Positions 1-64,000 of a stretch of DNA of 64,000 nt are shown here, in pieces. Origin of the DNA: an uncultured Alphaproteobacteria bacterium (lineage in GTDB: Bacteria > Pseudomonadota > Alphaproteobacteria > Micavibrionales > Micavibrionaceae); assembly GCA_946481075.1 (NCBI GenBank), contig CAMLMC010000001.1, forward strand, positions 248,001 through 312,000, written 5' to 3'. The translations under genes were made by a program, and so were the position numbers. The notes below the pieces were generated by a model. The model searched no databases. It was given only the letters and a program-made list of their open reading frames with translations, and was not told where the DNA came from. Within the stretch, counting starts at the first letter, position 1; each line of letters starts with the position of its first letter.

Positions 1-2
1 GC

Positions 3-89
3 CATGTGGGGCTTCTTGCCGGAAGCCGGGCTGAAGGAATGGTGTGGAAGCCCATTGCCGATTGGTGCGCCGCGCAGCAGAAATCTTAA
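3..89 (+). CDS. C-terminal fragment of a PHA-synthase-like alpha/beta hydrolase
   Basis: Only the last 28 codons lie in the window; the gene enters from the left edge and ends in TAA at 87-89. The visible tail contains HVGLLAGSRA followed by VWKPIADW. This resembles the region around the last catalytic His and the C-terminal helix of PHA synthases (PhaC, class III-like) and related hydrolases. It lies 86 bp upstream of phaA and phaB on the same strand, as expected for a phaC-phaA-phaB operon. The family call rests on 28 residues plus context, so a depolymerase or another hydrolase is possible. Confidence 0.5.
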   Translation, partial: HVGLLAGSRAEGMVWKPIADWCAAQQKS

Positions 90-175
90 CTTTTTATCGG
101 TTGGCATCTTGAAATGGGGGGCGCACCGCCTTAATGTCGCTTTCAGAAATTCACCCCTTTTCCAAGGATGCCCCC

Positions 176-1378
176 ATGACCGATCCTATTGTTATCGTCG
201 CCGCAAAAAGAACCGCCATTGGTTCGTTCGGCGGCGCGTTTTCGAATGTTCCAGCCCACGACCTTGGCGCCACTGTCATCAAGACGGTTCTGGCCGATGC
301 GAAGGTGGATGCTGCGGAAGTGGACGAGGTAATCATGGGGCAGGTTCTGACCGCCATTCAGGGACAAAACCCGGCCCGCCGCGCTGCAATCCTTGCAGGA
401 TTGCCCAAAGAAAAAACGGCCATGACCATTAATCAGGTTTGCGGGTCCGGCCTTCGCGCCGTCGCTCTGGGTCTGCAATCGATTGCGAATGGCGATAGCG
501 ATATCGTTGTTGCAGGCGGTCAGGAGAATATGACGCTTTCACCGCACGCGGTCCAGCTCCGCTCCGGCGTTAAAATGGGCCCCGGCACACTGGCCGATAC
601 TATGATCATCGATGGCTTGTGGGATGCATTCAACGATTATCACATGGGCATCACGGCCGAAAATATTGCCGAAAAATTCGCGATTTCGCGTGAGGCCCAA
701 GATGAGTTTGCGGCGGGCTCACAGCAAAAGGCCGAGGCCGCCATCAAGGCCGGCAAATTCAAAGATGAAATCATTCCTGTGTCCGTAAAGGTCAAAAAGG
801 AAGAGGTTGCCATCGACAAGGATGAATTTCCGCGGGAAGGCGTCACCGCCGATGCGCTGGGCAAGCTCCGCCCCGCGTTCAAGGGCGATGGCTCGGTCAC
901 GGCGGGCAATGCGTCCGGATTGAATGATGGCGCGGCCGCGGTTGTGTTGATGCGCGAAAGTGAGGCCCGCAAGCGTGGTCTTACGCCATTTGCACGCATC
1001 GCATCATGGGCAACGGCAGGTGTTGATCCAGCCATCATGGGTACGGGACCTATACCGGCCTCGCAAAAGGCACTCAAGAAAGCCGGATGGGATGTGGCGG
1101 ACCTCGACCTCGTTGAATCCAACGAAGCGTTCGCCGCGCAGGCCTGCTGTGTTTTGAAAGAGCTGAAGCTTGATCCCGCCAAGGTCAACGTCAATGGCGG
1201 CGCTATTTCGCTGGGCCATCCGATCGGCGCATCGGGATGCCGTGTCCTTGTGACGTTGCTGCATGAAATGGCGCGCCGGAAAGCGCACAAAGGCCTTGTC
1301 ACGCTGTGCATCGGCGGCGGGATGGGGATTGCGATGTGTGTGGAGCGTGATGCGTCCGCCGACTGGAAAACACTTTAA
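176..1378 (+). CDS. phaA: Acetyl-CoA acetyltransferase (beta-ketothiolase)
   Basis: Biosynthetic thiolase that condenses two acetyl-CoA to acetoacetyl-CoA, the first step of poly-3-hydroxybutyrate synthesis. The 400-residue length is typical. The nucleophilic Cys sits in QVCGSG (Cys89), the catalytic His in [10 protein letters not shown] (His348) and the second Cys in TLCIGGGMG (Cys378). I start it at the ATG at 176 because AAGGA lies 7 bases upstream; an in-frame ATG at 134 would add 14 residues unlike the family. phaB follows after 15 bp, so the two are surely cotranscribed. Recognition of the family is firm. The PHB role is inferred from phaB and the upstream hydrolase tail. Confidence 0.95.
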
Positions 1379-1393
1379 TTCAGGAAATTTATA

Positions 1394-2116
1394 ATGACAC
1401 AAGTTGCAATCGTCACAGGCGGAACCCGCGGCATAGGCCTTGAAATCACCAAGGGATTGATGGAGGCGGGGTATCAGGTGGCGGCCATTTATCATGGCAA
1501 TGATGACGCCGCCAGGGCCTGTGAACAACAGACCAATGCGCGGGCTTTTAAATTCGATGTGTCCGATTTCAATGCTTGTCAGGATGGCGTTGCAAAAATC
1601 GAGGCGGAGATGGGGCCGGTGGGCGTTTTGGTCAACAATGCCGGTATTACCCGCGATGGTATGATGCACAAAATGTCGGCGGACCTGTGGCATGAAGTCA
1701 TGGAAACCAACCTGACATCCTGTTTCAATATGAGCCGGGCCGTCATCAATGGCATGCGCGAACGCGGGTTTGGCCGCATTATTAATATCAGCTCGATTAA
1801 CGGGCAAAAGGGGCAATTCGGCCAGACCAATTATTCCGCGGCCAAGGCGGGCATGCTGGGCTTTACCAAGGCGCTGGCGCTTGAATCCGCCGCCAAAGGG
1901 ATTACGGTCAATGCCATATGCCCCGGCTATATCGCAACCGATATGACATCGTCCATGAAACAGGATGTTCTGGATTCCATCATCCGCCAGATTCCGGTGG
2001 CCCGCATGGGGACGCCGAAGGAAATCGCCGATATCGTGGCATTTTTGGCGTCTGATAAGGCCGGGTTCATCAACGGGTCAACCATTACCGCCAATGGCGG
2101 TCAATATATGGTGTAG
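1394..2116 (+). CDS. phaB: Acetoacetyl-CoA reductase
   Basis: Short-chain dehydrogenase/reductase of 240 residues that reduces acetoacetyl-CoA to (R)-3-hydroxybutyryl-CoA with NADPH. The N-terminal Rossmann motif TGGTRGIG is at about residues 8-15, NNAG at 81-84, and the catalytic Ser133/134, Tyr147 and Lys151 in NISS and NYSAAK. The stretch INGQKGQFGQTNYSAAK is the usual PhaB signature and distinguishes it from FabG. AGGAAA precedes the ATG. It is the third gene of the apparent pha operon and provides the monomer for PHA synthase. Confidence 0.95.
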   Translation: MTQVAIVTGGTRGIGLEITKGLMEAGYQVAAIYHGNDDAARACEQQTNARAFKFDVSDFNACQDGVAKIEAEMGPVGVLVNNAGITRDGMMHKMSADLWHEVMETNLTSCFNMSRAVINGMRERGFGRIINISSINGQKGQFGQTNYSAAKAGMLGFTKALALESAAKGITVNAICPGYIATDMTSSMKQDVLDSIIRQIPVARMGTPKEIADIVAFLASDKAGFINGSTITANGGQYMV

Positions 2117-2149
2117 TTTCGTTAACTTTCCCGTTGTACAATCGGGTGC

Positions 2150-2689
2150 ATGGGCCACAACACCCCCGTTTTTGACCGCCATTTTTATGGGCAAGGGCAG
2201 ATCATCCTGCGTGAAGGGGATGAAGGCGGCACCGCGTACCTGATTCAATCCGGTGAGGTTCTGGTCTTTGCCGAGAAGGATGGGGAGGAAGTCGAACTGG
2301 CCCGTCTATATACCGGCGATATCGTCGGGGAAATGGCGCTGATTTCCGATGGCGAGCGGACCGCGAATGTAAAAGCCGCCAAGGACACTACCCTGATTAC
2401 CATCAGCCGCCAGCAATTCGAAGACAAATTGCGCGAGAGCGACCCCACGATTCGCGCGATGATCCATATGCTGGCGCGGCGCATGATCAATGCCAACAAC
2501 ACGGTTCTGGATCGTAAGGCCGACACCCAGGATTTGAAGCGGACGGCGCAGGCCATTTACGATAATATTCATGAAGAACTCCCTGCGGCGCAGAAGCTTG
2601 CCTTCCATAACAAGGTCGCACCGCACCTGAAATGGTTCATCGAGGCGATTGAAGGTTTCGAAGACCGTTACAATGATCCTGCCGCTTGA
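2150..2689 (+). CDS. Cyclic nucleotide-binding domain protein
   Basis: A 179-residue protein with one Crp-like cyclic-nucleotide-binding beta-roll at about residues 8-115 (GQIILREGDEGGTAYLIQSGEV, shown here only as its pattern G..I..EGD.G..AY.I..G, then TGDIVGEMALISDGERTA). There is no helix-turn-helix after it. The C-terminal 60 residues are charged and helical. It is therefore probably a ligand-sensing module acting through a protein partner rather than a transcription factor. It begins 33 bp after phaB and may be in the same transcript. The ligand is unknown. Confidence 0.8.
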   Translation: MGHNTPVFDRHFYGQGQIILREGDEGGTAYLIQSGEVLVFAEKDGEEVELARLYTGDIVGEMALISDGERTANVKAAKDTTLITISRQQFEDKLRESDPTIRAMIHMLARRMINANNTVLDRKADTQDLKRTAQAIYDNIHEELPAAQKLAFHNKVAPHLKWFIEAIEGFEDRYNDPAA

Positions 2690-2788
2690 TTTTCGGCAAA
2701 AACGCACCCGAACTCTTTAAGTTTCAGCTTGTTAGGTCTATATAGAAGGGGCATTCGCCTTTTCTCACCGACTGGAGACCTGATTTTC

Positions 2789-5700
2789 ATGAAACGTATA
2801 TTCCTGATCGCCCTTGGCATTTTTGTTTTTCTTGTCGCGGCCTTGCTTGTGGGGCCGTCTTTCGTCGACTGGAACAAATATAAGCCTCAGATTATAGAGC
2901 AGGCAAAGACGGCGGCGGGATACGATGTAAAGATCGATGGTGATCTGTCGCTGGCCCTGATCCCTGCACCGCGACTGAAGATCGAAGGGTTAAGCGTTCT
3001 TGCCCCGCGTGGAAACGAGCCGGTCCTTTTGAACATGAAGCAGGCGGAGGTCAGCGTGAACCTGTTGCCCCTTATTGGCGGGGATATCGTGGTCGATACC
3101 GTGCGTTTCGTTAGTCCTGATATACGGCTGGAAGTCTTGCCGGACGGGACGAACTCATGGATGTCCGACAAGCTGTTGCAGGATCAAAACAGTGTCAGCG
3201 CGCCAGATGGTACACAGCCCGCGAAACCGGATTCCGATACGAAACAGATCGCTCTGGACGGCCTTGAAATTGTCGATGGGCGCATCCAATATGTGAACCG
3301 TCAGACGGGTCAATCCCGCTCTGCCGAAGACATTGACATGGGGATGAAGGCGGGTAGCCTGACCGGCCCCTTCACCATTGACGGGTCGTTGAAATACGGG
3401 GGGCAGGTTATCTCCGTGAAAGGTGATATCGACCAGTTCAAAGGCGAAAAGAAAGAAGCCCCAGTTGATTTGACCATTGCCCTGCCCGAAGGAAAGGCCA
3501 GTGCCGAATTCAAGGGCGTGGTGGCAACCGCCGCGCCAATGGAGCTTCAGGGGCAAATGGATATACGTGCCGACAACCTGGGCAGTGTCGTCGCCCTCGC
3601 CACGGGCGGCGAAGCGTCTCCTGCGCTTGCTAAAAAAATGACTTTCAGCGGTCTTGTAACCGCCAATGAGACCTCCCTGATGTCCAAGGATCTGGCCGTC
3701 GAATTCGGCGATACCAAGGGTGAGGGCAGCCTCCAGATTATGAACCTGAAGGCGCAAAACCCGGTTCAGGTGCTGGCCGACCTCGCTTTTGAAGGGACAA
3801 TTAATCTCGATACACTGGGGGGTAAAGGCGCCCCTCAGCAGAAAAGCGTGGAGGAGCGGGTTGCGAAGGGCGAATCCCTTGCCGCGGGCCCATCCTTTAT
3901 ACCGGAGACTCTCTCCCTGCCCATGCCGATTGACGCCGATATCCGTTTGAGCGCGGAAGGCGTGCAGACGGGCGGCAAGGTGATCAAAGGTGTTTCCGCG
4001 CAGATCATAAAAAAGGGGGCCGGTTTTGAAGCCGCATTCAAGGCATTGGAACTGCCCGGTAAGACAAGTGCCGACGCGAAGGTGTCCGGCCGCTTTGCGA
4101 CCTCCTCCAAATCCGGGGAGAAGGGGATCACCTATGCGGATCCCACTGTGACCTTTACGGCGGCGGGAACTTCAGAGCAGTTGCCGACTTTGCTGCGCGC
4201 CCTTGCGCCGGCCCAGGAAAAGAATGCTGCGCTGGAAATCTGGAAGACAGCACAATTCGATCTGGCCGGAACCATTACGCCGCGCACCATTGCTGCGCGA
4301 AATAGCACAGTTAAGCTCGATGATAGCACCTTTGGACTCGCAGCATCCTATACCCCTGCGGGGGCGGGCGGACGCCCCGACGTGTCGATCGACCTGACAT
4401 CCGACACCGTCAACATCGACCAGATACAATCCCGCCTGAGCGGCCAGAAGAAGCAGGCTGTGCAGCAGACGGCGGGTGAAACTGTTGATATGAAGAAGGC
4501 GCTGGAGCCTGTTCGCGCGGTCAATATCCCTATGAACATCAGTTTTGATTTGAGCGCACAAAAGGCAATCTACAATGCGCAAGAAATTACCGGTGTGCGC
4601 ATCAAGGGGAATGCGGCAGGTAGCAGCATCCGGTTTGACAATGCCTCTGCCCAAAATTTCATGGGGGCAACGGCAAGCCTGCAAGGGGCCGTCGGCAATC
4701 TGTCCGATCTTTCGGGCATTGATCTCAAATTCTACGGCAAGACCGGGGATGTCAAAAAATTGATGCAGTCATTGAACGTTGATAGCAGCAAAGTGCCGCA
4801 GCAAATAGGATCTGCCGAGGCAAATATCACGGCCAAAGGGCAGGCCGACAATCTAGCCTTTGACGCATCCGTTTCCGCGCTGGGCGGTGAGGCGGGGGCG
4901 AGCGGCACGATGACCGGCCTTTTGGACAAGCCTGCCTTCAGCAATCTGACCTTTGAGGCGAGCCATCCGAATTTCGTCAAGGCGGTCCAGATCGTCAATC
5001 CGGCCTTCCAGGGCGGCGATGGTCTACAACGGCCCTTCAGCATTCAGGCCAAGGCGACCAAGGACGGCGATGTCTACGACCTTCCGGATTTCAAGGCCAA
5101 TCTGGGGCCAACGGCCGTTTCAGGCAATCTGAAGGTCGGCACCGGCCAGCGGATGTCCATTTCCGGCGCCATCAATGCGGGCACGGTTCCGCTTGATAGT
5201 CTTTTGGGCGCCAAATCCGCACAAGGTGGCGGCGGTGCAGGGGGAGGCGTTTCGTCCGGGGGTGAAAAATGGTCGCGTGAGCCTATCGACACGCCGTGGA
5301 TGCAGACAACCGACATCGACCTGACTTTGAAAGCCAAGGCGATCACCTATGGCGGCTGGAACTTTACCGAGCCGCACACCAGAATTACCCTGAAAGGCGG
5401 AACGTTGACGGTTGATAATCTGGAGGCCGGCTTGTTCGGCGGGAACGCAACACTGAATGCCAAAGTGCAGGATCCGGCCGATGCCAAGCAGCCGCTCAGC
5501 CTTGCGATCCAGTCCAAGATGGCCAACGTGGCGCTAGAGCCGCTCGCTTATGCCATGAGCGGGTCAAACCGCCTGAAGGCCAGCGGGGATGTGAACCTTG
5601 ATCTGGATGTCCAGGGAACCGGCCTGAGCCCCCATGCACTTGTTAGCGCGCTCAAAGGAAACGCGAACCTGAACGGCACGGATGTCATTCTGAAAGGCTT

Positions 5701-6358
5701 TGATATGGCGCAACTGGCGCTGGCCTTTGTCGATACCGGTAAGCCGCTGGACCGTCTGAACAGCATCGTCGGCGGTGCAGTGAGCGGCGGTGAGACTCGT
5801 TTCGATACGGTCAAAGGGGCCTATGATATTCAGTCGGGGATCGTGAATATCACCTCCATGGCCATGGATGGGCCAGCAGCCACCGTGGCCTCAACCGGCA
5901 ATGTGAATCTGCCGGCCTGGACTATCGACACCAATCATAAGGTCACATTGAAACAAGCCAAGGACACGGCAGATGGTACCTTCAATGTCGCGATCAAGGG
6001 CTCGCTTTCGAACCCCGGCAACACTTTCGGACGCGGCCTGTTCAACGACATCATCACACGCCGCGCACAGCAGAAAGTCATGGAAAAGCTGCCCGATGTT
6101 CTGGGGGATGACCTGGGCGGAAAATTACAGGATCTTGGTATCTTGCCTAAGAAGCAAGCGCCGGTCGCGCCTGTGCCCGCGCCAGCGCCTACTGCACCTG
6201 CGCCATCTACGCCCGATGCGGTGGCCCCTGTGACGCCAGACGCACCGAATGCTGCGCCGGCGGAAAGCGCACCAGCGCCTGCACCGGCACCTCAGCCAAC
6301 CCCGGAAGAGGAGGCCCAAAAGGCAGTGGAAGGGCTTTTGAAGGGCCTTATGGAGTAG
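2789..6358 (+). CDS. Large AsmA-family envelope protein
   Basis: A 1189-residue inner-membrane-anchored periplasmic protein. A single N-terminal membrane segment at about residues 4-25 is followed by the characteristic AsmA start (FVDWNKYKPQI...A...G). Repetitive beta-rich sequence follows, and an AsmA C-terminal region lies at about 880-1100. The last 90 residues are a proline/alanine-rich tail ending in a short helix. AsmA-like proteins are thought to bridge the periplasm and move phospholipids to the outer membrane. I start at the ATG at 2789, with GGAGA 10 bases upstream; a start at 2729 would place 20 non-hydrophobic residues before the membrane anchor. The last 11 bases overlap the convergent ribbon-helix-helix gene. 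Confidence 0.85.
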   Translation: MKRIFLIALGIFVFLVAALLVGPSFVDWNKYKPQIIEQAKTAAGYDVKIDGDLSLALIPAPRLKIEGLSVLAPRGNEPVLLNMKQAEVSVNLLPLIGGDIVVDTVRFVSPDIRLEVLPDGTNSWMSDKLLQDQNSVSAPDGTQPAKPDSDTKQIALDGLEIVDGRIQYVNRQTGQSRSAEDIDMGMKAGSLTGPFTIDGSLKYGGQVISVKGDIDQFKGEKKEAPVDLTIALPEGKASAEFKGVVATAAPMELQGQMDIRADNLGSVVALATGGEASPALAKKMTFSGLVTANETSLMSKDLAVEFGDTKGEGSLQIMNLKAQNPVQVLADLAFEGTINLDTLGGKGAPQQKSVEERVAKGESLAAGPSFIPETLSLPMPIDADIRLSAEGVQTGGKVIKGVSAQIIKKGAGFEAAFKALELPGKTSADAKVSGRFATSSKSGEKGITYADPTVTFTAAGTSEQLPTLLRALAPAQEKNAALEIWKTAQFDLAGTITPRTIAARNSTVKLDDSTFGLAASYTPAGAGGRPDVSIDLTSDTVNIDQIQSRLSGQKKQAVQQTAGETVDMKKALEPVRAVNIPMNISFDLSAQKAIYNAQEITGVRIKGNAAGSSIRFDNASAQNFMGATASLQGAVGNLSDLSGIDLKFYGKTGDVKKLMQSLNVDSSKVPQQIGSAEANITAKGQADNLAFDASVSALGGEAGASGTMTGLLDKPAFSNLTFEASHPNFVKAVQIVNPAFQGGDGLQRPFSIQAKATKDGDVYDLPDFKANLGPTAVSGNLKVGTGQRMSISGAINAGTVPLDSLLGAKSAQGGGGAGGGVSSGGEKWSREPIDTPWMQTTDIDLTLKAKAITYGGWNFTEPHTRITLKGGTLTVDNLEAGLFGGNATLNAKVQDPADAKQPLSLAIQSKMANVALEPLAYAMSGSNRLKASGDVNLDLDVQGTGLSPHALVSALKGNANLNGTDVILKGFDMAQLALAFVDTGKPLDRLNSIVGGAVSGGETRFDTVKGAYDIQSGIVNITSMAMDGPAATVASTGNVNLPAWTIDTNHKVTLKQAKDTADGTFNVAIKGSLSNPGNTFGRGLFNDIITRRAQQKVMEKLPDVLGDDLGGKLQDLGILPKKQAPVAPVPAPAPTAPAPSTPDAVAPVTPDAPNAAPAESAPAPAPAPQPTPEEEAQKAVEGLLKGLME

Positions 6359-6578
6359 TGCGGGATTTGAGGAAATCGAGGACGTAAAGCCGAAGGGCGC
6401 TGGACAGATTGGTCCCGCGCCCTTCGTCTATGGAGGTTACCAAAGCGGTTATGCTGCGTCCCTCGGTCCGTGCTATATCCTGCAGCAATTCCCAAAAGGC
6501 AGGTTCCAATGACACGCTGGTCATATGCCCTGCGATACGGACGGAATATTTGCGGACCTTATCGGAGGGCGCGGCCAA
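6348..6578 (-). CDS. Ribbon-helix-helix domain protein (RHH_4 type)
   Basis: Small protein of about 76 residues matching the alphaproteobacterial RHH_4 pattern: a strand (KYSVRIAGHMTSVSLEP), then a helix (FWELLQDIA) and a second helix (SITALVTSIDEGRG). The predicted role is a DNA-binding regulator or ribbon-helix-helix adaptor; the target is unknown. The start is uncertain. A TTG at 6578, just past the fumC stop and with AAGG upstream, gives a family-like N-terminus. An ATG at 6620 would overlap the end of fumC by 40 bases. It follows fumC on the same strand and its tail overlaps the end of the convergent AsmA gene. Confidence 0.75.
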   Translation of the reverse strand: MAAPSDKVRKYSVRIAGHMTSVSLEPAFWELLQDIARTEGRSITALVTSIDEGRGTNLSSALRLYVLDFLKSRTTP

Positions 6579-6580
6579 AA

Positions 6581-7999
6581 TTATGCCCTTGGCTTGATCA
6601 TGTCTTCGGGGCGGACCCATTCATCGAACTGTTCGGAGGTGAGCAGGCCGAGCGCAATGCCCGCCTCTTTAAGCGATGTGCCCTCCGCGTGCGCCTTTTT
6701 GGCGATTTTGGCGGCGTTGTCATAACCGATATACGGGTTCAGGGATGTTACCAGCATCAAGGAATTTTCCATGAGGTATTTGATGCGGGGCAGGTTCGGC
6801 TCCACGCCGACCAGGCAATTGTCGGTAAAGCTTCGTGCCGCATCGGCCAGCAGGCGGATCGATTGCAGCACATTATAGATAATGACCGGTTTATAGACGT
6901 TCAGTTCGAAATGGCCCTGACTGCCCGCCACAGTGATCGCGACATGGTTGCCCATCACCTGCGCGCAAACCATGGTCATGGCTTCGCACTGGGTCGGGTT
7001 GACTTTACCGGGCATAATAGACGACCCCGGCTCGTTTTCAGGGAGCATGATTTCACCAATGCCCGACCGTGGGCCAGAGGCGAGCAGGCGGATATCGTTC
7101 GCGATCTTCATAAACGATACCGCGAGCACATTGAGCATGCCGGATAGTTCAACAAGCGCGTCATGAGTGGCAAGGGCCTCGAACTTGTTCTCGGCCGTTA
7201 CAAAATCGATGCCTGTAATTTGGGAGACCTCTTTGGCAAAACGCTCAGGGAAGCCGACCTTGCAGTTAATGCCCGTGCCGACCGCCGTGCCGCCCTGCGC
7301 CAGTTGTAAGACGCTCGGCAACGCGCGCTTGATGCGTTCGATCCCATACTGGATTTGTGCAGCATAGCCGGAGAATTCCTGCCCCAGCGTGAGCGGCGTG
7401 GCATCCTGAAGATGCGTGCGGCCATTCTTTACGATGTCTTTGAATTCTTTGGATTTTGCATCCATTGCTGCGTGAATCCGTTCAAGGGATGGCAGCAAAT
7501 CATGCACAACCTGTTCCGCCGCAGCGATATGCATGGCGGTGGGGAAGGAGTCATTGGACGACTGGCCCATATTCACGTGATCATTCGGGTGAACGGGGGA
7601 TTTACCACCGCGCTTGCCGCCGAGAAGTTCGTTGGCGCGGCTCGCGATCACCTCATTCGCATTCATATTTGTCTGTGTGCCGGAGCCGGTTTGCCAGACG
7701 GCGAGCGGGAATTGATCGGCCAATGTGCCGTCGATCACTTCATCGGCGGCCTGCAAAATCGCCTGCGCCAGTTTTGCATCAAGAACGCCGAGCGCAAGGT
7801 TGGCCGCGGCAGAGGCTTTCTTTTGAATACCGAAGGCGCGGACCAGCGGGGCCGGCATTTTTTCCGTTCCTATATCGAAGTTTTGCAAGGATCGCTGCGT
7901 TTGCGCGGCCCAGTAAGCATCGGCGGGAACTTCGATTTCCCCAAAGGAATCGGTCTCGATCCGGACTTCGTTCGGGGCGGTATGGGTGGCTGGTTTCAT
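6581..7999 (-). CDS. fumC: Fumarate hydratase class II
   Basis: TCA-cycle enzyme interconverting fumarate and malate; 472 residues, iron-independent class II. The superfamily signature [11 protein letters not shown] is at residues 325-335, the substrate-site [10 protein letters not shown] at 193-202 with His196, and the [14 protein letters not shown] block at 104-117. All three are diagnostic for fumarase and separate it from aspartase or argininosuccinate lyase. It lies on the minus strand 9 bp downstream of purK and may be transcribed from purK. Confidence 0.97.
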
Positions 8000-8008
8000 C
8001 GGTCTTTC

Positions 8009-9076
8009 CTATTTGGTTTTGAGTAAATTTACATGACCCATCTTGCGTCCCTCGCGCGCTTCCTCTTTTCCATAGAGATGCACGCAGGCGCCGGGCGTCT
8101 TATAATAGTCAGGGAGTTTCAGGATGTCATCCCCGATCAGGTTCACCATTTCGACATCGGTGTGCTGAATCGGTTTGGCCAGCGGCAGGCCACAGACCGC
8201 CCTGACATGCTGTTCGAATTGCGATACGGTGCAGGCATCCATGGTCCAGTGGCCGGAGTTGTGAGTGCGTGGTGCAATCTCGTTCGCGAGGATCTCTCCG
8301 CTTTTCGAAACGAACAGTTCCAGAGCCAGTACCCCGATCAGGTTGACCCGTTGCGAAAGTCGCACGGCCATATCGATCATTTTTTCTTTTACTTCGTCCG
8401 GAATAGGGGCGGGCGAGACGGTTTTAGACAGGATATGATTTTTATGTTCATTGACGACCGGCGGGAAGGCCTCTATGCTTCCAAATACGTCCCGCGCGAC
8501 GATGACCGAGGCTTCATAAGCGAAATCAATTATTCCTTCTATAATGGCCTCATTGGTCTGTAATTTTGGCCAATTTTCAACGCTATCGCTTCCAAGTTTA
8601 TGTTTTAATTGCCCTTTTCCATCATAACCGAAACGTGCCGTCTTTACGATGCATTCTGACACTTCCCATCGGCGCAAAACAGCGTCAATGTCTTCCGCAC
8701 TGTGTGCAGGGGCCCAGGGCGCTGTCGGAATGCCAATAGCATTCAAAAATTGCTTTTCTTTCAAACGGTTCTGCGAAACGCGCAATAGATTTGCATCCGG
8801 ATAGACGGGTTTGATGGCCGTTAAAAACTCAACAGTTTCAATAGGGATATTCTCAAATTCATAAGAAATGACATCAACAGATTGCGCAAACGCCTTTAAA
8901 GCATTCTGGTCTTCATAATCCGCGCGTGTGAAACGGTCGGTGACGAGCGAAGCGGGGCAGTTTCCTTCTGGACAGTAGATATGTGTTTTAATCCCCAGCC
9001 GTGCGGCCGCCAATGCCGACATTCGGCCCAATTGGCCGCCACCGAGAATGCCCAAGATTTTGGATTCTGCTTTCAT
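8009..9076 (-). CDS. purK: 5-(carboxyamino)imidazole ribonucleotide synthase
   Basis: ATP-grasp enzyme of purine synthesis that carboxylates AIR to N5-CAIR using ATP and bicarbonate. The 355 residues begin with the biotin-carboxylase-like N-terminal motif LGGGQLGRM (11-19). Central ATP-grasp motifs follow (KTARFGYDGKGQ, EGIIDFAYEASVIVARD), and the C-terminal block NEIAPRTHNSGHWTMDA is typical of PurK. Its partner purE lies upstream on the same strand, but 238 bp and a terminator separate them. purK therefore probably has its own promoter in that gap. Confidence 0.95.
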   Translation of the reverse strand: MKAESKILGILGGGQLGRMSALAAARLGIKTHIYCPEGNCPASLVTDRFTRADYEDQNALKAFAQSVDVISYEFENIPIETVEFLTAIKPVYPDANLLRVSQNRLKEKQFLNAIGIPTAPWAPAHSAEDIDAVLRRWEVSECIVKTARFGYDGKGQLKHKLGSDSVENWPKLQTNEAIIEGIIDFAYEASVIVARDVFGSIEAFPPVVNEHKNHILSKTVSPAPIPDEVKEKMIDMAVRLSQRVNLIGVLALELFVSKSGEILANEIAPRTHNSGHWTMDACTVSQFEQHVRAVCGLPLAKPIQHTDVEMVNLIGDDILKLPDYYKTPGACVHLYGKEEAREGRKMGHVNLLKTK

Positions 9077-9095
9077 ATCCGATAATTAACCATAT

Positions 9096-9111
9096 TGTTT
9101 CACGTGAAAAA
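9096..9111. other. parS-like centromere site
   Basis: The 16 bases here match the conserved bacterial parS palindrome TGTTTCACGTGAAACA at 15 of 16 positions; only the penultimate base differs (A for C). parS binds ParB and usually lies near the chromosomal origin. The site is intergenic, just upstream of purK. I saw no other comparable site in the window. Function is inferred from the match only. Confidence 0.6.
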
Positions 9112-9151
9112 TGAGGAAGATGGCGATGTTTCCGCCATATTACAAGACATG

Positions 9152-9243
9152 TGTGGAAAAGCAATCCACATATCCACAGGTGCAATGCGCCTATTTTAGC
9201 GCCCTGAACGTTTCAAAATCACGATGGTTTGCTTTGTGGATTT
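9152..9243. other. Cluster of DnaA-box-like 9-mers
   Basis: Four near-matches to the DnaA box TGTGGATAA / TTATCCACA: TGTGGAAAA at 9152-9160 (one mismatch), CAATCCACA at 9162-9170 (two), ATATCCACA at 9170-9178 (one) and TGTGGATTT at 9235-9243 (two). They sit 40-130 bp from the parS-like site in the purK-purE gap. This might be an origin-associated or DnaA-regulated region. None of the boxes is perfect and no clear AT-rich unwinding element is visible. Confidence 0.35.
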
Positions 9244-9263
9244 TTAGGAGGATAACCAAAGAA

Positions 9264-9290
9264 CAAAAGGCCGCTCTTCAGCGGCCTGAA
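9264..9290 (-). terminator. Rho-independent terminator of purE
   Basis: Eight-base stem AGGCCGCT / AGCGGCCT with a four-base loop (9268-9287). On the minus strand it is followed by TTTTGTTC. It starts 25 bp past the purE stop, so it ends the DUF465-purE transcript before purK. Confidence 0.8.
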
Positions 9291-9314
9291 TTATGCCGTG
9301 CGAGGGGGTAGCTA

Positions 9315-9809
9315 TTAATGTGGGGTTTCTGTCACCTGATCGGTTTGTTTTTGCCGGAAATCTTCCAGCCGCGCCGATATTGCGTCATCCGAGGTTGCCA
9401 GAATGGAGGCCGCAAGAATGGCGGCGTTCTTGGCGCCGGCTTCGCCGATTGCCAACGTGGCCACCGGCACGCCGCCCGGCATTTGTACGATTGATAGCAA
9501 AGAATCCATTCCTTTCAATGCCTTAGTCTTTACGGGCACGCCTAGGACGGGCAGGGTTGTCAGGCTTGCCACCATGCCCGGAAGATGTGCCGCGCCACCC
9601 GCGCCTGCGATAATGACCTTCAGGCCGCGTTCTTTTGCAGAAGTGGCGTAATCAAACATGCGTCGTGGCGTGCGGTGCGCTGACACTATTTTGACTTCGT
9701 GTGGAATTTGCAGTTCATGCAGTAACTCATGGGAAATACTCATGGTTTCCCAGTCAGACTGCGATCCCATGATGATTCCAACTAAGGGTCTTGGGTCGCT
9801 GTGCGTCAT
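9315..9809 (-). CDS. purE: 5-(carboxyamino)imidazole ribonucleotide mutase
   Basis: Class I PurE, which converts N5-CAIR to CAIR in de novo purine synthesis; 164 residues. The N-terminal MGSQSDW (14-20) binds the ribonucleotide phosphate, and SAHRTPRRM carries the catalytic His45. The glycine-rich [14 protein letters not shown] block follows. It works directly after PurK, encoded downstream, although a terminator separates the two genes. The 66-residue YdcH-like gene lies 29 bp upstream on the same strand and may share its promoter. Confidence 0.95.
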
Positions 9810-9838
9810 TTTGAACCTCTTTTGGGGGCGTTGGCGGG

Positions 9839-10039
9839 TCAGGCAATAATGTCGGGAAGGATGTTGCTTTTGATCTTCTGGATTTGATCTTTCAACATCA
9901 GTTTCTTTTTCTTCAATCTCTGGATTTGCAAAAGATCGATAGGAGCCGTCGACATCAATTTGTTGATGACATCGTCCAGATCACGGTGCTCGGCTTCCAG
10001 TTCCACAAGCTTTTCTTGCAGGTCGCTAATATCTTCCAT
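9839..10039 (-). CDS. YdcH/DUF465 family small coiled-coil protein
   Basis: A 66-residue protein, almost wholly helical and heptad-patterned. The signature is [15 protein letters not shown] early and [15 protein letters not shown] in the second helix, the standard DUF465 (YdcH) layout. The function of the family is unknown. It is divergent from pfkA, with a 160-bp gap that must carry both promoters, and lies directly upstream of purE. Confidence 0.85.
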
Positions 10040-10199
10040 CGATGAATCAAAGGCTAAGGGTTTGATTGTAAGGAAAATAGTGTATCAGAAAATTTTTATT
10101 TTTGTAAGAAAAAGAACGTCTTGCATGCAAAATTCCTTTTGCAACCTTTCGCGGATGCGTTAAAACAGGTTAAATATTCGAACGCACAAGGTAAAATCA

Positions 10200-11279
10200 A
10201 TGACCAAAAAAATAGGCATTTTGACGAGCGGCGGTGATTGTGCCGGGCTCAACGCGGTAATCCGTGCGGCAGTCCATAAGGCGGACCTGCTGGGATGGGA
10301 AGTATACGGCATCCTCGACGGTACGGCAGGGCTTTTAGAGAAGGAACCGCAATTCCGAGTTTTGAAACCCGCGGACATGGACAACAATATTCTGCGCATG
10401 GGCGGCACGATCCTGGGCACAACGAACAAGGGCAATCCGTTCGCCTTTCCCATGCCCGATGGCAGCGTGAAGGACCGCAGCGGCGAAATTATCGACAACT
10501 TCAAGAAACTGGGCCTTGAGGCCGTGATCGGCATCGGCGGCGACGGGTCTTTTGCCATTCTGCGCCGCCTCGCGCAACAGGGCGGGATCAGCATGGTCGG
10601 CATTCCCAAAACGATTGACAACGACCTTGGCAAGACCGAGCGTTCCGTTGGCTTTGACACCGCCGTCATGGTGGCGACAGAGGCGCTGGACCGCCTGCAA
10701 CCCACGGCGGCCAGCCATGACCGCGTGATGATCCTGGAGGTTATGGGCCGCGATGCTGGCCATATCGCCCTGTCTGCGGGAATCGCCGGCGGTGCAGATG
10801 TGATCCTTATCCCGGAAATACCCTATACGATTGAAAATATTGCCAAAAAGATCCAGCGCGTGAAGGATTCAGGCCGTAATTTCGGGCTCGTTATCGTGTC
10901 AGAAGCGGTCAAAACCCCGAATGGTGAAAAGTTTGAAATCACCTATCACAACGGTGAAAAGCGCTATGGCGGGATCGGCAATTATCTGGCCGCCAAGATT
11001 TCCGAAACAACCGGATTCGAAAGCCGGGTAACGGTTCTGGGCCACGTTCAACGCGGCGCGCCACCGACCTATGGCGACCGCTTGCTCGGCTCTGCCCTTG
11101 GCGTGCGTGCCGTCGATCTGATCGCCGAGGGGCGTTTTGACCGTATGGTTGCCTGGCGCAACCGTTCCGTGGTCGATGTGCCGATCGAAGAGGCGATCGC
11201 CGCCTATCAAGCCATCGACAAGGACGAACCGCTGGTTCATACTGCCCGTGGGCTTGGAATCTCACTCGGGGATCAGTAA
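10200..11279 (+). CDS. pfkA: 6-phosphofructokinase (group III type)
   Basis: Glycolytic phosphofructokinase, 359 residues. Nucleotide-site motif TSGGDCAGLN is at 9-18, the phosphoryl-donor motif GGDGS at 113-117, the catalytic loop PKTIDND at 136-142 and the substrate loop MGRDAGH at 182-188. Gly in GGDGS points to ATP as donor, while Lys in PKTIDND is more typical of PPi-dependent or plant/cyanobacterial ATP enzymes. The donor is therefore not certain. AAGG lies 8 bases before the ATG. The gene is followed after 3 bp by two PH-domain membrane genes, likely in one transcript. Confidence 0.93.
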   Translation: MTKKIGILTSGGDCAGLNAVIRAAVHKADLLGWEVYGILDGTAGLLEKEPQFRVLKPADMDNNILRMGGTILGTTNKGNPFAFPMPDGSVKDRSGEIIDNFKKLGLEAVIGIGGDGSFAILRRLAQQGGISMVGIPKTIDNDLGKTERSVGFDTAVMVATEALDRLQPTAASHDRVMILEVMGRDAGHIALSAGIAGGADVILIPEIPYTIENIAKKIQRVKDSGRNFGLVIVSEAVKTPNGEKFEITYHNGEKRYGGIGNYLAAKISETTGFESRVTVLGHVQRGAPPTYGDRLLGSALGVRAVDLIAEGRFDRMVAWRNRSVVDVPIEEAIAAYQAIDKDEPLVHTARGLGISLGDQ

Positions 11280-11282
11280 TCG

Positions 11283-11819
11283 ATGGATTATATCCGGCAA
11301 TCACTGGCGGAAGATGAAGTTCTGGTGCATGTGGCACAGTTTCACTGGTTCTATACCGTGTCGGCTATATTGAACATCATCTTCGGCGTCGTGTTTGCCG
11401 GTGTGATCATCGCCGTTGCCATCAAGATCGAGCCGATGATTTTCAGCGATGCAAATTATCAGGGGCTGGGCTTGCTCGAACGGGTCAGGGAGCTTCATCC
11501 GGGGGTCAAAATCCTGGCCTTTTTCGTTTTTGTCCTTGGAATGTTCCGTTATGCCCAGATGATGATTGTGAAGGCAACCACGGAAATTGCCATCACCAAC
11601 CGCCGTCTTGTCTACAAACGCGGCCTTGTTGCCCGCTATGTCGGAGAGATCAATATAGACCGGATCGAAGGGGTGAACGTCCTTCAGGGAATTCTGGGCC
11701 GTATTTTCAATTATGGGCGTATTATGGTGCGCGGGATGGGTATTGGTGAAATCGTCCTTCCATCCATTGCGGAACCGTTGAAATTCAGGCGCGCGATTGA
11801 AAAGGCGAGGAGCATTTGA
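11283..11819 (+). CDS. PH domain membrane protein (YdbS/bPH2-like), first copy
   Basis: A 178-residue inner-membrane protein. Two hydrophobic segments (about 25-47 and 77-95) precede a bacterial PH domain (about 100-175: TTEIAITNRRLVYKRG, INIDRIEGV, ILGRIFNYGRIMV). This is the bPH2/YdbS architecture. The function of the family is unclear; it is often linked to envelope properties. A second gene of the same family follows at once, so the two probably act together. Confidence 0.8.
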   Translation: MDYIRQSLAEDEVLVHVAQFHWFYTVSAILNIIFGVVFAGVIIAVAIKIEPMIFSDANYQGLGLLERVRELHPGVKILAFFVFVLGMFRYAQMMIVKATTEIAITNRRLVYKRGLVARYVGEINIDRIEGVNVLQGILGRIFNYGRIMVRGMGIGEIVLPSIAEPLKFRRAIEKARSI

Positions 11820-11826
11820 ACCGAAA

Positions 11827-12309
11827 ATGAAGCAGGCCTTGGGTCAATCGCCGTCCAACCGCTCCCTCGCTCTCGCTGGCGTTGTTCTTCAGAATGACGA
11901 GCATGTCATCGCACAGTCCGTGATTCATGATGCTATTTTCTGGAAAAGCGTGGTGGTGATAGTCCTCGGGATGCTGGTCCTCCCGACCTTTGCAACGACG
12001 CTTGGCGTCTTCCTTATGTTCGTTGGGGTCATCATGCTGGTCATCGCCTATATGACCCGCCGTTTCCTGATTGTCATCGCGACCGATAAGCGGATCATCA
12101 TACGTAGCGGTATATTATATGCCGACATGATCGAAATGCGGTATACGCAGGTGGAGAGTGTCGAGATCGGCATAACCCCAATCGGCCAGATCTTCGGATA
12201 TGGCAGCGTGATCCTGACCGGAACCGGAAACCGTCGCATTATTGTGCCATTTATTGCCAATGCGCTCGATTTCAAAGCCAAAGTCAACGAAATCCTCGTC
12301 AATAAATAG
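11827..12309 (+). CDS. PH domain membrane protein (YdbS/bPH2-like), second copy
   Basis: A 160-residue protein with two adjacent hydrophobic segments (about 38-60 and 62-82) and a bPH2 domain (IVIATDKRIIIRSGILYADMIEMR pattern, TQVESVEIGITPIGQIFGYG). It parallels the upstream gene in layout: two membrane helices then a PH domain with the I.GRIFNYG-like motif. I place the start at the ATG at 11827, with GAGGAG upstream; a TTG at 11797 inside the previous gene is possible. The pair probably arose by duplication, though the sequences have diverged. Confidence 0.8.
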   Translation: MKQALGQSPSNRSLALAGVVLQNDEHVIAQSVIHDAIFWKSVVVIVLGMLVLPTFATTLGVFLMFVGVIMLVIAYMTRRFLIVIATDKRIIIRSGILYADMIEMRYTQVESVEIGITPIGQIFGYGSVILTGTGNRRIIVPFIANALDFKAKVNEILVNK

Positions 12310-12366
12310 ACATGGCCAGATCATTTGGCCTGAAAATGAACCTCTTCAAACAGGAAGATTAAGGAC

Positions 12367-14109
12367 ATGACAAACGATTCTCCTTTCAAAAACGGCAAGT
12401 GGGACAAGACGAATCTGGTTAGCCGTTATGTGACCGAAGGTCCCAAAAGCGCGCCGCACCGCTCCTATTATTATGCCATGGGCATGACGGAAGAAGAAAT
12501 CCATCAGCCGCTCGTCGGCGTTGCCACCTGCTGGAACGAGGCCGCCCCTTGTAACATTGCGCTATCGCGTCAGGCGCAGGCCGTGAAGACGGGCGTCAAA
12601 GAAGGCAAGGGCACACCGCGGGAGTTCACAACCATTACGGTGACCGATGGTATCGCCATGGGCCATGAAGGGATGCGGTCGAGCCTGCCAAGCCGCGATG
12701 CGATTGCCGATACGGTTGAACTCACCATGCGCGGCCATTGCTATGATGCACTGGTGGGCCTAGCCGGATGCGATAAATCCTTGCCGGGGATGATGATGGC
12801 GATGATCCGCCTCAACGTGCCATCGGTCTTTATGTATGGCGGCTCTATCCTGCCCGGAAAATTCCGCGGCAAAGATGTCACCGTTATCGATGTGTTCGAA
12901 GGGGTCGGCAAACACGCGACGGGTGAATTCTCTGACGCGGATTTGCACGAAATGGAGTGTCATGCCTGCCCATCCGCCGGTGCCTGCGGCGGCCAGTTTA
13001 CGGCCAACACGATGGCCTGTGTCAGCGAAGCCATCGGCCTCGCCTTGCCCGGGTCTGCCGGCGCACCTGCACCGTATACGAGCCGGGACGAATACGCAGC
13101 CGCATCCGGCAGGGCTGTGATGGAATTGCTGAAATCCGGCATCCGTCCGCGCGACATCGTGACCCGTAAAAGCCTCGAAAATGCGGCGATGATTGTATCT
13201 GCCACCGGCGGGTCCACCAACGCCGCGCTTCATCTGCCCGCGATGGCGCATGAGGCGGGGATCGATTTTGACCTGTTCGATGTGTGCGAGATTTTCAAAA
13301 GGACCCCCTATATTGCCGATCTGAAACCGGGCGGCAAATATGTCGCCAAGGATATGTTTGAAATCGGCGGTGTGTCGGTCGTGATCAAGGAATTGATGAA
13401 GGGCGGATACCTGCACGGCGATTGCATCACCGTGACCGGCAAAACGCTGGAGGAAAATGTTCGCAATGTTGAATTTCCAACGGGTCAGGATGTGGTTCGC
13501 CCAATTGACCGGCCCATTACCGTCACAGGCGGCGTTGTCGGACTTAAAGGCAATCTCGCGCCCGACGGCGCAATTGTGAAGATTGCCGGGATGACGGATC
13601 TCATATTCGAAGGGCCTGCGCGATGTTTTGACTCCGAGCAGGAGTGCCTGGACGCGGTTTTGGCGCGTCAGTACAAGGAAGGCGATGTTCTGGTGATCCG
13701 CTACGAAGGGCCAAAGGGTGGACCGGGCATGCGCGAAATGCTCTCCACAACCGCCGCGCTTTACGGTCAGGGGATGGGCGGTAAGGTCGCCCTTATTACC
13801 GATGGGCGTTTTTCTGGCGGTACGCGCGGGTTTTGCATCGGCCATGTGGGACCGGAGGCTGCGGTCGGCGGGCCGATCGGCCTATTGAAGGACGGGGATA
13901 TTATCCGCATTGATGCGGCGCAAGGCACGCTCGATGTCAACCTGTCCGATGCCGAACTGGCAGAGCGGCGCAAAGCATGGAAGCCGAAGGAAACCATGTA
14001 CGGGTCCGGCGCTATCTGGAAATTCGCGCAAGGGGTTGGACCGGCGCGTTATGGTGCCGTGACCCATCCCGGTGGCAAGGGCGAAAAACATATCTTTGCC
14101 GATTTATAA
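12367..14109 (+). CDS. ilvD: Dihydroxy-acid dehydratase
   Basis: Third common enzyme of branched-chain amino acid synthesis, dehydrating 2,3-dihydroxy-isovalerate or -methylvalerate. It has 580 residues. The three cluster cysteines are Cys62 (APCN), Cys135 (GCDKS) and Cys207 in [33 protein letters not shown] near residue 480 is the second family signature. These features, plus length and the absence of gluconate-dehydratase features, favour IlvD over Edd. AAGGA lies just upstream of the ATG. A weak terminator-like hairpin follows. Confidence 0.95.
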
Positions 14110-14162
14110 GACGCAGAGAAAAGGCACACTCCTCCAGCTTTTTTATTATGTTTATGCAATTG

Positions 14163-14190
14163 AAGCGGAACCAAACCGCTTTATATTTCT
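14163..14190 (+). terminator. Weak terminator-like hairpin after ilvD
   Basis: Six-base stem AAGCGG / CCGCTT with a seven-base loop, followed by TATATTTCTTT. It lies between ilvD and the L,D-transpeptidase gene. Confidence 0.4.
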
Positions 14191-14242
14191 TTAACCAATA
14201 GGGGGCACACTGAAGGTTAGAGAATTCGAAGGCGATTCTGCC

Positions 14243-15874
14243 ATGACAAAACGGGTCAAAACACGTCTGAAGCAATCGATCCTTGCGGCCATGATGGTGG
14301 CCGCGGGCAGTTTTGCGTCGATGATGGGGATCAGTGCCGTGTCATCGCAGGCGCACAGTCTGGCCGCCAGCGCCATCGATCACAAGATTTTCTATGACGA
14401 TGCCAGAATTGACGCATTTTACGAAAGCCGCGATATGCGTCCCGTCTGGGTGCGGGGCGCGGGTGATTTCCAGCCGCGTTTGCACGGTGTTCTAAAAATC
14501 CTGGAAGATTCATGGACCCATGGTTTGAACCCCGATGTCTATCATGTGACGGAAATCCGTGAAAGGCTCGCAAGCCGCGATACGATAAGTGATGTGGATA
14601 TCGATATGCTGATGACCGACGGCGTGGTCCGTTATGTCCGCGATCTGACCGGCATGCGGAACAAGAGCTATGTCCGCCCCGATCAGGCGGTTTATTGGCG
14701 CCAGCCGATGGAGCAGGAAGCGATTTATGAGACTGTGGTCCATGCCGCAGACCCGGCGCAGGCGTTGCGCAAGCTGGAGCCCACGGGCAACCTTTACAAC
14801 GCCCTGCGCCGTGAGTTGATCCGTCTTGCTGCGCAGCCGGAGGACCAATTCCAGGCGGTTAAAATTTCAAAACCCATCAAGCCCGGCAAGGCGGACGCCG
14901 CGATCCCCGTGATCCGCGCGCGATTCGGCGTGGAGGGGGGCGGGCTGGATTATGATGATGAACTCGCCTCAAAGATCATGACATTTCAACGCGAGCATGG
15001 ATTGCAGGATGACGGCGTTATCCGCGCCGATGTGGTTGAACGCCTGAACCAGAGCCCGCGCGAACGCATGGTGCAAATTATCGCGAATATGGAGCGTCTG
15101 CGCTGGCTTGATCAAGATCGTCCCCAACGATATGTCCTCGTCAATATTCCGTCCGCGACGTTGTGGGCCGTTAATGACGGCAAGGCGGAGCTTGAGATGC
15201 CCGTGATTATTGGCAAGGAAGCGCGCCCGACCTATAGTTTCAAAACCATGATTACGGGTGTTCGCCTGAATCCCAACTGGACCGTACCGCCGACCATCAA
15301 GAAACAAGATTTCCTACCGATGCTTCAGCAGGATCCATATGCCCTTGCAAAACGGGGAATCGATTTGCGTTATAACGGCAAGAGTTTTGATCCCGGTAAG
15401 GTTGACTGGCATGCCGAGGGGGCGAAATATCTGCATAAAATCCGTATGGTGCAGGCGCCGGGCGATGACAATCCGCTTGGCAAAGTGCGTGTCATCATGG
15501 AAAATCCCTATAATATATACTTGCACGATACCAATAAACGCGAGGTGTTCGATAAAAACGAACGCGCGTTAAGTTCTGGCTGCATTCGCGTTGCGGAGCC
15601 CGAGAAACTTGCAGGCTTCATCTTGCGTCACAATCAGGACATGAACGACGAAAAATTATCAAAGATGATTTCGTCGGGCCGCATGCGCGATGTGAATGTC
15701 GACGAATCAATTCCCGTTTACATCACCTATCAGACCATCTGGCTCGATACCGATGGCCGCTTGATTTACGGTCGCGATGTTTACGGGCAGGATAAAAAAA
15801 TGGCCGAAATTCTGGAGAAGTCCAAAGCCATCCACATCCCAAGTGCTTCTAAAAATTCACAAATTTCCCTGTAA
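14243..15874 (+). CDS. L,D-transpeptidase (YcbB-like)
   Basis: A 543-residue periplasmic enzyme predicted to form 3-3 peptidoglycan cross-links or anchor proteins to the wall. A signal/anchor segment is at about residues 12-35. A scaffold domain and a peptidoglycan-binding repeat (about 235-275) follow. The YkuD catalytic domain lies at about 300-460, with His428 (LHDTNK) and the nucleophile Cys447 in SSGCIRV. This is the long YcbB/LdtD architecture. The next gene is also a murein enzyme, and an LdtR-type regulator is encoded 11 kb away. Confidence 0.9.
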   Translation: MTKRVKTRLKQSILAAMMVAAGSFASMMGISAVSSQAHSLAASAIDHKIFYDDARIDAFYESRDMRPVWVRGAGDFQPRLHGVLKILEDSWTHGLNPDVYHVTEIRERLASRDTISDVDIDMLMTDGVVRYVRDLTGMRNKSYVRPDQAVYWRQPMEQEAIYETVVHAADPAQALRKLEPTGNLYNALRRELIRLAAQPEDQFQAVKISKPIKPGKADAAIPVIRARFGVEGGGLDYDDELASKIMTFQREHGLQDDGVIRADVVERLNQSPRERMVQIIANMERLRWLDQDRPQRYVLVNIPSATLWAVNDGKAELEMPVIIGKEARPTYSFKTMITGVRLNPNWTVPPTIKKQDFLPMLQQDPYALAKRGIDLRYNGKSFDPGKVDWHAEGAKYLHKIRMVQAPGDDNPLGKVRVIMENPYNIYLHDTNKREVFDKNERALSSGCIRVAEPEKLAGFILRHNQDMNDEKLSKMISSGRMRDVNVDESIPVYITYQTIWLDTDGRLIYGRDVYGQDKKMAEILEKSKAIHIPSASKNSQISL

Positions 15875-16022
15875 TTTGAAACGGTTGCGGCATTAACCTT
15901 GATGGGGTATTCTATTCCTGTCGAAAACGTCCTTTGACACAGGTCCTCAATTTGCTACAAACCATGTCTTCGAAGAAAGTTCCTTAGCGTTCTTTTTTCG
16001 CCCACAACTAAATAGAGGTTAC

Positions 16023-16622
16023 ATGACCACCCACAGTAAAGGCCACCCGGCCGAAAATGTGAGCCGTCGCAAATTTCTAGGATTGGGTGCCGTTGCCGCC
16101 GTCAGTACGCTTGCCGCAACGTCTATTATCCACCCGGCATCCGCAGCGATCTTTTCCCGGAATTCCTATTCCGAAAACGGCTCACGGAAAATTACTTTCC
16201 GCAATTCCCACACAGGCGAAACTTTTTCCGGCGTGTATCGCGTCGGTGACAAATATCTTCCCGATGCTTTTGAACGGATCAATGTCGTTCTGCGCGATTT
16301 CCGTACAGATGAATTGTTCCCGATCGACCCGCGCGTGATCGATATCATCTATGCGGTCCATCAACAAACACAGCATGACGAACCGTACGAGATTTTGTCC
16401 GGTTACCGTTGTCCGAAAACCAACAAAATGCTTCGCGGCGCCAGCGGCGGCGTGGCCAAAAACTCCCTGCACATGACGGGACAGGCCGTTGACCTGCGTT
16501 TGCCGGGATTTTCCACGGCGCGTATCCGCGACCTCGCCAAATCGCTCCGTGCGGGCGGCGTGGGTTACTACTCCAAGAGTAACTTCGTGCATATGGATTC
16601 CGGCGACGTTCGTCACTGGTAG
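16023..16622 (+). CDS. Tat-exported DUF882 / M15-like murein endopeptidase
   Basis: A 199-residue protein with a twin-arginine signal peptide (SRRKFLG at 14-20, then a hydrophobic stretch ending PASAA near 42). The mature part is DUF882 (YcbK/MepK type). Zinc ligands fit His150 and Asp157 (LHMTGQAVDL) and His190 (FVHMDSG). Relatives cleave peptide cross-links in peptidoglycan; MepK of E. coli acts on 3-3 links. That fits the L,D-transpeptidase gene immediately upstream, which would make such links. Confidence 0.88.
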   Translation: MTTHSKGHPAENVSRRKFLGLGAVAAVSTLAATSIIHPASAAIFSRNSYSENGSRKITFRNSHTGETFSGVYRVGDKYLPDAFERINVVLRDFRTDELFPIDPRVIDIIYAVHQQTQHDEPYEILSGYRCPKTNKMLRGASGGVAKNSLHMTGQAVDLRLPGFSTARIRDLAKSLRAGGVGYYSKSNFVHMDSGDVRHW

Positions 16623-16642
16623 TTTTACGCAAAACAGAATAT

Positions 16643-16677
16643 AAAAAGCCTGAAACAGTGTTTTCGGGCTTTTTGTT
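16643..16677 (+). terminator. Rho-independent terminator
   Basis: Thirteen-base stem with one G-U pair, starting AAAAAGCC and closing GGGCTTTTT, loop about six bases. It follows the DUF882 gene by about 20 bp. Confidence 0.85.
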
Positions 16678-16691
16678 TTGGAGTATGCGGC

Positions 16692-17198
16692 ATGATAATT
16701 GTGGCCCTTGGCGCCAACCTCAACAGCGATCATGGAACGCCAGTGCAGACGTTGAAGGCGGCGGTGCGGGCGATTGCCGCGCGCGGCATCCATGTGGTTG
16801 CGGCATCCAATATCTGGAAAACCGCGCCGGTGCCTTATAACCCCGATCACCCATGGTATCATAACGGGGTCATAGCGGTTCAGACAACGCTTGGTCCGCA
16901 TGATCTGTTGCGTGCGTTGCTCATGATCGAACAGGAATTTGGCCGCGTCCGGACCGTGCGGAATGCGCCTCGTGTTCTGGACCTTGACCTTATTGCCTAT
17001 AATCGGGAAATCGTCATGGATGGACCTGAATTGATTTGCCCGCATCCGCGGATGCAGGAACGCGCGTTTGTTCTTATGCCGCTTTCGGATATTGCCGATG
17101 ACTGGATTCATCCCCAAAGCAGCACAAAACTGGATGAATTGATTGCGGCCATTCCTGCGGATCAGCAGGCTGAAAGCACGAAGGAGAGGTTGTCATGA
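16692..17198 (+). CDS. folK: 2-amino-4-hydroxy-6-hydroxymethyldihydropteridine diphosphokinase
   Basis: HPPK, which transfers pyrophosphate from ATP to the pterin in folate synthesis; 168 residues. Typical features are LGANLNSD at 5-12, the substrate loop YNPDHPWYHNGV near 49-60, the FGRVRTVRNAPRVLDLDLI block at about 82-100 and the PHPRMQERAFVLMPL signature at 117-131. Its stop overlaps the folP start by 4 bases (ATGA), indicating translational coupling to the next step of the pathway. Confidence 0.95.
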   Translation: MIIVALGANLNSDHGTPVQTLKAAVRAIAARGIHVVAASNIWKTAPVPYNPDHPWYHNGVIAVQTTLGPHDLLRALLMIEQEFGRVRTVRNAPRVLDLDLIAYNREIVMDGPELICPHPRMQERAFVLMPLSDIADDWIHPQSSTKLDELIAAIPADQQAESTKERLS

Positions 17199-18001
17199 AC
17201 AAACTTATCCACAGCAATGAACCGGTCATTATGGGCATTGTGAATGTAACTCCCGACAGTTTTTCGGGGGATGGGTTCGGGGCGAATATCGATGCGGCCA
17301 TTGAACACGGCCTCAGGCTTCACCGCGAAGGCGCGGCCATTCTTGACATTGGCGGAGAGTCGACCAACCCGCAATCAACCCCTATTGAACCGGAAGAGGA
17401 GATCAGACGGGTCATTCCGGTCATTGAGGGATTAAAGGATTGCGGCGCGGTGTTGTCCATCGATACCCGCCACACCAAGACGATGGAGGCCTCATTGGCG
17501 GCGGGGGCGACCTTTATCAACGATGTGAACGCCCTGCAAGACGGCGGGGCGTTGTCGGTTGCCGCTTCGTCCGGCGCGGGCGTGTGCTTGATGCATATGC
17601 AGGGAACGCCCCAGACGATGCAGATGAACCCGCACTATGACGATGTTGTTGCCGAAGTTTTCGAATTTCTGGAAAACCGGATAGAGGCATGCGTCAATGC
17701 AGGCGTAGATAATGAATTGATCGCTGTGGACCCCGGAATAGGGTTCGGCAAAACGCTGGATCACAATGTTATACTTATGAAAAATATCGATAAATTTCTG
17801 GCGCTTGGCGTGCCTGTCTTGCTCGGTGCGTCTCGTAAGAGGTTCATTGAGGCAATTGTGCCTGCAACCCCCGTTGATAAAAGATTGCCGGGATCCGTTG
17901 CTGCCGTGCTCGCCGCCTATCAGAAAGATGTGCGCCTGTTTCGCGTTCATGACGTTGCGGAAACGGTTCAGGCGCTAGAAGTTTTTAAACGGATCGCTTA
18001 A
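17195..18001 (+). CDS. folP: Dihydropteroate synthase
   Basis: Condenses the pterin diphosphate made by FolK with p-aminobenzoate; the target of sulfonamides. It has 268 residues. The first signature MGIVNVTPDSFSGDG is at 10-24, followed by DIGGESTNPQS (pterin loop), SIDTRHTKTMEA, NDVNAL and the C-terminal GASRKRFI. The ATG lies inside the last codons of folK. No folB or folE is next to the pair. A short imperfect repeat follows the stop. Confidence 0.95.
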   Translation: MNKLIHSNEPVIMGIVNVTPDSFSGDGFGANIDAAIEHGLRLHREGAAILDIGGESTNPQSTPIEPEEEIRRVIPVIEGLKDCGAVLSIDTRHTKTMEASLAAGATFINDVNALQDGGALSVAASSGAGVCLMHMQGTPQTMQMNPHYDDVVAEVFEFLENRIEACVNAGVDNELIAVDPGIGFGKTLDHNVILMKNIDKFLALGVPVLLGASRKRFIEAIVPATPVDKRLPGSVAAVLAAYQKDVRLFRVHDVAETVQALEVFKRIA

Positions 18002-18002
18002 A

Positions 18003-18050
18003 CCATTGGCTCGACGGAGCGAAGCGACGGATGACGACGATGGAATTAAA
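18003..18050. repeat. Dispersed intergenic repeat, copy A
   Basis: About 48 bp directly after the folP stop resemble 59736-59784 after hom. Shared blocks are GAGCG, GCGACGGATGA and GATGG.ATT.AA. It may be a small REP-like element. Two copies are a thin basis. Confidence 0.4.
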
Positions 18051-18626
18051 CTAAGCGAACTTTTGCATCTTCCATGGGAAGGTTGCGGCTTGTTCATCGC
18101 TGTCCGGATGGAAGCAATGGAGGGCGCAGTTCGCGATGCCGGTCATCGGTTGACCATACAGGCCGCCGATGGCTCGGAAAATCCCGCCATGGCAGACGAA
18201 CATGATCGGTGCCGTTTTTTCATACGCATTTACATGGCGCGTTATCGTATCTTTGACGCGGTTATAGAATGCCTGGTGCGTTTCGCCGTTCGGCGGATCA
18301 ACCGCATCGCGGATCGGCTGGCGCGTGATTTCCCACGATACGCCTTCCCAATCACCGAAATTCTGCTCGGCAATCTCGCGGTCTTCGACCATCGGCAGGC
18401 CAAGACCTTCATTGATGATTTCCGCCGTGATCCGTGCGCGTTGCAAATGGCTATGGACAATCAGGGTTGGCTTGATCTCCAGCGCGGCGACGATTTTGGC
18501 GGCGGCCTGCGCTTGCTCCAGCCCTTTCGGCGTGAGGGGAACATCGACATGGCCACTGGCGAACTGCGCGACATTGGCTTCGCTTTCACCGTGGCGGATC
18601 ACATAAAAGGGAATGGCTGGTAACAT
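18051..18626 (-). CDS. Histidine phosphatase family protein
   Basis: A 191-residue phosphoglycerate-mutase-like phosphatase. The phospho-accepting His12 sits in the RHGES motif, Arg/His partners lie in VHSHLQRARITAEI (about 58-71), the acidic EQNFGDWEG is at about 87-95, and the second catalytic His is in FVCHGGIFRAI near 144. The substrate cannot be told; the family includes phosphoglycerate mutases, alpha-ribazole phosphatases and nucleotide phosphatases. It is convergent with folP and divergent from recO. Confidence 0.88.
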   Translation of the reverse strand: MLPAIPFYVIRHGESEANVAQFASGHVDVPLTPKGLEQAQAAAKIVAALEIKPTLIVHSHLQRARITAEIINEGLGLPMVEDREIAEQNFGDWEGVSWEITRQPIRDAVDPPNGETHQAFYNRVKDTITRHVNAYEKTAPIMFVCHGGIFRAIGGLYGQPMTGIANCALHCFHPDSDEQAATFPWKMQKFA

Positions 18627-18686
18627 CCGCCCTGTTTAGAGTTTTTCACCTAGCCAGTAAAGTTTTTTCCCGCGATAGTGTCACCC

Positions 18687-19421
18687 ATGGAGCATTGGAC
18701 CGATTCCGGATTTGTGTTGAGCGTCCGCCCGCATGGAGAGGGCGGGGCGGTTGTGTCATTGCTGACCGAAAACCATGGCCGGCATGCAGGCTATATTTAC
18801 GGCGCAGGATCGAAGCGCGGGATGTTACAGCCGGGCATCCGCACCACCGTGGAATGGAAGGCGCGGTCGTCCGATCAACTGGGTAATATTACGCTGGAAC
18901 AGGAAACGGGTCTTCCGGCCGGAATTCTCGAAGACCCGCTCAAGCTTTCAGCGTTGTTATCGGCCGCCTCCATTTGTGATCAGGCTTTGCCGGAGCGGGA
19001 AGGGCATCCGGGGCTTTATTATGGATTTAAAACCTTAATCGAGATGATGGACAACGAAGTCTGGGGCGCGGCCTATGTCTATTGGGAGATCGCACTGCTC
19101 AAAGAACTTGGCTTTGGCATGGATTTGACGAAATGTGCAGGCGGCGGCGATGCCGGTACTCTCGCCTATGTTTCCCCGAAATCGGGCAGGGCGGTGAGCT
19201 ATGCCGCGGCCCAGCCTTATAAAGACAAGCTATTGGAATTGCCTGCGTTTTTAAAACCGAATGGAGGCCCGGCGGACGCCGAGGAAATCCTCAAAGGCCT
19301 GAAAATGACCGGATATTTCCTAGAGCATTGGGCTTTTGCACAGCATACCAAGGGCGTTCCGGATGCGCGCTTGCGTTTTGAAACCCGCTATGCGAAAAAT
19401 GCCGCGCACGTAAAAGAGTAG
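18687..19421 (+). CDS. recO: DNA repair protein RecO
   Basis: RecF-pathway mediator that loads RecA onto SSB-coated DNA and anneals strands. It has 244 residues from the ATG at 18687; a GTG at 18678 is an alternative. The N-terminal OB fold shows [22 protein letters not shown] and [13 protein letters not shown]. The C-terminal helical part has [18 protein letters not shown], typical of RecO although lacking a full set of zinc cysteines. parC follows after 4 bp on the same strand. Confidence 0.92.
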
Positions 19422-19425
19422 CAGA

Positions 19426-21669
19426 ATGGCCAAGAAACCCACGAAATCCGCGATAGAACCCAAAGTGATCGACGAGGGGATCAACAAGATCCTCTCCGAG
19501 CGTTATTTGTCATATGCTCTTTCCACCATCATGTCCCGTTCGCTGCCCGATGTGCGCGACGGGATGAAGCCGGTGCACCGCCGCGTTCTGTTCGCGATGT
19601 ACCAATTGCAATTGAACCCCACGACCCCGCCGAAAAAATCGGCCCGCGTTGTCGGGGATGTCATCGGTAAATACCACCCGCACGGCGATAGCTCCGTCTA
19701 TGACGCGATGGTCCGCCTAGCGCAGGACTTCTCTGTCCGCTATCCGTTGGTCGATGGTCAGGGCAATTTCGGGAACATTGACGGCGATAATGCCGCCGCG
19801 ATGCGTTACACCGAAGCGCGTATGACGGCGGTGGCGCAGCTTCTCCTCGAAGGGATTGACGAAAACGCGGTTGATTTCCGTCCAACCTATGACGGGTCTG
19901 AAAACGAGCCGATCGTCCTGCCCGGGGGCTTCCCGAATTTGCTGGCCAACGGATCTTCCGGTATCGCGGTGGGTATGGCGACCAACATCCCGCCGTTTAA
20001 CGTCGCGGAGCTTTGCGAGGCCATGCTCGCCATGCTTGAGGGCGAGGTCACCGACAAGGACATGGCGCGGTATGTGCCGGGGCCGGATTTCCCGACCGGC
20101 GGCGTTCTGGTTGAATCCAAAGAAGCGATCATTGAATCCTATCGCACGGGTAAGGGCTCATACCGACTACGCGCGCGCTGGGAGAAAGAAGAACTCAAGG
20201 GCGGCGGATACCAGATCGTCATCACGGAAATTCCATATCAGGTCCAGAAATCGAAACTGGTCGAACGGATTGCCGAACTGATCAACAACAAGAAAATTCC
20301 GCTGCTCGACGATGTACGCGACGAAAGCGCGGAGGATATCCGCCTTGTCATCGTGCCGAAGAGCCGCAATGTCGAGGCCGAACTTCTGATGGAGATGCTG
20401 TTCCGCAATTCCGATCTGGAAGTGAAATTCGGCCTGAACATGAATGTGCTCGACAACGGCCTCGTGCCCCGCGTTATGGGCCTGAAGGAAGTTTTGAAAT
20501 GCTGGCTGGATCACCAGCGCGAAGTTTTGATTCGCCGTTCGAACCATCGCCTTGATAAAGTTCTGCATCGCCTCGAAGTGCTCGAAGGCTATCTCATCGT
20601 TTACCTGAACATCGATGAGGTTATCAAAATCATCCGCAATTCGGATGAACCGAAACCGGCGTTGATCAAGAAATTCAAACTGACGGAGATTCAGGCGGAA
20701 GCCGTTTTGAATATTCGTCTGCGCTCCCTCGCCAAACTTGAAGAGATCGAGATCAAGCGCGAGCATGACAAGTTGAGCAAGGAAAAAGAAGAACTCGAAA
20801 AGCTGCTGAAATCCGAAGCGCGTCAATGGACGGCGATCAAGAAACAAGTCGGGCGTATTAATGAGCTATTCGGCAAGGCGACACCGCTGGGCAAACGCCG
20901 CACGTTGGTCGGTAAGGCCGTTGTGCCGGTCGCCATTGAAAATATCGAAGAGGCGATGATCGAAAAAGAACCGATCACCGTTATTCTGTCTGCCAAAGGC
21001 TGGATCCGCGCGATGAAGGGGCACGGCCTTGAAACGAAGGATCTGAAATACAAAGACGGCGACAAAGAAGGTTTCATTGTCGAGGCAATGACAACCGACA
21101 AGATTATTCTCTTTGGCACCAACGGCGTATTCTATACCATCGGCGGCGATAAATTGCCCCCGGGCCGCGGTTTTGGCGAACCGGTGCGTTTAATGGTCGA
21201 TCTTCCGAACGATGCCGATGTTGTCGAAATGGCGGTTTACAACGCCGATGCGCGTCTGGTTGTGGCGTCTGATGACGGGCGCGGCTTTATCGTCAAAATG
21301 GCGGATGTTTTAGCGCAGACGAAAAAGGGCAAGCAGGTCCTGAATGTCGGCGGCAAGGACGAAGCCAAGCTTTTCCGCTTTATCAACGAAGGCGATGACC
21401 ATATCGCTATCTCGGGTGGTGGAAAATTCCTTGTCTTCGCTCTTGCGGACCTTCCGGAAATGTCACGCGGCAAGGGCGTGATGCTCCAGAAATACAAAGG
21501 CGGCGGCAAACTGACCGATATCAAGACCTTTAACTGGAAAGAAGGCCTGACATACAAATATGGCAGTGGCCAAACCTATGTGAAGGATATCAATCCGTGG
21601 GTCGGGAACCGCGCCGATGTCGGAAAATTGCCGCCGAACGGTTTCCCGAGCAGCAAGAAGTTTTCGTGA
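19426..21669 (+). CDS. parC: DNA topoisomerase IV subunit A
   Basis: Decatenates daughter chromosomes together with ParE. It has 747 residues. The winged-helix/tower region carries [13 protein letters not shown] (41-53), the quinolone-pocket [11 protein letters not shown] (84-94, with Ser89 and Asp93) and the active Tyr128 in [10 protein letters not shown]. The C-terminal part from about residue 500 is a degenerate beta-propeller without a GyrA box, and the length is short for GyrA, so I call ParC. It is transcribed with recO and ends at a strong bidirectional terminator shared with motB. Confidence 0.93.
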
Positions 21670-21676
21670 TCAAATT

Positions 21677-21708
21677 AAAACGGAGCCGATTGGCTCCGTT
21701 TTCTTTTT
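21677..21708 (+). terminator. Terminator between convergent parC and motB
   Basis: Perfect 11-bp stem AAAACGGAGCC / GGCTCCGTTTT with a GATT loop, followed by CTTTTT on the plus strand. The A-rich left arm gives U residues on the minus strand too, but there it lies past the motB stop, so it may serve both genes. Confidence 0.9.
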
Positions 21709-22681
21709 AAGGAAACTCCACCGCGCCTTTGGTGCGTTGATATTGTGGATTGCGACGCTCCTGTTCAGCCTTTTTCACGGCCTCTGTGCTCCGGTTCGCG
21801 CCGACCTGAACGGTCAGTTCTTCACGCAAAAGGATGATCGAAATGCGGCGGTTGCGTGCATCTTTGGGATTGTCGGCGATCAAATGGTCGCGATCCGATT
21901 TTCCGACGACGTTGTTCAAACGCTTTTCCGGCAGGCCGTTTCTGATCAAAACCTGACGGCTTGCGTTGGCCCGGTCGGTCGAAAGTTCCCAGTTGGTATA
22001 GGTGCCGCCCTTGGAATAGGGGACGCCGTCCGTGTGGCCACGCACCGACACTTCGTTCGGCATCTTGCGGATGACTTCGGCCACCTTGCCCATCAGCTTG
22101 GCCGTTTTTTCATACATCTGTGCGGAGCCGGAAGGGAACATCGGCTCCCCGTCCTGATCGACGATCTGGATGCGAAGCCCTTCGGGCGTCATGTCGATCA
22201 TCAAATTCTTGCTGAGTTCGTTTAATTCGGGATTAGAGGCGATCTCTTGTTTGATGGCGCTTTCGGCCTTTTTGAAATTCTCGTTCTCGCGGCGGCGGGC
22301 TTCCTCAAGGAATTTATCGTCCGATATCTGATCTTCGGCGCGTAAGGTCGGGCTTGAATCTTCCGCCGGTGTTGTCACCGGCTGCACCTCTGTCACCATC
22401 GCGCCGTCCTTGGAGATGGAGAGGCCGCCAAGCATGCCGCCCGCGCCACTTTGCATCGTCGTCGTGATCTTTGGCACGGGATCGAAATAATCGGCGAGGC
22501 CAGCCTTTTGTTCCTTTGTCGTGACGTTGAGCAGCCAGAGGAGGAGAAAGAACGCCATCATCGCGGTCACAAAGTCGGCATACGCCACTTTCCATGCGCC
22601 GCCATGGTGGCCGCCGCCGCTTTTTTTGATCTTCTTGACGATGATCGGTTGTTTTTCGTCCTTGCTGCCGCCGGATGCCAT
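21707..22681 (-). CDS. motB: Flagellar motor protein MotB
   Basis: Stator subunit that anchors the flagellar motor to peptidoglycan; 324 residues. A basic cytoplasmic N-terminus rich in GGG and HH precedes WKVAYADFVTAMMAFFLLLWLL at 30-51, where Asp36 is the proton-carrying residue of the family. A long linker leads to an OmpA-like peptidoglycan-binding domain at about 195-300 (VRGHTDGVPY, NWELSTDRA, GKSDRD, NRRISIILL). motA lies 13 bp upstream on the same strand. AAGGGGG precedes the ATG. Confidence 0.95.
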   Translation of the reverse strand: MASGGSKDEKQPIIVKKIKKSGGGHHGGAWKVAYADFVTAMMAFFLLLWLLNVTTKEQKAGLADYFDPVPKITTTMQSGAGGMLGGLSISKDGAMVTEVQPVTTPAEDSSPTLRAEDQISDDKFLEEARRRENENFKKAESAIKQEIASNPELNELSKNLMIDMTPEGLRIQIVDQDGEPMFPSGSAQMYEKTAKLMGKVAEVIRKMPNEVSVRGHTDGVPYSKGGTYTNWELSTDRANASRQVLIRNGLPEKRLNNVVGKSDRDHLIADNPKDARNRRISIILLREELTVQVGANRSTEAVKKAEQERRNPQYQRTKGAVEFP

Positions 22682-22694
22682 GCGTCATCCCCCT

Positions 22695-23588
22695 TTATGC
22701 CGAGGGACTAGGCAAAGAGTTCAGTTTTTCTTCCAGTTCCTGGAAGGAGGGCTGAACATTATGGGGGAGCATCTTGCGCCCGAATTCGACGGCGACCTGT
22801 GGCGCGCAACCATTCAGGAAGGCGATGGTCGATACCTTTATTACGCGGTAATACATGACTTCGGATTGGGCATAGCTGGACATCGCGCCAGCAATCGGGC
22901 CGATAAAGGTGTAGCCGAGCCAAACGCCGAGGAACGTCCCCACCAGCGCGCCCCCGATCATCTTGCCGAGAATTTCGGGCGGTTCGGAAATGGAAGCCAT
23001 CGTTTTGATAACGCCGAGAACGGCGGCCACGATACCAAGGGCCGGAATACCATCCGCCATTGTTTGCATGGCGTGGCCGGGGTGTCCTTCGTGCTGGGCG
23101 ATGGTTTCGATTTCTTCATCCATCAGCGCCTCGATCGTGATCGGGTTTTCGTTCCCCAATGAGATGATGCGCAAGTAGTCGCAGAAGAAGACAATGGCAT
23201 GGTGGTTATGGTGGAAGGACGGGAATTGTTTGAACAATTCGGATTCGTGCGAGTTTTCGATATGTTGTTCGAGCGCGAGCCAGCCTTTGGTCCGCGCCAG
23301 TTTGAATATCGTGTACAGCATCGAAAGCTGTTCGATGTAATCGTCCTTGCTGTAGGCACCGTTGGCTTTTTTAACAGCCTTGAAATATTGAAGCGTGTGT
23401 TTGATGGCGTCCGGCGTGTTGGTGACAATAAAAGCCGCCACCGCGCAGCCGAAAATGATCATCATTTCGCCGGGCATGGCGGGCAGAATGGCATGGGTGA
23501 TAAGGTTGATGCCTTTTTCCACCCCGGCCACAACCATCAGGCCGCCGAACGTACAAACAAAAACGAGGGCCAGTCCCGCAAATTTCAT
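22695..23588 (-). CDS. motA: Flagellar motor protein MotA
   Basis: Proton-channel stator subunit; 297 residues with four membrane segments: two near the N-terminus (about 3-23 and 33-52) and two at about 170-195 and 205-230. The cytoplasmic loop has the charged RTKGWLALEQHIE rotor-contact motif and the FCDYLRIISLGN stretch. The late segment contains GVIKTMASISEPPEILGKMIGGALVGTFLG, the usual MotA core. It is cotranscribed with motB. AAGGA lies 10 bases before the ATG. No other flagellar gene is adjacent. Confidence 0.95.
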   Translation of the reverse strand: MKFAGLALVFVCTFGGLMVVAGVEKGINLITHAILPAMPGEMMIIFGCAVAAFIVTNTPDAIKHTLQYFKAVKKANGAYSKDDYIEQLSMLYTIFKLARTKGWLALEQHIENSHESELFKQFPSFHHNHHAIVFFCDYLRIISLGNENPITIEALMDEEIETIAQHEGHPGHAMQTMADGIPALGIVAAVLGVIKTMASISEPPEILGKMIGGALVGTFLGVWLGYTFIGPIAGAMSSYAQSEVMYYRVIKVSTIAFLNGCAPQVAVEFGRKMLPHNVQPSFQELEEKLNSLPSPSA

Positions 23589-23725
23589 GAAACGTGGATC
23601 CTTAAAAGGGCAAACAGATTAGAGGTATAGAATACAAGGAAGTGGTAAACAGAGGGTTACTGTTTGCCATTGTCGCTTGTTTTGCAAAGCGGATCAAGCG
23701 TTTGAAGAAGATGGATGTACAATAA

Positions 23726-24847
23726 TCAGACGGAGAACGGTTTGCCTTCGTTCACGAATCGGGCGACATCCGCGCCGGCATAGGTGAGGATCATGTCCGC
23801 GCCCGCGCGTTTGAAGGCGAGAAGGGATTCCATCATCGCGTCCTGATAATTCAGGGCGCCCGCCTGTGCCGCAAAGCGCATCATAGCGTATTCGCCGCTG
23901 ACCTGATACACGGCGAGCGGGAGATCGGATTGCTGGCGCATTTTCGCAAGAATATCGAGATAGGCCATGCCCGGTTTGACCATCAGGATATCCGCGCCTT
24001 CACGGACGTCGAGCATCGCATCGCGCAATGCCTCACGCGCGTTCGCGGGGTCCATCTGGTAAGACTTCCGGTCGGAGCGGACGGCCTGACCCGTTTTGCC
24101 GATCTTGCAGTCAACCGCATCGCGGAACGGGCCATAGAAGCAGGAGGCGAATTTCGCGGCATAGGCCATAATCGGGACATGGGAGAATCCTGTCACATCG
24201 AGGGAGTGACGGATGACCGAAACTTGCCCATCCATCATGCCGGACGGGGCGATCATATCCGCGCCGGCCTCGGCCGCGATGACGGATTGCATGCCGATGT
24301 TATGGAGCGTGCGGTCGTTGTCGACATCGCCGTCCTGACACAGAGGGCCGCAATGGCCGTGGTCCGTGTATTCACAGAAACAAACATCGGCAATAACCAT
24401 CAATTCCGGCGCGGCCTGTTTGGCGCGGTCGATCATACGGGCGAGAAGGCCATTCGGATCCATCGAATCGGAGCCAGTGTGGTCTTTGTGATGCGATACA
24501 CCGAACAACATGACTGATTTCACGCCCGATGCGGCGATATCCTTGACGGCGGCCTCCAGCGATTTTTCGGTTTCACGGAACACGCCCGGCATGGTGGCAA
24601 GCGGTAGGCGTTCATCGATATCTTCTTCGACAAAAATCGGGACGATCAAATCATTTGCCGTCACGGTGTTTTCGCGCACAAGGTCCCGGATCGCCGGCGT
24701 GCGGCGCAGACGGCGCATCCGGACATGGGGAAAGGCGTCGGAGGAGAGGCTCTGCACCCGCATCGTTTCGGCATGCGGATTGCCGGAGGCCGTATCGGAT
24801 TTTTCGAGTGTCGATTTCAGGTTTTTAATAATGTCGGATCCGGACAT
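23726..24847 (-). CDS. hemB: Delta-aminolevulinic acid dehydratase (porphobilinogen synthase)
   Basis: Joins two 5-aminolevulinate molecules to porphobilinogen in haem synthesis. It has 373 residues, about 40 longer at the N-terminus than most homologues. Schiff-base lysines fit Lys232 (AYAAKFASCFYGPFR) and Lys291 (MVKPG). Cys156, Cys158 and Cys166 in DVCFCEYTDHGHCG indicate the zinc-binding type, which differs from the Asp-rich magnesium type common in alphaproteobacteria. AAGGGGG supports the ATG at 24847; internal starts would trim the extension. Confidence 0.95.
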   Translation of the reverse strand: MSGSDIIKNLKSTLEKSDTASGNPHAETMRVQSLSSDAFPHVRMRRLRRTPAIRDLVRENTVTANDLIVPIFVEEDIDERLPLATMPGVFRETEKSLEAAVKDIAASGVKSVMLFGVSHHKDHTGSDSMDPNGLLARMIDRAKQAAPELMVIADVCFCEYTDHGHCGPLCQDGDVDNDRTLHNIGMQSVIAAEAGADMIAPSGMMDGQVSVIRHSLDVTGFSHVPIMAYAAKFASCFYGPFRDAVDCKIGKTGQAVRSDRKSYQMDPANAREALRDAMLDVREGADILMVKPGMAYLDILAKMRQQSDLPLAVYQVSGEYAMMRFAAQAGALNYQDAMMESLLAFKRAGADMILTYAGADVARFVNEGKPFSV

Positions 24848-24918
24848 GGGGCCCCCTTATATTCTGCCTTCCGGAATAGGCCTTTTCGGAGCAAAAGTAA
24901 ATGGTTTTTGCCCCTGTA

Positions 24919-26019
24919 TTACGGGCCTGCGGGGGTAATTCCGGCCAGATCGGCTTGTGCCACTGGTTTCACCGGAAAATCGCCGCTCGCGCTGGATAGA
25001 AGACCAAAACGGCACCATGATGTGGTGAATTTGAATTCATCCAGACCATCCAGTGTATTGCGGGAAGCGGGCACGGAGGCCTGAATAACCCATGGCGCGG
25101 ATTCTTTGTCATAGCGGCATATGTAGAAGGGCGGCGTGGCTTTGCCTGCGGCCTTCTGACGGGTGAGCATATGATCCATGAATTCTTTTAAATGCGGTTT
25201 TCCTTCCTTACCGAAGATCCAGTTGGCCATAAGTTCGTTTTGCCAGTCGAAATCTTCGATGAGGTCGATTATTTTTCTCGATCTCGTTCCCAAAGCATAT
25301 GTGTTGCCGGAGAAGTGATCGAAGTCATATTGCAGCGGCATGAATGATTTACCTTTTGCGAAACTGGTTTCATCGAAATTCTGTAGTTCCTCCAAAGTGT
25401 GTTTAGAGTCTGAAATATAGGCGGGTTCAGGCAACCGGTCGCGGCCGAAAAAGAAGGAATTGTTTCGTATGACAATGGTCATTTCTTTCTTAAGATCGGA
25501 ACAAAGAATATAGGCGCGGCGGTATTCTATATAGAGGTTGTCTTTTTCAAGCGCGAACCCTGTGCCGTAATAATCGCGGTCAGGGTGGCCGGGGGGAAGG
25601 GATGGATCAAGCACATCACTGGGACGTTTCAAACGCTCCATTCCATATCGTTCCATCAATGAACCTTGGTTGCCAAACCCTTGGGCCAGAAAGCGCCATT
25701 CCGGAAAGGAAAAGCCGATACGTCCAACCATACCGAACAATTGGCAAATGTGATCGGGGAATCTGGTTGATCCATCAAGCTTATGCAGCGGAACATTCGG
25801 CACCAGAGTTTTGGTTACATGCTCTCTTTGCGGTCTGGAAAATTTTCCAGCGTTCAGAAGCATCATGGCTTCGGGGAGCCAGTCATCGCCTGCGCGATAG
25901 TTACTAATAGTATCAAATGCCTCTTGTGTGTTTCTTGATTTTAAAATGGCGGGTAGTCGCGCCGCCAGATCCTTTGCGTTTATTTCTTCATTCGTGGCCT
26001 GCGTGAATTGCGGTTTCAT
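24919..26019 (-). CDS. Uncharacterised protein coupled to a NAD-synthetase-like gene
   Basis: I do not recognise this 366-residue protein. It is soluble, with no signal peptide or membrane segment, and rich in aromatic residues. Notable stretches are FPEWRFLAQGFGNQGSLMERYG near 105-126, a charged central region with IVIRNNSFFFGRDRLPEP, and FDWQNELMANWIFGKEG around 258-274. Its ATG overlaps the stop of the NAD-synthetase-like gene by 4 bases (ATGA), so the two are translationally coupled and probably act in one process. No catalytic motif can be assigned. Confidence 0.7.
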   Translation of the reverse strand: MKPQFTQATNEEINAKDLAARLPAILKSRNTQEAFDTISNYRAGDDWLPEAMMLLNAGKFSRPQREHVTKTLVPNVPLHKLDGSTRFPDHICQLFGMVGRIGFSFPEWRFLAQGFGNQGSLMERYGMERLKRPSDVLDPSLPPGHPDRDYYGTGFALEKDNLYIEYRRAYILCSDLKKEMTIVIRNNSFFFGRDRLPEPAYISDSKHTLEELQNFDETSFAKGKSFMPLQYDFDHFSGNTYALGTRSRKIIDLIEDFDWQNELMANWIFGKEGKPHLKEFMDHMLTRQKAAGKATPPFYICRYDKESAPWVIQASVPASRNTLDGLDEFKFTTSWCRFGLLSSASGDFPVKPVAQADLAGITPAGP

Positions 26020-26855
26020 AGTGTGACCGCCAATGGTTTTTCCGGCTTGTAAGGCGTAAGTTCGCGGAAAGCATTGCTGCGGGTTTCTTCCAGATAAAAG
26101 GAAACAACCTGCCCGTATATTTTATCGCTCATGCTTTCCCGCACATAGTCTTTGGAAAGCAAACCGGCCTTGTACATCAAAAACAAATCCACTTCGCGCA
26201 TGTAATGCGCCTGCGTTTCGAACCGGCCACAATCGCAATCCACCTCGCGGCTTTTATCGATGGCGATTTGTGGCACACCAAGGTAATCGCAAATTTCGAG
26301 CACTTCGCTTTTATATAGGTCGATGATCGGCTGCATACTGACATTTCTTGAAATCTGGCTGTAATTGCCGAGCGCGGCTTCGGTGGCGTTGCGCGTTCCA
26401 ACGACGAAATAATGATTGCCCGAAAGCCCTGCGCGAGGATCCGTGTCACGCACGGCGCGGCTGAACAAATGTCCCCAGCGTATATTGTCATCGCTGCGCG
26501 GGATCGTGTCATCGATTTCGAATTGTGCCTTGGGGGCGCGGCTTTTCAGCCATGGCAGTATATCGCGGGCGACCCAGTTGAATTCGGTTTTGGCGCAGAT
26601 GATTTTTCCTTCCACCAACTCGTTATGCTTGCCATGTTCGAAATTGAGGCCGAGGACGCGGTGCTGTCTGTTCTGCCGTTCGAAGGCTTTTGCACAGGCA
26701 AGGAAGGTGAGGATGGAATCGGTGCCGCTGATTCCGACCAGAAGGCCGGGGGCCCGTTCCTGAACCGCTTTTTCGCCGATCCATGACACGATGGCTTCGA
26801 ACGTGGCGGCGGGTTCGATTCGGCGCGGGGCGGCGGGCAAGGGCTGATCTGACAT
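26016..26855 (-). CDS. NAD-synthetase-like PP-loop ATPase with shortened PP-loop
   Basis: A 279-residue protein of the N-type ATP pyrophosphatase fold. The synthetase-like second half is clear: VVGTRNATEAALGNYSQ, then PIIDLYKSEVLEICDYLGVP, which align with the NadE blocks GT.N..E...G..T and P..DLYK..V..LA..LG.P. The P-loop reads VGISGTDSILTF, so SGTDS (43-47) replaces the canonical SGGxDS and is one residue short. A CDCGRFE cysteine pair lies near residue 208. It may be an amide- or adenylate-forming enzyme other than NadE, or have reduced activity. It is divergent from ldtR and coupled to the orphan downstream. Confidence 0.75.
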   Translation of the reverse strand: MSDQPLPAAPRRIEPAATFEAIVSWIGEKAVQERAPGLLVGISGTDSILTFLACAKAFERQNRQHRVLGLNFEHGKHNELVEGKIICAKTEFNWVARDILPWLKSRAPKAQFEIDDTIPRSDDNIRWGHLFSRAVRDTDPRAGLSGNHYFVVGTRNATEAALGNYSQISRNVSMQPIIDLYKSEVLEICDYLGVPQIAIDKSREVDCDCGRFETQAHYMREVDLFLMYKAGLLSKDYVRESMSDKIYGQVVSFYLEETRSNAFRELTPYKPEKPLAVTL

Positions 26856-27019
26856 TGTACGTCTCTTACAAATTAAGGTTATGAAAACATTAGGCTGTAA
26901 AAAACCGTGCTGGCAAGGGGATTTATTGCGTATGCAGCAAGAAATGGTTAATATTTATCGCGTAGTCTAATCCATGGGTCATTCCGGCCCATCATGTTGT
27001 CAAAACTGGAGTATCCCAA

Positions 27020-27496
27020 GTGTCCACACCGTATTTCGACGCCATACAGTTAATCGAACGCCTGCACCGTTACTTTTTGGATGTTGTGAAGGTGGAGCTG
27101 GACCGCAAGGGGATTCAGGATATCAACAACGTGCAGGCGATGATTCTCTATAACATCGGCCATGATGAAATGACGGTCGGGGAGTTGACCCTGCGCGGTT
27201 ATTACCTCGGCTCCAACGTGTCCTACAACGTCAAGAAGATGAGCGAAAACGGCTATATCGAGCAGGAACGCTCGGTTCACGACAAACGCTCGATCCGCGT
27301 GAAACTGTCCGATAAGGGCAAGGAAACCTACAAACTTCTCTCTGATATGTTCGCCCGCCATGAAGAAAAAATTCAAGGGACAGAACTGACGGATGCCCGT
27401 ATGACGGACCTGATCAAGACCATGAAGATGTTCGAGCGTTTCTGGACATCCCAGTCGCAGTTTACCGGCCTTGCGTCGATCGACGACGAAGAATAA
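27020..27496 (+). CDS. ldtR: MarR-family regulator LdtR
   Basis: A 158-residue winged-helix regulator. The helices and wing read NVQAMILYNIG, MTVGELTLRGYYLGSNVSYNVKKMSENGYIEQER and then DKRSIRVKLSDKG, which is the LdtR layout known in Rhizobiales and Liberibacter. There it controls L,D-transpeptidase and stress genes. The L,D-transpeptidase at 14.2 kb is a plausible target, but I found no proven operator. The last 54 bases of coding sequence recur 440 bp downstream. Its stop abuts the stop of the convergent 102-residue gene. Confidence 0.85.
   Translation: MSTPYFDAIQLIERLHRYFLDVVKVELDRKGIQDINNVQAMILYNIGHDEMTVGELTLRGYYLGSNVSYNVKKMSENGYIEQERSVHDKRSIRVKLSDKGKETYKLLSDMFARHEEKIQGTELTDARMTDLIKTMKMFERFWTSQSQFTGLASIDDEE
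27436..27489 (+). repeat. Direct repeat, copy 1 (ldtR 3' end)
   Basis: Fifty-four bases inside the end of ldtR are identical to 27876-27929. The similarity continues to both sides with a few changes (ATGAAG/ATGAAA upstream, GAATAATTA/GAGTAATTA downstream). The repeat spacing is 440 bp. Confidence 0.95.
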
Positions 27497-27805
27497 TTAT
27501 GCGCCAAAACCGCCATGTTGGCCGGGTCCAGCAGGGGTTTTCAAGCCATATGATTCCGGGGCGCCTTTTGCTTTGTATGTCATTTTTATTTCAGCGGGAG
27601 CCGTGTCCATGCTGCGTCCGCCGATAAGGCTTTGTACGGTAAAAATTGGATAACCCCAAGATTTGCCCTTGTCTGACTGGCATAAAACAACATCGCCATC
27701 CTGCATTTTGAAAGACATAAAAGCAGCCCGGTTGAACTCGGCCGCATTACCTATTTCATAAAGCTTTCCTGTTTCGGCTTTCTGGGTTTTTGCAAACAAA
27801 TTCAT
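27497..27805 (-). CDS. Small orphan protein inside the ldtR-tail duplication
   Basis: A 102-residue protein I do not recognise. It begins MNLFAKTQKAETGKLYEIG, has a mixed hydrophilic core (DGDVVLCQSDKGKSWGYPIFTVQS) and ends in a Gly/Pro-rich tail (TPAGPGQHGGFGA). No signal peptide or membrane segment is seen. It lies convergent to ldtR, with stop codons side by side, and is bracketed by the two copies of the ldtR 3' end. That suggests it arrived with, or was trapped by, the duplication event. GGAGAG lies just before the ATG on the minus strand. Confidence 0.6.
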   Translation of the reverse strand: MNLFAKTQKAETGKLYEIGNAAEFNRAAFMSFKMQDGDVVLCQSDKGKSWGYPIFTVQSLIGGRSMDTAPAEIKMTYKAKGAPESYGLKTPAGPGQHGGFGA

Positions 27806-27875
27806 TTTGATCTCTCCTTTGCCTAAACGATAAAGCAGGGAGGGGGTGTGTCAACCCTTTATGAAAACGTTCCGG

Positions 27876-27929
27876 GCGTTTCTGGACATCCCAGTCGCAG
27901 TTTACCGGCCTTGCGTCGATCGACGACGA
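27876..27929 (+). repeat. Direct repeat, copy 2 (ldtR 3' end remnant)
   Basis: Identical to 27436-27489 over 54 bases and still ending with an in-register stop (GAGTAATTA). It is not part of an intact gene here. It sits between the 102-residue orphan and the promoter of the alpha-CTD-like gene. Confidence 0.95.
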
Positions 27930-27943
27930 GGAGTAATTAATGC

Positions 27944-27972
27944 TTGACATAACTACTGACTATGTTTATTTT
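27944..27972 (+). promoter_or_regulatory. Candidate sigma-70 promoter of the alpha-CTD-like gene
   Basis: TTGACA at 27944-27949, a 17-bp spacer and TATTTT at 27967-27972, 31 bp before the ATG at 28004. It begins 14 bp after the repeated ldtR tail. Confidence 0.5.
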
Positions 27973-28003
27973 CCCTTAAATAAAAGTAGGCGGAAAATTA
28001 AAA

Positions 28004-28564
28004 ATGTTGGTGGATACGAAAATAAAGTTTACTGAAAAAGAAGCTGCGTTTCTGCAAACCAGCACCAGTGATTTAAATGTTTCGACAAGAACAAAAAGCT
28101 GCCTGCTAAATGACAACATTATGACAGTTTTCACTCTACTTCAGTTTGAAGATAGAGACTTGTTACGAATTCCAAGTTTTGGACGTAAAAGTTTAAATGA
28201 GCTCAAAGAAATATTGGCCGTGAATGGATTTCACACTGGAAAGCTAAAGCCTTATGCAGGTCAGCTCGATGCAGTTGATATTAGCGATCTAAAAACCTTG
28301 GAAGAGGCCGGTTTTCTGGATGTGGGTCAGTCTGTAATATCTCAGGATCCAGTAATGCCCGCTACTCCTTTGGCGCCAATATCATCCTCATCCTCAGATG
28401 TTCTTTCAGACTGGATAAATGATGTTTTGCCCGAAAGTCTGCGCAATGGTCTTTCGCCACAATTTTTATCTTCTGTTCTAAATTCTCCGGAAGTGAAAAG
28501 CAAAGTTCGCCAAACTGTTGTAACGGCGATTACCTCCGGCTTGAATTTAAACGATATCAAGTAA
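28004..28564 (+). CDS. Stand-alone RNA polymerase alpha-CTD-like protein
   Basis: A 186-residue protein. Residues 22-79 match the C-terminal domain of RNA polymerase alpha: [17 protein letters not shown], then [20 protein letters not shown]. Arg29 aligns with the DNA-binding Arg265 of E. coli RpoA, Cys33 with Cys269 and the FGRKS loop with the second DNA-contacting turn. The alpha N-terminal assembly domain is absent. A Ser/Pro-rich linker (about 110-135) leads to a helical C-terminal segment (137-184). The gene is visibly richer in A and T than its neighbours. AGGCGGA lies 11 bases before the ATG. Its last 8 bases overlap the end of gcdH. A role as a DNA-binding regulator is inferred. Confidence 0.75.
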
Positions 28565-29738
28565 ACGCCTGCAACCCCGTCTGTGCCCGGCCCAGAATGA
28601 GGGCATGTATGTCATGCGTGCCTTCGTAGGTGTTGACGGCTTCCAAATTCATCACATGACGGATCACGTGATATTCATCGGCGATGCCGTTGCCGCCGAG
28701 CATATCACGGGCGGTGCGGGCAATATCGAGCGCCTTGCCGCAATTGTTGCGTTTGAGGAGCGATATCGCTTCATTCGGTGCATGATCATCTTCACGGAGT
28801 TTTCCAAGGCGCCATGACCCGAGCAGGCCGAGCGTGATTTCGGTTTGCATATCGGCGAGTTTCTTTTGCACCAGTTGCTGGGCCGCGAGCGGTTTGCCGA
28901 AAATGACGCGGTCCATCGTGTATTCACGCGCCTTGTGCCAGCAGGCCTCCGCCGCGCCCATCACGCCCCAAGAGATGCCGTAACGTGCGGAATTCAGGCA
29001 AAGGAACGGTGATTTAACGCCTTTTGACCCTTCCAGCAGGTTTTCATCCGGCGCAAACACTTCATCCATCATAATTCCGCCGGTTGTGGAGGCGCGAAGG
29101 GAGAATTTCCCCTCAATCTTCGGTGCCTCTAGTCCCTTCATGCCTTTTTCAAGGATAAACCCGCGGATATCCCCGCTCTCGCTCTCCTTCGCCCAGACGA
29201 CAAAGACATCGGCGATGGGGGAATTGGTGATCCATTGTTTGGAACCGGAAATCTTGAAGCCCCCTTGAACCTTCTTTGCCACGGTGCGCATCGAAGATGG
29301 ATCGGACCCGCCATCCGGTTCGGTCAATCCGAAACATCCGATTTTTGCACCAGAGGCCAGATCCGGCAGGTATTTTTGGCGCTGCGCCTCTGACCCGAAC
29401 TTATAGATCGGGTACATGACCAATGATGATTGAACGGAAAGGGCGGAGCGGTAGCCGGAATCGACCCGCTCCATTTCCCGTGAGATCAAACCGTAGGAGA
29501 CTTGGGAAACGCCGGGACAGCCGTAACCATCAATCGTCGCGCCGAGCAGGCCGAGTTTGCCCATTTCTTTCATGATCTCGGGGTCGAACTTTTCATGGCG
29601 GTTTGCCTCGATGACTCCGGGGAGAAGGCGATTTTGGGCGAAATCATGCGCCGTGTCGCGGATCATCCGCTCATCATCGGTCAAAAGCTCGTCCAGAAGC
29701 AGGGGGTCTTGCCAGTAGGGGGATGGTGCATCGGCCAT
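28557..29738 (-). CDS. gcdH: Glutaryl-CoA dehydrogenase
   Basis: FAD enzyme of lysine/tryptophan breakdown that oxidises and decarboxylates glutaryl-CoA to crotonyl-CoA; 393 residues. Features include [17 protein letters not shown] near 133-149, [35 protein letters not shown] near 240-255, LGGNGI and the catalytic Glu372 in [16 protein letters not shown]. The GTHD plus GLTEPD.GSDP pattern favours glutaryl-CoA over other acyl-CoA dehydrogenases. It is a lone gene, convergent with the alpha-CTD-like gene. Confidence 0.92.
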
Positions 29739-29785
29739 GATATTGTCCCTTGGAAATCCGTCACTTTCATTTATTATACCCCTAA

Positions 29786-29989
29786 ATGTCTGAACAGCCT
29801 CTAAAAAACCGCGAAATCATCTTCGAAATCATCCAGCTGGGGATTTACGCCAAAATCACGGCCATAGATGTCGCCACAGGGACCGAGGCGTCGATCAGCG
29901 GCCCGGCCAGCACGCCGGACCCGATTTTAAAGCGGAATGCCATCAACAGATTAGAATTCGTTCTGCGCAAGAAAGGCTTGATTGCGTGA
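29786..29989 (+). CDS. Small conserved protein (probably DUF6898)
   Basis: A 67-residue cytosolic protein with the pattern [30 protein letters not shown] and a basic C-terminus ([17 protein letters not shown]). Similar small proteins occur next to rpiB and glyA in alphaproteobacteria and I assign it to that family from memory. The function is unknown. It is followed after 18 bp by rpiB. Confidence 0.7.
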
Positions 29990-30007
29990 GGCTCAACCCC
30001 TTATATC

Positions 30008-30457
30008 ATGGGCATGACAATCAAACTTGCAATTGCATCCGACCATGGCGGCTACGCCCTGAAAGAATATCTGAAATCCAACTTTAAAGCCGTGCCGGTC
30101 GAATGGCTCGATTTGGGAACGAACTCGGAGAGTTCTGTCGATTATCCTGATTACGGGAAAAAGATTGCGGATGCGATTGTGGCGGGTGAGGCCGAGCGCG
30201 GTATCGCTATCTGTGGCACTGGTATCGGCATTTCCATCGCGGTGAACCGCAACCCGAAGGTCCGCGCGGCGCTTTGCACCGATGCGACCATGGCGCGGTA
30301 TTCACAGCAGCACAATGATGCGCAGGTGCTTTGTCTCGGCGCACGGATCGTTGGCACCGAACTGGCGATGGATATTGTAAAGGCATTTTTGGAAACGAAA
30401 TTCGAAGGCGGGCGTCATGGGGCCCGCGTGGAAAAATTGGGCAGTAGTTGTTGTTAA
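30008..30457 (+). CDS. rpiB: Ribose 5-phosphate isomerase B
   Basis: Interconverts ribose 5-phosphate and ribulose 5-phosphate; 149 residues. Asp and His in ASDHGG (10-15), the catalytic Cys69 in ICGTGIG, the anion hole GIGISIAVN and LGARIVG are all present. The start may be the ATG at 30008 or the one at 30014. It is not RpiA. It precedes glyA by 18 bp and is likely cotranscribed with it. Confidence 0.94.
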   Translation: MGMTIKLAIASDHGGYALKEYLKSNFKAVPVEWLDLGTNSESSVDYPDYGKKIADAIVAGEAERGIAICGTGIGISIAVNRNPKVRAALCTDATMARYSQQHNDAQVLCLGARIVGTELAMDIVKAFLETKFEGGRHGARVEKLGSSCC

Positions 30458-30475
30458 AAGGAAAGGGCGTGTCAC

Positions 30476-31792
30476 ATGAGCAATGCAGCGGAGAAAATAA
30501 TGAGCGTAAATAACGGATTCTTCACAACGGATTTGAGAGACGCAGACCCGGAGCTGTTTGCAGCGATGGAAAAAGAGCTACAGCGTCAGCAAGACCAGAT
30601 CGAACTGATCGCATCAGAAAACATCGTATCCAAAGCTGTCCTGCAGGCGCAAGGGTCTGTCCTCACCAACAAATACGCCGAAGGATACCCGGGCAAGCGT
30701 TACTATCAGGGCTGCGAGCATGTCGATGTGACAGAGCAACTCGCGATTGACCGTCTTTGCAAACTTTTCGGATGCAAATTCGCCAACGTCCAGCCGCATT
30801 CAGGCGCCAACGCCAACATGGGCGTGTTTATGGCGCTTCTGCAACCCGGTGACACATTCATGGGGATGGACCTTGGCCATGGCGGTCACCTGACCCATGG
30901 TTGCCCGGTCAATTTCTCCGGCAAATGGTTCAACGCCGTGACATATGGCATCAACGAACAAGGTTTGATCGACTATGATGCCGCCGAAAAAATGGCGCTG
31001 GAACACAAACCGAAAATGATCATCGCCGGTGCATCGGCCTATGCCCGCGTCATTGACTTCAAACGCCTGCGCGAAATCGCCGACAAGGTTGGCGCGTATC
31101 TGTTTGCGGATGTCGCGCACTATGCAGGCCTGATCGTCGGCGGGTCATACCCGAACGCATTCCCGCATGCGCACGTTGTCACAACGACAACCCACAAAAC
31201 ACTGCGTGGTCCACGCGGCGGTGCGATCATGACGAATGATGAGGATCTCGCGAAGAAAATCAATTCCGCCGTGTTCCCCGGCCTTCAGGGCGGTCCTCTG
31301 GAACACGTCATCGCGGCCAAAGCCGTTGCATTCGGCGAAGCGCTGAAACCGGAATTCAAACTCTACGCCAAGGCCGTTGTTGAAAACGCACGCATTCTGG
31401 CCGATACGCTGGTCGCGGGCGGGCTTGATATCGTTTCCGGCGGAACAGATTCCCACATGATGCTGGTTGATCTGCGCCCGAAAGGCCTGACAGGCAAGGC
31501 CGCCGACCTCGCGCTGGAACATGCCGGTATCACCTGTAACAAAAACGCGGTGCCGAACGATCCGGAAAAACCGATGGTGACATCGGGTATTCGTCTGGGA
31601 ACGCCTGCGGGAACAACACGCGGTTTCGGTCCCGCCGAATGGAAAGAAATCGGCGGGCTGATTCTCGAAGTGCTCGATGGTTTGAAAGCAAATGGCCCCG
31701 AAGGCAACGCCGCCGTGGAAAAAGCCGTGCGTGCCAAGGTGAAAGCCCTGTGCGACCGATTCCCGATTTATGACGGAGCAACGGCCGCGTAA
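30476..31792 (+). CDS. glyA: Serine hydroxymethyltransferase
   Basis: PLP enzyme interconverting serine and glycine and charging tetrahydrofolate with a one-carbon unit; 438 residues. The PLP lysine is Lys241 in [16 protein letters not shown]; other signatures are [17 protein letters not shown] (65-81) and [13 protein letters not shown]. Two starts are possible: 30476, preceded by AAAGGAAAGG, and 30500, preceded by GGAG. It uses the folate whose synthesis is started by folK/folP elsewhere in the window. Two small genes and nrdR follow. Confidence 0.96.
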
Positions 31793-31813
31793 CCCAAAAC
31801 AAAGGAGTAAGTT

Positions 31814-32074
31814 ATGGACCGTGAAAAACTGATTGATGGGATCATCGAAACGTATCCTCCGGCACGAGATGCGGAGCAGGCGCGTGCGGGCCTGAATCGT
31901 TTGAACGATGACCAGATTTCGGATTTGCACGGGCGCATTACGGCCACTCATAAACGTGCGGTTAATCTACAGGCTCATCGCAAAAGTCTTACAGAGGCCA
32001 AACGGGCGGGCTTTGAAGGGGCGGAAGAAGAAGTCATTCCGTCCGGCGGCGACCAACATTTTAATATGACATAG
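31814..32074 (+). CDS. Small hypothetical protein after glyA
   Basis: An 86-residue, highly charged and mostly helical protein that I do not recognise. The pattern is LIDGIIETYPPARDAEQARAGL followed by LNDDQISDLHGRI and a Lys/Glu-rich tail. No membrane segment. It starts 21 bp after glyA with AAAGGAG 6 bases before the ATG, so translation is well supported. A 50-residue gene follows after 9 bp. Confidence 0.6.
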   Translation: MDREKLIDGIIETYPPARDAEQARAGLNRLNDDQISDLHGRITATHKRAVNLQAHRKSLTEAKRAGFEGAEEEVIPSGGDQHFNMT

Positions 32075-32083
32075 GAGAATGAA

Positions 32084-32236
32084 ATGAGCCTTAAAGATAT
32101 TATCTCAAAAATATTTGGAAAAACAGAAACTGTGTCGAAAATTCCGACGTCGACAAACTCAGTTGGTGGAGCTTCATGCACGTCGGTCAGGGGATGTTCA
32201 ATTGATACTGGCCGCAGGTTTGAGCCACGCGTGTAA
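32084..32236 (+). CDS. 50-residue small protein with paired cysteines
   Basis: A short gene starting at an ATG with AGGAG 6 bases upstream and ending in TAA at 32234-32236. The N-terminal half is basic and amphipathic (MSLKDIISKIFGKTE). The C-terminal half is Ser/Thr/Gly-rich with two cysteines (SCTSVRGCS) and ends in RRFEPRV. No family recognised. It sits between the 86-residue gene and nrdR in the same direction. The strong ribosome-binding site is the main evidence that it is real. Confidence 0.5.
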   Translation: MSLKDIISKIFGKTETVSKIPTSTNSVGGASCTSVRGCSIDTGRRFEPRV

Positions 32237-32245
32237 GGGAAAATA

Positions 32246-32728
32246 ATGCGCTGCCCGTTTTGTGGACATGAAGAAACGCAGGTGAAGGATAGCCGTCCGA
32301 GCGACGATTCATCCTCTATCCGCCGCCGCCGCAATTGTCCATCGTGCGGGGGACGTTTCACGACCTATGAGCGCATTCAACTCCGCGATCTCGTCGTTGT
32401 GAAATCCGGTGACCGCAGGCAGCCCTTCAACCGCGACAAAATCATCCGCTCCATGCAGGTCGCGCTCCGCAAACGTCCGATCCAGATGGAGCAGATTGAA
32501 AAGGCTGCGAACGGAATCGTGCGCCAGCTTGAGAGCTATGGCGAGCCGGAAATCCCCGCGAGCGAGATCGGCCACAGCGTGATGCAGGCGCTGATCGAAC
32601 TCGATATCGTCGGCTATATCCGTTATGCCTCCGTCTACAAGGACTTCCGTGAACCGGAAGATTTCAACGCCTTTGTCGAGGAAATTCAGGCGCTGCAGAG
32701 TGAGAAAAAACGATTGGTGAACGAATAA
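32246..32728 (+). CDS. nrdR: Transcriptional repressor NrdR
   Basis: Represses ribonucleotide reductase genes in response to dATP/ATP; 160 residues. The N-terminal zinc ribbon has Cys3, Cys6, Cys31 and Cys34 (RCPFCGHEE and NCPSCGGRF). The ATP-cone domain follows at about 49-139 ([25 protein letters not shown]). Its stop codon overlaps the ribE start by one base, so it is translationally linked to riboflavin synthesis genes, as in many proteobacteria. Confidence 0.96.
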
Positions 32729-33438
32729 TGTTCACCGGTATAGTCCAGGGCACAGGCACAATTGCCGTCATTAAAGACCATGATGGTTTGCGCACATTCG
32801 AAATCGAATTCCCCGATGGGTTTTGCGTCGGCCTTGAAATCGGCGCGAGCGTGTCGATTGATGGCGTGTGCCTGACCGTTACAAAAATTTCTTCACCGAC
32901 CCGCGCATCGTTCGATGTGATGATGCAGAGTTTGAACATCACAACGCTGGGCCTTTATGAAACGGGTCACAAGGTCAATATCGAACGCGCGGCGAAAGAT
33001 GGCGCGGAAATCGGCGGGCATCCCTTATCGGGTCATGTCGATTGTACGGCGACCATTTCCAAGGTCGAAACATTCGATGGTAACAAGGTGATCCGTTTTG
33101 ATGTTCCAACCGCGTTCATGCGTTATATTTTCGCCAAGGGCTATATCGCCGTGAATGGGTGCAGCCTGACGGTGTCGGAGGCCAGTCGCCCCGAAAACTG
33201 GTTCGAAGTCTGGCTCATCCCCGAAACGCGGCGCATTACGAACTTTGAAGATAAGCGTGAGGGCGACAAGGTGAATATCGAGATCGAGCGCGGCACGCAG
33301 GTTGTGGTCGATACGATCCGCGACACGGTTGCCGAAACGCTGGGTGCGCTGGAGCCTGTTTTACGCGGCATCCTTGAAGAAAAGGGCCTCAGCCTCGAAG
33401 ATTTCATCAAGGCGCCCAAACAAATTTCCAAGCCCTAG
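32728..33438 (+). CDS. ribE: Riboflavin synthase, alpha chain
   Basis: Dismutates two 6,7-dimethyl-8-ribityllumazine to riboflavin; 236 residues. The N-terminal [10 protein letters not shown] and the two lumazine-binding barrels are present, with SIDGVCLTV in the first and AVNGCSLTV in the second, and GHPLSGHVD between them. The tail is about 25 residues longer than usual and charged. It overlaps nrdR by one base. The FMN riboswitch lies after this gene, so ribE is not under its control. Confidence 0.94.
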   Translation: MFTGIVQGTGTIAVIKDHDGLRTFEIEFPDGFCVGLEIGASVSIDGVCLTVTKISSPTRASFDVMMQSLNITTLGLYETGHKVNIERAAKDGAEIGGHPLSGHVDCTATISKVETFDGNKVIRFDVPTAFMRYIFAKGYIAVNGCSLTVSEASRPENWFEVWLIPETRRITNFEDKREGDKVNIEIERGTQVVVDTIRDTVAETLGALEPVLRGILEEKGLSLEDFIKAPKQISKP

Positions 33439-33468
33439 ACTTTTTTTATTCCACTCCGTATAGTCCCA

Positions 33469-33604
33469 CTCAGTTCTCAGGGCGGGGCGCAATTCCCCAC
33501 CGGCGGTATAGCCCGCGAGCGGTTCATTTGACCTTCAAATGAATGTCAGCAGATCCGGTGTAATTCCGGGGCCGACGGTATAGTCCGGATGAAAGAGAGC
33601 GAGC
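33469..33604 (+). promoter_or_regulatory. FMN riboswitch (RFN element)
   Basis: The conserved core is easy to read: GGGGCGCAATTCCCCACCGG, CGGTATAGCCCGCGAGC, AGATCCGGTG.AATTCCGGGGCCGAC and GGTATAGTCCGGATGAAAGAGAG. The order and loops match the RFN consensus. It lies between ribE and ribB and should sense FMN to control ribB and the genes downstream. Confidence 0.95.
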
Positions 33605-33647
33605 CATGGCACGTTTGCGAGTTGTTTCGTAGGCGGCTCTGTTGCTA

Positions 33648-33674
33648 TGCCCTGACCAAAATTTATAAAGGGCA
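33648..33674 (+). promoter_or_regulatory. Hairpin covering the ribB ribosome-binding site
   Basis: Six-base stem TGCCCT / AGGGCA with a 15-base AT-rich loop. The right arm contains AAGGG, the likely Shine-Dalgarno sequence 4-8 bases before the ribB ATG at 33678. It suggests translational control as the riboswitch output rather than termination. Confidence 0.55.
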
Positions 33675-33677
33675 GAC

Positions 33678-34298
33678 ATGACACACATTTCATCCATTGA
33701 AGAGATTATCGCCGAAGCGAAAGCGGGCCGCATGGTGATCCTTGTCGATGACGAAGGACGTGAGAATGAAGGCGACCTGATCATTCCGGCGGAATGCGTC
33801 ACGCCGGGCATTATCAATTTCATGGCCAAGGAAGGACGAGGGCTGATCTGCCTGTCGCTCGACGGTTCGATCTGTGACCGGCTTGGGCTTGAACCGATGG
33901 CCCGCAAGAACACATCCAAAAACAAAACGGCGTTTATGGTATCGATCGAGGCGCGGGAAGGGATAGAAACGGGCATTTCCGCCTATGACCGCGCTCATAC
34001 GATTGCAACGGCGATCCATCCGGATGCATCGCCGGATCATCTGGCGCATCCGGGGCATGTGTTTCCGTTGCGCGCGGCCGATGGCGGCGTGCTGGCGCGT
34101 GCCGGTCATACGGAGGCCGCGGTCGATATTGCGGTGCTCGCAGGCTTTGGGCCGAGTGCGGTCATCTGTGAAGTGATGAAGGATGACGGCACGATGGCAC
34201 GACTGCCCGACCTTCTGGAATTCGGTGCAAAGCATGGTTTAAAAGTCGGCACGATTGAGGATTTGATCCGCTATCGCCAGCAGCGCGCAGCGGCATAA
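33678..34298 (+). CDS. ribB: 3,4-dihydroxy-2-butanone 4-phosphate synthase
   Basis: Makes the four-carbon unit for lumazine from ribulose 5-phosphate; 206 residues. The metal and substrate site VDDEGRENEGDL is at 23-34 and RAGHTEAAVD near 140. It is the single-domain form without a fused GTP cyclohydrolase II. It lies directly downstream of the FMN riboswitch and 13 bp before ribH. Confidence 0.95.
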   Translation: MTHISSIEEIIAEAKAGRMVILVDDEGRENEGDLIIPAECVTPGIINFMAKEGRGLICLSLDGSICDRLGLEPMARKNTSKNKTAFMVSIEAREGIETGISAYDRAHTIATAIHPDASPDHLAHPGHVFPLRAADGGVLARAGHTEAAVDIAVLAGFGPSAVICEVMKDDGTMARLPDLLEFGAKHGLKVGTIEDLIRYRQQRAAA

Positions 34299-34311
34299 AG
34301 GAGAAACCAAG

Positions 34312-34785
34312 ATGAACGAAGACAAACCAAAGTCATTCCGTAAACTGCAATTCAAAACCAAACCGCATGTGATGATTGTCGAGGCGCGGTTCTATGAGGA
34401 CATCGGAGATATGCTCATCGATGGTGCATTGGCGGTTCTTGCGAATCAGGGCGCGAGTTATGAACGCTTCACCGTTCCGGGCGCGCTGGAAATTCCGGCG
34501 GCGGTGGAATTCGGCGTGCAGAGCGGACGTTTTAACGCCTATCTGGCGCTGGGGTGTGTCATTCGCGGCGGAACCACACATTACGAGATTGTGTCCGGCG
34601 AAAGCAGCCGCGGCCTGATGGACCTTTCCATCAAACATGCGCTGTGCCTTGGCAACGGCATCCTGACAGTCGAGAACAAAGAGCAGGCGATCGAACGGGC
34701 GGACCCGAACCAGATGAACAAGGGCGGCGGCGCGGCGCAGGCGGCGCTTGAGATGCTGGCCTTAAAACAATCTTTGCAGCCCTAA
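34312..34785 (+). CDS. ribH: 6,7-dimethyl-8-ribityllumazine synthase
   Basis: Condenses the RibB product with the pyrimidine to form lumazine; 157 residues. The sequence VPGALEIPAAVEF (55-67), the CVIRGGTTHYEIV block with catalytic His90, and NGILTVENKEQAIERAD are typical. A strong AAAGGAG precedes the ATG. The N-terminal 18 residues are basic and outside the fold. It feeds RibE and is followed by nusB after 50 bp. Confidence 0.95.
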   Translation: MNEDKPKSFRKLQFKTKPHVMIVEARFYEDIGDMLIDGALAVLANQGASYERFTVPGALEIPAAVEFGVQSGRFNAYLALGCVIRGGTTHYEIVSGESSRGLMDLSIKHALCLGNGILTVENKEQAIERADPNQMNKGGGAAQAALEMLALKQSLQP

Positions 34786-34835
34786 GCGTATAATTATCTT
34801 GATTTCACAACCCTAACCATGGTTTTTACCGACCC

Positions 34836-35312
34836 ATGAACGAAGCCGCATCCCCAGATTCCAAAAAACCATCAGCCGTTGCCATGCGCAATGCCGCGCG
34901 CCTGATGGCGGTTCAGGCCGTCTATCAGATGGCCGTGAACAAGAAAGAGCCTGCCTTTGTGGTGGATGAGTATCTCTATCATCGCAGCGGTAAGCCGATT
35001 GAAGGCATCGAACTGGTCGAGGCGGATGCGAATCTGTTCACCAACATCGTTCTGGGCGTGGCCGAACGCCGTTATGACCTGACCGAAATCGTGAATGCCA
35101 ACCGCCCGAAGCGGGAGGGGGCCGAATTTCCCGATGAACCGCTTTTGATGGCCGTAATGCTTTGTGGTGCCTATGAGCTTCTGGCCCGCCAAGATATTGA
35201 TTTTCCGTTAATTATTTCGTCATATGTCGATGTTGCGGGAGCGTTCTTCCAAGGCAATGAACCGAAACTGGTCAATGGCGTGCTTGATTCCGCCCGCAAG
35301 GTCCTGCGCTAA
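34836..35312 (+). CDS. nusB: Transcription antitermination protein NusB
   Basis: All-helical RNA-binding factor that works with NusE in rRNA antitermination; 158 residues. RNAARLMAVQAVYQM at 19-33 is the arginine-rich RNA-binding helix. VLGVAERRYDLTEIV and the late LINSYVDVA-like block (ISSYVDVAGAFF, GVLDSARKVLR) complete the family. The ribH-nusB order is conserved in proteobacteria. A terminator starts at its stop codon. Confidence 0.93.
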   Translation: MNEAASPDSKKPSAVAMRNAARLMAVQAVYQMAVNKKEPAFVVDEYLYHRSGKPIEGIELVEADANLFTNIVLGVAERRYDLTEIVNANRPKREGAEFPDEPLLMAVMLCGAYELLARQDIDFPLIISSYVDVAGAFFQGNEPKLVNGVLDSARKVLR

Positions 35313-35338
35313 AAAGCGGCGCCACAAGCCGCTTTTGT
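35312..35338 (+). terminator. Terminator of the rib-nusB operon
   Basis: Stem AAAAGCGGC / GCCGCTTTT with a seven-base loop, beginning at the nusB stop codon. The T run is short (TTTTG). Confidence 0.75.
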
Positions 35339-35410
35339 CCCCTTATTTCACCTCTTGTTAATATATTGCAGTGTAACATAATGAGGGGTACTTGAAGGGT
35401 TCACGCAATC

Positions 35411-35902
35411 ATGAAGCTTGCAGTAATTGCATTGGTAGCGCTTGTGCTGCTCGGCGGTGGCGGAGCAGGGGCCTATTATTTCCTTATCAAGCCCGCGGAA
35501 GCATCGCTCGGACCGGCCGATGAAGCCAAAAAGGCCGAACATGAAGCCAAGCTGGCAGAAGCCGAAGCGGCGGCGGAGGCCGCAACGAAATTCGTCCAGA
35601 TCGACGCCCTGATCCTGCCCATCATTGATGAACGCGGGATCACGCAAAATATCAGCCTTGTTATCTCCATCGAAGTCCCCGATGAAGCCGCTGCGACCGA
35701 AGTTCAGCGCCTCTCCCCGCGTCTGCGCGATGCCTATATTCAGGATATGTATGGGGCGCTCAGCCGGAAATCCGTTTTGAAAGACGGCGTGCTTCAAGTC
35801 GCGCCGATCAAGGCCCGCCTGGAGCGCGCAACCACCAAGGTTTTGGGGGAAGATAAGGTCAAGGACGTTCTCCTCCAAGTCGTCCAGCAGCGCCGCGTTT
35901 AG
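35411..35902 (+). CDS. fliL: FliL-family flagellar basal body protein
   Basis: A 163-residue single-pass inner-membrane protein. Membrane segment at 3-27 with a GGGG turn, an Ala/Glu/Lys-rich helical linker at about 36-60, and a periplasmic FliL domain (about 62-163: KFVQIDALILPI, NISLVISIEV, RLRDAYIQDMYGAL, VKDVLLQVVQQRRV). FliL supports the stator and torque generation and so works with the MotA/MotB encoded here. It stands alone with its own terminator. Confidence 0.88.
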   Translation: MKLAVIALVALVLLGGGGAGAYYFLIKPAEASLGPADEAKKAEHEAKLAEAEAAAEAATKFVQIDALILPIIDERGITQNISLVISIEVPDEAAATEVQRLSPRLRDAYIQDMYGALSRKSVLKDGVLQVAPIKARLERATTKVLGEDKVKDVLLQVVQQRRV

Positions 35903-35936
35903 TATTCGCCCTGTTTATTTGCCGCTTTGCAGCATA

Positions 35937-35962
35937 ACAGCCTTGTAAAAGGCTGTTTTTAT
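35937..35962 (+). terminator. Terminator of fliL
   Basis: Six-base stem ACAGCC / GGCTGT with an eight-base loop followed by TTTTATTT, 35 bp after the fliL stop. Confidence 0.8.
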
Positions 35963-36072
35963 TTGGGTCTTGTGCCTTGCCAACTATCCAAAATGGGTGC
36001 ACCCTTTCTGCGGTCCGGCCGAAAGGGCCGCGATTACTGACCCAATAACAAGCAATCAAGGGGAATATTATC

Positions 36073-38175
36073 ATGACGGATATGTATATCTATCTCATGA
36101 TCGCCTGTTGCGTCATGGCTTCGCTGATTTTCAGCCAGCTGTGGGCGCACGGTGTCATGAAGCAAAGCGCGGGGAACGAGCGCATGCAGGCGATCGCCGC
36201 CGCCGTTCAGGAGGGCGCGAAGGCCTATCTGAACAGACAATATAGAACAATCGGCCTTGTCGGCGTTGTCGTCGCCGTTGGCCTTTATTTCCTTCTCGGA
36301 TGGCATGTGACTGTCGGCTTCGCGATCGGCGCGATCCTCTCCGGCGTTGCGGGCTATATCGGCATGTTCGTTTCTGTCCGCGCCAACGTCCGCACGGCAC
36401 AAGCCGCAACGAATGGCCTGGAGGCCGCGCTTGAAGTTGCGTTCAAGTCCGGTGCGATTACGGGGATGCTGGTCGTCGGTCTCGGCCTGATGGGGGTTGC
36501 TGGATATTATTATATACTGGAACACCATGCGGGCTTTGAACTGCGCCAAAATCTGGAAGGTCTTGTCGGTCTCGGCTTCGGTGCCTCGCTGATTTCCATC
36601 TTCGCCCGTCTTGGCGGCGGTATCTTTACAAAGGGTGCCGATGTCGGCGCTGATCTCGTCGGTAAAGTGGAAGCCGGAATTCCGGAAGATGATCCGCGCA
36701 ACCCGGCCGTTATCGCAGACAACGTGGGTGACAATGTGGGTGATTGCGCCGGTATGGCCGCCGACCTGTTTGAAACATACGCCGTGACAATCGTTGCGAC
36801 GATGTTGATTGCGGTGAGCGTGTTCACGGCGGAAGTTGCACCGGTTGTTGTCATCATTCCGCTTTTGATCGGGGCGCTTTCCATCCTCGGTTCGATTGCG
36901 GGTGTTTACTTCGTTCGCCTTGGCAAGAAAAAGAACATCATGGGGGCCCTGTATCGCGGATTTATCGCGAGCGCGGTTTTCTCTCTGGCGTTCATTTCGG
37001 TGCTGTTCACGAATATCGGCCTTGATACGGAACTGGCGCTCGCCGGTGAGAATGCGGGTTCGATTTCGGTACAGAACCTTTATTACTGTACGCTTGTCGG
37101 TTTAGGCGTGACAGGTCTGATGATCTGGATCACTGAATACTATACAGGCACAAACCACCGTCCCGTGCAGATGGTTGCCAAGGCATCCGAAACAGGGCAC
37201 GGCACAAACGTGATCCAGGGGCTTGCCATTTCGATGGAAGCAACAGCCCTGCCGGTGATCGTGATTTGCGCCGGTATCTATCTCGCCTTCAGCTTTGCCG
37301 GATTGTTCGGAATCGCGATTGCCGCGACGACGATGCTCTCCATGGCGGGGATGGTGGTGGCGCTGGATGCTTACGGCCCGGTCACAGACAATGCCGGCGG
37401 TATCGCCGAAATGTCGGGACTGCCGCCGGAAGTGCGCGTGACGACCGATGCGCTCGACGCTGTCGGTAACACGACGAAGGCCGTGACAAAAGGCTACGCG
37501 ATCGGTTCCGCTGGTCTTGCCGCGCTCGTTCTCTTCGCCGCGTATACCGAAGAGATCAAGCACTATTTGCCTGACCTCAACATCACATTCCCGCTCGAAG
37601 AGCCGTGGGTTGTGATCGGCCTGTTCATCGGCGGTCTTCTGCCGTACCTGTTCGGTGCGATGTCGATGACAGCCGTCGGCCGTGCGGCAGCGAGTGTTGT
37701 TGTGGAAGTGCGTCGTCAGTTCCGCGAAATCCCGGGCATCATGGAAGGCACTGGCAAGCCGGAATACGGCAAGGCGGTTGACCTTCTGACCAAGGCCGCG
37801 ATCAAGGAAATGATTATTCCTTCCTTGCTCCCGGTTCTGGCCCCGGCGGCGCTGTTCATCATCGTTCGCCTGCTGACCGGTACGTGGGAGCCGGCGTTCC
37901 AGGCCCTCGGCGCAATGCTGCTCGGCACGATCGTCACAGGCCTGTTCGTCGCCATCTCGATGACTTCGGGCGGCGGCGCATGGGACAATGCGAAGAAATT
38001 GATCGAAGAGCAGGGCGGCAAGGGTTCCGAAACCCACAAGGCCGCCGTGACGGGCGACACTGTCGGCGATCCATACAAGGATACCGCCGGTCCTGCCGTC
38101 AACCCGCTGATCAAAATCGCGAACATTGCGGCCATTCTGCTGGTCGCCATCGCCGCGAAGTTTATCGCTGGTTAA
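36073..38175 (+). CDS. hppA: K+-independent proton-translocating pyrophosphatase
   Basis: Membrane-integral pyrophosphatase that couples PPi hydrolysis to proton export; 700 residues with about 16 membrane helices. The pyrophosphate site has [11 protein letters not shown] (190-200) and [12 protein letters not shown] (216-227), with the matching [14 protein letters not shown] block near the C-terminus. Lys469 in GNTTKA marks the K+-independent subclass; K+-dependent enzymes have Ala there. It is monocistronic: a palindromic repeat and a terminator follow directly. Confidence 0.95.
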
Positions 38176-38235
38176 TGTCATCCTGAGCGTAGCGAAGGAT
38201 CTCAAGAGATTCTTCGGCTTAGCCTCAGAATGACA
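38176..38235. repeat. Palindromic intergenic repeat (GTCATCCTGAG type)
   Basis: A 60-bp imperfect palindrome starting TGTCATCCTGAGCGTAGCG and closing CTCAGAATGACA, with arms AAGGATCTC / AGATTCTTCGG around the centre. It begins one base after the hppA stop. This sequence type is a widespread intergenic repeat in diverse bacteria. Confidence 0.8.
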
Positions 38236-38244
38236 CAGAAAATA

Positions 38245-38272
38245 AAAGCCCCGTGCAAACGGGGCTTTTTTT
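38245..38272 (+). terminator. Terminator after hppA
   Basis: Stem AAAGCCCCGT / ACGGGGCTTT with a short loop and a run of seven T. It follows the palindromic repeat and precedes the methyltransferase gene. Confidence 0.9.
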
Positions 38273-38287
38273 GTATATGAAGGGCGC

Positions 38288-39541
38288 ATGGCACTCGAAG
38301 CACTTAGCATCATTGACATCGGTTCAAATGGCGATGGTATCGCACGCCTTGATAATGGCAGCGTTGTTTTCGTTCCTTTCGCGGCAACGGGCGATATGGT
38401 CATGGCGAATGTCACGCGTGATCAGGATGGTCAGCTGCGTGCGAAGATCGATAGTTTTCTTTTGAAATCTCCGCAGCGTGTCACGCCGCCATGTCGTCAT
38501 TTTGGAATCTGCGGCGGCTGTGCGCTTCAACATATCGATCCGGAAAGTTACCGCACCTTCAAACGAAAAAATGTGACGGATACTCTACAACGTGCGGACA
38601 TAGAATTGCCGGACGATATCGAAGAAGTCTTTATTCCACCGTACACAAGACGCCGTGCGAATTTTGCGGCACGCGTGACAAAAGGAAAAACCATTATCGG
38701 TTTTCATGAGCGCCGGTCCGCAACGATTCGCGATGTGCCGGATTGTCATTTGATCAATGACGATGTCCGCCGTGTCATGGAACAATTGCGTCCCTTCATT
38801 GCCGATATCGCGGGTGAGGGGGCGAAGATGGATATCCTCATCCAATACTTTAACGGGCAAGTTGAAATTGGATTGACCGGAAAAATTGCACCGGGATGGG
38901 AGGCGCAGGCAGCACTCGCTGACGCTCTACGCGCCACAGGTGCGTCGCGCATATCATTACGCGCTCGTGATTACGATATTTACGAAGTTTTGCTTGAGGA
39001 AAAATCTTGTTTCGCAACCTTCGGTGATTTGAGTGTGAATCTTGCGCCCGGGGCGTTTATGCAGCCGAGCGAAGAGGGCGAACGTGCCCTGACTGACGCG
39101 GTGCGGAATGGTGCCTCTGACGCTTCACGCATCGCCGACCTGTTTTGCGGCAACGGCACGTTTACCGGCCCACTCTTGCGGAACGGGCGTAGCGTAATGG
39201 CCGCCGATTTTGCGCAAGAGGCGATTGCCGCGCTCCAACGCGCTGGCGTACATGCGATTCACCGCAACCTGTTTAAAGAGCCTATGACGGCACATGAGCT
39301 GGACGGGCTGGACGCCGTGGTGATTGATCCGCCGCGGGCCGGTGCGCAGGCGCAGGTGCGGGAACTGGCACAAAGCAATGTGCCCACGATTATCTATGTT
39401 TCCTGCAATCCACAAAGCTTTGCCAAGGATGCGGTGCATCTGATCGCGGGCGGTTACGAATTTCAAAAATTAACCATCGTCGATCAATTCATTTGGTCCG
39501 CGCATGTCGAGCTTGTGGGAATTTTCCAAAAGACCCGTTGA
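38288..39541 (+). CDS. TrmA/RlmD-family RNA (uracil-5-)methyltransferase
   Basis: A 417-residue SAM enzyme forming 5-methyluridine in RNA. An N-terminal TRAM domain spans about 1-60. An iron-sulfur site has Cys69, Cys75 and Cys78 (CRHFGICGGC) plus a later Cys in PDCH. The Rossmann methyltransferase domain has DLFCGNGTFTGPLL, VIDPPRAGA and the nucleophile Cys373 in YVSCNPQS. The iron-sulfur motif separates it from plain TrmA; whether it acts on 23S rRNA or tRNA cannot be decided here. Confidence 0.9.
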   Translation: MALEALSIIDIGSNGDGIARLDNGSVVFVPFAATGDMVMANVTRDQDGQLRAKIDSFLLKSPQRVTPPCRHFGICGGCALQHIDPESYRTFKRKNVTDTLQRADIELPDDIEEVFIPPYTRRRANFAARVTKGKTIIGFHERRSATIRDVPDCHLINDDVRRVMEQLRPFIADIAGEGAKMDILIQYFNGQVEIGLTGKIAPGWEAQAALADALRATGASRISLRARDYDIYEVLLEEKSCFATFGDLSVNLAPGAFMQPSEEGERALTDAVRNGASDASRIADLFCGNGTFTGPLLRNGRSVMAADFAQEAIAALQRAGVHAIHRNLFKEPMTAHELDGLDAVVIDPPRAGAQAQVRELAQSNVPTIIYVSCNPQSFAKDAVHLIAGGYEFQKLTIVDQFIWSAHVELVGIFQKTR

Positions 39542-39567
39542 CATAAATATCAAGCGGCCTTTTAGTT

Positions 39568-40464
39568 ATGGGCATGAAAAAAGCGTTCAATAAGTATGCG
39601 GAAGAATTGCCGGACGACGAGGTAGCTCTGTTCAACCAGCTTGTCACATGCGCGCAAAGGCATATGAAAGTCGATGCCGCTAACCTGCTGGAATTTTTGC
39701 AAGGAGAGCTTGCAGCGGAGATGACGGCGGCGCTTCATCTTGATGCCTATAAAATTTTGAAATCCCATTATATCCTCACCAACACCGAAAACGAACATCT
39801 GGAGGATTCGATTGCGACAATCATCGATAATGTCCAGATCCGGCATAACAACCAACTGGAACGCATCAACAAAAGAAGGTTGCATAAAGACCCGGATGTT
39901 TTTTCCATCGGGGCCTATCATCACAATTTTCTAAACCGTCTGGCCAATGACGTGAACACGACGCTTAAATATGCGAGCGTTCTGGTGGCGGAATCGGCAA
40001 TGGCTGTCCATGATGTGACACTTGTTCGCGCGAACTGGATGGAGCTTTATTTCGAACCGGTATTGCTTCCTAAACATGAGGCTCTAAATGCACCCGAAGC
40101 GCGTGATATCGCAGACATGATGACCTTGGCACCCGATGAAGTTTTTGGGTTTTTAAACGGATATTTTTCGTGCGCTTTATATGAGGATGTTTGTAGCCTG
40201 TGCCCCAATCTTACGCGCGATCAAAGGGAAAAGTTCTTTTATGCCTTTGACGACCTTATGGATGATGTGAAGGATTATTATTCCGACGTAGCCAAGCAAT
40301 CTATCGGCGCTAAATCACCCGATCCGCATGACCCTATATGGTACGAATTGACAGACCGCATCAACGGTACCCTTGAGGAAACGGCACCTGCCATATGCAT
40401 GCTTTTGGTTGCAGCGCATGACACGCCGATTTGCGCGGCGGATTTAAAACTGCTCATCCCTTAG
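39568..40464 (+). CDS. Uncharacterised acidic helical protein
   Basis: A 298-residue soluble protein that I do not recognise. It is rich in Asp/Glu and mostly helical by pattern, with no signal peptide. Segments include FNQLVTCAQRHMKVDAANLL (24-43), AYKILKSHYILTNTENEHLE, and FLNGYFSCALYEDVCSLCPNLTRDQREKFF around 196-225, which contains three cysteines (C..E.VCSLC). The start could be 39568 or the ATG at 39574. It is convergent with bamE, whose stop lies 3 bp away. Confidence 0.65.
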   Translation: MGMKKAFNKYAEELPDDEVALFNQLVTCAQRHMKVDAANLLEFLQGELAAEMTAALHLDAYKILKSHYILTNTENEHLEDSIATIIDNVQIRHNNQLERINKRRLHKDPDVFSIGAYHHNFLNRLANDVNTTLKYASVLVAESAMAVHDVTLVRANWMELYFEPVLLPKHEALNAPEARDIADMMTLAPDEVFGFLNGYFSCALYEDVCSLCPNLTRDQREKFFYAFDDLMDDVKDYYSDVAKQSIGAKSPDPHDPIWYELTDRINGTLEETAPAICMLLVAAHDTPICAADLKLLIP

Positions 40465-40467
40465 AAT

Positions 40468-40935
40468 TTAACGATTGCCGCCTGCGGTATCGACCGCACT
40501 GCCGGCCGGTTTGTTGAACCGGCCGATATTGCCCAGAAGCTGTTGCATCACCGTTATCTCGTTTCCGCTTGTCGGCGTTTTGCGGCGGACCATGGCGACA
40601 TCGATCTGGTCTGATTCAACCTCGTCAATCACATCGACGATTCCTTCTTCGTTAAAGGCGACGACCACGATTTTCTTGTCGACGACTTTTGGATCGAAGA
40701 TTCCGCGTTTTTCCATCTTCTGGCCGATGTAATACCAGACATTCTCATCGAATGGCGCCTTGGTGGTGGGGGAGCCGAGAGATTTTAAAACCGTCGTGCG
40801 CGTGCTCACGCCCGGGACGATTTCGGCCATGCGGAAATCCTCGACGATATTGCCGCGCGTTGCCTCCATCGGCGTACAAGCGGGCAGGGCCAGAAGCGCG
40901 AAAGCGGCAACGATCAGGACACGGGAGATATTCAT
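40468..40935 (-). CDS. bamE: Outer membrane assembly lipoprotein BamE
   Basis: Small BAM-complex lipoprotein, 155 residues. I choose the ATG at 40935 because it yields a clean lipoprotein signal peptide (MNISRVLIVAAFALLALPAC), with the lipobox LPAC and the acylated Cys at residue 20. An upstream ATG at 40956 would add seven polar residues. The SmpA/OmlA fold follows: IVPGVSTRTTVLKSLGSPTT, then ENVWYYIGQKMEKRG and VVVAFNEEGIV. It is divergent from the Cbp3-like gene. Confidence 0.92.
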   Translation of the reverse strand: MNISRVLIVAAFALLALPACTPMEATRGNIVEDFRMAEIVPGVSTRTTVLKSLGSPTTKAPFDENVWYYIGQKMEKRGIFDPKVVDKKIVVVAFNEEGIVDVIDEVESDQIDVAMVRRKTPTSGNEITVMQQLLGNIGRFNKPAGSAVDTAGGNR

Positions 40936-41006
40936 AGTTTGCAAGCCTGTTAACATTTGTTATAGGGGTTATATCTTAAATCAATTGTCATGAAAAGGAA
41001 GCGCGC

Positions 41007-41567
41007 ATGATTTCCGCCTGGCTAAAACGCCGCAAAGCCACCAGAAACGCCGCAGCCGGACTGTATCAGGCGGCCGTGAGCCAGTCCAGAGATCCGCTTT
41101 TTTATACAGAATTGGGCGTTGCCGACACGCTGGACGGGCGCTTTGACCTTGTAACGCTTCATGTTTTCTTGATCATGAACCGCCTTGGCGCGCTGGGACA
41201 GAACGGCAAGGCGCTTTCACAAGCCCTGTTCGATCATATGTTTACGAACATGGATGTTACGCTCCGCCAGATCGGTATTGGCGACATGGGAATCCCCAAA
41301 CATATGAAGCGTATGATGCGCGCCTTTAACGGCCGTGTACACAGTTACCACACAGCCCTGAACGGGAGTGACAAGCAACAACTTGAACTCGTGGTCTCCC
41401 GCAATATTTACCGTCATAAAGAGGGCGAAATTCCGGATACCGCAAAATTCATGGTCGAATATATATCGCGCCAGTCCGGATGGCTGATGCAGCAGGATTA
41501 TCAAAGTCTTGCCGCCGGCCGTGTGTCATTTGTCGATGTTGCGACACAGAGCAGGAAGTATGCCTAA
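41007..41567 (+). CDS. Ubiquinol-cytochrome c chaperone (Cbp3-like)
   Basis: A 186-residue protein of the Ubiq_cyt_C_chap family, thought to help assemble the cytochrome bc1 complex. Typical blocks are LYQAAVSQSRDPLFYTELGVADTLDGRFDLVTLH, then ALFDHMFTNMDVTLRQIGIGDMGIPKHMKRM, shown here as landmarks at about 19-100. AAGGAAG precedes the ATG. Its end overlaps the start of the DUF177 gene by 8 bases. The bamE / cbp3-like / DUF177 / rpmF / plsX / fabH / ihfA order is familiar from alphaproteobacteria. Confidence 0.88.
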   Translation: MISAWLKRRKATRNAAAGLYQAAVSQSRDPLFYTELGVADTLDGRFDLVTLHVFLIMNRLGALGQNGKALSQALFDHMFTNMDVTLRQIGIGDMGIPKHMKRMMRAFNGRVHSYHTALNGSDKQQLELVVSRNIYRHKEGEIPDTAKFMVEYISRQSGWLMQQDYQSLAAGRVSFVDVATQSRKYA

Positions 41568-42165
41568 AAACTACCAGAACAATCTGAACTCCGAATGGTC
41601 CGCATTGGTCGAGGTTTCCAAGCTCGGCGTCGAGCCCAAAACCTTCAAGATCGAGGCGGGCGAGGAAGAACGCGCCGATCTGGCCCGCCGCTATGGCATC
41701 GTGTCGGTTGATCGTGCGGTGGCTATCATCACCCTTCAAAAGACCCGCGGCAATATGATCCATGCGCTGGGGACCTTGCAGGCCGAAGTCACACAATCCT
41801 GTGTGGTATCGCTGGAGCCCGTAACGCAATCCATCGAGGAGGAGTTCGAGGGCTGGTTCGGTGATGATGATTCGGCCGTATCCTTCGCAAGGGCCAAAAG
41901 CGAGCGCGATGCCGCCAAATCCGGCATGGAAACAGAAATCCTTGAAGAATCTGTCGATCCGGAGCCAATCGTCAACGGACAGGTGGATATCGGCGAACTG
42001 GCCGCCCAGCACTTATCCCTTGCGCTCGATCCATATCCGCACGCGCCGGGCGTGGCCCATGCGCTGGCCGTCGATACGCATGAAGAGGCGGTCAAAGGCG
42101 GCGAAGGTGCGAACTTACGGAAAAACCCCTTTGAGGCCCTGAAAGACTGGAAAGAAAAGCGTTAA
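41560..42165 (+). CDS. yceD: DUF177 (YceD) family protein
   Basis: A 201-residue protein of the YceD/DUF177 family, linked to 23S rRNA accumulation and nearly always upstream of rpmF. The ATG at 41560, with AGGAAG just before it, is preferred over an in-frame start at 41509 inside the preceding gene. Features: ARRYGIVSVDRAVAII, then CVVSLEPVTQSIEEEFEGWFG in the core and DIGELAAQHLSLALDPYPHAPG, followed by the C-terminal NPFEALKDWK. rpmF follows after 96 bp. Confidence 0.9.
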   Translation: MPKNYQNNLNSEWSALVEVSKLGVEPKTFKIEAGEEERADLARRYGIVSVDRAVAIITLQKTRGNMIHALGTLQAEVTQSCVVSLEPVTQSIEEEFEGWFGDDDSAVSFARAKSERDAAKSGMETEILEESVDPEPIVNGQVDIGELAAQHLSLALDPYPHAPGVAHALAVDTHEEAVKGGEGANLRKNPFEALKDWKEKR

Positions 42166-42261
42166 CCATTCCAGCGCCTTAGATTTTGCAGAAACTTTAT
42201 CCTTGCGGATTTCCGGTAATTCCGTTAATAACAGCCCTGATTTTCGAAAAGGACTTACAAA

Positions 42262-42441
42262 ATGGCTGTACCAAAGAAAAAGACGAGCAAATCCAAGCGC
42301 GACATGCGCCGCTCTCACCATGCACTGACCGCGACCAACTGGAGCGAAGATGCGAGCACGGGTGAACCAGTTCGCCGTCACCATGTTGACCTGAAAACCG
42401 GCATGTACAAAGGCCGTCAGGTTCTCGAAGCACGCGACTAA
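42262..42441 (+). CDS. rpmF: 50S ribosomal protein L32
   Basis: A 59-residue ribosomal protein starting [20 protein letters not shown], the standard L32 N-terminus, and ending VLEARD. It lacks the zinc cysteines, so it is the zinc-free type. AAAGGA lies 9 bases before the ATG. It sits between yceD and plsX as in most proteobacteria. Confidence 0.97.
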
Positions 42442-42531
42442 TTGACAAAAGATATATAAGCTGCGAGTTTTTCGTTAAGTCTTTTATTAGATGATCCGAA
42501 ACTCGCAGTTTTTATTTTTAGCATCAGCTTC

Positions 42532-43587
42532 ATGACATATTCCCAGACAATTGCCCTAGACGCCATGGGCGGAGATTACGGCCCGGACGTAATCGTGCCC
42601 GCCGCCGCGCATGCTTTGCCCAAAATACCGGGGACGCAGTTTCTGTTCTATGGCGATCAGGCGCAGATCAATGCCTGTCTGGCAAAATTTGCGGACCTGA
42701 AATCTGTTAGCACCGTCATCCATACCGACAAGGCGATTTCCAGCAAGGAGCGCCCGTCGACCGCCGTAAGAAACAGCAAAGACAGCTCCATGCGGCTTGC
42801 GATTGAAGCGGTGAAGGATGGCAGGGCCGATGCCATCGTATCCGCCGGGAATACGGGCGCGCTAATGGCCCTTTCCAAAATGATTTTAAAAACATTGCCC
42901 GGCATCGAACGGCCGGCGATCGCCAGCGTCATGCCGACCATGCGCGGGCAGAGTGTTGTGCTCGACCTCGGCGCGAATCTGGAATGCGATGCGGAAGTTC
43001 TTTCACAATTCGCGGTGCTGGGCTCTGTCTATGCCCGTGTGGTGATGGGAATTGCGAATCCCACGGTCGGCGTCCTCAATGTCGGTACAGAAGACATGAA
43101 AGGCCATGACGAGGTGCGCGGCGCGCATGCGATTCTCTCCTGCGTCAATTTCCCCGGCAAATATCACGGCTTCATCGAAGGCAATGATATTACCAAGGGC
43201 ACCGTTGATGTTGTTGTCACCGATGGATGGACCGGCAATGTCGCGCTCAAGGTAACCGAGGGGACTGCCAAATTTATCTCCGGCCTATTGAAGGATTCAT
43301 TCAAATCATCGCCATTCGCGATCATCGGTTACGTATTCGCGCGCGGCGCGATCAATAGGCTCAAGACCCGTTTGAACCCGTCCAAATACAATGGCGGCAT
43401 GTTCCTCGGCCTCGACGGCATTTCGGTCAAAAGCCACGGGGGCAGCGATGTCGAGGGAACGGAGAATGCGATCATCGTGGCCGCAAACCTTGTCAAAGGC
43501 GGGTTTAACAAACGCGTATCGCAGGAAATCAACGACCTGATGGCGCAGGATTCCTTCGCGGCGGCACTGGCGGCGCAAACAGCATGA
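42532..43587 (+). CDS. plsX: Phosphate acyltransferase PlsX
   Basis: Converts acyl-ACP to acyl-phosphate for phospholipid synthesis; 351 residues. Typical motifs are ALDAMGGDYGPDVIVPAA (8-25), AIVSAGNTGALMA (103-115), LGANLECDAEVL and the late GVSHGS-like block ISVKSHGGSDV. Its stop overlaps the fabH start by 4 bases (ATGA). The protein is soluble but membrane-associated in relatives. Confidence 0.96.
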   Translation: MTYSQTIALDAMGGDYGPDVIVPAAAHALPKIPGTQFLFYGDQAQINACLAKFADLKSVSTVIHTDKAISSKERPSTAVRNSKDSSMRLAIEAVKDGRADAIVSAGNTGALMALSKMILKTLPGIERPAIASVMPTMRGQSVVLDLGANLECDAEVLSQFAVLGSVYARVVMGIANPTVGVLNVGTEDMKGHDEVRGAHAILSCVNFPGKYHGFIEGNDITKGTVDVVVTDGWTGNVALKVTEGTAKFISGLLKDSFKSSPFAIIGYVFARGAINRLKTRLNPSKYNGGMFLGLDGISVKSHGGSDVEGTENAIIVAANLVKGGFNKRVSQEINDLMAQDSFAAALAAQTA

Positions 43588-44564
43588 CAATCATCAAAAG
43601 CATTATCGCCGGCAGCGGCTCCTACCTGCCTGAAAAAATCATGACGAATGCCGACATGGAGAAAATTGTCGACACCACCGATGAATGGATCTTCCAGCGC
43701 AGCGGCATTCGCGAGCGCCGGGTGGCGGCGCCCGAGGAAATGACATCCGATATGGCGATCAAGGCCGCGATCTCTGCTTTGGCCGATGCCGGGATGGATG
43801 CGCAGAAAATAGACGGGATCATCGTGGCGACGACGACGCCCGATTCCGCCTTTCCCGCCGTGGCCGTGCGCGTTCAGGCGGCCCTTGGCATCCCCATGAT
43901 CCCTGCATTCGACGTGCAGGCGGCATGTTCCGGTTTCATCTATGCCATGTCCACCGCCGATGCGTTTATCCGGGCGGGCGGTATGAAACGCGTTTTGGTG
44001 ATCGGCGCGGAGAAGATGACATCGATCCTCGACTGGTCCGACCGCACGACCTGTGTGCTGTTTGCCGATGGCGCGGGCGCGGTGGTGCTAGAGGCGCTTG
44101 AGGTGGCTGCGGATCACGGGATCGAGGGGCAGGGCATACACTCTACCCACATCCATGCGAATGGCGAGGGGCGCAACCTTCTTTATACCGACGGCGGTGT
44201 TGCAACGACCGACCAGACGAAGATCATCATGCACGGCAAGGAAGTCTTCAAATACGCCGTGGAGTACCTATCGTCCGTTGTGACCGAGGTTTTGGAGACC
44301 AACAAGATCAAGCCGGAGCAGATTGACTGGCTCGTCCCGCATCAGGCGAATATCCGCATCATCGAATCGACCGCCAAGAAGCTCAATATGGGGATGGACC
44401 GCGTCATTACGACCGTGGACCGCCACGGTAATACGTCCGCCGCCTCTATCCCGCTCGCGCTCGATGAGGGCATCAAATCGGGCCGAATCAAGCGCGGCCA
44501 GTTGCTCCTTCTTGAGGCCATGGGGGCCGGCTTTACGTGGGGCGCGGCGCTTGTGCGATATTAG
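43584..44564 (+). CDS. fabH: 3-oxoacyl-ACP synthase III
   Basis: Starts type II fatty acid synthesis by condensing acetyl-CoA with malonyl-ACP; 326 residues. The catalytic triad fits Cys115 (QAACSGF), His in VPHQANIRI (about 252) and Asn in RHGNTSAASIPLAL (about 282). The ISGIRERR-like block (RSGIRERR) near 39-46 is also typical. It is coupled to plsX and ends 118 bp before ihfA. Confidence 0.96.
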   Translation: MTIIKSIIAGSGSYLPEKIMTNADMEKIVDTTDEWIFQRSGIRERRVAAPEEMTSDMAIKAAISALADAGMDAQKIDGIIVATTTPDSAFPAVAVRVQAALGIPMIPAFDVQAACSGFIYAMSTADAFIRAGGMKRVLVIGAEKMTSILDWSDRTTCVLFADGAGAVVLEALEVAADHGIEGQGIHSTHIHANGEGRNLLYTDGGVATTDQTKIIMHGKEVFKYAVEYLSSVVTEVLETNKIKPEQIDWLVPHQANIRIIESTAKKLNMGMDRVITTVDRHGNTSAASIPLALDEGIKSGRIKRGQLLLLEAMGAGFTWGAALVRY

Positions 44565-44622
44565 GTTTATCGCGCCTTCCGGGTTGTTCGTCCATTAACC
44601 TTTTCCTTGCCGTAGTCTTTTA

Positions 44623-44651
44623 TTGACCTATATAAATCAATAGGTTACAAT
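44623..44651 (+). promoter_or_regulatory. ihfA: Candidate ihfA promoter
   Basis: TTGACC at 44623-44628, a 17-bp spacer and TACAAT at 44646-44651, 31 bp before the ihfA ATG. Spacing and -10 are close to sigma-70 consensus. Confidence 0.6.
44635..44647 (+). promoter_or_regulatory. IHF consensus site within the ihfA promoter
   Basis: AATCAATAGGTTA matches the IHF consensus WATCAANNNNTTR at every defined base. It overlaps the spacer and the first bases of the -10 element, a position suited to autorepression. IHF autoregulation is known in E. coli; here it is inferred. Confidence 0.45.
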
Positions 44652-44682
44652 TAGGCTATCCAATCAAAAAGCGAGGTGCCCC

Positions 44683-44979
44683 ATGAGCGAACGCACACTG
44701 ACCAGAGCCGATCTGGCCGAATCCGTCTATGAACAGGTGGGATTGTCCCGCAATGAATCGTCCGACCTTGTCGAGCAGGTCCTTGACGAAATCATGAACG
44801 CATTGATTTCTGGGGACAATGTTAAGCTTTCTTCATTCGGCAGCTTTTCGATCCGCGAAAAAGGTGAAAGGATTGGCCGTAACCCCAAAACGGGAGTTGA
44901 AGTACCGATTACGCCCCGGCGTGTTCTGGTGTTCAGGGCATCACATGTCCTGAAAGACAGGATAGCGAAGGGGGCGTAA
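44683..44979 (+). CDS. ihfA: Integration host factor subunit alpha
   Basis: DNA-bending nucleoid protein of the HU/IHF family, 98 residues. [18 protein letters not shown] at the start, the [19 protein letters not shown] beta arm (about 47-65) and the C-terminal [14 protein letters not shown] are typical of IhfA. It lies between fabH and a MerR gene. GAGGTG precedes the ATG. Its stop codon lies in the loop of its own terminator. Confidence 0.95.
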
Positions 44980-44995
44980 ATCGCCCCTTTTTTAT
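44968..44995 (+). terminator. Terminator of ihfA
   Basis: Stem AAGGGGGCG / CGCCCCTTT (with a G-U pair) around a short loop that includes the ihfA stop codon, followed by six T in all. Confidence 0.85.
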
Positions 44996-45027
44996 TTGAA
45001 CCTGTTTTAAGTCCGAAGTGGTAAGAC

Positions 45028-45600
45028 ATGAGCAACCTCGCAGTACAGAATTCCGCTCCTGAGGAAGAAAAGTCATTTAAAAAGGTCGATCCGGCCACTA
45101 TATCCGCACCGGAAACCGGCCTGAAATCCGGCAAGAAGGCGCAAGGCGCGTTCCGCACGATCAGCGAAGTGGCCGACGAGCTGGACGTACAGCAGCACGT
45201 TCTGCGTTTCTGGGAAACCAAGTTTTCACAAGTGAAGCCGCTCAAGCGCGGCGGCGGACGCCGTTACTACCGCCCGGAAGATGTCGCGCTTTTGAAACAT
45301 ATCCATTACCTGCTTTACACCGAAGGCTACACGATCAAGGGCGTGCAAAAGCTCCTCAAAGGGCAGGGCAAGAACCAGATTGCGGCGCAAGTCATGGCCG
45401 ATGAGCAACCGCAGGCCGCCGTTGGCAGCAAGGTCGCGGCAGCGAATGAGCAAAGCGCTGCAACATCTTCAAATTCCAGCAAATCCGGCGTGTATGACTT
45501 GTCGGCGCATCAGCGCGATGCGTTGGAAGCCATGCTGGATGAACTGAAGGCCCTTCGTGCCTTGTTCCCGCAAGACGAGGCGGATAGCCGCGCCGCTTAA
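45028..45600 (+). CDS. MerR-family transcriptional regulator
   Basis: A 190-residue regulator. The MerR helix-turn-helix and wing lie at about 42-110: [22 protein letters not shown], then [20 protein letters not shown] short helical region with [13 protein letters not shown] follows. No metal-binding cysteines are present, and the rest is low-complexity Ala/Ser/Gln (about 125-155) before a final helix. It always follows ihfA in many alphaproteobacteria; the signal is unknown. Confidence 0.88.
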
Positions 45601-45632
45601 TTTCCGGGATTAATAAGGCCTCATAATATATT

Positions 45633-45677
45633 GAAACGTATGGATGATTTGAAAGTCACCATACGTTTCGTCTTTTT
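45633..45677 (+). terminator. Terminator of the merR gene
   Basis: Perfect 11-bp stem GAAACGTATGG / CCATACGTTTC with a 15-base loop, followed by GTCTTTTT. Confidence 0.75.
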
Positions 45678-45738
45678 CGTTCCACGGGTGCCCACGACGC
45701 CTTTTCAGGGGGGCGGGTATTATTAAAGCGGGCCCAGT

Positions 45739-45767
45739 GGCCCCACTTCGGCGTGCGGGCGTTTTTT
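45739..45767 (+). terminator. Second terminator-like hairpin downstream of merR
   Basis: GC-rich hairpin built on CCCCAC / GTGCGGG (one bulge) with a TTCGGC loop and six T at 45762-45767. It lies 62 bp past the merR terminator and has no gene before it, so it could end a small RNA. Confidence 0.5.
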
Positions 45768-45935
45768 CATTTTTGTCTAGTTCGTTTTGCGGGTTTGAAG
45801 ATTTTTTTGCCCATATCATTTTGAACCGTTATTGATTCAATTGACTTAATTTTGCGCCAGCCTTTAAGGGTGGGGCCAATGAGCCATATTAATTGTGGGC
45901 CTTGTGCCCCCACATTTGTGGGCCAGGATTTGGCC

Positions 45936-45960
45936 AAAAATAAAAGGGCGCAATGCGCCC
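45936..45960 (-). terminator. Terminator of the DUF4173 gene
   Basis: Six-base stem GGGCGC / GCGCCC with a three-base loop (45946-45960). On the minus strand it is followed by TTTTATTTTT. Confidence 0.8.
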
Positions 45961-46012
45961 CTTGATGAACCCATCATAACAGGTTCATGACCCGAATGCC
46001 AGAAAAACCGGC

Positions 46013-46039
46013 TGTGGATAAGTTGCGATTTTATCCACA
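46013..46039. other. Inverted pair of perfect DnaA boxes
   Basis: TGTGGATAA at 46013-46021 and TTATCCACA at 46031-46039, both exact consensus, separated by 9 bp. On the minus strand the palindrome is followed by GCCGGTTTTTC, so it could instead be a hairpin in the 3' part of the DUF4173 transcript. Confidence 0.5.
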
Positions 46040-46071
46040 AGACATAATGCGATGAAGTCTGTTGTGTCTGT

Positions 46072-47535
46072 TTATTGCGGCCGGTGCTGGTTGAGATGAA
46101 CGCGCAATGTCCAACTGCGCCAATTTTGGGTTCTCCGCGTCTCTGCGGTTTTGAGCCCATGCTTTATGTTTGAAAAACGCTGTCTGGCTTTGTCATCGTA
46201 TTTGTAGCCCTGCCATTGCGGCTGCGCCTCCAGCCATTCGATCGCACCGAGCGACGAGGGGCCCAGTAGGGATAGGTAATAAATGTCGAGATGCTGCCCT
46301 TTGCCGGCTATTTCATAATTGTGGCGGACATTGTAATGGGCGATCAGTGAACCGATATTGAGCGTGCTGCACAGGATCAGAACGAGAGCCAGCGTCATGC
46401 CGTTTGCGTTGATAAGCCAGAGATTGGATTTTGCCCGAGCCATACGGATGATGATCAATACCAGCCCGGCCGCCACAAGAAGCATCCAGATCAGCGCGGC
46501 AAATCGCAGATAGGTCAGCGAATATTCCTCAACATACAAATTCAGGCGATAGAGCGACGAGATCATCAGGAAGATATTTTGGGCGACCCATGCATAAATG
46601 AGAGTGTGCGTTAGTGGCGGCGCATGTTCTTCCCTGCCTTGCTTTAGAACGATCAGGATGAAGGCGGCGGACAGCAGCGCAGTAACCACAAGCGTGTATG
46701 CACCTTTTTGCGCATATTGTGCATATCCCATGCCGTCCGGCAGGCCTGCACCGCCCCAGAGATAGACAAGGTCCATGATATTCTGCGCGGCGAAAAGAAT
46801 GTTGAAAATGACAAGCGAGCGCAAAATGGCATCACGGGTAAACAGCGTGTTGATGACGCCCATGTCCCATGCTGGATTTTGCGATGATGAGGTTTTGATC
46901 CGGGGACGCAAAACGGCCCAGAATAGAGCGGCCATTAGCATCCAGAATAAAATCCGCCCAAAACTGAGGCCTTCCAGAATATGGGTGAGGTTCACGGCAT
47001 CGACCCACTTGCCGATAATGGGGTTCGCATTGCCGAATAGCAAAAGGAAAACGAGTGTAAGGGCGAAAGGCAGTACCCAGCCGATCAACACCGCCTTCTT
47101 AACGGGTTTCTTTTTGAGGTGTTGGCGGGCATTGTCGTATTTCACAAAATCCTGCAAAGGACGCAAGGCGGACCGCGCCAGGAAGTCAAAAACCCTGTCC
47201 GCAAAGGTGAGCGCGTTTGTAATCACATGCCCCCTTGCCGCAACCGCCAGTGCCGCGATGGAAAGGATATAAAGGCAAAGCCGCAAGGGCGAGGGATGTT
47301 CTATTAATAGCAGACATTCAAATATCGCGATGGTCGCAACAATCTTTCCTTGTTTGCCCTGTAATGCAGATGGGTTGAGCAGCAGGAAGACCGCCAGCAG
47401 GATAAACCCGAACGCGCCGAGCGTGGCCCCGAACGGATGATCGAAAAACAAGAAATCGACCAGCATAACAAGAGATAAACAAAAGATGATTTTAGCGGTA
47501 AAGGAATTCGGTGCTCTAGAAATAAGTGTCTGCAT
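46072..47535 (-). CDS. DUF4173 multi-pass membrane protein
   Basis: A 487-residue inner-membrane protein with about 12 hydrophobic segments in the DUF4173 arrangement. Landmarks are the charged LQDFVKYDNARQHLKKKP loop, the central GGAGLPDGMGYAQYAQKGAYTLVVTALLSA-type segment (about 262-290), and YRLNLYVEEYSLTYLRFAALIWM near 340-362. The C-terminal 80 residues are soluble. The function is unknown. AAGGA lies 6 bases before the ATG. It is transcribed away from the tRNA-Pro gene. Confidence 0.85.
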   Translation of the reverse strand: MQTLISRAPNSFTAKIIFCLSLVMLVDFLFFDHPFGATLGAFGFILLAVFLLLNPSALQGKQGKIVATIAIFECLLLIEHPSPLRLCLYILSIAALAVAARGHVITNALTFADRVFDFLARSALRPLQDFVKYDNARQHLKKKPVKKAVLIGWVLPFALTLVFLLLFGNANPIIGKWVDAVNLTHILEGLSFGRILFWMLMAALFWAVLRPRIKTSSSQNPAWDMGVINTLFTRDAILRSLVIFNILFAAQNIMDLVYLWGGAGLPDGMGYAQYAQKGAYTLVVTALLSAAFILIVLKQGREEHAPPLTHTLIYAWVAQNIFLMISSLYRLNLYVEEYSLTYLRFAALIWMLLVAAGLVLIIIRMARAKSNLWLINANGMTLALVLILCSTLNIGSLIAHYNVRHNYEIAGKGQHLDIYYLSLLGPSSLGAIEWLEAQPQWQGYKYDDKARQRFSNIKHGLKTAETRRTQNWRSWTLRVHLNQHRPQ

Positions 47536-47652
47536 TGCAGGTCCTTAAAGAATATAAGAATGAATGACGTATCCTGAGTATTAAAATACGCTGGTTTTAT
47601 GGCCAAAACGAGGGAGACCCGCGGCTTTTAAACAGGCTTTACCGATTTCAGT

Positions 47653-47681
47653 TTGATATTTGCTTGAGAATAGGCTATTTC
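47653..47681 (+). promoter_or_regulatory. Possible tRNA-Pro promoter
   Basis: TTGATA at 47653-47658, 17-bp spacer and TATTTC at 47676-47681, ending 9 bp before the mature tRNA 5' end. A moderate match. Confidence 0.35.
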
Positions 47682-47690
47682 AAAGGCCGT

Positions 47691-47767
47691 CGGGGCGTGG
47701 CGCAGCCTGGTAGCGCACTTGCATGGGGTGCAAGGGGTCGCAAGTTCGAATCTTGTCGCCCCGACCA
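47691..47767 (+). tRNA. tRNA-Pro (anticodon GGG)
   Basis: A 77-nt cloverleaf. The acceptor stem is CGGGGCG / CGCCCCG, the D arm GCGC..AGCCTGGTA..GCGC, and the anticodon stem CTTGC / GCAAG with loop ATGGGGT giving anticodon GGG (reads CCC). The T arm has TTCGAAT. The CCA end is encoded. A strong terminator follows after 4 bp. Confidence 0.97.
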
Positions 47768-47771
47768 TTTG

Positions 47772-47797
47772 AAAAGACCGCTTTTGGCGGTCTTTTT
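47772..47797 (+). terminator. Terminator of tRNA-Pro
   Basis: Stem AAAGACCGC / GCGGTCTTT with a five-base loop and a T run, directly after the tRNA. Confidence 0.9.
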
Positions 47798-47805
47798 TAT
47801 GCCGG

Positions 47806-48825
47806 TTATTTTTGCTGATAGTCCGGTCCCGATTTTTGAACCCCGGGCCGCAGGATGGTGGGCAGCGAACGCAAGTAGGATTGCGCGTCATCGGACAGTT
47901 CCGTTGAAGCAAGGCCGACGGCTTCATCGTTTACGGAAATCTTTCCTGCAAGACCTTGTGCCAGTTGATGTAGCCTGAATTCAGACGGTCCTTCGATAAT
48001 TCCCAAATAACTTTCCTTGGCCGCGTGGTCTTTTGATAGTTTACGTTCATGCAGCAGGGCAAAGCGGTCTATCAGTTCGATGGCGGATGGGTTGTCGGCG
48101 CCGAGCCGTCTGTAATGTTGCTCCATCGCGACCTTCATGCCTGACAAGATGCTTTCGCCGTCCCAATATCGTTCGACGTCCACATGGCGGCAGCCCGATG
48201 CGATTAAAATGTCCAGCATATCGCGGCATTGGGGGAATGCGGAATAGAAGGCATCATTCTTGCTGATCGAATGTTTGCCCATGTGCTGGTTAAAATGGGC
48301 GTCAATCGCGTTTATCATTTCATCCATTTCGAACGCAATCGTGTAATCGTCAGGTGAATAGTTTGAAAGGTCTTCCGGTTGAACGGATGGTCTGTATTCT
48401 TCCAGTGGCACCGGCGTAGTTGCAGATATACACGAGGTTAAGAGGGCGCTTTCCGCAGGATCGGCGCCAAGGAGGCAGAATGGCATGGACTGCACACCCT
48501 TTTCCACCATGGTGCGAACAAGGGGCGCATCGTAAAGGGTGCTTGATTCCGTATTGTGAAAAGGAAGGCCGATGGATGGCATGACGATCGGGCATTGCGT
48601 GTCTTGGGCAAGCATTTGCTCGGAGCGGTATCTGGTCAGTCTTTCCCCGATATGTTCGCGTTTGTAGCCGGGGACGTCTTTTGTCAGTGAAAGGATTTCC
48701 GCCGGATCTGCAAAAATAACAAAGGAATGCGGGCCGCAGAATGCGCTGGCCGTAAAGGCGAAAGACCGTTCAAGGCCTTCAATGCGGATAATTTTTCTTA
48801 AGGCGATCTCTGTATATTCTGACAT
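47806..48825 (-). CDS. Uncharacterised protein downstream of tRNA-Pro
   Basis: A 339-residue soluble protein that I do not recognise. It has no signal peptide or membrane segment. Landmarks are a well-packed N-terminal part ([26 protein letters not shown] around 14-39), [17 protein letters not shown], a Pro/Ser-rich middle, and a helical C-terminal part with [30 protein letters not shown] near 215-244. GGAG precedes the ATG. It is convergent with the tRNA and divergent from the CorC-type gene. Confidence 0.65.
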
Positions 48826-48962
48826 AAAAGTTCTCCGTTAGGGGTGGCGATTTATACCCATTTCAATTTATTATGTCAATCAAAATTCTGCCGGATGAAG
48901 CGCTGGCGGGGCTTTCATGGGGGTGGGGCATCATGTAACAATATGGTCCACAAAGGATTCTT

Positions 48963-50276
48963 ATGATTACCACCGAAATTCTGATTATTTTCCTGCTGTT
49001 GCTGGTCAATGCGTTCTTTGCGATGTCCGAGATTGCGATTGTTTCGAGCAGCAAGCCGCTGCTCCGTCAGGCCGCTAAGCAGGGCAACAAACGGGCCGAG
49101 GCCGCGTTGAGGCTTGCCGATGATCCCGGCAAATTCCTGTCCACCGTGCAGGTCGGCATTACGCTGGTCGGGATTTTGGCGGGGGCATACGGCGGCGCGA
49201 CCATTGCCGAAAAAATCGCGCCGATGTTGAACGAGATTGCATTCATCGCCCCGCATGGCGACACGGTGGCCGTGGCCGTCATCGTTTCGGCCATCACCTA
49301 TTTTTCCGTCGTGATCGGCGAGTTGGTGCCCAAGCAATTTGCGATGCGCCACGCCGAGCGGATTGCGATGATTGTCGTTGCGCCGATGGCGTTTCTCTCC
49401 ATGATCGCGGGGCCGGTTGTCAGTGTGTTGCAATTGTCCGCTGCGCTTGTTCTTAAATTGTTTGGCGTGTCAAAAGACAATCCCGACCAGATGACGGAAG
49501 AAGAGGTCAAGGCCATCCTAAGCGAGAGTGCCGAAACCGGTGTCATTGAAAAGAGCGAGCATGAAATGCTCCAGCGCGTTATCCGGCTGGGCGACCGCGA
49601 GATTAAATCCATTATGACGCACCGTCAGGATGTGGTTTTTATCGATGTGAACAGCACCCTTGAAGAAATTCGCGACCAGATCCATACGGCGGGACATTCG
49701 CGTTATCCGGTTATCGACGAGAAGCCCGACAATGTGATCGGCATCATTCAGGCAAAGGACATGTTGGACGAGGTTTTGAATCACCAGACCTTTGACATGC
49801 GTGCGCATTTGAAGGAAATCTATGCCATGCCGGAAAATTCGACCTGCCTTACTGCGCTTGAACATTTCAAGAAAAGCAGCATTAATCTAATGGTCATTGT
49901 CGATGAATATGGCAGCACGCAAGGGATCGTCACACCGTCGGATTTTCTTGAAGCCATCGTTGGCGTTTTGCCGTCGAATTATGGTGATGATCATGAAGAT
50001 ATGATCGTGCAAAGGGATGACGGATCGTGGCTGGTTGACGGGCGCACGCCGATCGAGGAAATCCATATCTCTATCGGTATTAATGATATCAGCGCGGACG
50101 AAGATTTTGACACCATCGCCGGCTTTATCCTTGAATATTCCCGCAAGACACCAAAAGTTGCCGATTCATTCGAAGTGTTCGGCCACCGATTCGAAATCGT
50201 CGATATGGATGGCCGCCGCATCGACAAGGTCTTGATCCAGAAAATCGAAACCAATGAAGAGGGCGAGGGGATTTAA
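48963..50276 (+). CDS. CNNM/CorC-type transporter or hemolysin-family protein
   Basis: A 437-residue membrane protein. A DUF21 (CNNM) domain with three to four membrane segments spans about 1-190 (NAFFAMSEIAIVSSSK, VGITLVGILAGAYGG, LVPKQFAMRHAERIA). Two CBS domains follow at about 210-330 (IMTHRQDVVFIDVN, YPVIDEKPDNVIGIIQAKD, MVIVDEYGSTQGIVT), then a CorC/HlyC transporter-associated domain to about 430. Such proteins act in Mg2+/Co2+ efflux or membrane stress. AAGGA precedes the ATG. Its stop abuts that of the convergent DUF748 gene. Confidence 0.9.
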   Translation: MITTEILIIFLLLLVNAFFAMSEIAIVSSSKPLLRQAAKQGNKRAEAALRLADDPGKFLSTVQVGITLVGILAGAYGGATIAEKIAPMLNEIAFIAPHGDTVAVAVIVSAITYFSVVIGELVPKQFAMRHAERIAMIVVAPMAFLSMIAGPVVSVLQLSAALVLKLFGVSKDNPDQMTEEEVKAILSESAETGVIEKSEHEMLQRVIRLGDREIKSIMTHRQDVVFIDVNSTLEEIRDQIHTAGHSRYPVIDEKPDNVIGIIQAKDMLDEVLNHQTFDMRAHLKEIYAMPENSTCLTALEHFKKSSINLMVIVDEYGSTQGIVTPSDFLEAIVGVLPSNYGDDHEDMIVQRDDGSWLVDGRTPIEEIHISIGINDISADEDFDTIAGFILEYSRKTPKVADSFEVFGHRFEIVDMDGRRIDKVLIQKIETNEEGEGI

Positions 50277-51365
50277 TTACTCCGGCTTTACCGTATTGCT
50301 ATAGGCCTTTACGAATGCATTCCGCAGAATGCCACTAAGTGTTGCCCAGAAATCCGTGTCGGGGTTGCTGATTTTTCCCTCTAACGGTATTTGCGTTGCG
50401 AATTGATCCTTCGGCTGATTTTCAAATATTTCCAACACGACAGACACAATCGATTCCCACAGAACGCCTATAGGGTTTGCATCGCGCTCCAGATCGATAA
50501 GAGAAATGTCTGTGGCCAGCGGTTTGACAAAGCCCGTAATGTTTCCATCCTTGATCGTCAGGTCCGAATAAATGTTCAAAGTGCCGCTTTCAAAGTCTAT
50601 AGCGGCGGCGGAGCGGGCATAATCATTCAAAGCTGGCAGATTGATGCTTTCAAGTTTTCCGGTTACATCGAAATCCGGAATAGGGCGCAGGATATTCATC
50701 TTACCGTCGATGGCCAGTTTGCCTTTGCCGACCGATATGCCGCGGACGGTCAGGTCCGACGGCAGGGCATCTTTTTTATTGTCCGTGTTGCGAAGGTTGG
50801 TGGCCTTGGCATTTAAGTTATAGATCGACAAGTCAACTTTCTCACGTTCCGAAAAATCCTGATAGGTGATCGTGCCGTCCTGAATTTCAACCCAGTTGAT
50901 GTCGAGCGGCATCAGTTCCTTGATCGGCACGGTCCAGTCGGTGCGGGTCCCCGTTTGCGTTGTCTGTCCGCTACGCCCCACCGCGAAATTGATTTCGGGT
51001 TTTGTCAACGTGACATCGCCCACGATTTTTCCATCGAACAGGGCTCCCCATTGCAGGGATAGATCGGTTTGCGGAAAGTGAAGGAAGGGGATGGGGATAT
51101 CCTTTCCATCCTTATCGATCCGGAGTTCTTTAATAACATAGGCGCCGCGATAAAGCGCAAGATCGATATCTTCTACCGAGCCGCTGTAGCCCTCAATGTT
51201 ATCGAGGGTATGATTGACGTAGTCCTTGATCCAGACGGGCGCGTAGGCGCGCGCGGCAACAAGCATGGAAAGCAATATGATCAAAACGGCAAAGCCGACC
51301 TTTCGCCACAAATGGCGTTTGCGTCCGTGCGGGGACAGGGGGTGTTGTGTTTGTTTTTCGTTCAT
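50277..51365 (-). CDS. DUF748/AsmA-like periplasmic protein
   Basis: A 362-residue protein with a basic N-terminus, one membrane segment at about 22-44 and a periplasmic DUF748 domain. Typical blocks are YAPVWIKDYVNHTLDNIEGYSG, DIDLALYRGAYVIKELRI and LSLQWGALFDGKIVGDVTL. A conserved ITPISLIDLERDANPIGVLWESIVS-like block lies in the C-terminal half (about 280-305). Related to AsmA-type envelope proteins such as the giant one at 2.8 kb. No clear Shine-Dalgarno sequence. Confidence 0.85.
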   Translation of the reverse strand: MNEKQTQHPLSPHGRKRHLWRKVGFAVLIILLSMLVAARAYAPVWIKDYVNHTLDNIEGYSGSVEDIDLALYRGAYVIKELRIDKDGKDIPIPFLHFPQTDLSLQWGALFDGKIVGDVTLTKPEINFAVGRSGQTTQTGTRTDWTVPIKELMPLDINWVEIQDGTITYQDFSEREKVDLSIYNLNAKATNLRNTDNKKDALPSDLTVRGISVGKGKLAIDGKMNILRPIPDFDVTGKLESINLPALNDYARSAAAIDFESGTLNIYSDLTIKDGNITGFVKPLATDISLIDLERDANPIGVLWESIVSVVLEIFENQPKDQFATQIPLEGKISNPDTDFWATLSGILRNAFVKAYSNTVKPE

Positions 51366-51413
51366 TTTCTATACTTTTTTACGGGCCCGTTATTATTGGT
51401 AACAAGCGCGGCG

Positions 51414-51488
51414 GCCTGAAAGTTCAGGCAAATGATTGTTTTTATTTGGATTATTTTTCAGGGACTTTGATTGGGGTATTTTAATACC
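51414..51488 (+). promoter_or_regulatory. Palindromes in the rplM upstream region
   Basis: Two perfect inverted repeats lie in the 225-bp gap before rplM: GCCTGAAAGTTCAGGC at 51414-51429 and GGTATTTTAATACC at 51475-51488. They may be operators or leader RNA hairpins for the rplM-rpsI operon. No protein is known to match them. Confidence 0.3.
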
Positions 51489-51590
51489 ACTTATCTATCC
51501 TTCTGTTTTCATACGTTTTTTCTTGAACCTATGCGCATTATGTGCGAGAACCCCGCCAGAATTAAAAAACCACCATATAAGGAAACAACC

Positions 51591-52049
51591 ATGACCTATT
51601 CAGCAAAAGCGGCTGATATTCAGAAGGACTGGATCCTGATCGACGCCGAAGGCGTTGTTCTGGGACGCCTTGCCTCCTATGTCGCCCTGCGCCTTCGTGG
51701 CAAGCACAAGCCAACCTATACACCGCACATGGATGACGGCGACCATGTTATCGTCATCAACGCGGGCAAAGTCCGCCTGACAGGCAACAAAGCCAAAGGC
51801 GAGCGTTTCTACTGGCACACAGGCTGGATCGGCGGGATCAAATCCAAGACCATGGGCGAAATCCTCGAAGGCAAGCACCCAGAGCGCGTTGTTGAAAAAG
51901 CCGTTGAGCGCATGATCCCCGAAGGTCCGCTGGGCCGCAAGGCGATGAAATCCTTGCGCGTTTACGCAGGTGCCGAACACCCGCATACAGCGCAGAACCC
52001 GACGGTTATCGATGTTGCCGGCATGAACCCCAAGAATAAGAGAGCATAA
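51591..52049 (+). CDS. rplM: 50S ribosomal protein L13
   Basis: A 152-residue ribosomal protein. Typical L13 blocks are [43 protein letters not shown] near 47-68, [21 protein letters not shown] and HPHTAQNP at the end. I take the ATG at 51591, with AAGGAAA upstream. rpsI follows after 5 bp, the universal pairing. Confidence 0.97.
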
Positions 52050-52054
52050 TCATC

Positions 52055-52537
52055 ATGGCGAAAAACGAAACAGCAGTGAATGACCTGCAATCCCTTGGCG
52101 CCGCAACACAAGAAAGCGAAGCCAAAAAACGCGAACCGAAACTCGACAAGCTGGGCCGCGCCTATGGCACAGGCCGCCGTAAAGAATCGGTTGCCCGTGT
52201 ATGGCTGAAACGCGGCAGCGGTAAAGTTGTCGTCAACGGCAAGTCTCAGGACGAATATTTCGGCCGCAAAACGCACCTTCTGGTTCTGAACCAGCCGTTC
52301 CTGGTTGCTGGCCGCGTCGGTGAATTCGATGTGATGTGCACAGTCGCCGGTGGCGGTTTGTCCGGTCAGGCCGGCGCGATCCGTCATGGTATCTCCCGCG
52401 CGCTGGAAAACTTCGAACCGGCATTGCGCCCGGCGCTGAAGAAAGCCGGCATGATGACCCGTGACGCACGCGTTGTAGAACGTAAGAAGGTCGGCCTTCA
52501 CAAAGCCCGTCGTTCCAAGCAGTGGGCGAAACGCTAA
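52055..52537 (+). CDS. rpsI: 30S ribosomal protein S9
   Basis: A 160-residue ribosomal protein. [20 protein letters not shown] near 39-58, then [19 protein letters not shown] and the basic tail [32 protein letters not shown] (landmarks only) define S9. The N-terminal extension of about 35 residues is common in alphaproteobacteria. A strong terminator follows. Confidence 0.97.
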
Positions 52538-52563
52538 TCTACGGATTTGCATTGAAATTTCTA

Positions 52564-52595
52564 AAAACCAGCCTAGATTTAGGCTGGTTTTTTCT
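52564..52595 (+). terminator. Terminator of rplM-rpsI
   Basis: Perfect 12-bp stem AAAACCAGCCTA / TAGGCTGGTTTT with a GATT loop and six T in all. Confidence 0.92.
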
Positions 52596-52602
52596 TATCC
52601 GG

Positions 52603-52701
52603 CGTCATTGCGAGCGTAGCGAAGCAATCCAGCTTAGGATGGAACGGTAACTATTGAAGGCTGGATTGCCGCGTCGGCCTCTCGGCCTCCTCGCAATGAC
52701 G
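52603..52701. repeat. Palindromic repeat upstream of the aldo-keto reductase
   Basis: A 99-bp imperfect palindrome with outer arms CGTCATTGCGAG / CTCGCAATGACG and inner arms GCAATCCAGC / GCTGGATTGC. The same family recurs at 53851-53956. It belongs to the widespread GTCATTGCGAG-type intergenic repeats. Confidence 0.85.
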
Positions 52702-52725
52702 ATTAACAACTAGAAGGATTTATAG

Positions 52726-53841
52726 ATGGAATATACAAAACTCGGCTATTCGGATCTGATGGTTTCCCGCTGCTGCCTTGGCACCATGACATGGGGTAAT
52801 CAGAACACAGAGGCCGATGGCCACGAGCAGATGGATTACGCCATCACGCAAGGAATCAATTTCTTCGACACTGCCGAAATTTACGCCGTGCCGCCGTCTG
52901 CCGCCACATATGGCAAGACAGAAGAGATCATCGGCACATGGTTCAAGAAACATGGCAACCGCGATAAAATAATTCTCGCCAGCAAGGTCGCAGGGCCGGG
53001 TCCGGACTGGATCCGCAACGGTACCAACAAGATCGATCGCAAGAATATTCTGGAAGCCATTGATGGTTCATTGAAGCGTCTGCAAACCGATTATATCGAT
53101 GTGTATCAACTGCACTGGCCGAACCGCGAGTTTCCGCATTTCGGCAAGAACAGCGCGGGCACCATTGATTTCACACAAGCGAATACAAAAGATGAAGAAG
53201 AAAACCTTCTGGAAGTTCTGCAAACACTCGGTGAGATTCAAAAGGCCGGAAAAATCCGCTACCCAGGCCTGTCCGATGATTCCGCATGGGGGATCATGAA
53301 GTACATTCAACTGGCCGAAAAGCACAGCCTGCCACGCATGGTTTCCATTCAGAACGAATTCAATTTGATGAACCGTTATGACGATCCGCACCTCGCGGAA
53401 GTTTGCGTGCGTGAAGAAGTGGCGTATCTGCCATGGTCGCCGCTCGCCGGTGGGCAGATCAGCGGCAAGTATCTGAACGGCGCACGTCCCGCAGGTTCCC
53501 GTTGGGCCGTGGACCCGCGTCCGCCGCACCGTGACACCGAACTCGCGAACGAAGCCGTGAAGGCTTATATGGATGTGGCCAACCGTCACGGCCTCGATGT
53601 GTGCCAGATGGCGATTAAATTCTGTGACGTTCAGAATTTTACGACATCGACGATTATCGGCGCGACAACAATGGAGCAATTGAAAACGGATATTGCGGCG
53701 TTCGATATTGAACTGAGCCAAGATGTTTTGAACGATATTGCCGCCGTATATGCGCAATATCCTGTGCCGTTCTTTGGGGCGTTCGACCCGAAACGCAAGG
53801 CGCCTAGCTCCCAAGTCATGCGCGTTGCGGCGAGCCGGTAG
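52726..53841 (+). CDS. Tas-like NADP(H)-dependent aldo-keto reductase
   Basis: A 371-residue TIM-barrel oxidoreductase. The catalytic tetrad fits Asp48 and Tyr53 (FFDTAEIYAVPP), Lys87 (LASKVAGPG) and His130 (YQLHWPNR). LGTMTWGNQNTEADGHEQMDYA at the start is the Tas-type signature. The C-terminal NADP-binding IIGATTMEQLKTD is present. The substrate is unknown. AGAAGGA lies before the ATG. The gene is bracketed by two copies of a palindromic repeat, 24 bp upstream and 9 bp downstream. Confidence 0.92.
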   Translation: MEYTKLGYSDLMVSRCCLGTMTWGNQNTEADGHEQMDYAITQGINFFDTAEIYAVPPSAATYGKTEEIIGTWFKKHGNRDKIILASKVAGPGPDWIRNGTNKIDRKNILEAIDGSLKRLQTDYIDVYQLHWPNREFPHFGKNSAGTIDFTQANTKDEEENLLEVLQTLGEIQKAGKIRYPGLSDDSAWGIMKYIQLAEKHSLPRMVSIQNEFNLMNRYDDPHLAEVCVREEVAYLPWSPLAGGQISGKYLNGARPAGSRWAVDPRPPHRDTELANEAVKAYMDVANRHGLDVCQMAIKFCDVQNFTTSTIIGATTMEQLKTDIAAFDIELSQDVLNDIAAVYAQYPVPFFGAFDPKRKAPSSQVMRVAASR

Positions 53842-53850
53842 AAAAAACTC

Positions 53851-53956
53851 TGTCATTGCGAGTAATGAAATGACGAAGCAATCCATCTTACGATATAATG
53901 TTCTTACATTGGCGGGATGGATTGCCGCGCCGGCCTGCGGCCTCCTCGCAATGACG
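53851..53956. repeat. Palindromic repeat downstream of the aldo-keto reductase
   Basis: A 106-bp relative of the 52603-52701 element, with outer arms GTCATTGCGAG / CTCGCAATGAC and inner arms GCAATCCATC / GATGGATTGC. The loop differs. Its right edge borders the ribosome-binding site of the carbonic anhydrase gene. Confidence 0.85.
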
Positions 53957-53967
53957 GGAGCTTTTTA

Positions 53968-54486
53968 ATGACAGGACTTATTCTTCCCTACAAAGGCATC
54001 CTTCCCAAAATCCATGAGGATGCGTGGATTGCACCGAATGCATCGGTGGCAGGCGATGTCGAGATCGGCGCGGATTCATCCATCTGGTTCGGCGTACAGA
54101 TGCGCGGCGATGTTCATGAAATCCGCATCGGCAGCCGCACGAATATTCAGGATGGCTGCGTCCTTCATGTGACGCGCAATGTTTCCGGTTGTTATGTCGG
54201 TGACAACGTGACGGTCGGCCATATGGCGCTGCTCCATGCCTGCACGATTGAAAGCGATTCCTTTATTGGAATGGGCGCGATTGTGCTTGATGAGGCCGTG
54301 GTGGAAAGCGGCGCGATGGTCGCGGCGGGCGCGATGGTAACGCCCGGCAAGCGCGTTCCGGCGGGGGAGTTATGGGCAGGGCGTCCGGCGAAATTCATGC
54401 GCAAACTAACCAAGGAAGACCTCGATTTCTTCCCCGTATCCGCCGACAATTATGTGCGGCTTTCGAAAGATTACAAGAACGGTTAG
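53968..54486 (+). CDS. Gamma-carbonic-anhydrase-family protein
   Basis: A 172-residue left-handed beta-helix protein with hexapeptide repeats. Metal-ligand histidines fit His67 (VLHVTR), His85 and His90 (VGHMALLHACTI). The start at 53968, with GGGAG 8 bases upstream, is preferred to an earlier in-frame one inside the repeat. Relatives (YrdA, PaaY, CaiE-like) hydrate CO2 or have unknown substrates, so activity is not certain. Confidence 0.88.
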   Translation: MTGLILPYKGILPKIHEDAWIAPNASVAGDVEIGADSSIWFGVQMRGDVHEIRIGSRTNIQDGCVLHVTRNVSGCYVGDNVTVGHMALLHACTIESDSFIGMGAIVLDEAVVESGAMVAAGAMVTPGKRVPAGELWAGRPAKFMRKLTKEDLDFFPVSADNYVRLSKDYKNG

Positions 54487-54947
54487 GCCGGTGCGAACTT
54501 CGCCTGAAGTTTTTCGCCCCACTTCATTACCTGAATGATATCCGGTCCGTTTTTGACCAGTGCATCGATCGAATGGTTTTCGACGATAGGCAGTAGTTTT
54601 ACGTCCTGATGCAATCGTCCGGCATTGTTAAAAGTCCGTTCAAGATTAGCGGCAATTTCCAAAAGTTTTAACGGTGATATTGCTTTGAATTCCAGCAAGG
54701 GAAATTGCGCCCCGACATCTGGAAAAAGACATCCCTGGCCGATCATTTGCTCCCGAACAGTGCGGAAATGAAAAGTCATGATTTTCTTGTCGTGGAAAAC
54801 GAAGTAATCGGCCACGCCGTTGTTGTTGAAATGGAATTGTGCGAGGGTTTTGAGCCGATGCACGCTATGGGGGGCTGTGTTTTCGATTTTGACAGAAACG
54901 AACTTCGGATAGGCGGTGGTGTCGAAATTGGAAACGAGCTTAAGCAT
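54483..54947 (-). CDS. Orphan protein, paralogue of the upstream gene
   Basis: A 154-residue soluble protein that I do not recognise. It shares with the upstream 183-residue protein the start LKLVSNFDTTAYP (there LQLVKSFNPSAYP) and the core GVADYFVFHDKK..TFHFR (there GVDDYCMFEDGP..YLHFR). The C-terminal halves differ. It starts 4 bp after the paralogue's stop, with no ribosome-binding site, so it is probably translationally coupled to it. Its 3' end overlaps that of the carbonic anhydrase gene by 4 bases. Confidence 0.65.
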   Translation of the reverse strand: MLKLVSNFDTTAYPKFVSVKIENTAPHSVHRLKTLAQFHFNNNGVADYFVFHDKKIMTFHFRTVREQMIGQGCLFPDVGAQFPLLEFKAISPLKLLEIAANLERTFNNAGRLHQDVKLLPIVENHSIDALVKNGPDIIQVMKWGEKLQAKFAPA

Positions 54948-54951
54948 TTAT

Positions 54952-55503
54952 CTATATTGATGGACTTGCGATGGCCGCTCTGGGGTTGTCAAGGATTGTT
55001 GCAACGGTCATAAGATGCGCCAATGTGCGCTTGTCTGACGTCCATGCGCTAATTAGTTTGCGGTTGGGATCCATCGAAAAATGGACATCTTTATAAGTTG
55101 TGTCGCCATCAAATGTATCCTGAAAACGCTTCATTCGTTTTTTTATTTTTCGCGGAGAGTCATGGGGGCTGCATTCAAAAAATTCATCAATAGCATAGGA
55201 TGGACATGACGGGATAAAATGAACTGTTGCCAGATGGTATGAATAAATATCGCGGAAATGGAGATAGGTTTTCGGGCCGTCTTCGAACATGCAATAATCA
55301 TCGACACCCTCTTTGGCCAGATAGTTTCTAACCTCTTCGCGAAGGGCAATAGGGAAGTTTTGCATTTTGTACTCGGGGTAGAAAAAATTGTCTTTGTTCA
55401 GCTTATCCAGTTGATTGTTTTCAGGGTCTATCTCCGTTGCTAGAGTGATACGAAGCGGATAGGCCGAAGGATTGAACGATTTAACTAGCTGTAAATGACT
55501 CAT
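54952..55503 (-). CDS. Orphan protein, first of two tandem paralogues
   Basis: A 183-residue soluble protein with the shared blocks listed for its neighbour. In addition it has a FFYPEYKMQNFP stretch (about 41-52), a basic helix PRKIKKRMKRFQDTF near 125-139, and DVHFSMDPNRKLISAW in the second half. No family recognised. AAGGAAAA lies before the ATG and is part of a perfect inverted repeat. It follows phaC on the minus strand after 48 bp; a link to PHA is unproven. Confidence 0.65.
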   Translation of the reverse strand: MSHLQLVKSFNPSAYPLRITLATEIDPENNQLDKLNKDNFFYPEYKMQNFPIALREEVRNYLAKEGVDDYCMFEDGPKTYLHFRDIYSYHLATVHFIPSCPSYAIDEFFECSPHDSPRKIKKRMKRFQDTFDGDTTYKDVHFSMDPNRKLISAWTSDKRTLAHLMTVATILDNPRAAIASPSI

Positions 55504-55507
55504 TGTA

Positions 55508-55526
55508 ATTTTCCTTATAGGAAAAT
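55508..55526 (-). promoter_or_regulatory. Inverted repeat over the ribosome-binding site of the orphan pair
   Basis: ATTTTCC, five bases (TTATA) and GGAAAAT form perfect arms. On the minus strand one arm includes the AAGGAAAA ribosome-binding sequence. It could be an operator or an RNA hairpin limiting translation. Confidence 0.4.
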
Positions 55527-55551
55527 ATCTAAGCGAGTCCTTTTGATTACG

Positions 55552-57390
55552 TCAATCTACCTTTTTAAGGGCGTAGGAGCCGGGGGCCGGTTCCACAGGT
55601 GATTTTACGTCCCTAGCCGTGACCTTCGGCCCTGCATATCCTTCGATCCAGCCTTGCCAGTCGATCCACCAGCTGCCCTTGTTTTCTGCGGCATGGGACA
55701 GCCATTTTTCTGGGGATGGCGTGTTTTCACCGGAGGTCCAGTAACAATATTTGCCGGAGGCGGGGGGATTGACGACGCCCGCCACGTGGCCGGAGGCGGA
55801 GAGCGTGAATTTTTTGGGTCCCGTAAAGGCGGAATAGCCGGAATAGGTTGCCTTCCACGGCGCGATATGATCTTCGCGGGTGGAAAGGAAATAGGCGGGT
55901 GTGTCGATATCGCGCACGTCGATTTTGTCTCCTTCAATTTCCAAACCTTCCGGTTCTATCAGTTTGTTTTCCAGATACATTTTGCGCAAATAAAAGGAAT
56001 GCATCGCGCAGGGCATGTTCGTGGAATCTTCGTTCCAGTAGAGAAGGTCAAACGGGAACGGTTCCTTGCCCATCAGGTAATTGTTGATGACGAACGACCA
56101 GATCATGTCATTCGCGCGGAGCATCGCAAAGGTCTTTTGTAGATGGTTGCCGGAGAGGACGCCTTTTTCGGCCATTTCCTTTTCCATCGATTCAATCTGT
56201 TTTTTATCGGTGAAGAGCTTCAGCTCCCCGGCCTCCTTGAAGTCAATAAGCGTTGTCAGGAACGTTGCGGATTTGATTCTGTCCGCCATGCCTTTTGATT
56301 TCATCCAGGCGAGCGTGATCGTCAGCAGTGTACCGCCTATGCAATAACCGATGACGTTCGCCGCTTTTTCGCCCGTGATTTTTTCAATTTGCGAGAGGGC
56401 ATCGATAACACCTTCATGCATGTAATCTTCAAAACGTTTTTTCGCGTGTGAAGCGTCGGGATTGACCCATGAGACGATAAAGACCGTGTGCCCCTGATCG
56501 GTCAGCCATTTGACAAACGAGTTTTCGGGGCGCAGATCAAGAATGTAATATTTGTTGATCCAAGGCGGAATAATCAATAGCGGGGTTTTGAACGCCTTAT
56601 CGGTTGTGGGTTCATATTGAATCAATTGCATCAGGTCGTTTTGGTAGACGACGCCGCCTTTTGTCACGGCAAGATTTTTGCCCGGGCGGAAAGCCTGATA
56701 ATCCGTCACGCTGATTTTCACTTGGCCACCGCCACGTTCCATATCCTCGATCAGGTTTTCGAGGCCTTTTACAAGATTTTCACCGCCGGAGCGGATGGTT
56801 TCACGCAAAACATCGGGATTGGTTAGAAGGAAATTGGTCGGCGCCATGGCATCGGCGAACTGGCGTGTGTAAAAATCGAGTTTGTTGAGAACGTCTTCAT
56901 CCAGCCCTTCGGTTGTGCGCACGACATTCTGCATCCACTGGCTGGTCATCAGATAGGATTGTTTGATGAAGTCGAAAAGTACGTTTTCGTTCCATTCGTC
57001 GGAGCGGAAGCGTCGGTCGCCGGGGGCGGGTTTATAGACCGGATCTATTTTTTCGCCATGCATCTTGGCCAGCGCGTTATGCCATAGACCCGCCCATTGT
57101 TTCCAGTATTCCATCTGTAATTCGGCCAGGCGGCGCGGATTTGTCATCAGCACGGCCATAAAGGCGGTGATGCGTTCTTGCAATTCCACGAATGGCTCCA
57201 TCGAGGCTGTGTGTAATTCAGCCTTATGTTTTTCCATATAATCCTTGAGAAGCGGCAAGGAGCGATCCACAGCCGCCGCCAATGCCTGACCCAGCGCCAC
57301 GGGATCGATCGCTTTTTTGCTGGAATCGTTGTCAGAAGAGGGCGAATCGACGGGCTTTTTGGGCATGGGGGCGGCCATAGGATAAGGCAT
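55552..57390 (-). CDS. phaC: Class I polyhydroxyalkanoate synthase
   Basis: Polymerises (R)-3-hydroxyacyl-CoA to PHA on granules; 612 residues from the ATG at 57390 (or 608 from 57378). The catalytic triad fits Cys350 in GYCIGGT, Asp507 in TREDHIAPW and His535 in SGHVAGVVNPP. The N-terminal half has the WKQWAGLWHNAL and DRRFRSDEWNEN blocks typical of class I. The open frame continues upstream to 57774, but that part lacks family similarity and overlaps the divergent lipoprotein gene, so I exclude it. It uses monomer from PhaA and PhaB, encoded at 0.2-2.1 kb. Confidence 0.94.
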   Translation of the reverse strand: MPYPMAAPMPKKPVDSPSSDNDSSKKAIDPVALGQALAAAVDRSLPLLKDYMEKHKAELHTASMEPFVELQERITAFMAVLMTNPRRLAELQMEYWKQWAGLWHNALAKMHGEKIDPVYKPAPGDRRFRSDEWNENVLFDFIKQSYLMTSQWMQNVVRTTEGLDEDVLNKLDFYTRQFADAMAPTNFLLTNPDVLRETIRSGGENLVKGLENLIEDMERGGGQVKISVTDYQAFRPGKNLAVTKGGVVYQNDLMQLIQYEPTTDKAFKTPLLIIPPWINKYYILDLRPENSFVKWLTDQGHTVFIVSWVNPDASHAKKRFEDYMHEGVIDALSQIEKITGEKAANVIGYCIGGTLLTITLAWMKSKGMADRIKSATFLTTLIDFKEAGELKLFTDKKQIESMEKEMAEKGVLSGNHLQKTFAMLRANDMIWSFVINNYLMGKEPFPFDLLYWNEDSTNMPCAMHSFYLRKMYLENKLIEPEGLEIEGDKIDVRDIDTPAYFLSTREDHIAPWKATYSGYSAFTGPKKFTLSASGHVAGVVNPPASGKYCYWTSGENTPSPEKWLSHAAENKGSWWIDWQGWIEGYAGPKVTARDVKSPVEPAPGSYALKKVD

Positions 57391-57562
57391 TCGGATAAAT
57401 TGTGGAAAACAGACCAGAGAACTGGCGCTCACAATGACCCAAAAGCGAAGAAAAATCAATAAATTCAATAAGGCTGGGGAATGTTTCTGCGACAATATTG
57501 CAAGGCGGAAATTTTGGGGGCAGGATGGGGCAGATTTCCATTCGTACATAAAGGTTTTCAAA

Positions 57563-58393
57563 GTGTTCGTTTTTTTCCGGTTTGCCCTGTTCTTGTCCCT
57601 GATCCCGCTTGTGTCCGCCTGCGAGACTGTGGATGGCTGGATGGGTGGCAACGACCATGTAAAGGTCAATAATGCGGCCGCAAACGATGTCAAGATCGAA
57701 CCTGTCAGCCTGACACCGCCGAGTGCGCGTGGGCCGGCCCTTAGCGATGATGAATTACGCGGCCTCGCTTTCAAGACGGCCGGTGGTTCCGTCGAAGTGT
57801 ATGATATCGATGCGCCGGAAAGCGGGATGATTTCGATTGCGCCCGTTCAGAGCGTGCAAATGCCCGAAGGCATGGCGTATCCGACAGACCCCAGCGTGAC
57901 GGTGTTCCCGCTTGATGAAGGGTTTGGTGGGGCCAGCCATGGCAGCTATCCGGTCCCGCCTGTTCAACAGGGCGGCGGCATGACAGAAGCGCCGTTTACA
58001 ACTGCGCCGTTGGACGTAGGGGCCGATGGCAAACTGTCACCGCGCGCAGGGCAGGGTGTATCGCAGATTTATTTCAAGCACGGATCAGATCGCATTGGAT
58101 CGGGCGATGAAAGCGTTCTGCGCCAGACGGCGGAAGCGGCAAAGTTCGCCCCGGTTGATCGTATCCGCGTGGAGGGCCATGCCAGCACCAATGCGGGAAC
58201 CACCGACCCGATCAAGGCGCGTATCGTGAATCTGAAAGAATCCATGAACCGCGCCTATGCTGTATCCCGTACCCTGATTGAGGAGGGCGTGCCTGCCGAA
58301 AAAATCAAAACGATCGGTTATGGCGACACAGTTCCGGCCAGCGGGGAAGACCAGCAGCGCCGCGTCGACATTATCACTGCGCCGGGCAAATAA
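57563..58393 (+). CDS. OmpA-family lipoprotein
   Basis: A 276-residue outer-membrane lipoprotein. The GTG start at 57563, with AAAGG 8 bases before it, gives a short signal peptide with lipobox LVSAC; a frame start at 57434 would be too long. A Pro/Gly-rich periplasmic middle follows, then an OmpA peptidoglycan-binding domain at about 165-270 (IYFKHGSDRIGSGDE, RIRVEGHAST, RAYAVSRTLIEEGVP, QQRRVDIIT). It is divergent from phaC and precedes hom by 4 bp. Confidence 0.85.
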   Translation: MFVFFRFALFLSLIPLVSACETVDGWMGGNDHVKVNNAAANDVKIEPVSLTPPSARGPALSDDELRGLAFKTAGGSVEVYDIDAPESGMISIAPVQSVQMPEGMAYPTDPSVTVFPLDEGFGGASHGSYPVPPVQQGGGMTEAPFTTAPLDVGADGKLSPRAGQGVSQIYFKHGSDRIGSGDESVLRQTAEAAKFAPVDRIRVEGHASTNAGTTDPIKARIVNLKESMNRAYAVSRTLIEEGVPAEKIKTIGYGDTVPASGEDQQRRVDIITAPGK

Positions 58394-58397
58394 TATT

Positions 58398-59702
58398 ATG
58401 GCGGGAACGCTTCGCATCGGGATTGCAGGGCTAGGCACCGTCGGCGGCGGGGTCATTAAGATGCTCGAAGCGCACGGAGATGAGATTGCGCGCAAGGCCG
58501 GACGGCACATCGAGGTGGCGGCCGTCAATGCCCGCGATAAATTCAAACAACGAAGCGTCGATATTTCCAAATATCATTGGGTCAAGGATCCGCATGAAAT
58601 AGGAATGATGGATGGCATAGACGTCGTCGTTGAAACCATCGGCGGGGAAAAGGGCGTGGCAGCCAGTGTAATCGAGACCGCGATCCGCAACGGCAAACAT
58701 GTGGTGACCGCGAACAAGGCCTTGCTCGCCGCCCGCGGTTATGAACTTGCGGCGCTTGCCGAGGAACATGGCGTTACGCTCAATTTCGAAGCGGCGGTGG
58801 CGGGGGGTATTCCCATCATCAAGGCTCTGCGCGAGGGATTTGCCGGGAACCGGATCGAGAGTGTTTACGGCATCCTGAACGGCACCAGCAATTATATCCT
58901 GACCGAAATGCGCAACAGCGGCCGTAATTTCGGCGAAGTATTGCTAGAAGCGCAGGACAAAGGTTACGCCGAAGCAGACCCGACATTCGACATCGACGGG
59001 ATCGATGCCGCACATAAATTATCGATTCTCACTGCGCTGGCGTTTGGCGTGAAGGCCGATTTCGACAAGATCGATATCTCGGGTATTCGCAATATCACTA
59101 CGCAGGACATCGATTTTGCCAGGGAACTTGGTTATCGCATCAAACTACTCGGGATTGCGCGACGCGAGGGGGCGGCGATTGCGCAAAGCCTGGAACCTTG
59201 CCTTGTACCAACCGATTCCCCGATGGGAAGTGTTGAGGGCGTTTACAATGCCGTATTCGTCGAGGGTGATTTTGTCGGGCAGGCTTTGCTGGAAGGGCGC
59301 GGTGCGGGTGAAGGGCCCACGGCCTCCGCCGTTCTGTCGGACCTGATCGACCTTGCGCGCGGATCACATTTCCCTGCGTTCGGGGTGCCGGTAGAAGCCT
59401 TAAAGCCGCATAACCCGGTATCGCCGGAGGACATTATCAACGAGCAGTATATGCATCTGGTCGTGCTCGACCAGCCGGGCGTGATCGCCGATGTCGCGGC
59501 GATCCTGCGTGATTTTAACATTTCCATCGAAGCGATGTTACAGCGTGGCCGCGCGCCGGGACAGAATGTGTCCGTGGTGATCACGACCCACGATTGTTCC
59601 AAAGCGGCGATTGCCGCCGCGGCGCAGAAAATTGCGGGTTTAGAGGCCGTGAATGCGCCGCCGACCGTCCTGCGCATTGAACAATTCCGTTCAAGGGCGT
59701 AG
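58398..59702 (+). CDS. hom: Homoserine dehydrogenase
   Basis: Reduces aspartate semialdehyde to homoserine for threonine and methionine; 434 residues. The NAD(P) motif GIAGLGTVGGGV is at 8-19. VVTANKALLA (around 104), GGIPIIKALREG and the long GILNGTSNYILTEM signature follow, and the C-terminal ACT domain covers about 355-430 (LDQPGVIADVAAILRDFNISIEAMLQRG pattern). The ATG at 58398 is preferred over an in-frame start at 58278 inside the upstream gene. No Shine-Dalgarno is seen, so coupling to the OmpA gene is likely. Confidence 0.95.
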   Translation: MAGTLRIGIAGLGTVGGGVIKMLEAHGDEIARKAGRHIEVAAVNARDKFKQRSVDISKYHWVKDPHEIGMMDGIDVVVETIGGEKGVAASVIETAIRNGKHVVTANKALLAARGYELAALAEEHGVTLNFEAAVAGGIPIIKALREGFAGNRIESVYGILNGTSNYILTEMRNSGRNFGEVLLEAQDKGYAEADPTFDIDGIDAAHKLSILTALAFGVKADFDKIDISGIRNITTQDIDFARELGYRIKLLGIARREGAAIAQSLEPCLVPTDSPMGSVEGVYNAVFVEGDFVGQALLEGRGAGEGPTASAVLSDLIDLARGSHFPAFGVPVEALKPHNPVSPEDIINEQYMHLVVLDQPGVIADVAAILRDFNISIEAMLQRGRAPGQNVSVVITTHDCSKAAIAAAAQKIAGLEAVNAPPTVLRIEQFRSRA

Positions 59703-59735
59703 GATTTGAGAATCAGTTTTACGTGTAACCACTAG

Positions 59736-59784
59736 CCATCGACTCGGCCGAGCGCATGCGACGGATGATGGTGATGGCATTGAA
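59736..59784. repeat. Dispersed intergenic repeat, copy B
   Basis: About 49 bp after the hom stop that align with 18003-18050; shared words GAGCG, GCGACGGATGA and GATGG.ATT.AA. It lies between hom and recJ. Confidence 0.4.
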
Positions 59785-59793
59785 AAGAGAGTC

Positions 59794-61614
59794 ATGAGCA
59801 GCGATTTTTTAAATGTCGGCAAATCCTTGAAAGACTCCCGTTGGGTATTCCCCGCGGTGGAGCAGGATATCGTTGCCCGCATATCACAGCTTCACGGCCT
59901 GCCCGATTATATTGCCCGCATGCTTCATATTCGCGGCGTGGGGCCGGAGGATGTTGAAAGTTTCCTATACCCTACGCTGCGCAACCATTTCCCCGACCCT
60001 TTTTCAATGAAGGGGATGAAGGAATTTGCCGAAGATTTGGCGCAACGGATTATCGATGGCGAAACGATCGGCGTGCTTGCCGATTTCGATGTCGATGGCG
60101 GGACATCAGGTGCGATTATCGTTCGTTTCCTGCGCGCGTGCGGGATCGAGCCGCCGGTGTATATCCCGGACCGACTGAGCGAAGGATATGGGCCTAGCCG
60201 CGCGGCGCTTGAAAAACTAAAGGCGGATGGCGCCACTTACGTCATCATGTCGGATTGCGGCACCACGGCGTTCGAGGCCGTTGCGGCGGGGCGCGAAATG
60301 GGGTTGAGCATCGCCATTTTCGATCATCATGAAGCCGAAGACAATTTACCAGATGCCAACCATGTGATTAACCCGAAGCGCAAGGATTGCGCATCCGGTC
60401 TTGGTATGCTCGCCGCGTGCGGCGTGGCGTTTTTGTCCTGCGTGGCCGTGAACAATGTCCTGCGGCGTGAAAAATTCTTTGAGCGCAATGGGTGGCCCGA
60501 GGCGCCACTTAAAAGCTGGATCGACCTCGTCGCGCTTGGCACGGTTTGCGACATGGTGCCGATGACGGGCCCCAATCGTTTGTTCGTGCGGGCAGGATTT
60601 GCCCAAATGAGCCAGAAAAGCAATGCGGGTATTAAGGCGCTGTGTGAGGTTGCAGGCCTTGATTCGGCGCTGGAGCCGACGCATGCCGGGTTCGTGTTCG
60701 GCCCGCGCATCAATGCCGGAAGCCGCGTACATAAATCCGACCTTGGCATACGCCTTTTATCTACCGACGACATGGACGAGGCGCGGTCCATCGCCTTTGT
60801 TCTCGATGATTGCAACGAGCAGCGAAAAACTATTCAGTCCGAGATGATGAAGCAGGCGATCGCCAAGGTGGAGATGGAAGGATTAGACCAGTTTCCCGCC
60901 ATCGTCGTTGGTGATCCCGACTGGCATCCTGGTTTGTCAGGCCTTGTCGCAGGGCGTTTGAAGGAACGGTTTGGAAAGCCCGCCTTCGTGGTTACCTATG
61001 CCGAGAATATGCAAGGCGTTCTGGAGGGGCGCGGGTCGGGACGGTCGGTACCGGGTATCAGCATCGCATCCGCCCTGATCGATGCGCGCAACGACGGCAT
61101 CCTTGTCAAAGGCGGCGGGCACGCCATGGCGGGCGGATTTACCGTGATGCCGGATCGTCTTCCCGAATTCCGCGAATTTTTATACACCCATGTCGCCCGG
61201 CAGGGGGAGAATATGGATTTAACTCCTGAAACCGTGATCGACGGCATCGCTTCTATCCGCGGGGCGCAAACGCATTTTGTGAGGCTTTTGAGCGACCACA
61301 TAGGCCCCTTCGGTGTAGGCAATACGGAACCGCTTTTCGCGCTCGCCAATGTCAAGCTTGGCATGGTTGACGTTTTGAAAGAAAAACATATCCGTCTGCA
61401 AATGACCGATTGGGAAGGCGGGCGGCGTATGAAAGGCATGCTGTTCAACGGGGTTGGAACCGCGCTTGGAGATGCGCTTCTGAAGCAAACGCAGCGCACG
61501 TTTCATATCGCGGGGCAATTTCAGATCAATTCATGGATGGGCAATGAATCGGTTGAATTCCTTGTCTCTGACGCGGCATTTGCCGATGACGCTGCGATGA
61601 AGAGTGCGGCCTAA
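59794..61614 (+). CDS. recJ: Single-stranded-DNA-specific exonuclease RecJ
   Basis: 5'-3' exonuclease of the DHH superfamily used in RecF-pathway repair and mismatch repair; 606 residues. Motif I is ADFDVDGGTSG (96-106), motif III FDHHEA (176-181) and the DHHA1 block is KGGGHAMAGGF near 430-440. The common form of motif I is DYDVDG-A-TS; the extra Gly here is a minor variation. GAGAG precedes the ATG. It pairs functionally with RecO, encoded at 18.7 kb. Confidence 0.95.
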   Translation: MSSDFLNVGKSLKDSRWVFPAVEQDIVARISQLHGLPDYIARMLHIRGVGPEDVESFLYPTLRNHFPDPFSMKGMKEFAEDLAQRIIDGETIGVLADFDVDGGTSGAIIVRFLRACGIEPPVYIPDRLSEGYGPSRAALEKLKADGATYVIMSDCGTTAFEAVAAGREMGLSIAIFDHHEAEDNLPDANHVINPKRKDCASGLGMLAACGVAFLSCVAVNNVLRREKFFERNGWPEAPLKSWIDLVALGTVCDMVPMTGPNRLFVRAGFAQMSQKSNAGIKALCEVAGLDSALEPTHAGFVFGPRINAGSRVHKSDLGIRLLSTDDMDEARSIAFVLDDCNEQRKTIQSEMMKQAIAKVEMEGLDQFPAIVVGDPDWHPGLSGLVAGRLKERFGKPAFVVTYAENMQGVLEGRGSGRSVPGISIASALIDARNDGILVKGGGHAMAGGFTVMPDRLPEFREFLYTHVARQGENMDLTPETVIDGIASIRGAQTHFVRLLSDHIGPFGVGNTEPLFALANVKLGMVDVLKEKHIRLQMTDWEGGRRMKGMLFNGVGTALGDALLKQTQRTFHIAGQFQINSWMGNESVEFLVSDAAFADDAAMKSAA

Positions 61615-61620
61615 AGCCCG

Positions 61621-63177
61621 TTATTTTCCGATATCGTGAAGAAGCTCTTTGAGCTGGTTCAAATTCACCGGTTTAACAAGGTGATAATTGAATCCTGCCT
61701 CTAGAGCCTTTTGTTTGTCCTTTTCCTGTCCCCAGCCGGTTTGTGCGATAAAGGTGGTGTGTTCAAAACGCGGGTCCTTGCGCAGTTCACGACAAACGTC
61801 ATAACCACTGATATCCGGCAAGCCTATGTCGAGCAGCACGACGTCCGGTGCGGCCGAGCGGGCAATTTCAAGCGCATCCTTCCCGGTATGCGCGGTCATT
61901 TGTTTATGCCCAATCATTTCCAGCATCCAACCGATGGTTTGGGCGGAAGGAATGTTGTCATCAACGGTCAGAATCTTTAAAGGGGGATGCTCCCTCTTTT
62001 CATCACTCTTTGCACGCTCTGCGACTTTGGCCGGTGCGGCGGTAACAGGCAGGCGCACGATAAAAGTGCTGCCATGGCCGAGGCCGGGGCTTTCCACCGA
62101 TATGGTGCCGCCATGCATTTCCACGAGCCGTTTAACAAGAGCAAGGCCGATACCAAGCCCACCTTGCGATGTGGCAGAGCTGGGAGAGACCTGTGCGAAT
62201 AATTCGAAAACCTTCGGTAACATGTCTTCGTCTATTCCAAGGCCGTTGTCCGTAACCGAGACGACCGCATGCCCGTTTTCAAGCCGGAGCGAGAGGAAAA
62301 TTCGCCCGCCAGCAGGCGTGTATTTGACGGCGTTATTGATTAAATTTCCAAGAATTTGCGCTATGCGTGTCGGATCTGCGTCAATCCAGATATCCTCATC
62401 AGGTACAACCAGATTAAAACGGTGTCCTGCGGCCTCGATTTGCGGTGTAGCGGTTTCCACTGCCGAATGAATGGCGGATTGCGCTGTGATCACACTCCTG
62501 CGCAGATCGATTTTATTGTGTGTGATGCGTGAGACATCGAGGAGGTCATCGATCAGGCGGATCAGATGGTTGACCTGTCGGTCCATCATATCGAGGATAT
62601 TGGCGGCCTTTTCAGGATCAGGATTGCGACCGAGTATCTCTAATCCGTTCTTGATCGGCGCCAGGGGATTGCGCAGTTCATGCGCCAGCATCGCAATGAA
62701 TTGATCTTTTTGTATGTCAGCTTCGCGCAGCGCCTCTGATCGTTGCTCAAGCGCCACCATCTGGAGTTCGATCATCCGTTGCTGACGTCGCAGATTGTAA
62801 AAGACCTGTGCCTTGCTACGCAGGATATCCGGCTCGATTGGTTTTTGGATGAAATCGACTGCGCCTGTTTCATAGCCACGGAAACGGCGATTCCGGTCTA
62901 CGCTGCCTGCCGTCAGGAAGATGATTGGAACCTTGCTGGTTCGTTCGGACCCGCGCATCAGTTCCGCGAGCTCGAATCCGTCCATTTCAGGCATTTGGAC
63001 ATCAAGAAGGGCAAGGCCGATATCATGCTTTAACAACAGTTCAAGAGCCTCTGGTCCCGAATGTGCCTTGAGGATGTTGACGTCGTCATGACGCAGCAGC
63101 GCTTCAAGCGAGATGAGGTTTTCTTCAAGGTCGTCGACCAAAAGGAAATTCACGGGTTCAATATTTCTATAGGGCAT
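61621..63177 (-). CDS. Hybrid sensor histidine kinase (REC-HisKA-HATPase-REC)
   Basis: A 518-residue soluble kinase. The N-terminal receiver carries phospho-Asp59 (LLDVQMPEMDG). A coiled linker leads to the HisKA domain with His166 (AHELRNPLAP), then HATPase_c (NLINNAVKYTP, DNGLGID, GGLGIGLALVK), and a second receiver with Asp450 (LLDIGLPDISG). There is no membrane segment, so it is a cytosolic phosphorelay hub. Its start overlaps the end of cheB by 11 bases, tying it to chemosensory methylesterase activity. Confidence 0.93.
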   Translation of the reverse strand: MPYRNIEPVNFLLVDDLEENLISLEALLRHDDVNILKAHSGPEALELLLKHDIGLALLDVQMPEMDGFELAELMRGSERTSKVPIIFLTAGSVDRNRRFRGYETGAVDFIQKPIEPDILRSKAQVFYNLRRQQRMIELQMVALEQRSEALREADIQKDQFIAMLAHELRNPLAPIKNGLEILGRNPDPEKAANILDMMDRQVNHLIRLIDDLLDVSRITHNKIDLRRSVITAQSAIHSAVETATPQIEAAGHRFNLVVPDEDIWIDADPTRIAQILGNLINNAVKYTPAGGRIFLSLRLENGHAVVSVTDNGLGIDEDMLPKVFELFAQVSPSSATSQGGLGIGLALVKRLVEMHGGTISVESPGLGHGSTFIVRLPVTAAPAKVAERAKSDEKREHPPLKILTVDDNIPSAQTIGWMLEMIGHKQMTAHTGKDALEIARSAAPDVVLLDIGLPDISGYDVCRELRKDPRFEHTTFIAQTGWGQEKDKQKALEAGFNYHLVKPVNLNQLKELLHDIGK

Positions 63178-63751
63178 GGCCGGAATGTCCTTTCACAAGA
63201 TAGTCCGCTATCTGCGCAATCGAGAGGCACTGTGCGCGGGGATTAAGTTTCAGCGCCGCATCTGGCATGGCGGCGGAGAACGCGGTTTTCGGGTCCTGCA
63301 CAAGCATGGCACCACCGCAGGCGCCAATCTTTCTAAGTCCTTCGGCCCCGTCATTGTTGGCGCCGGTCAAGACAATACCAACAAGGCCATCGCCGAAAAC
63401 ATCGGCCGCCGTCTCAAACAAAACATCAATCGACGGGCGCGAATAATGGACAGGCATTTCAACGGAGAGCGAGAGCGTTTCGTGGTCTTCCACCAGCAAA
63501 TGGTAATCGGGCGGCGCAAAATAGACCGTGCCGGGCCTGATGGGTTCTTTATCTTCGGCCTCATACACCGGCAAGACGGATTTTTCTGCCATCAGCTCGG
63601 CAATTACGCTGTCCCGGTCGGGCGGCAGATGGATAACGACAAATACCGGCGGTGCATATCCGGCGGGCAGGCGCGGGAGCAGGGCCGAAAGCGCATCCAC
63701 GCCGCCTGCGGACGTACCGATAACCACAGCGTTGATCTGTTTTTCCGTCAT
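63167..63751 (-). CDS. cheB: CheB-type protein-glutamate methylesterase, receiver-less
   Basis: A 194-residue single-domain methylesterase. Catalytic Ser14 lies in GTSAGG, His41 in VIHLPP and Asp134 in TGANNDGAEG; the usual motif is GMGxDGA, so the loop differs slightly. The CheY-like receiver domain of classical CheB is absent. It overlaps cheR upstream by 4 bases and the hybrid kinase downstream by 11 bases, forming a cheR-cheB-kinase module of the kind found fused in CheB/CheR-PAS kinases. Confidence 0.9.
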   Translation of the reverse strand: MTEKQINAVVIGTSAGGVDALSALLPRLPAGYAPPVFVVIHLPPDRDSVIAELMAEKSVLPVYEAEDKEPIRPGTVYFAPPDYHLLVEDHETLSLSVEMPVHYSRPSIDVLFETAADVFGDGLVGIVLTGANNDGAEGLRKIGACGGAMLVQDPKTAFSAAMPDAALKLNPRAQCLSIAQIADYLVKGHSGHAL

Positions 63752-64000
63752 TGGATTCCGCCCCGTTTCTGATAGATTTTATCTTCGCGCGAAAATTCCT
63801 CATAACAATCGGAATAGGGCGAAAAACGCAGCGTTTCTTTCGAGCCCAGACCGAGGAAGCCAAGATTTGCAAGCGAGTCCGTGAAGAGGCCGATCACGCG
63901 GTTTTGCAGATCCTTGTCGAAATAGATCATGACATTGCGGCAGGAGATCAAATGCATTTCGGCAAATACCTGATCTGTCACAAGGCTATGGTCCGAGAAA
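63748..64000 (-). CDS. cheR: CheR-type methyltransferase, C-terminal part (truncated by window edge)
   Basis: The gene enters from the right edge; the last 83 or so residues are visible. They include DHSLVTDQVFAEMHLISCRN and MIYFDKDLQNRVIGLF, the CheR family signature (ISCRNVMIYF), followed by the G.L.LGSKETL block. The role is SAM-dependent methylation of chemoreceptor-like glutamates, opposed by the adjacent CheB. The missing part lies outside the window. Confidence 0.88.
   Translation of the reverse strand, partial: FSDHSLVTDQVFAEMHLISCRNVMIYFDKDLQNRVIGLFTDSLANLGFLGLGSKETLRFSPYSDCYEEFSREDKIYQKRGGIQ

Follow-up and report, generated by a model that had tools for sequence, protein, structure and literature searches.

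A stand-alone RNA polymerase alpha-CTD-like protein with a helical C-terminal module, encoded between ldtR and an acyl-CoA dehydrogenase gene in Micavibrionales

The C-terminal domain of the RNA polymerase alpha subunit (alpha-CTD, Pfam PF03118) is normally tethered to polymerase. It is described as a surface to which both activators and DNA bind (PMC13374769, PMC4495994). Francisella has a second alpha subunit, which is full-length and enters polymerase as a heterodimer (PMC3294249). The protein described here resembles that case in that alpha has been duplicated in one lineage, and differs from it in being an alpha-CTD without the N-terminal domain instead of a full-length subunit. Alpha-CTD-like stretches are also present in the BREX kinase PglW and in the short NCBIfam model NF005841 (PRK07758, hypothetical protein, 95 positions). 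Our protein scores 14 bits against the NF005841 cut-off of 115 and is not a member. It matches PglW at E 0.021, but the PglW model has about 1400 positions, whereas the protein has 186 aa and no kinase family in Pfam. PADLOC likewise returned PglW alone, via the alpha-CTD stretch (E 0.011, and 5e-6 and 0.011 for the related loci L042 and L046, respectively), with no PglW match for a third relative, L045. Literature searches gave no characterised equivalent of the stand-alone protein, although the wording of the queries may have limited this, and the variant is thus undescribed as far as was searched, in agreement with an earlier sequence-only reading of the locus.

The gene lies in a 64,000-nucleotide stretch of an uncultured Micavibrionaceae genome, hereafter the window (Table 1). 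The sequence-only reading had proposed a free-standing alpha-CTD with a new helical module at its C-terminus, and both parts were borne out. Pfam and the predicted structural model agree on the alpha-CTD fold, R29 corresponds to Arg265 of Escherichia coli and F59-S63 to the FGRKS turn. The alpha N-terminal dimerisation domain is absent, as a Pfam search of the 186-aa protein with an E limit of 1 gave PF03118 alone, and NCBIfam RpoA models match it over CTD positions only, far under their cut-offs. Beyond the missing assembly domain, the protein differs from RpoA in the change of two DNA-contact asparagines to serine, in its extra linker and C-terminal module, and in the location of its gene between ldtR and acdA. 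The linker is probably disordered, the predicted model having pLDDT below 50 over residues 82-115 and 117-131. The ldtR-like gene scores 179.4 bits with NCBIfam LdtR, under the cut-off of 250, and the 3' ends of the alpha-CTD gene and the convergent acdA overlap by 8 bp. Our main reading, to which we give a probability of roughly 0.5, is that the protein belongs to a Micavibrionales family of accessory DNA-binding proteins built on an RpoA-type alpha-CTD, which would modulate the use of promoters by RpoA.

Table 1 Features of the alpha-CTD locus, in window coordinates
Feature	Position	Strand	Basis or remark
ldtR-like MarR-family regulator, upstream slot flank	27020..27496	+	NCBIfam LdtR match
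ldtR 3' end, repeat copy 1	27433..27499	+	
102-aa ORF between repeat copies, divergent from alpha-CTD gene	27497..27805	-	
Promoter-like site (TTGACA) of 102-aa ORF	27854-27827	-	
ldtR 3' end, repeat copy 2	27873..27939	+	
Promoter-like site TTGACA-17-TATTTT of alpha-CTD gene	27944..27972	+	
Stand-alone alpha-CTD protein gene	28004..28564	+	186 aa; ORF list; Pfam PF03118
Alpha-CTD fold, residues ~11-80	28034..28243	+	Pfam PF03118 and predicted model
Linker, residues ~82-130, Ser/Pro rich towards its end	28247..28393	+	pLDDT and sequence
C-terminal four-helix module, residues 126-186	28379..28561	+	Predicted helices and leave-one-out homology
Acyl-CoA dehydrogenase-like gene acdA (named by eye), downstream slot flank	28557..29738	-	ORF list

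The C-terminal module was predicted to form four helices also when folded alone (mean pLDDT 75.6). Profiles were built from the slot members other than the one under test, i.e. from genes in the position between ldtR and acdA, and each was run on 3587 ORFs outside the training rows. The left-out protein ranked first of the 3587 ORFs in each of five cases, with E values of 7.6e-7 for the window protein (profile trained on the other four), 8.9e-10 for L042, 3.3e-12 for L045, 2.5e-4 for L046 and 8e-7 for L060. The module shared by the slot relatives is thus real at the level of sequence homology. L040, L011 and L041 failed the same test among the 3587 ORFs. An alpha-CTD-like protein of a different slot, L061, took one of the two next places in every one of the five tests, as L047 did twice. 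A single-query search of 5.8 billion proteins, which sees only lengths of 0.55-1.75 times the query, returned the window's own protein alone (one of 176 candidates). With a seven-row alignment nine proteins were returned, of which five carry RpoA N-terminal domains according to precomputed Pfam annotation; the others were the proteins of the window, L046 and L060, and P0007, a 190-aa database protein with its alpha-CTD at the C-terminus and an unrelated N-terminal part.

That the gene is a truncated copy of rpoA was considered and rejected. The domain is mostly 43-50 % identical to the RpoA CTDs of the order (39-42 % where the alignment overran the RpoA stop), the protein carries the family C-terminal module, and the slot copies sit between ldtR and acdA, away from rpoA. 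The free-standing alpha-CTD is a real variant and not an artefact.

Scanning with the ldtR-like gene of the window gave 16 loci, the best of which, L001, has an LdtR 91 % and an acyl-CoA dehydrogenase 84 % identical to those of the window. In this closest relative the slot is empty, with a gap of 13 bp. Three further loci, L042 (G026), L045 (G025) and L046 (G040), have an alpha-CTD gene between ldtR and a convergent acdA as in the window, L042 with an extra 148-aa ORF between ldtR and the alpha-CTD gene. A more diverged alpha-CTD gene occupies the same slot in L011 (22 of 69 residues identical; PF03118 score 21.7 bits, just under the cut-off). The sixth member, L060 (G048), was found by the C-module profile; it adjoins acdA and has a degenerate alpha-CTD missed by Pfam, and its slot is shown by acdA only, because no ldtR could be matched in G048 at the threshold applied. 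The homologue and neighbour search thus uncovered a slot common to several genomes. Family members are 21-37 % identical to the window protein, which a single-sequence search aligned with its relatives from G025 (window residues 27-180) and G026 (window residues 21-169). RpoA-length frames of 326-358 aa are present in G025, G026, G040, G011 and G048, so the slot protein replaces no missing alpha-CTD there.

The sequence-only reading had taken the AT-rich composition and the partial duplication of ldtR as signs of acquisition. Both features are present, and the empty slot of L001 and the phage-like neighbours (by eye) of L053, another alpha-CTD fusion of the order, would also fit a gene recently brought in by a phage or another mobile element. 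We nevertheless consider such an arrival unlikely, because four other genomes (L042, L045, L046, L011) carry the gene at this very position and one more (L060) has it next to acdA. The low G+C is common to all six slot genes (0.403-0.439 against 0.500-0.599 for acdA), which makes it a trait of the slot gene and not a mark of recent transfer. PHROGs gave no family for the protein and a pattern scan of viral contigs no relative. In 50,697 phage records six matches were found, over the CTD only; four of these bear an RNA polymerase alpha annotation (two from Acinetobacter phage records, two from Salmonella genome records) and the other two have none. With no Rfam match within window positions 26800-30000 and PADLOC limited to the PglW stretch, a phage, defence or RNA feature was rejected.

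For the duplicated end of ldtR, a repeat of 67 nt, an insertion of the 102-aa ORF is a better explanation than acquisition of the alpha-CTD gene. The stop of copy 2 lies 67 bp before the alpha-CTD start, and the bare gaps between ldtR and the slot gene are 53 or 86 bp in L045, depending on the start chosen, 112 bp in L011 and 124 bp in L046. We infer an entry of the 102-aa ORF into the interval separating ldtR from the alpha-CTD gene, next to which the original end of ldtR stayed behind. The two copies are nearly equally like the L001 sequence (53 and 51 matches of 67), and the sequence thus does not tell which is older. No Pfam or NCBIfam family was found for the 102-aa ORF, nor any relative among the 3587 ORFs of the fetched loci. 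The element TTGACATAA precedes the slot genes of four of the six loci (window, L042, L045 and L011). Since the window has two further copies and the 911 kb covered contain 29 in all, overlapping loci included, it may be just a strong local -35 element. Two window proteins without a Pfam family, at 47806-48825 (-) and 39568-40464 (+), have TTGACATAA just upstream.

Residue conservation was compared with a consensus built from four RpoAs of the order, using what we take to be the DNA-contact residues of the 265 determinant, numbered as in the MG1655 record. The window copy is identical to the consensus at 7/9 positions of the DNA face, 0/4 of the sigma-4 face and 1/6 of the activator face; the equivalents of N268 and N294 are serine. 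Fifteen stand-alone proteins were tabulated, L039 being left out of the face counts and L061 never entered; the latter, although a carrier of the C-module, aligns without an Arg265 equivalent. Arg265 is kept in all 15 and G296 in 14 (6/6 and 5/6, respectively, among the slot proteins). Identity to the consensus was 81/135 cells for the DNA face, 198/648 for the rest of the domain (197/652 on recount), 4/57 for the sigma-4-facing residues (5/57 on recount) and 12/83 for the 287 activator face (12/82 on recount). Among 5000 draws of nine random columns, none reached the DNA-face count of the 15 proteins; the share that did was 0.26 % with the six slot proteins and 4.3 % with the window protein alone. 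In 11 control RpoAs, distant phyla included, the corresponding values were 88/99 (DNA face), 250/484 (rest), 20/44 (sigma-4) and 19/64 (activator face), N268 was present in all 11, and four of them, from distant phyla, also had low sigma-face identity (0/4 or 1/4). The DNA face is thus kept above background in the stand-alone proteins, and less so than in true RpoA. As the controls show this face to be the best conserved part of RpoA in general, its retention may be inheritance, and we regard it as moderate support for DNA binding. The stand-alone proteins were largely found with alpha-CTD profiles, which biases these counts towards conserved alpha-CTD residues. DNA binding by the window protein is likely, judged from sequence comparison.

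It is also conceivable that the domain has given up purposeful DNA binding and acts through protein contacts, mimicking RpoA to activators or Nus-type factors and titrating them from polymerase. The described role of alpha-CTD as an activator platform, the change of N268 and N294 to serine, and members with only 21-37 % identity to the window protein are consistent with such an adaptor. The activator face is, however, little kept, in the 15 proteins and the window copy alike, while R265 and G296 are almost always present, and an adaptor of this kind seems to us a minor possibility.

An accessory competitor or modulator is the most economical model, and from binding onwards we infer its steps. 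The alpha-CTD would grip the AT-rich minor groove via the Arg265 face, as RpoA does, and the C-terminal module may drive oligomerisation or bind a partner. As it has no N-terminal domain, the protein presumably could not enter polymerase in place of RpoA and would instead occupy UP-element-like or activator-adjacent sites. Such occupancy would change which promoters the alpha-CTD of RpoA itself can use; that the protein binds UP elements and competes with RpoA is plausible. A free alpha-CTD with an extra module would offer a natural test of what the domain is capable of without polymerase, and may represent a new trans-acting mode of control at UP-element promoters. It would also be a transcription protein particular to its lineage, within an order that includes Micavibrio aeruginosavorus, an obligate epibiotic predator (PMC3189940).

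A PF03118 search covered 142 genomes of the order to which G011 belongs, and 130 had a match. Besides RpoA-length frames there were, among the matches listed, 15 over the cut-off in 13 genomes, including one PglW-like protein (G063) and leaving outside three short frames (G066, G077, G133) taken for RpoA by score. Extra matches over the cut-off were found in 2 of 105 other alphaproteobacteria (G158, G194), compared to 13 of 142 genomes in the order; for G160 and for G242 the search gave just a single, odd match. Run on 143 genomes, a profile built from stand-alone alpha-CTDs hit proteins other than RpoA in 20 of them (E up to 0.01), or in 15 after omitting the phage-like G009 and G012, the short G038 and the marginal G068 and G142; 11 of these 15 had a row of their own in the profile.

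ldtR was found in 130 of the 142 genomes, and 120 ldtR loci were read (the window, L001-L016, L042, L045, L046 and 100 more, leaving out 12 of the 130 genomes), a few of the contigs stopping soon after ldtR. A relative of the acyl-CoA dehydrogenase follows in 58 of the 120, within the stretch covered. After the short L073, L105, L148 and L149 were dropped and L060 was added, 55 slots could be classed: six hold an alpha-CTD gene, 20 are empty (gap below 300 bp) and 29 hold other ORFs. The six alpha-CTD loci are scattered in a tree of acdA and LdtR, in which some deeper nodes have support of 0.68-0.77. The window stands beside the empty L001 and L011 beside L069, which has another gene in the slot; L042 groups with L045, and L046 and L060 stand apart. 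We prefer an old slot gene that has often been lost over the alternative, an exchange of the gene among relatives through recombination in the conserved flanks. Gain within the window's lineage is possible, since the closest relative L001 has an empty slot. The L050 gene is found in G107 alone of the close relatives G107-G109, and is absent from the matching place in G108, where the flanks are 91 % identical. The empty L001 slot and this two-alpha-CTD paralogue, present in G107 and not in G108, indicate that the gene is easily gained or lost, a point against our main reading. A search for the L047 gene in 17 genomes yielded, apart from an RpoA-length frame, nothing but its own copy.

This patchiness (6, 20 and 29 of 55 loci), the AT-richness, the low identity between members and the return of the window protein alone from the length-restricted single-query search could also indicate an old duplicate of the rpoA CTD, joined to new sequence and drifting towards loss under little constraint in a variable slot. 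Drift of this kind would, however, hardly leave diverged frames of about 174-222 aa open in all six slot loci, Arg265 and G296 so widely kept, a module recognisable in all five leave-one-out tests, and TTGACATAA upstream of four of the six genes. We therefore regard it as rather unlikely, and the accessory DNA-binding protein remains our favoured reading.

Other stand-alone proteins of the order (L043a/b, L044, L047, L048, L051, L049, L050) also have the alpha-CTD near the N-terminus, and most have a promoter-like site close upstream. They differ from the slot family in their chromosomal slots and in C-terminal parts that are mostly not recognisably related, that of L047 showing a weak relation. 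L044 (5661-6356) and L048 (3231-4043) form a second shared slot, each converging on a phosphomannomutase-like gene (by eye) that is common to both genomes. The L051 gene (3938-4750, G116) lies about 1 kb from rpoA on the opposite strand, and the 423-aa product of L050 (5489-6760, G107) contains two alpha-CTD-like repeats. Within the order, the window protein scores best against L041 (491-2119, G059; 46 % identity, E 1.5e-16), a 542-aa protein with an internal alpha-CTD. In L053 (7159-7776), whose neighbours are phage-like by eye, L054 (2091-2633) and L055 (1343-1984), the alpha-CTD follows an N-terminal part that is helical and looks HTH- or sigma-like by eye. The 16.5-kb Yoonia plasmid pBS5-3-2 (L177, 742-1914) bears an rpoA-like frame of full length, extended at its C-terminus and missing from the PLSDB gene table. 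In the window itself, a lower-G+C stretch at 24919-26855 (-), between a hemB-like gene (by eye) and ldtR, holds two overlapping genes, for a 366-aa protein without a Pfam family and for an NAD_synthase-like protein (PF02540, 44 bits).
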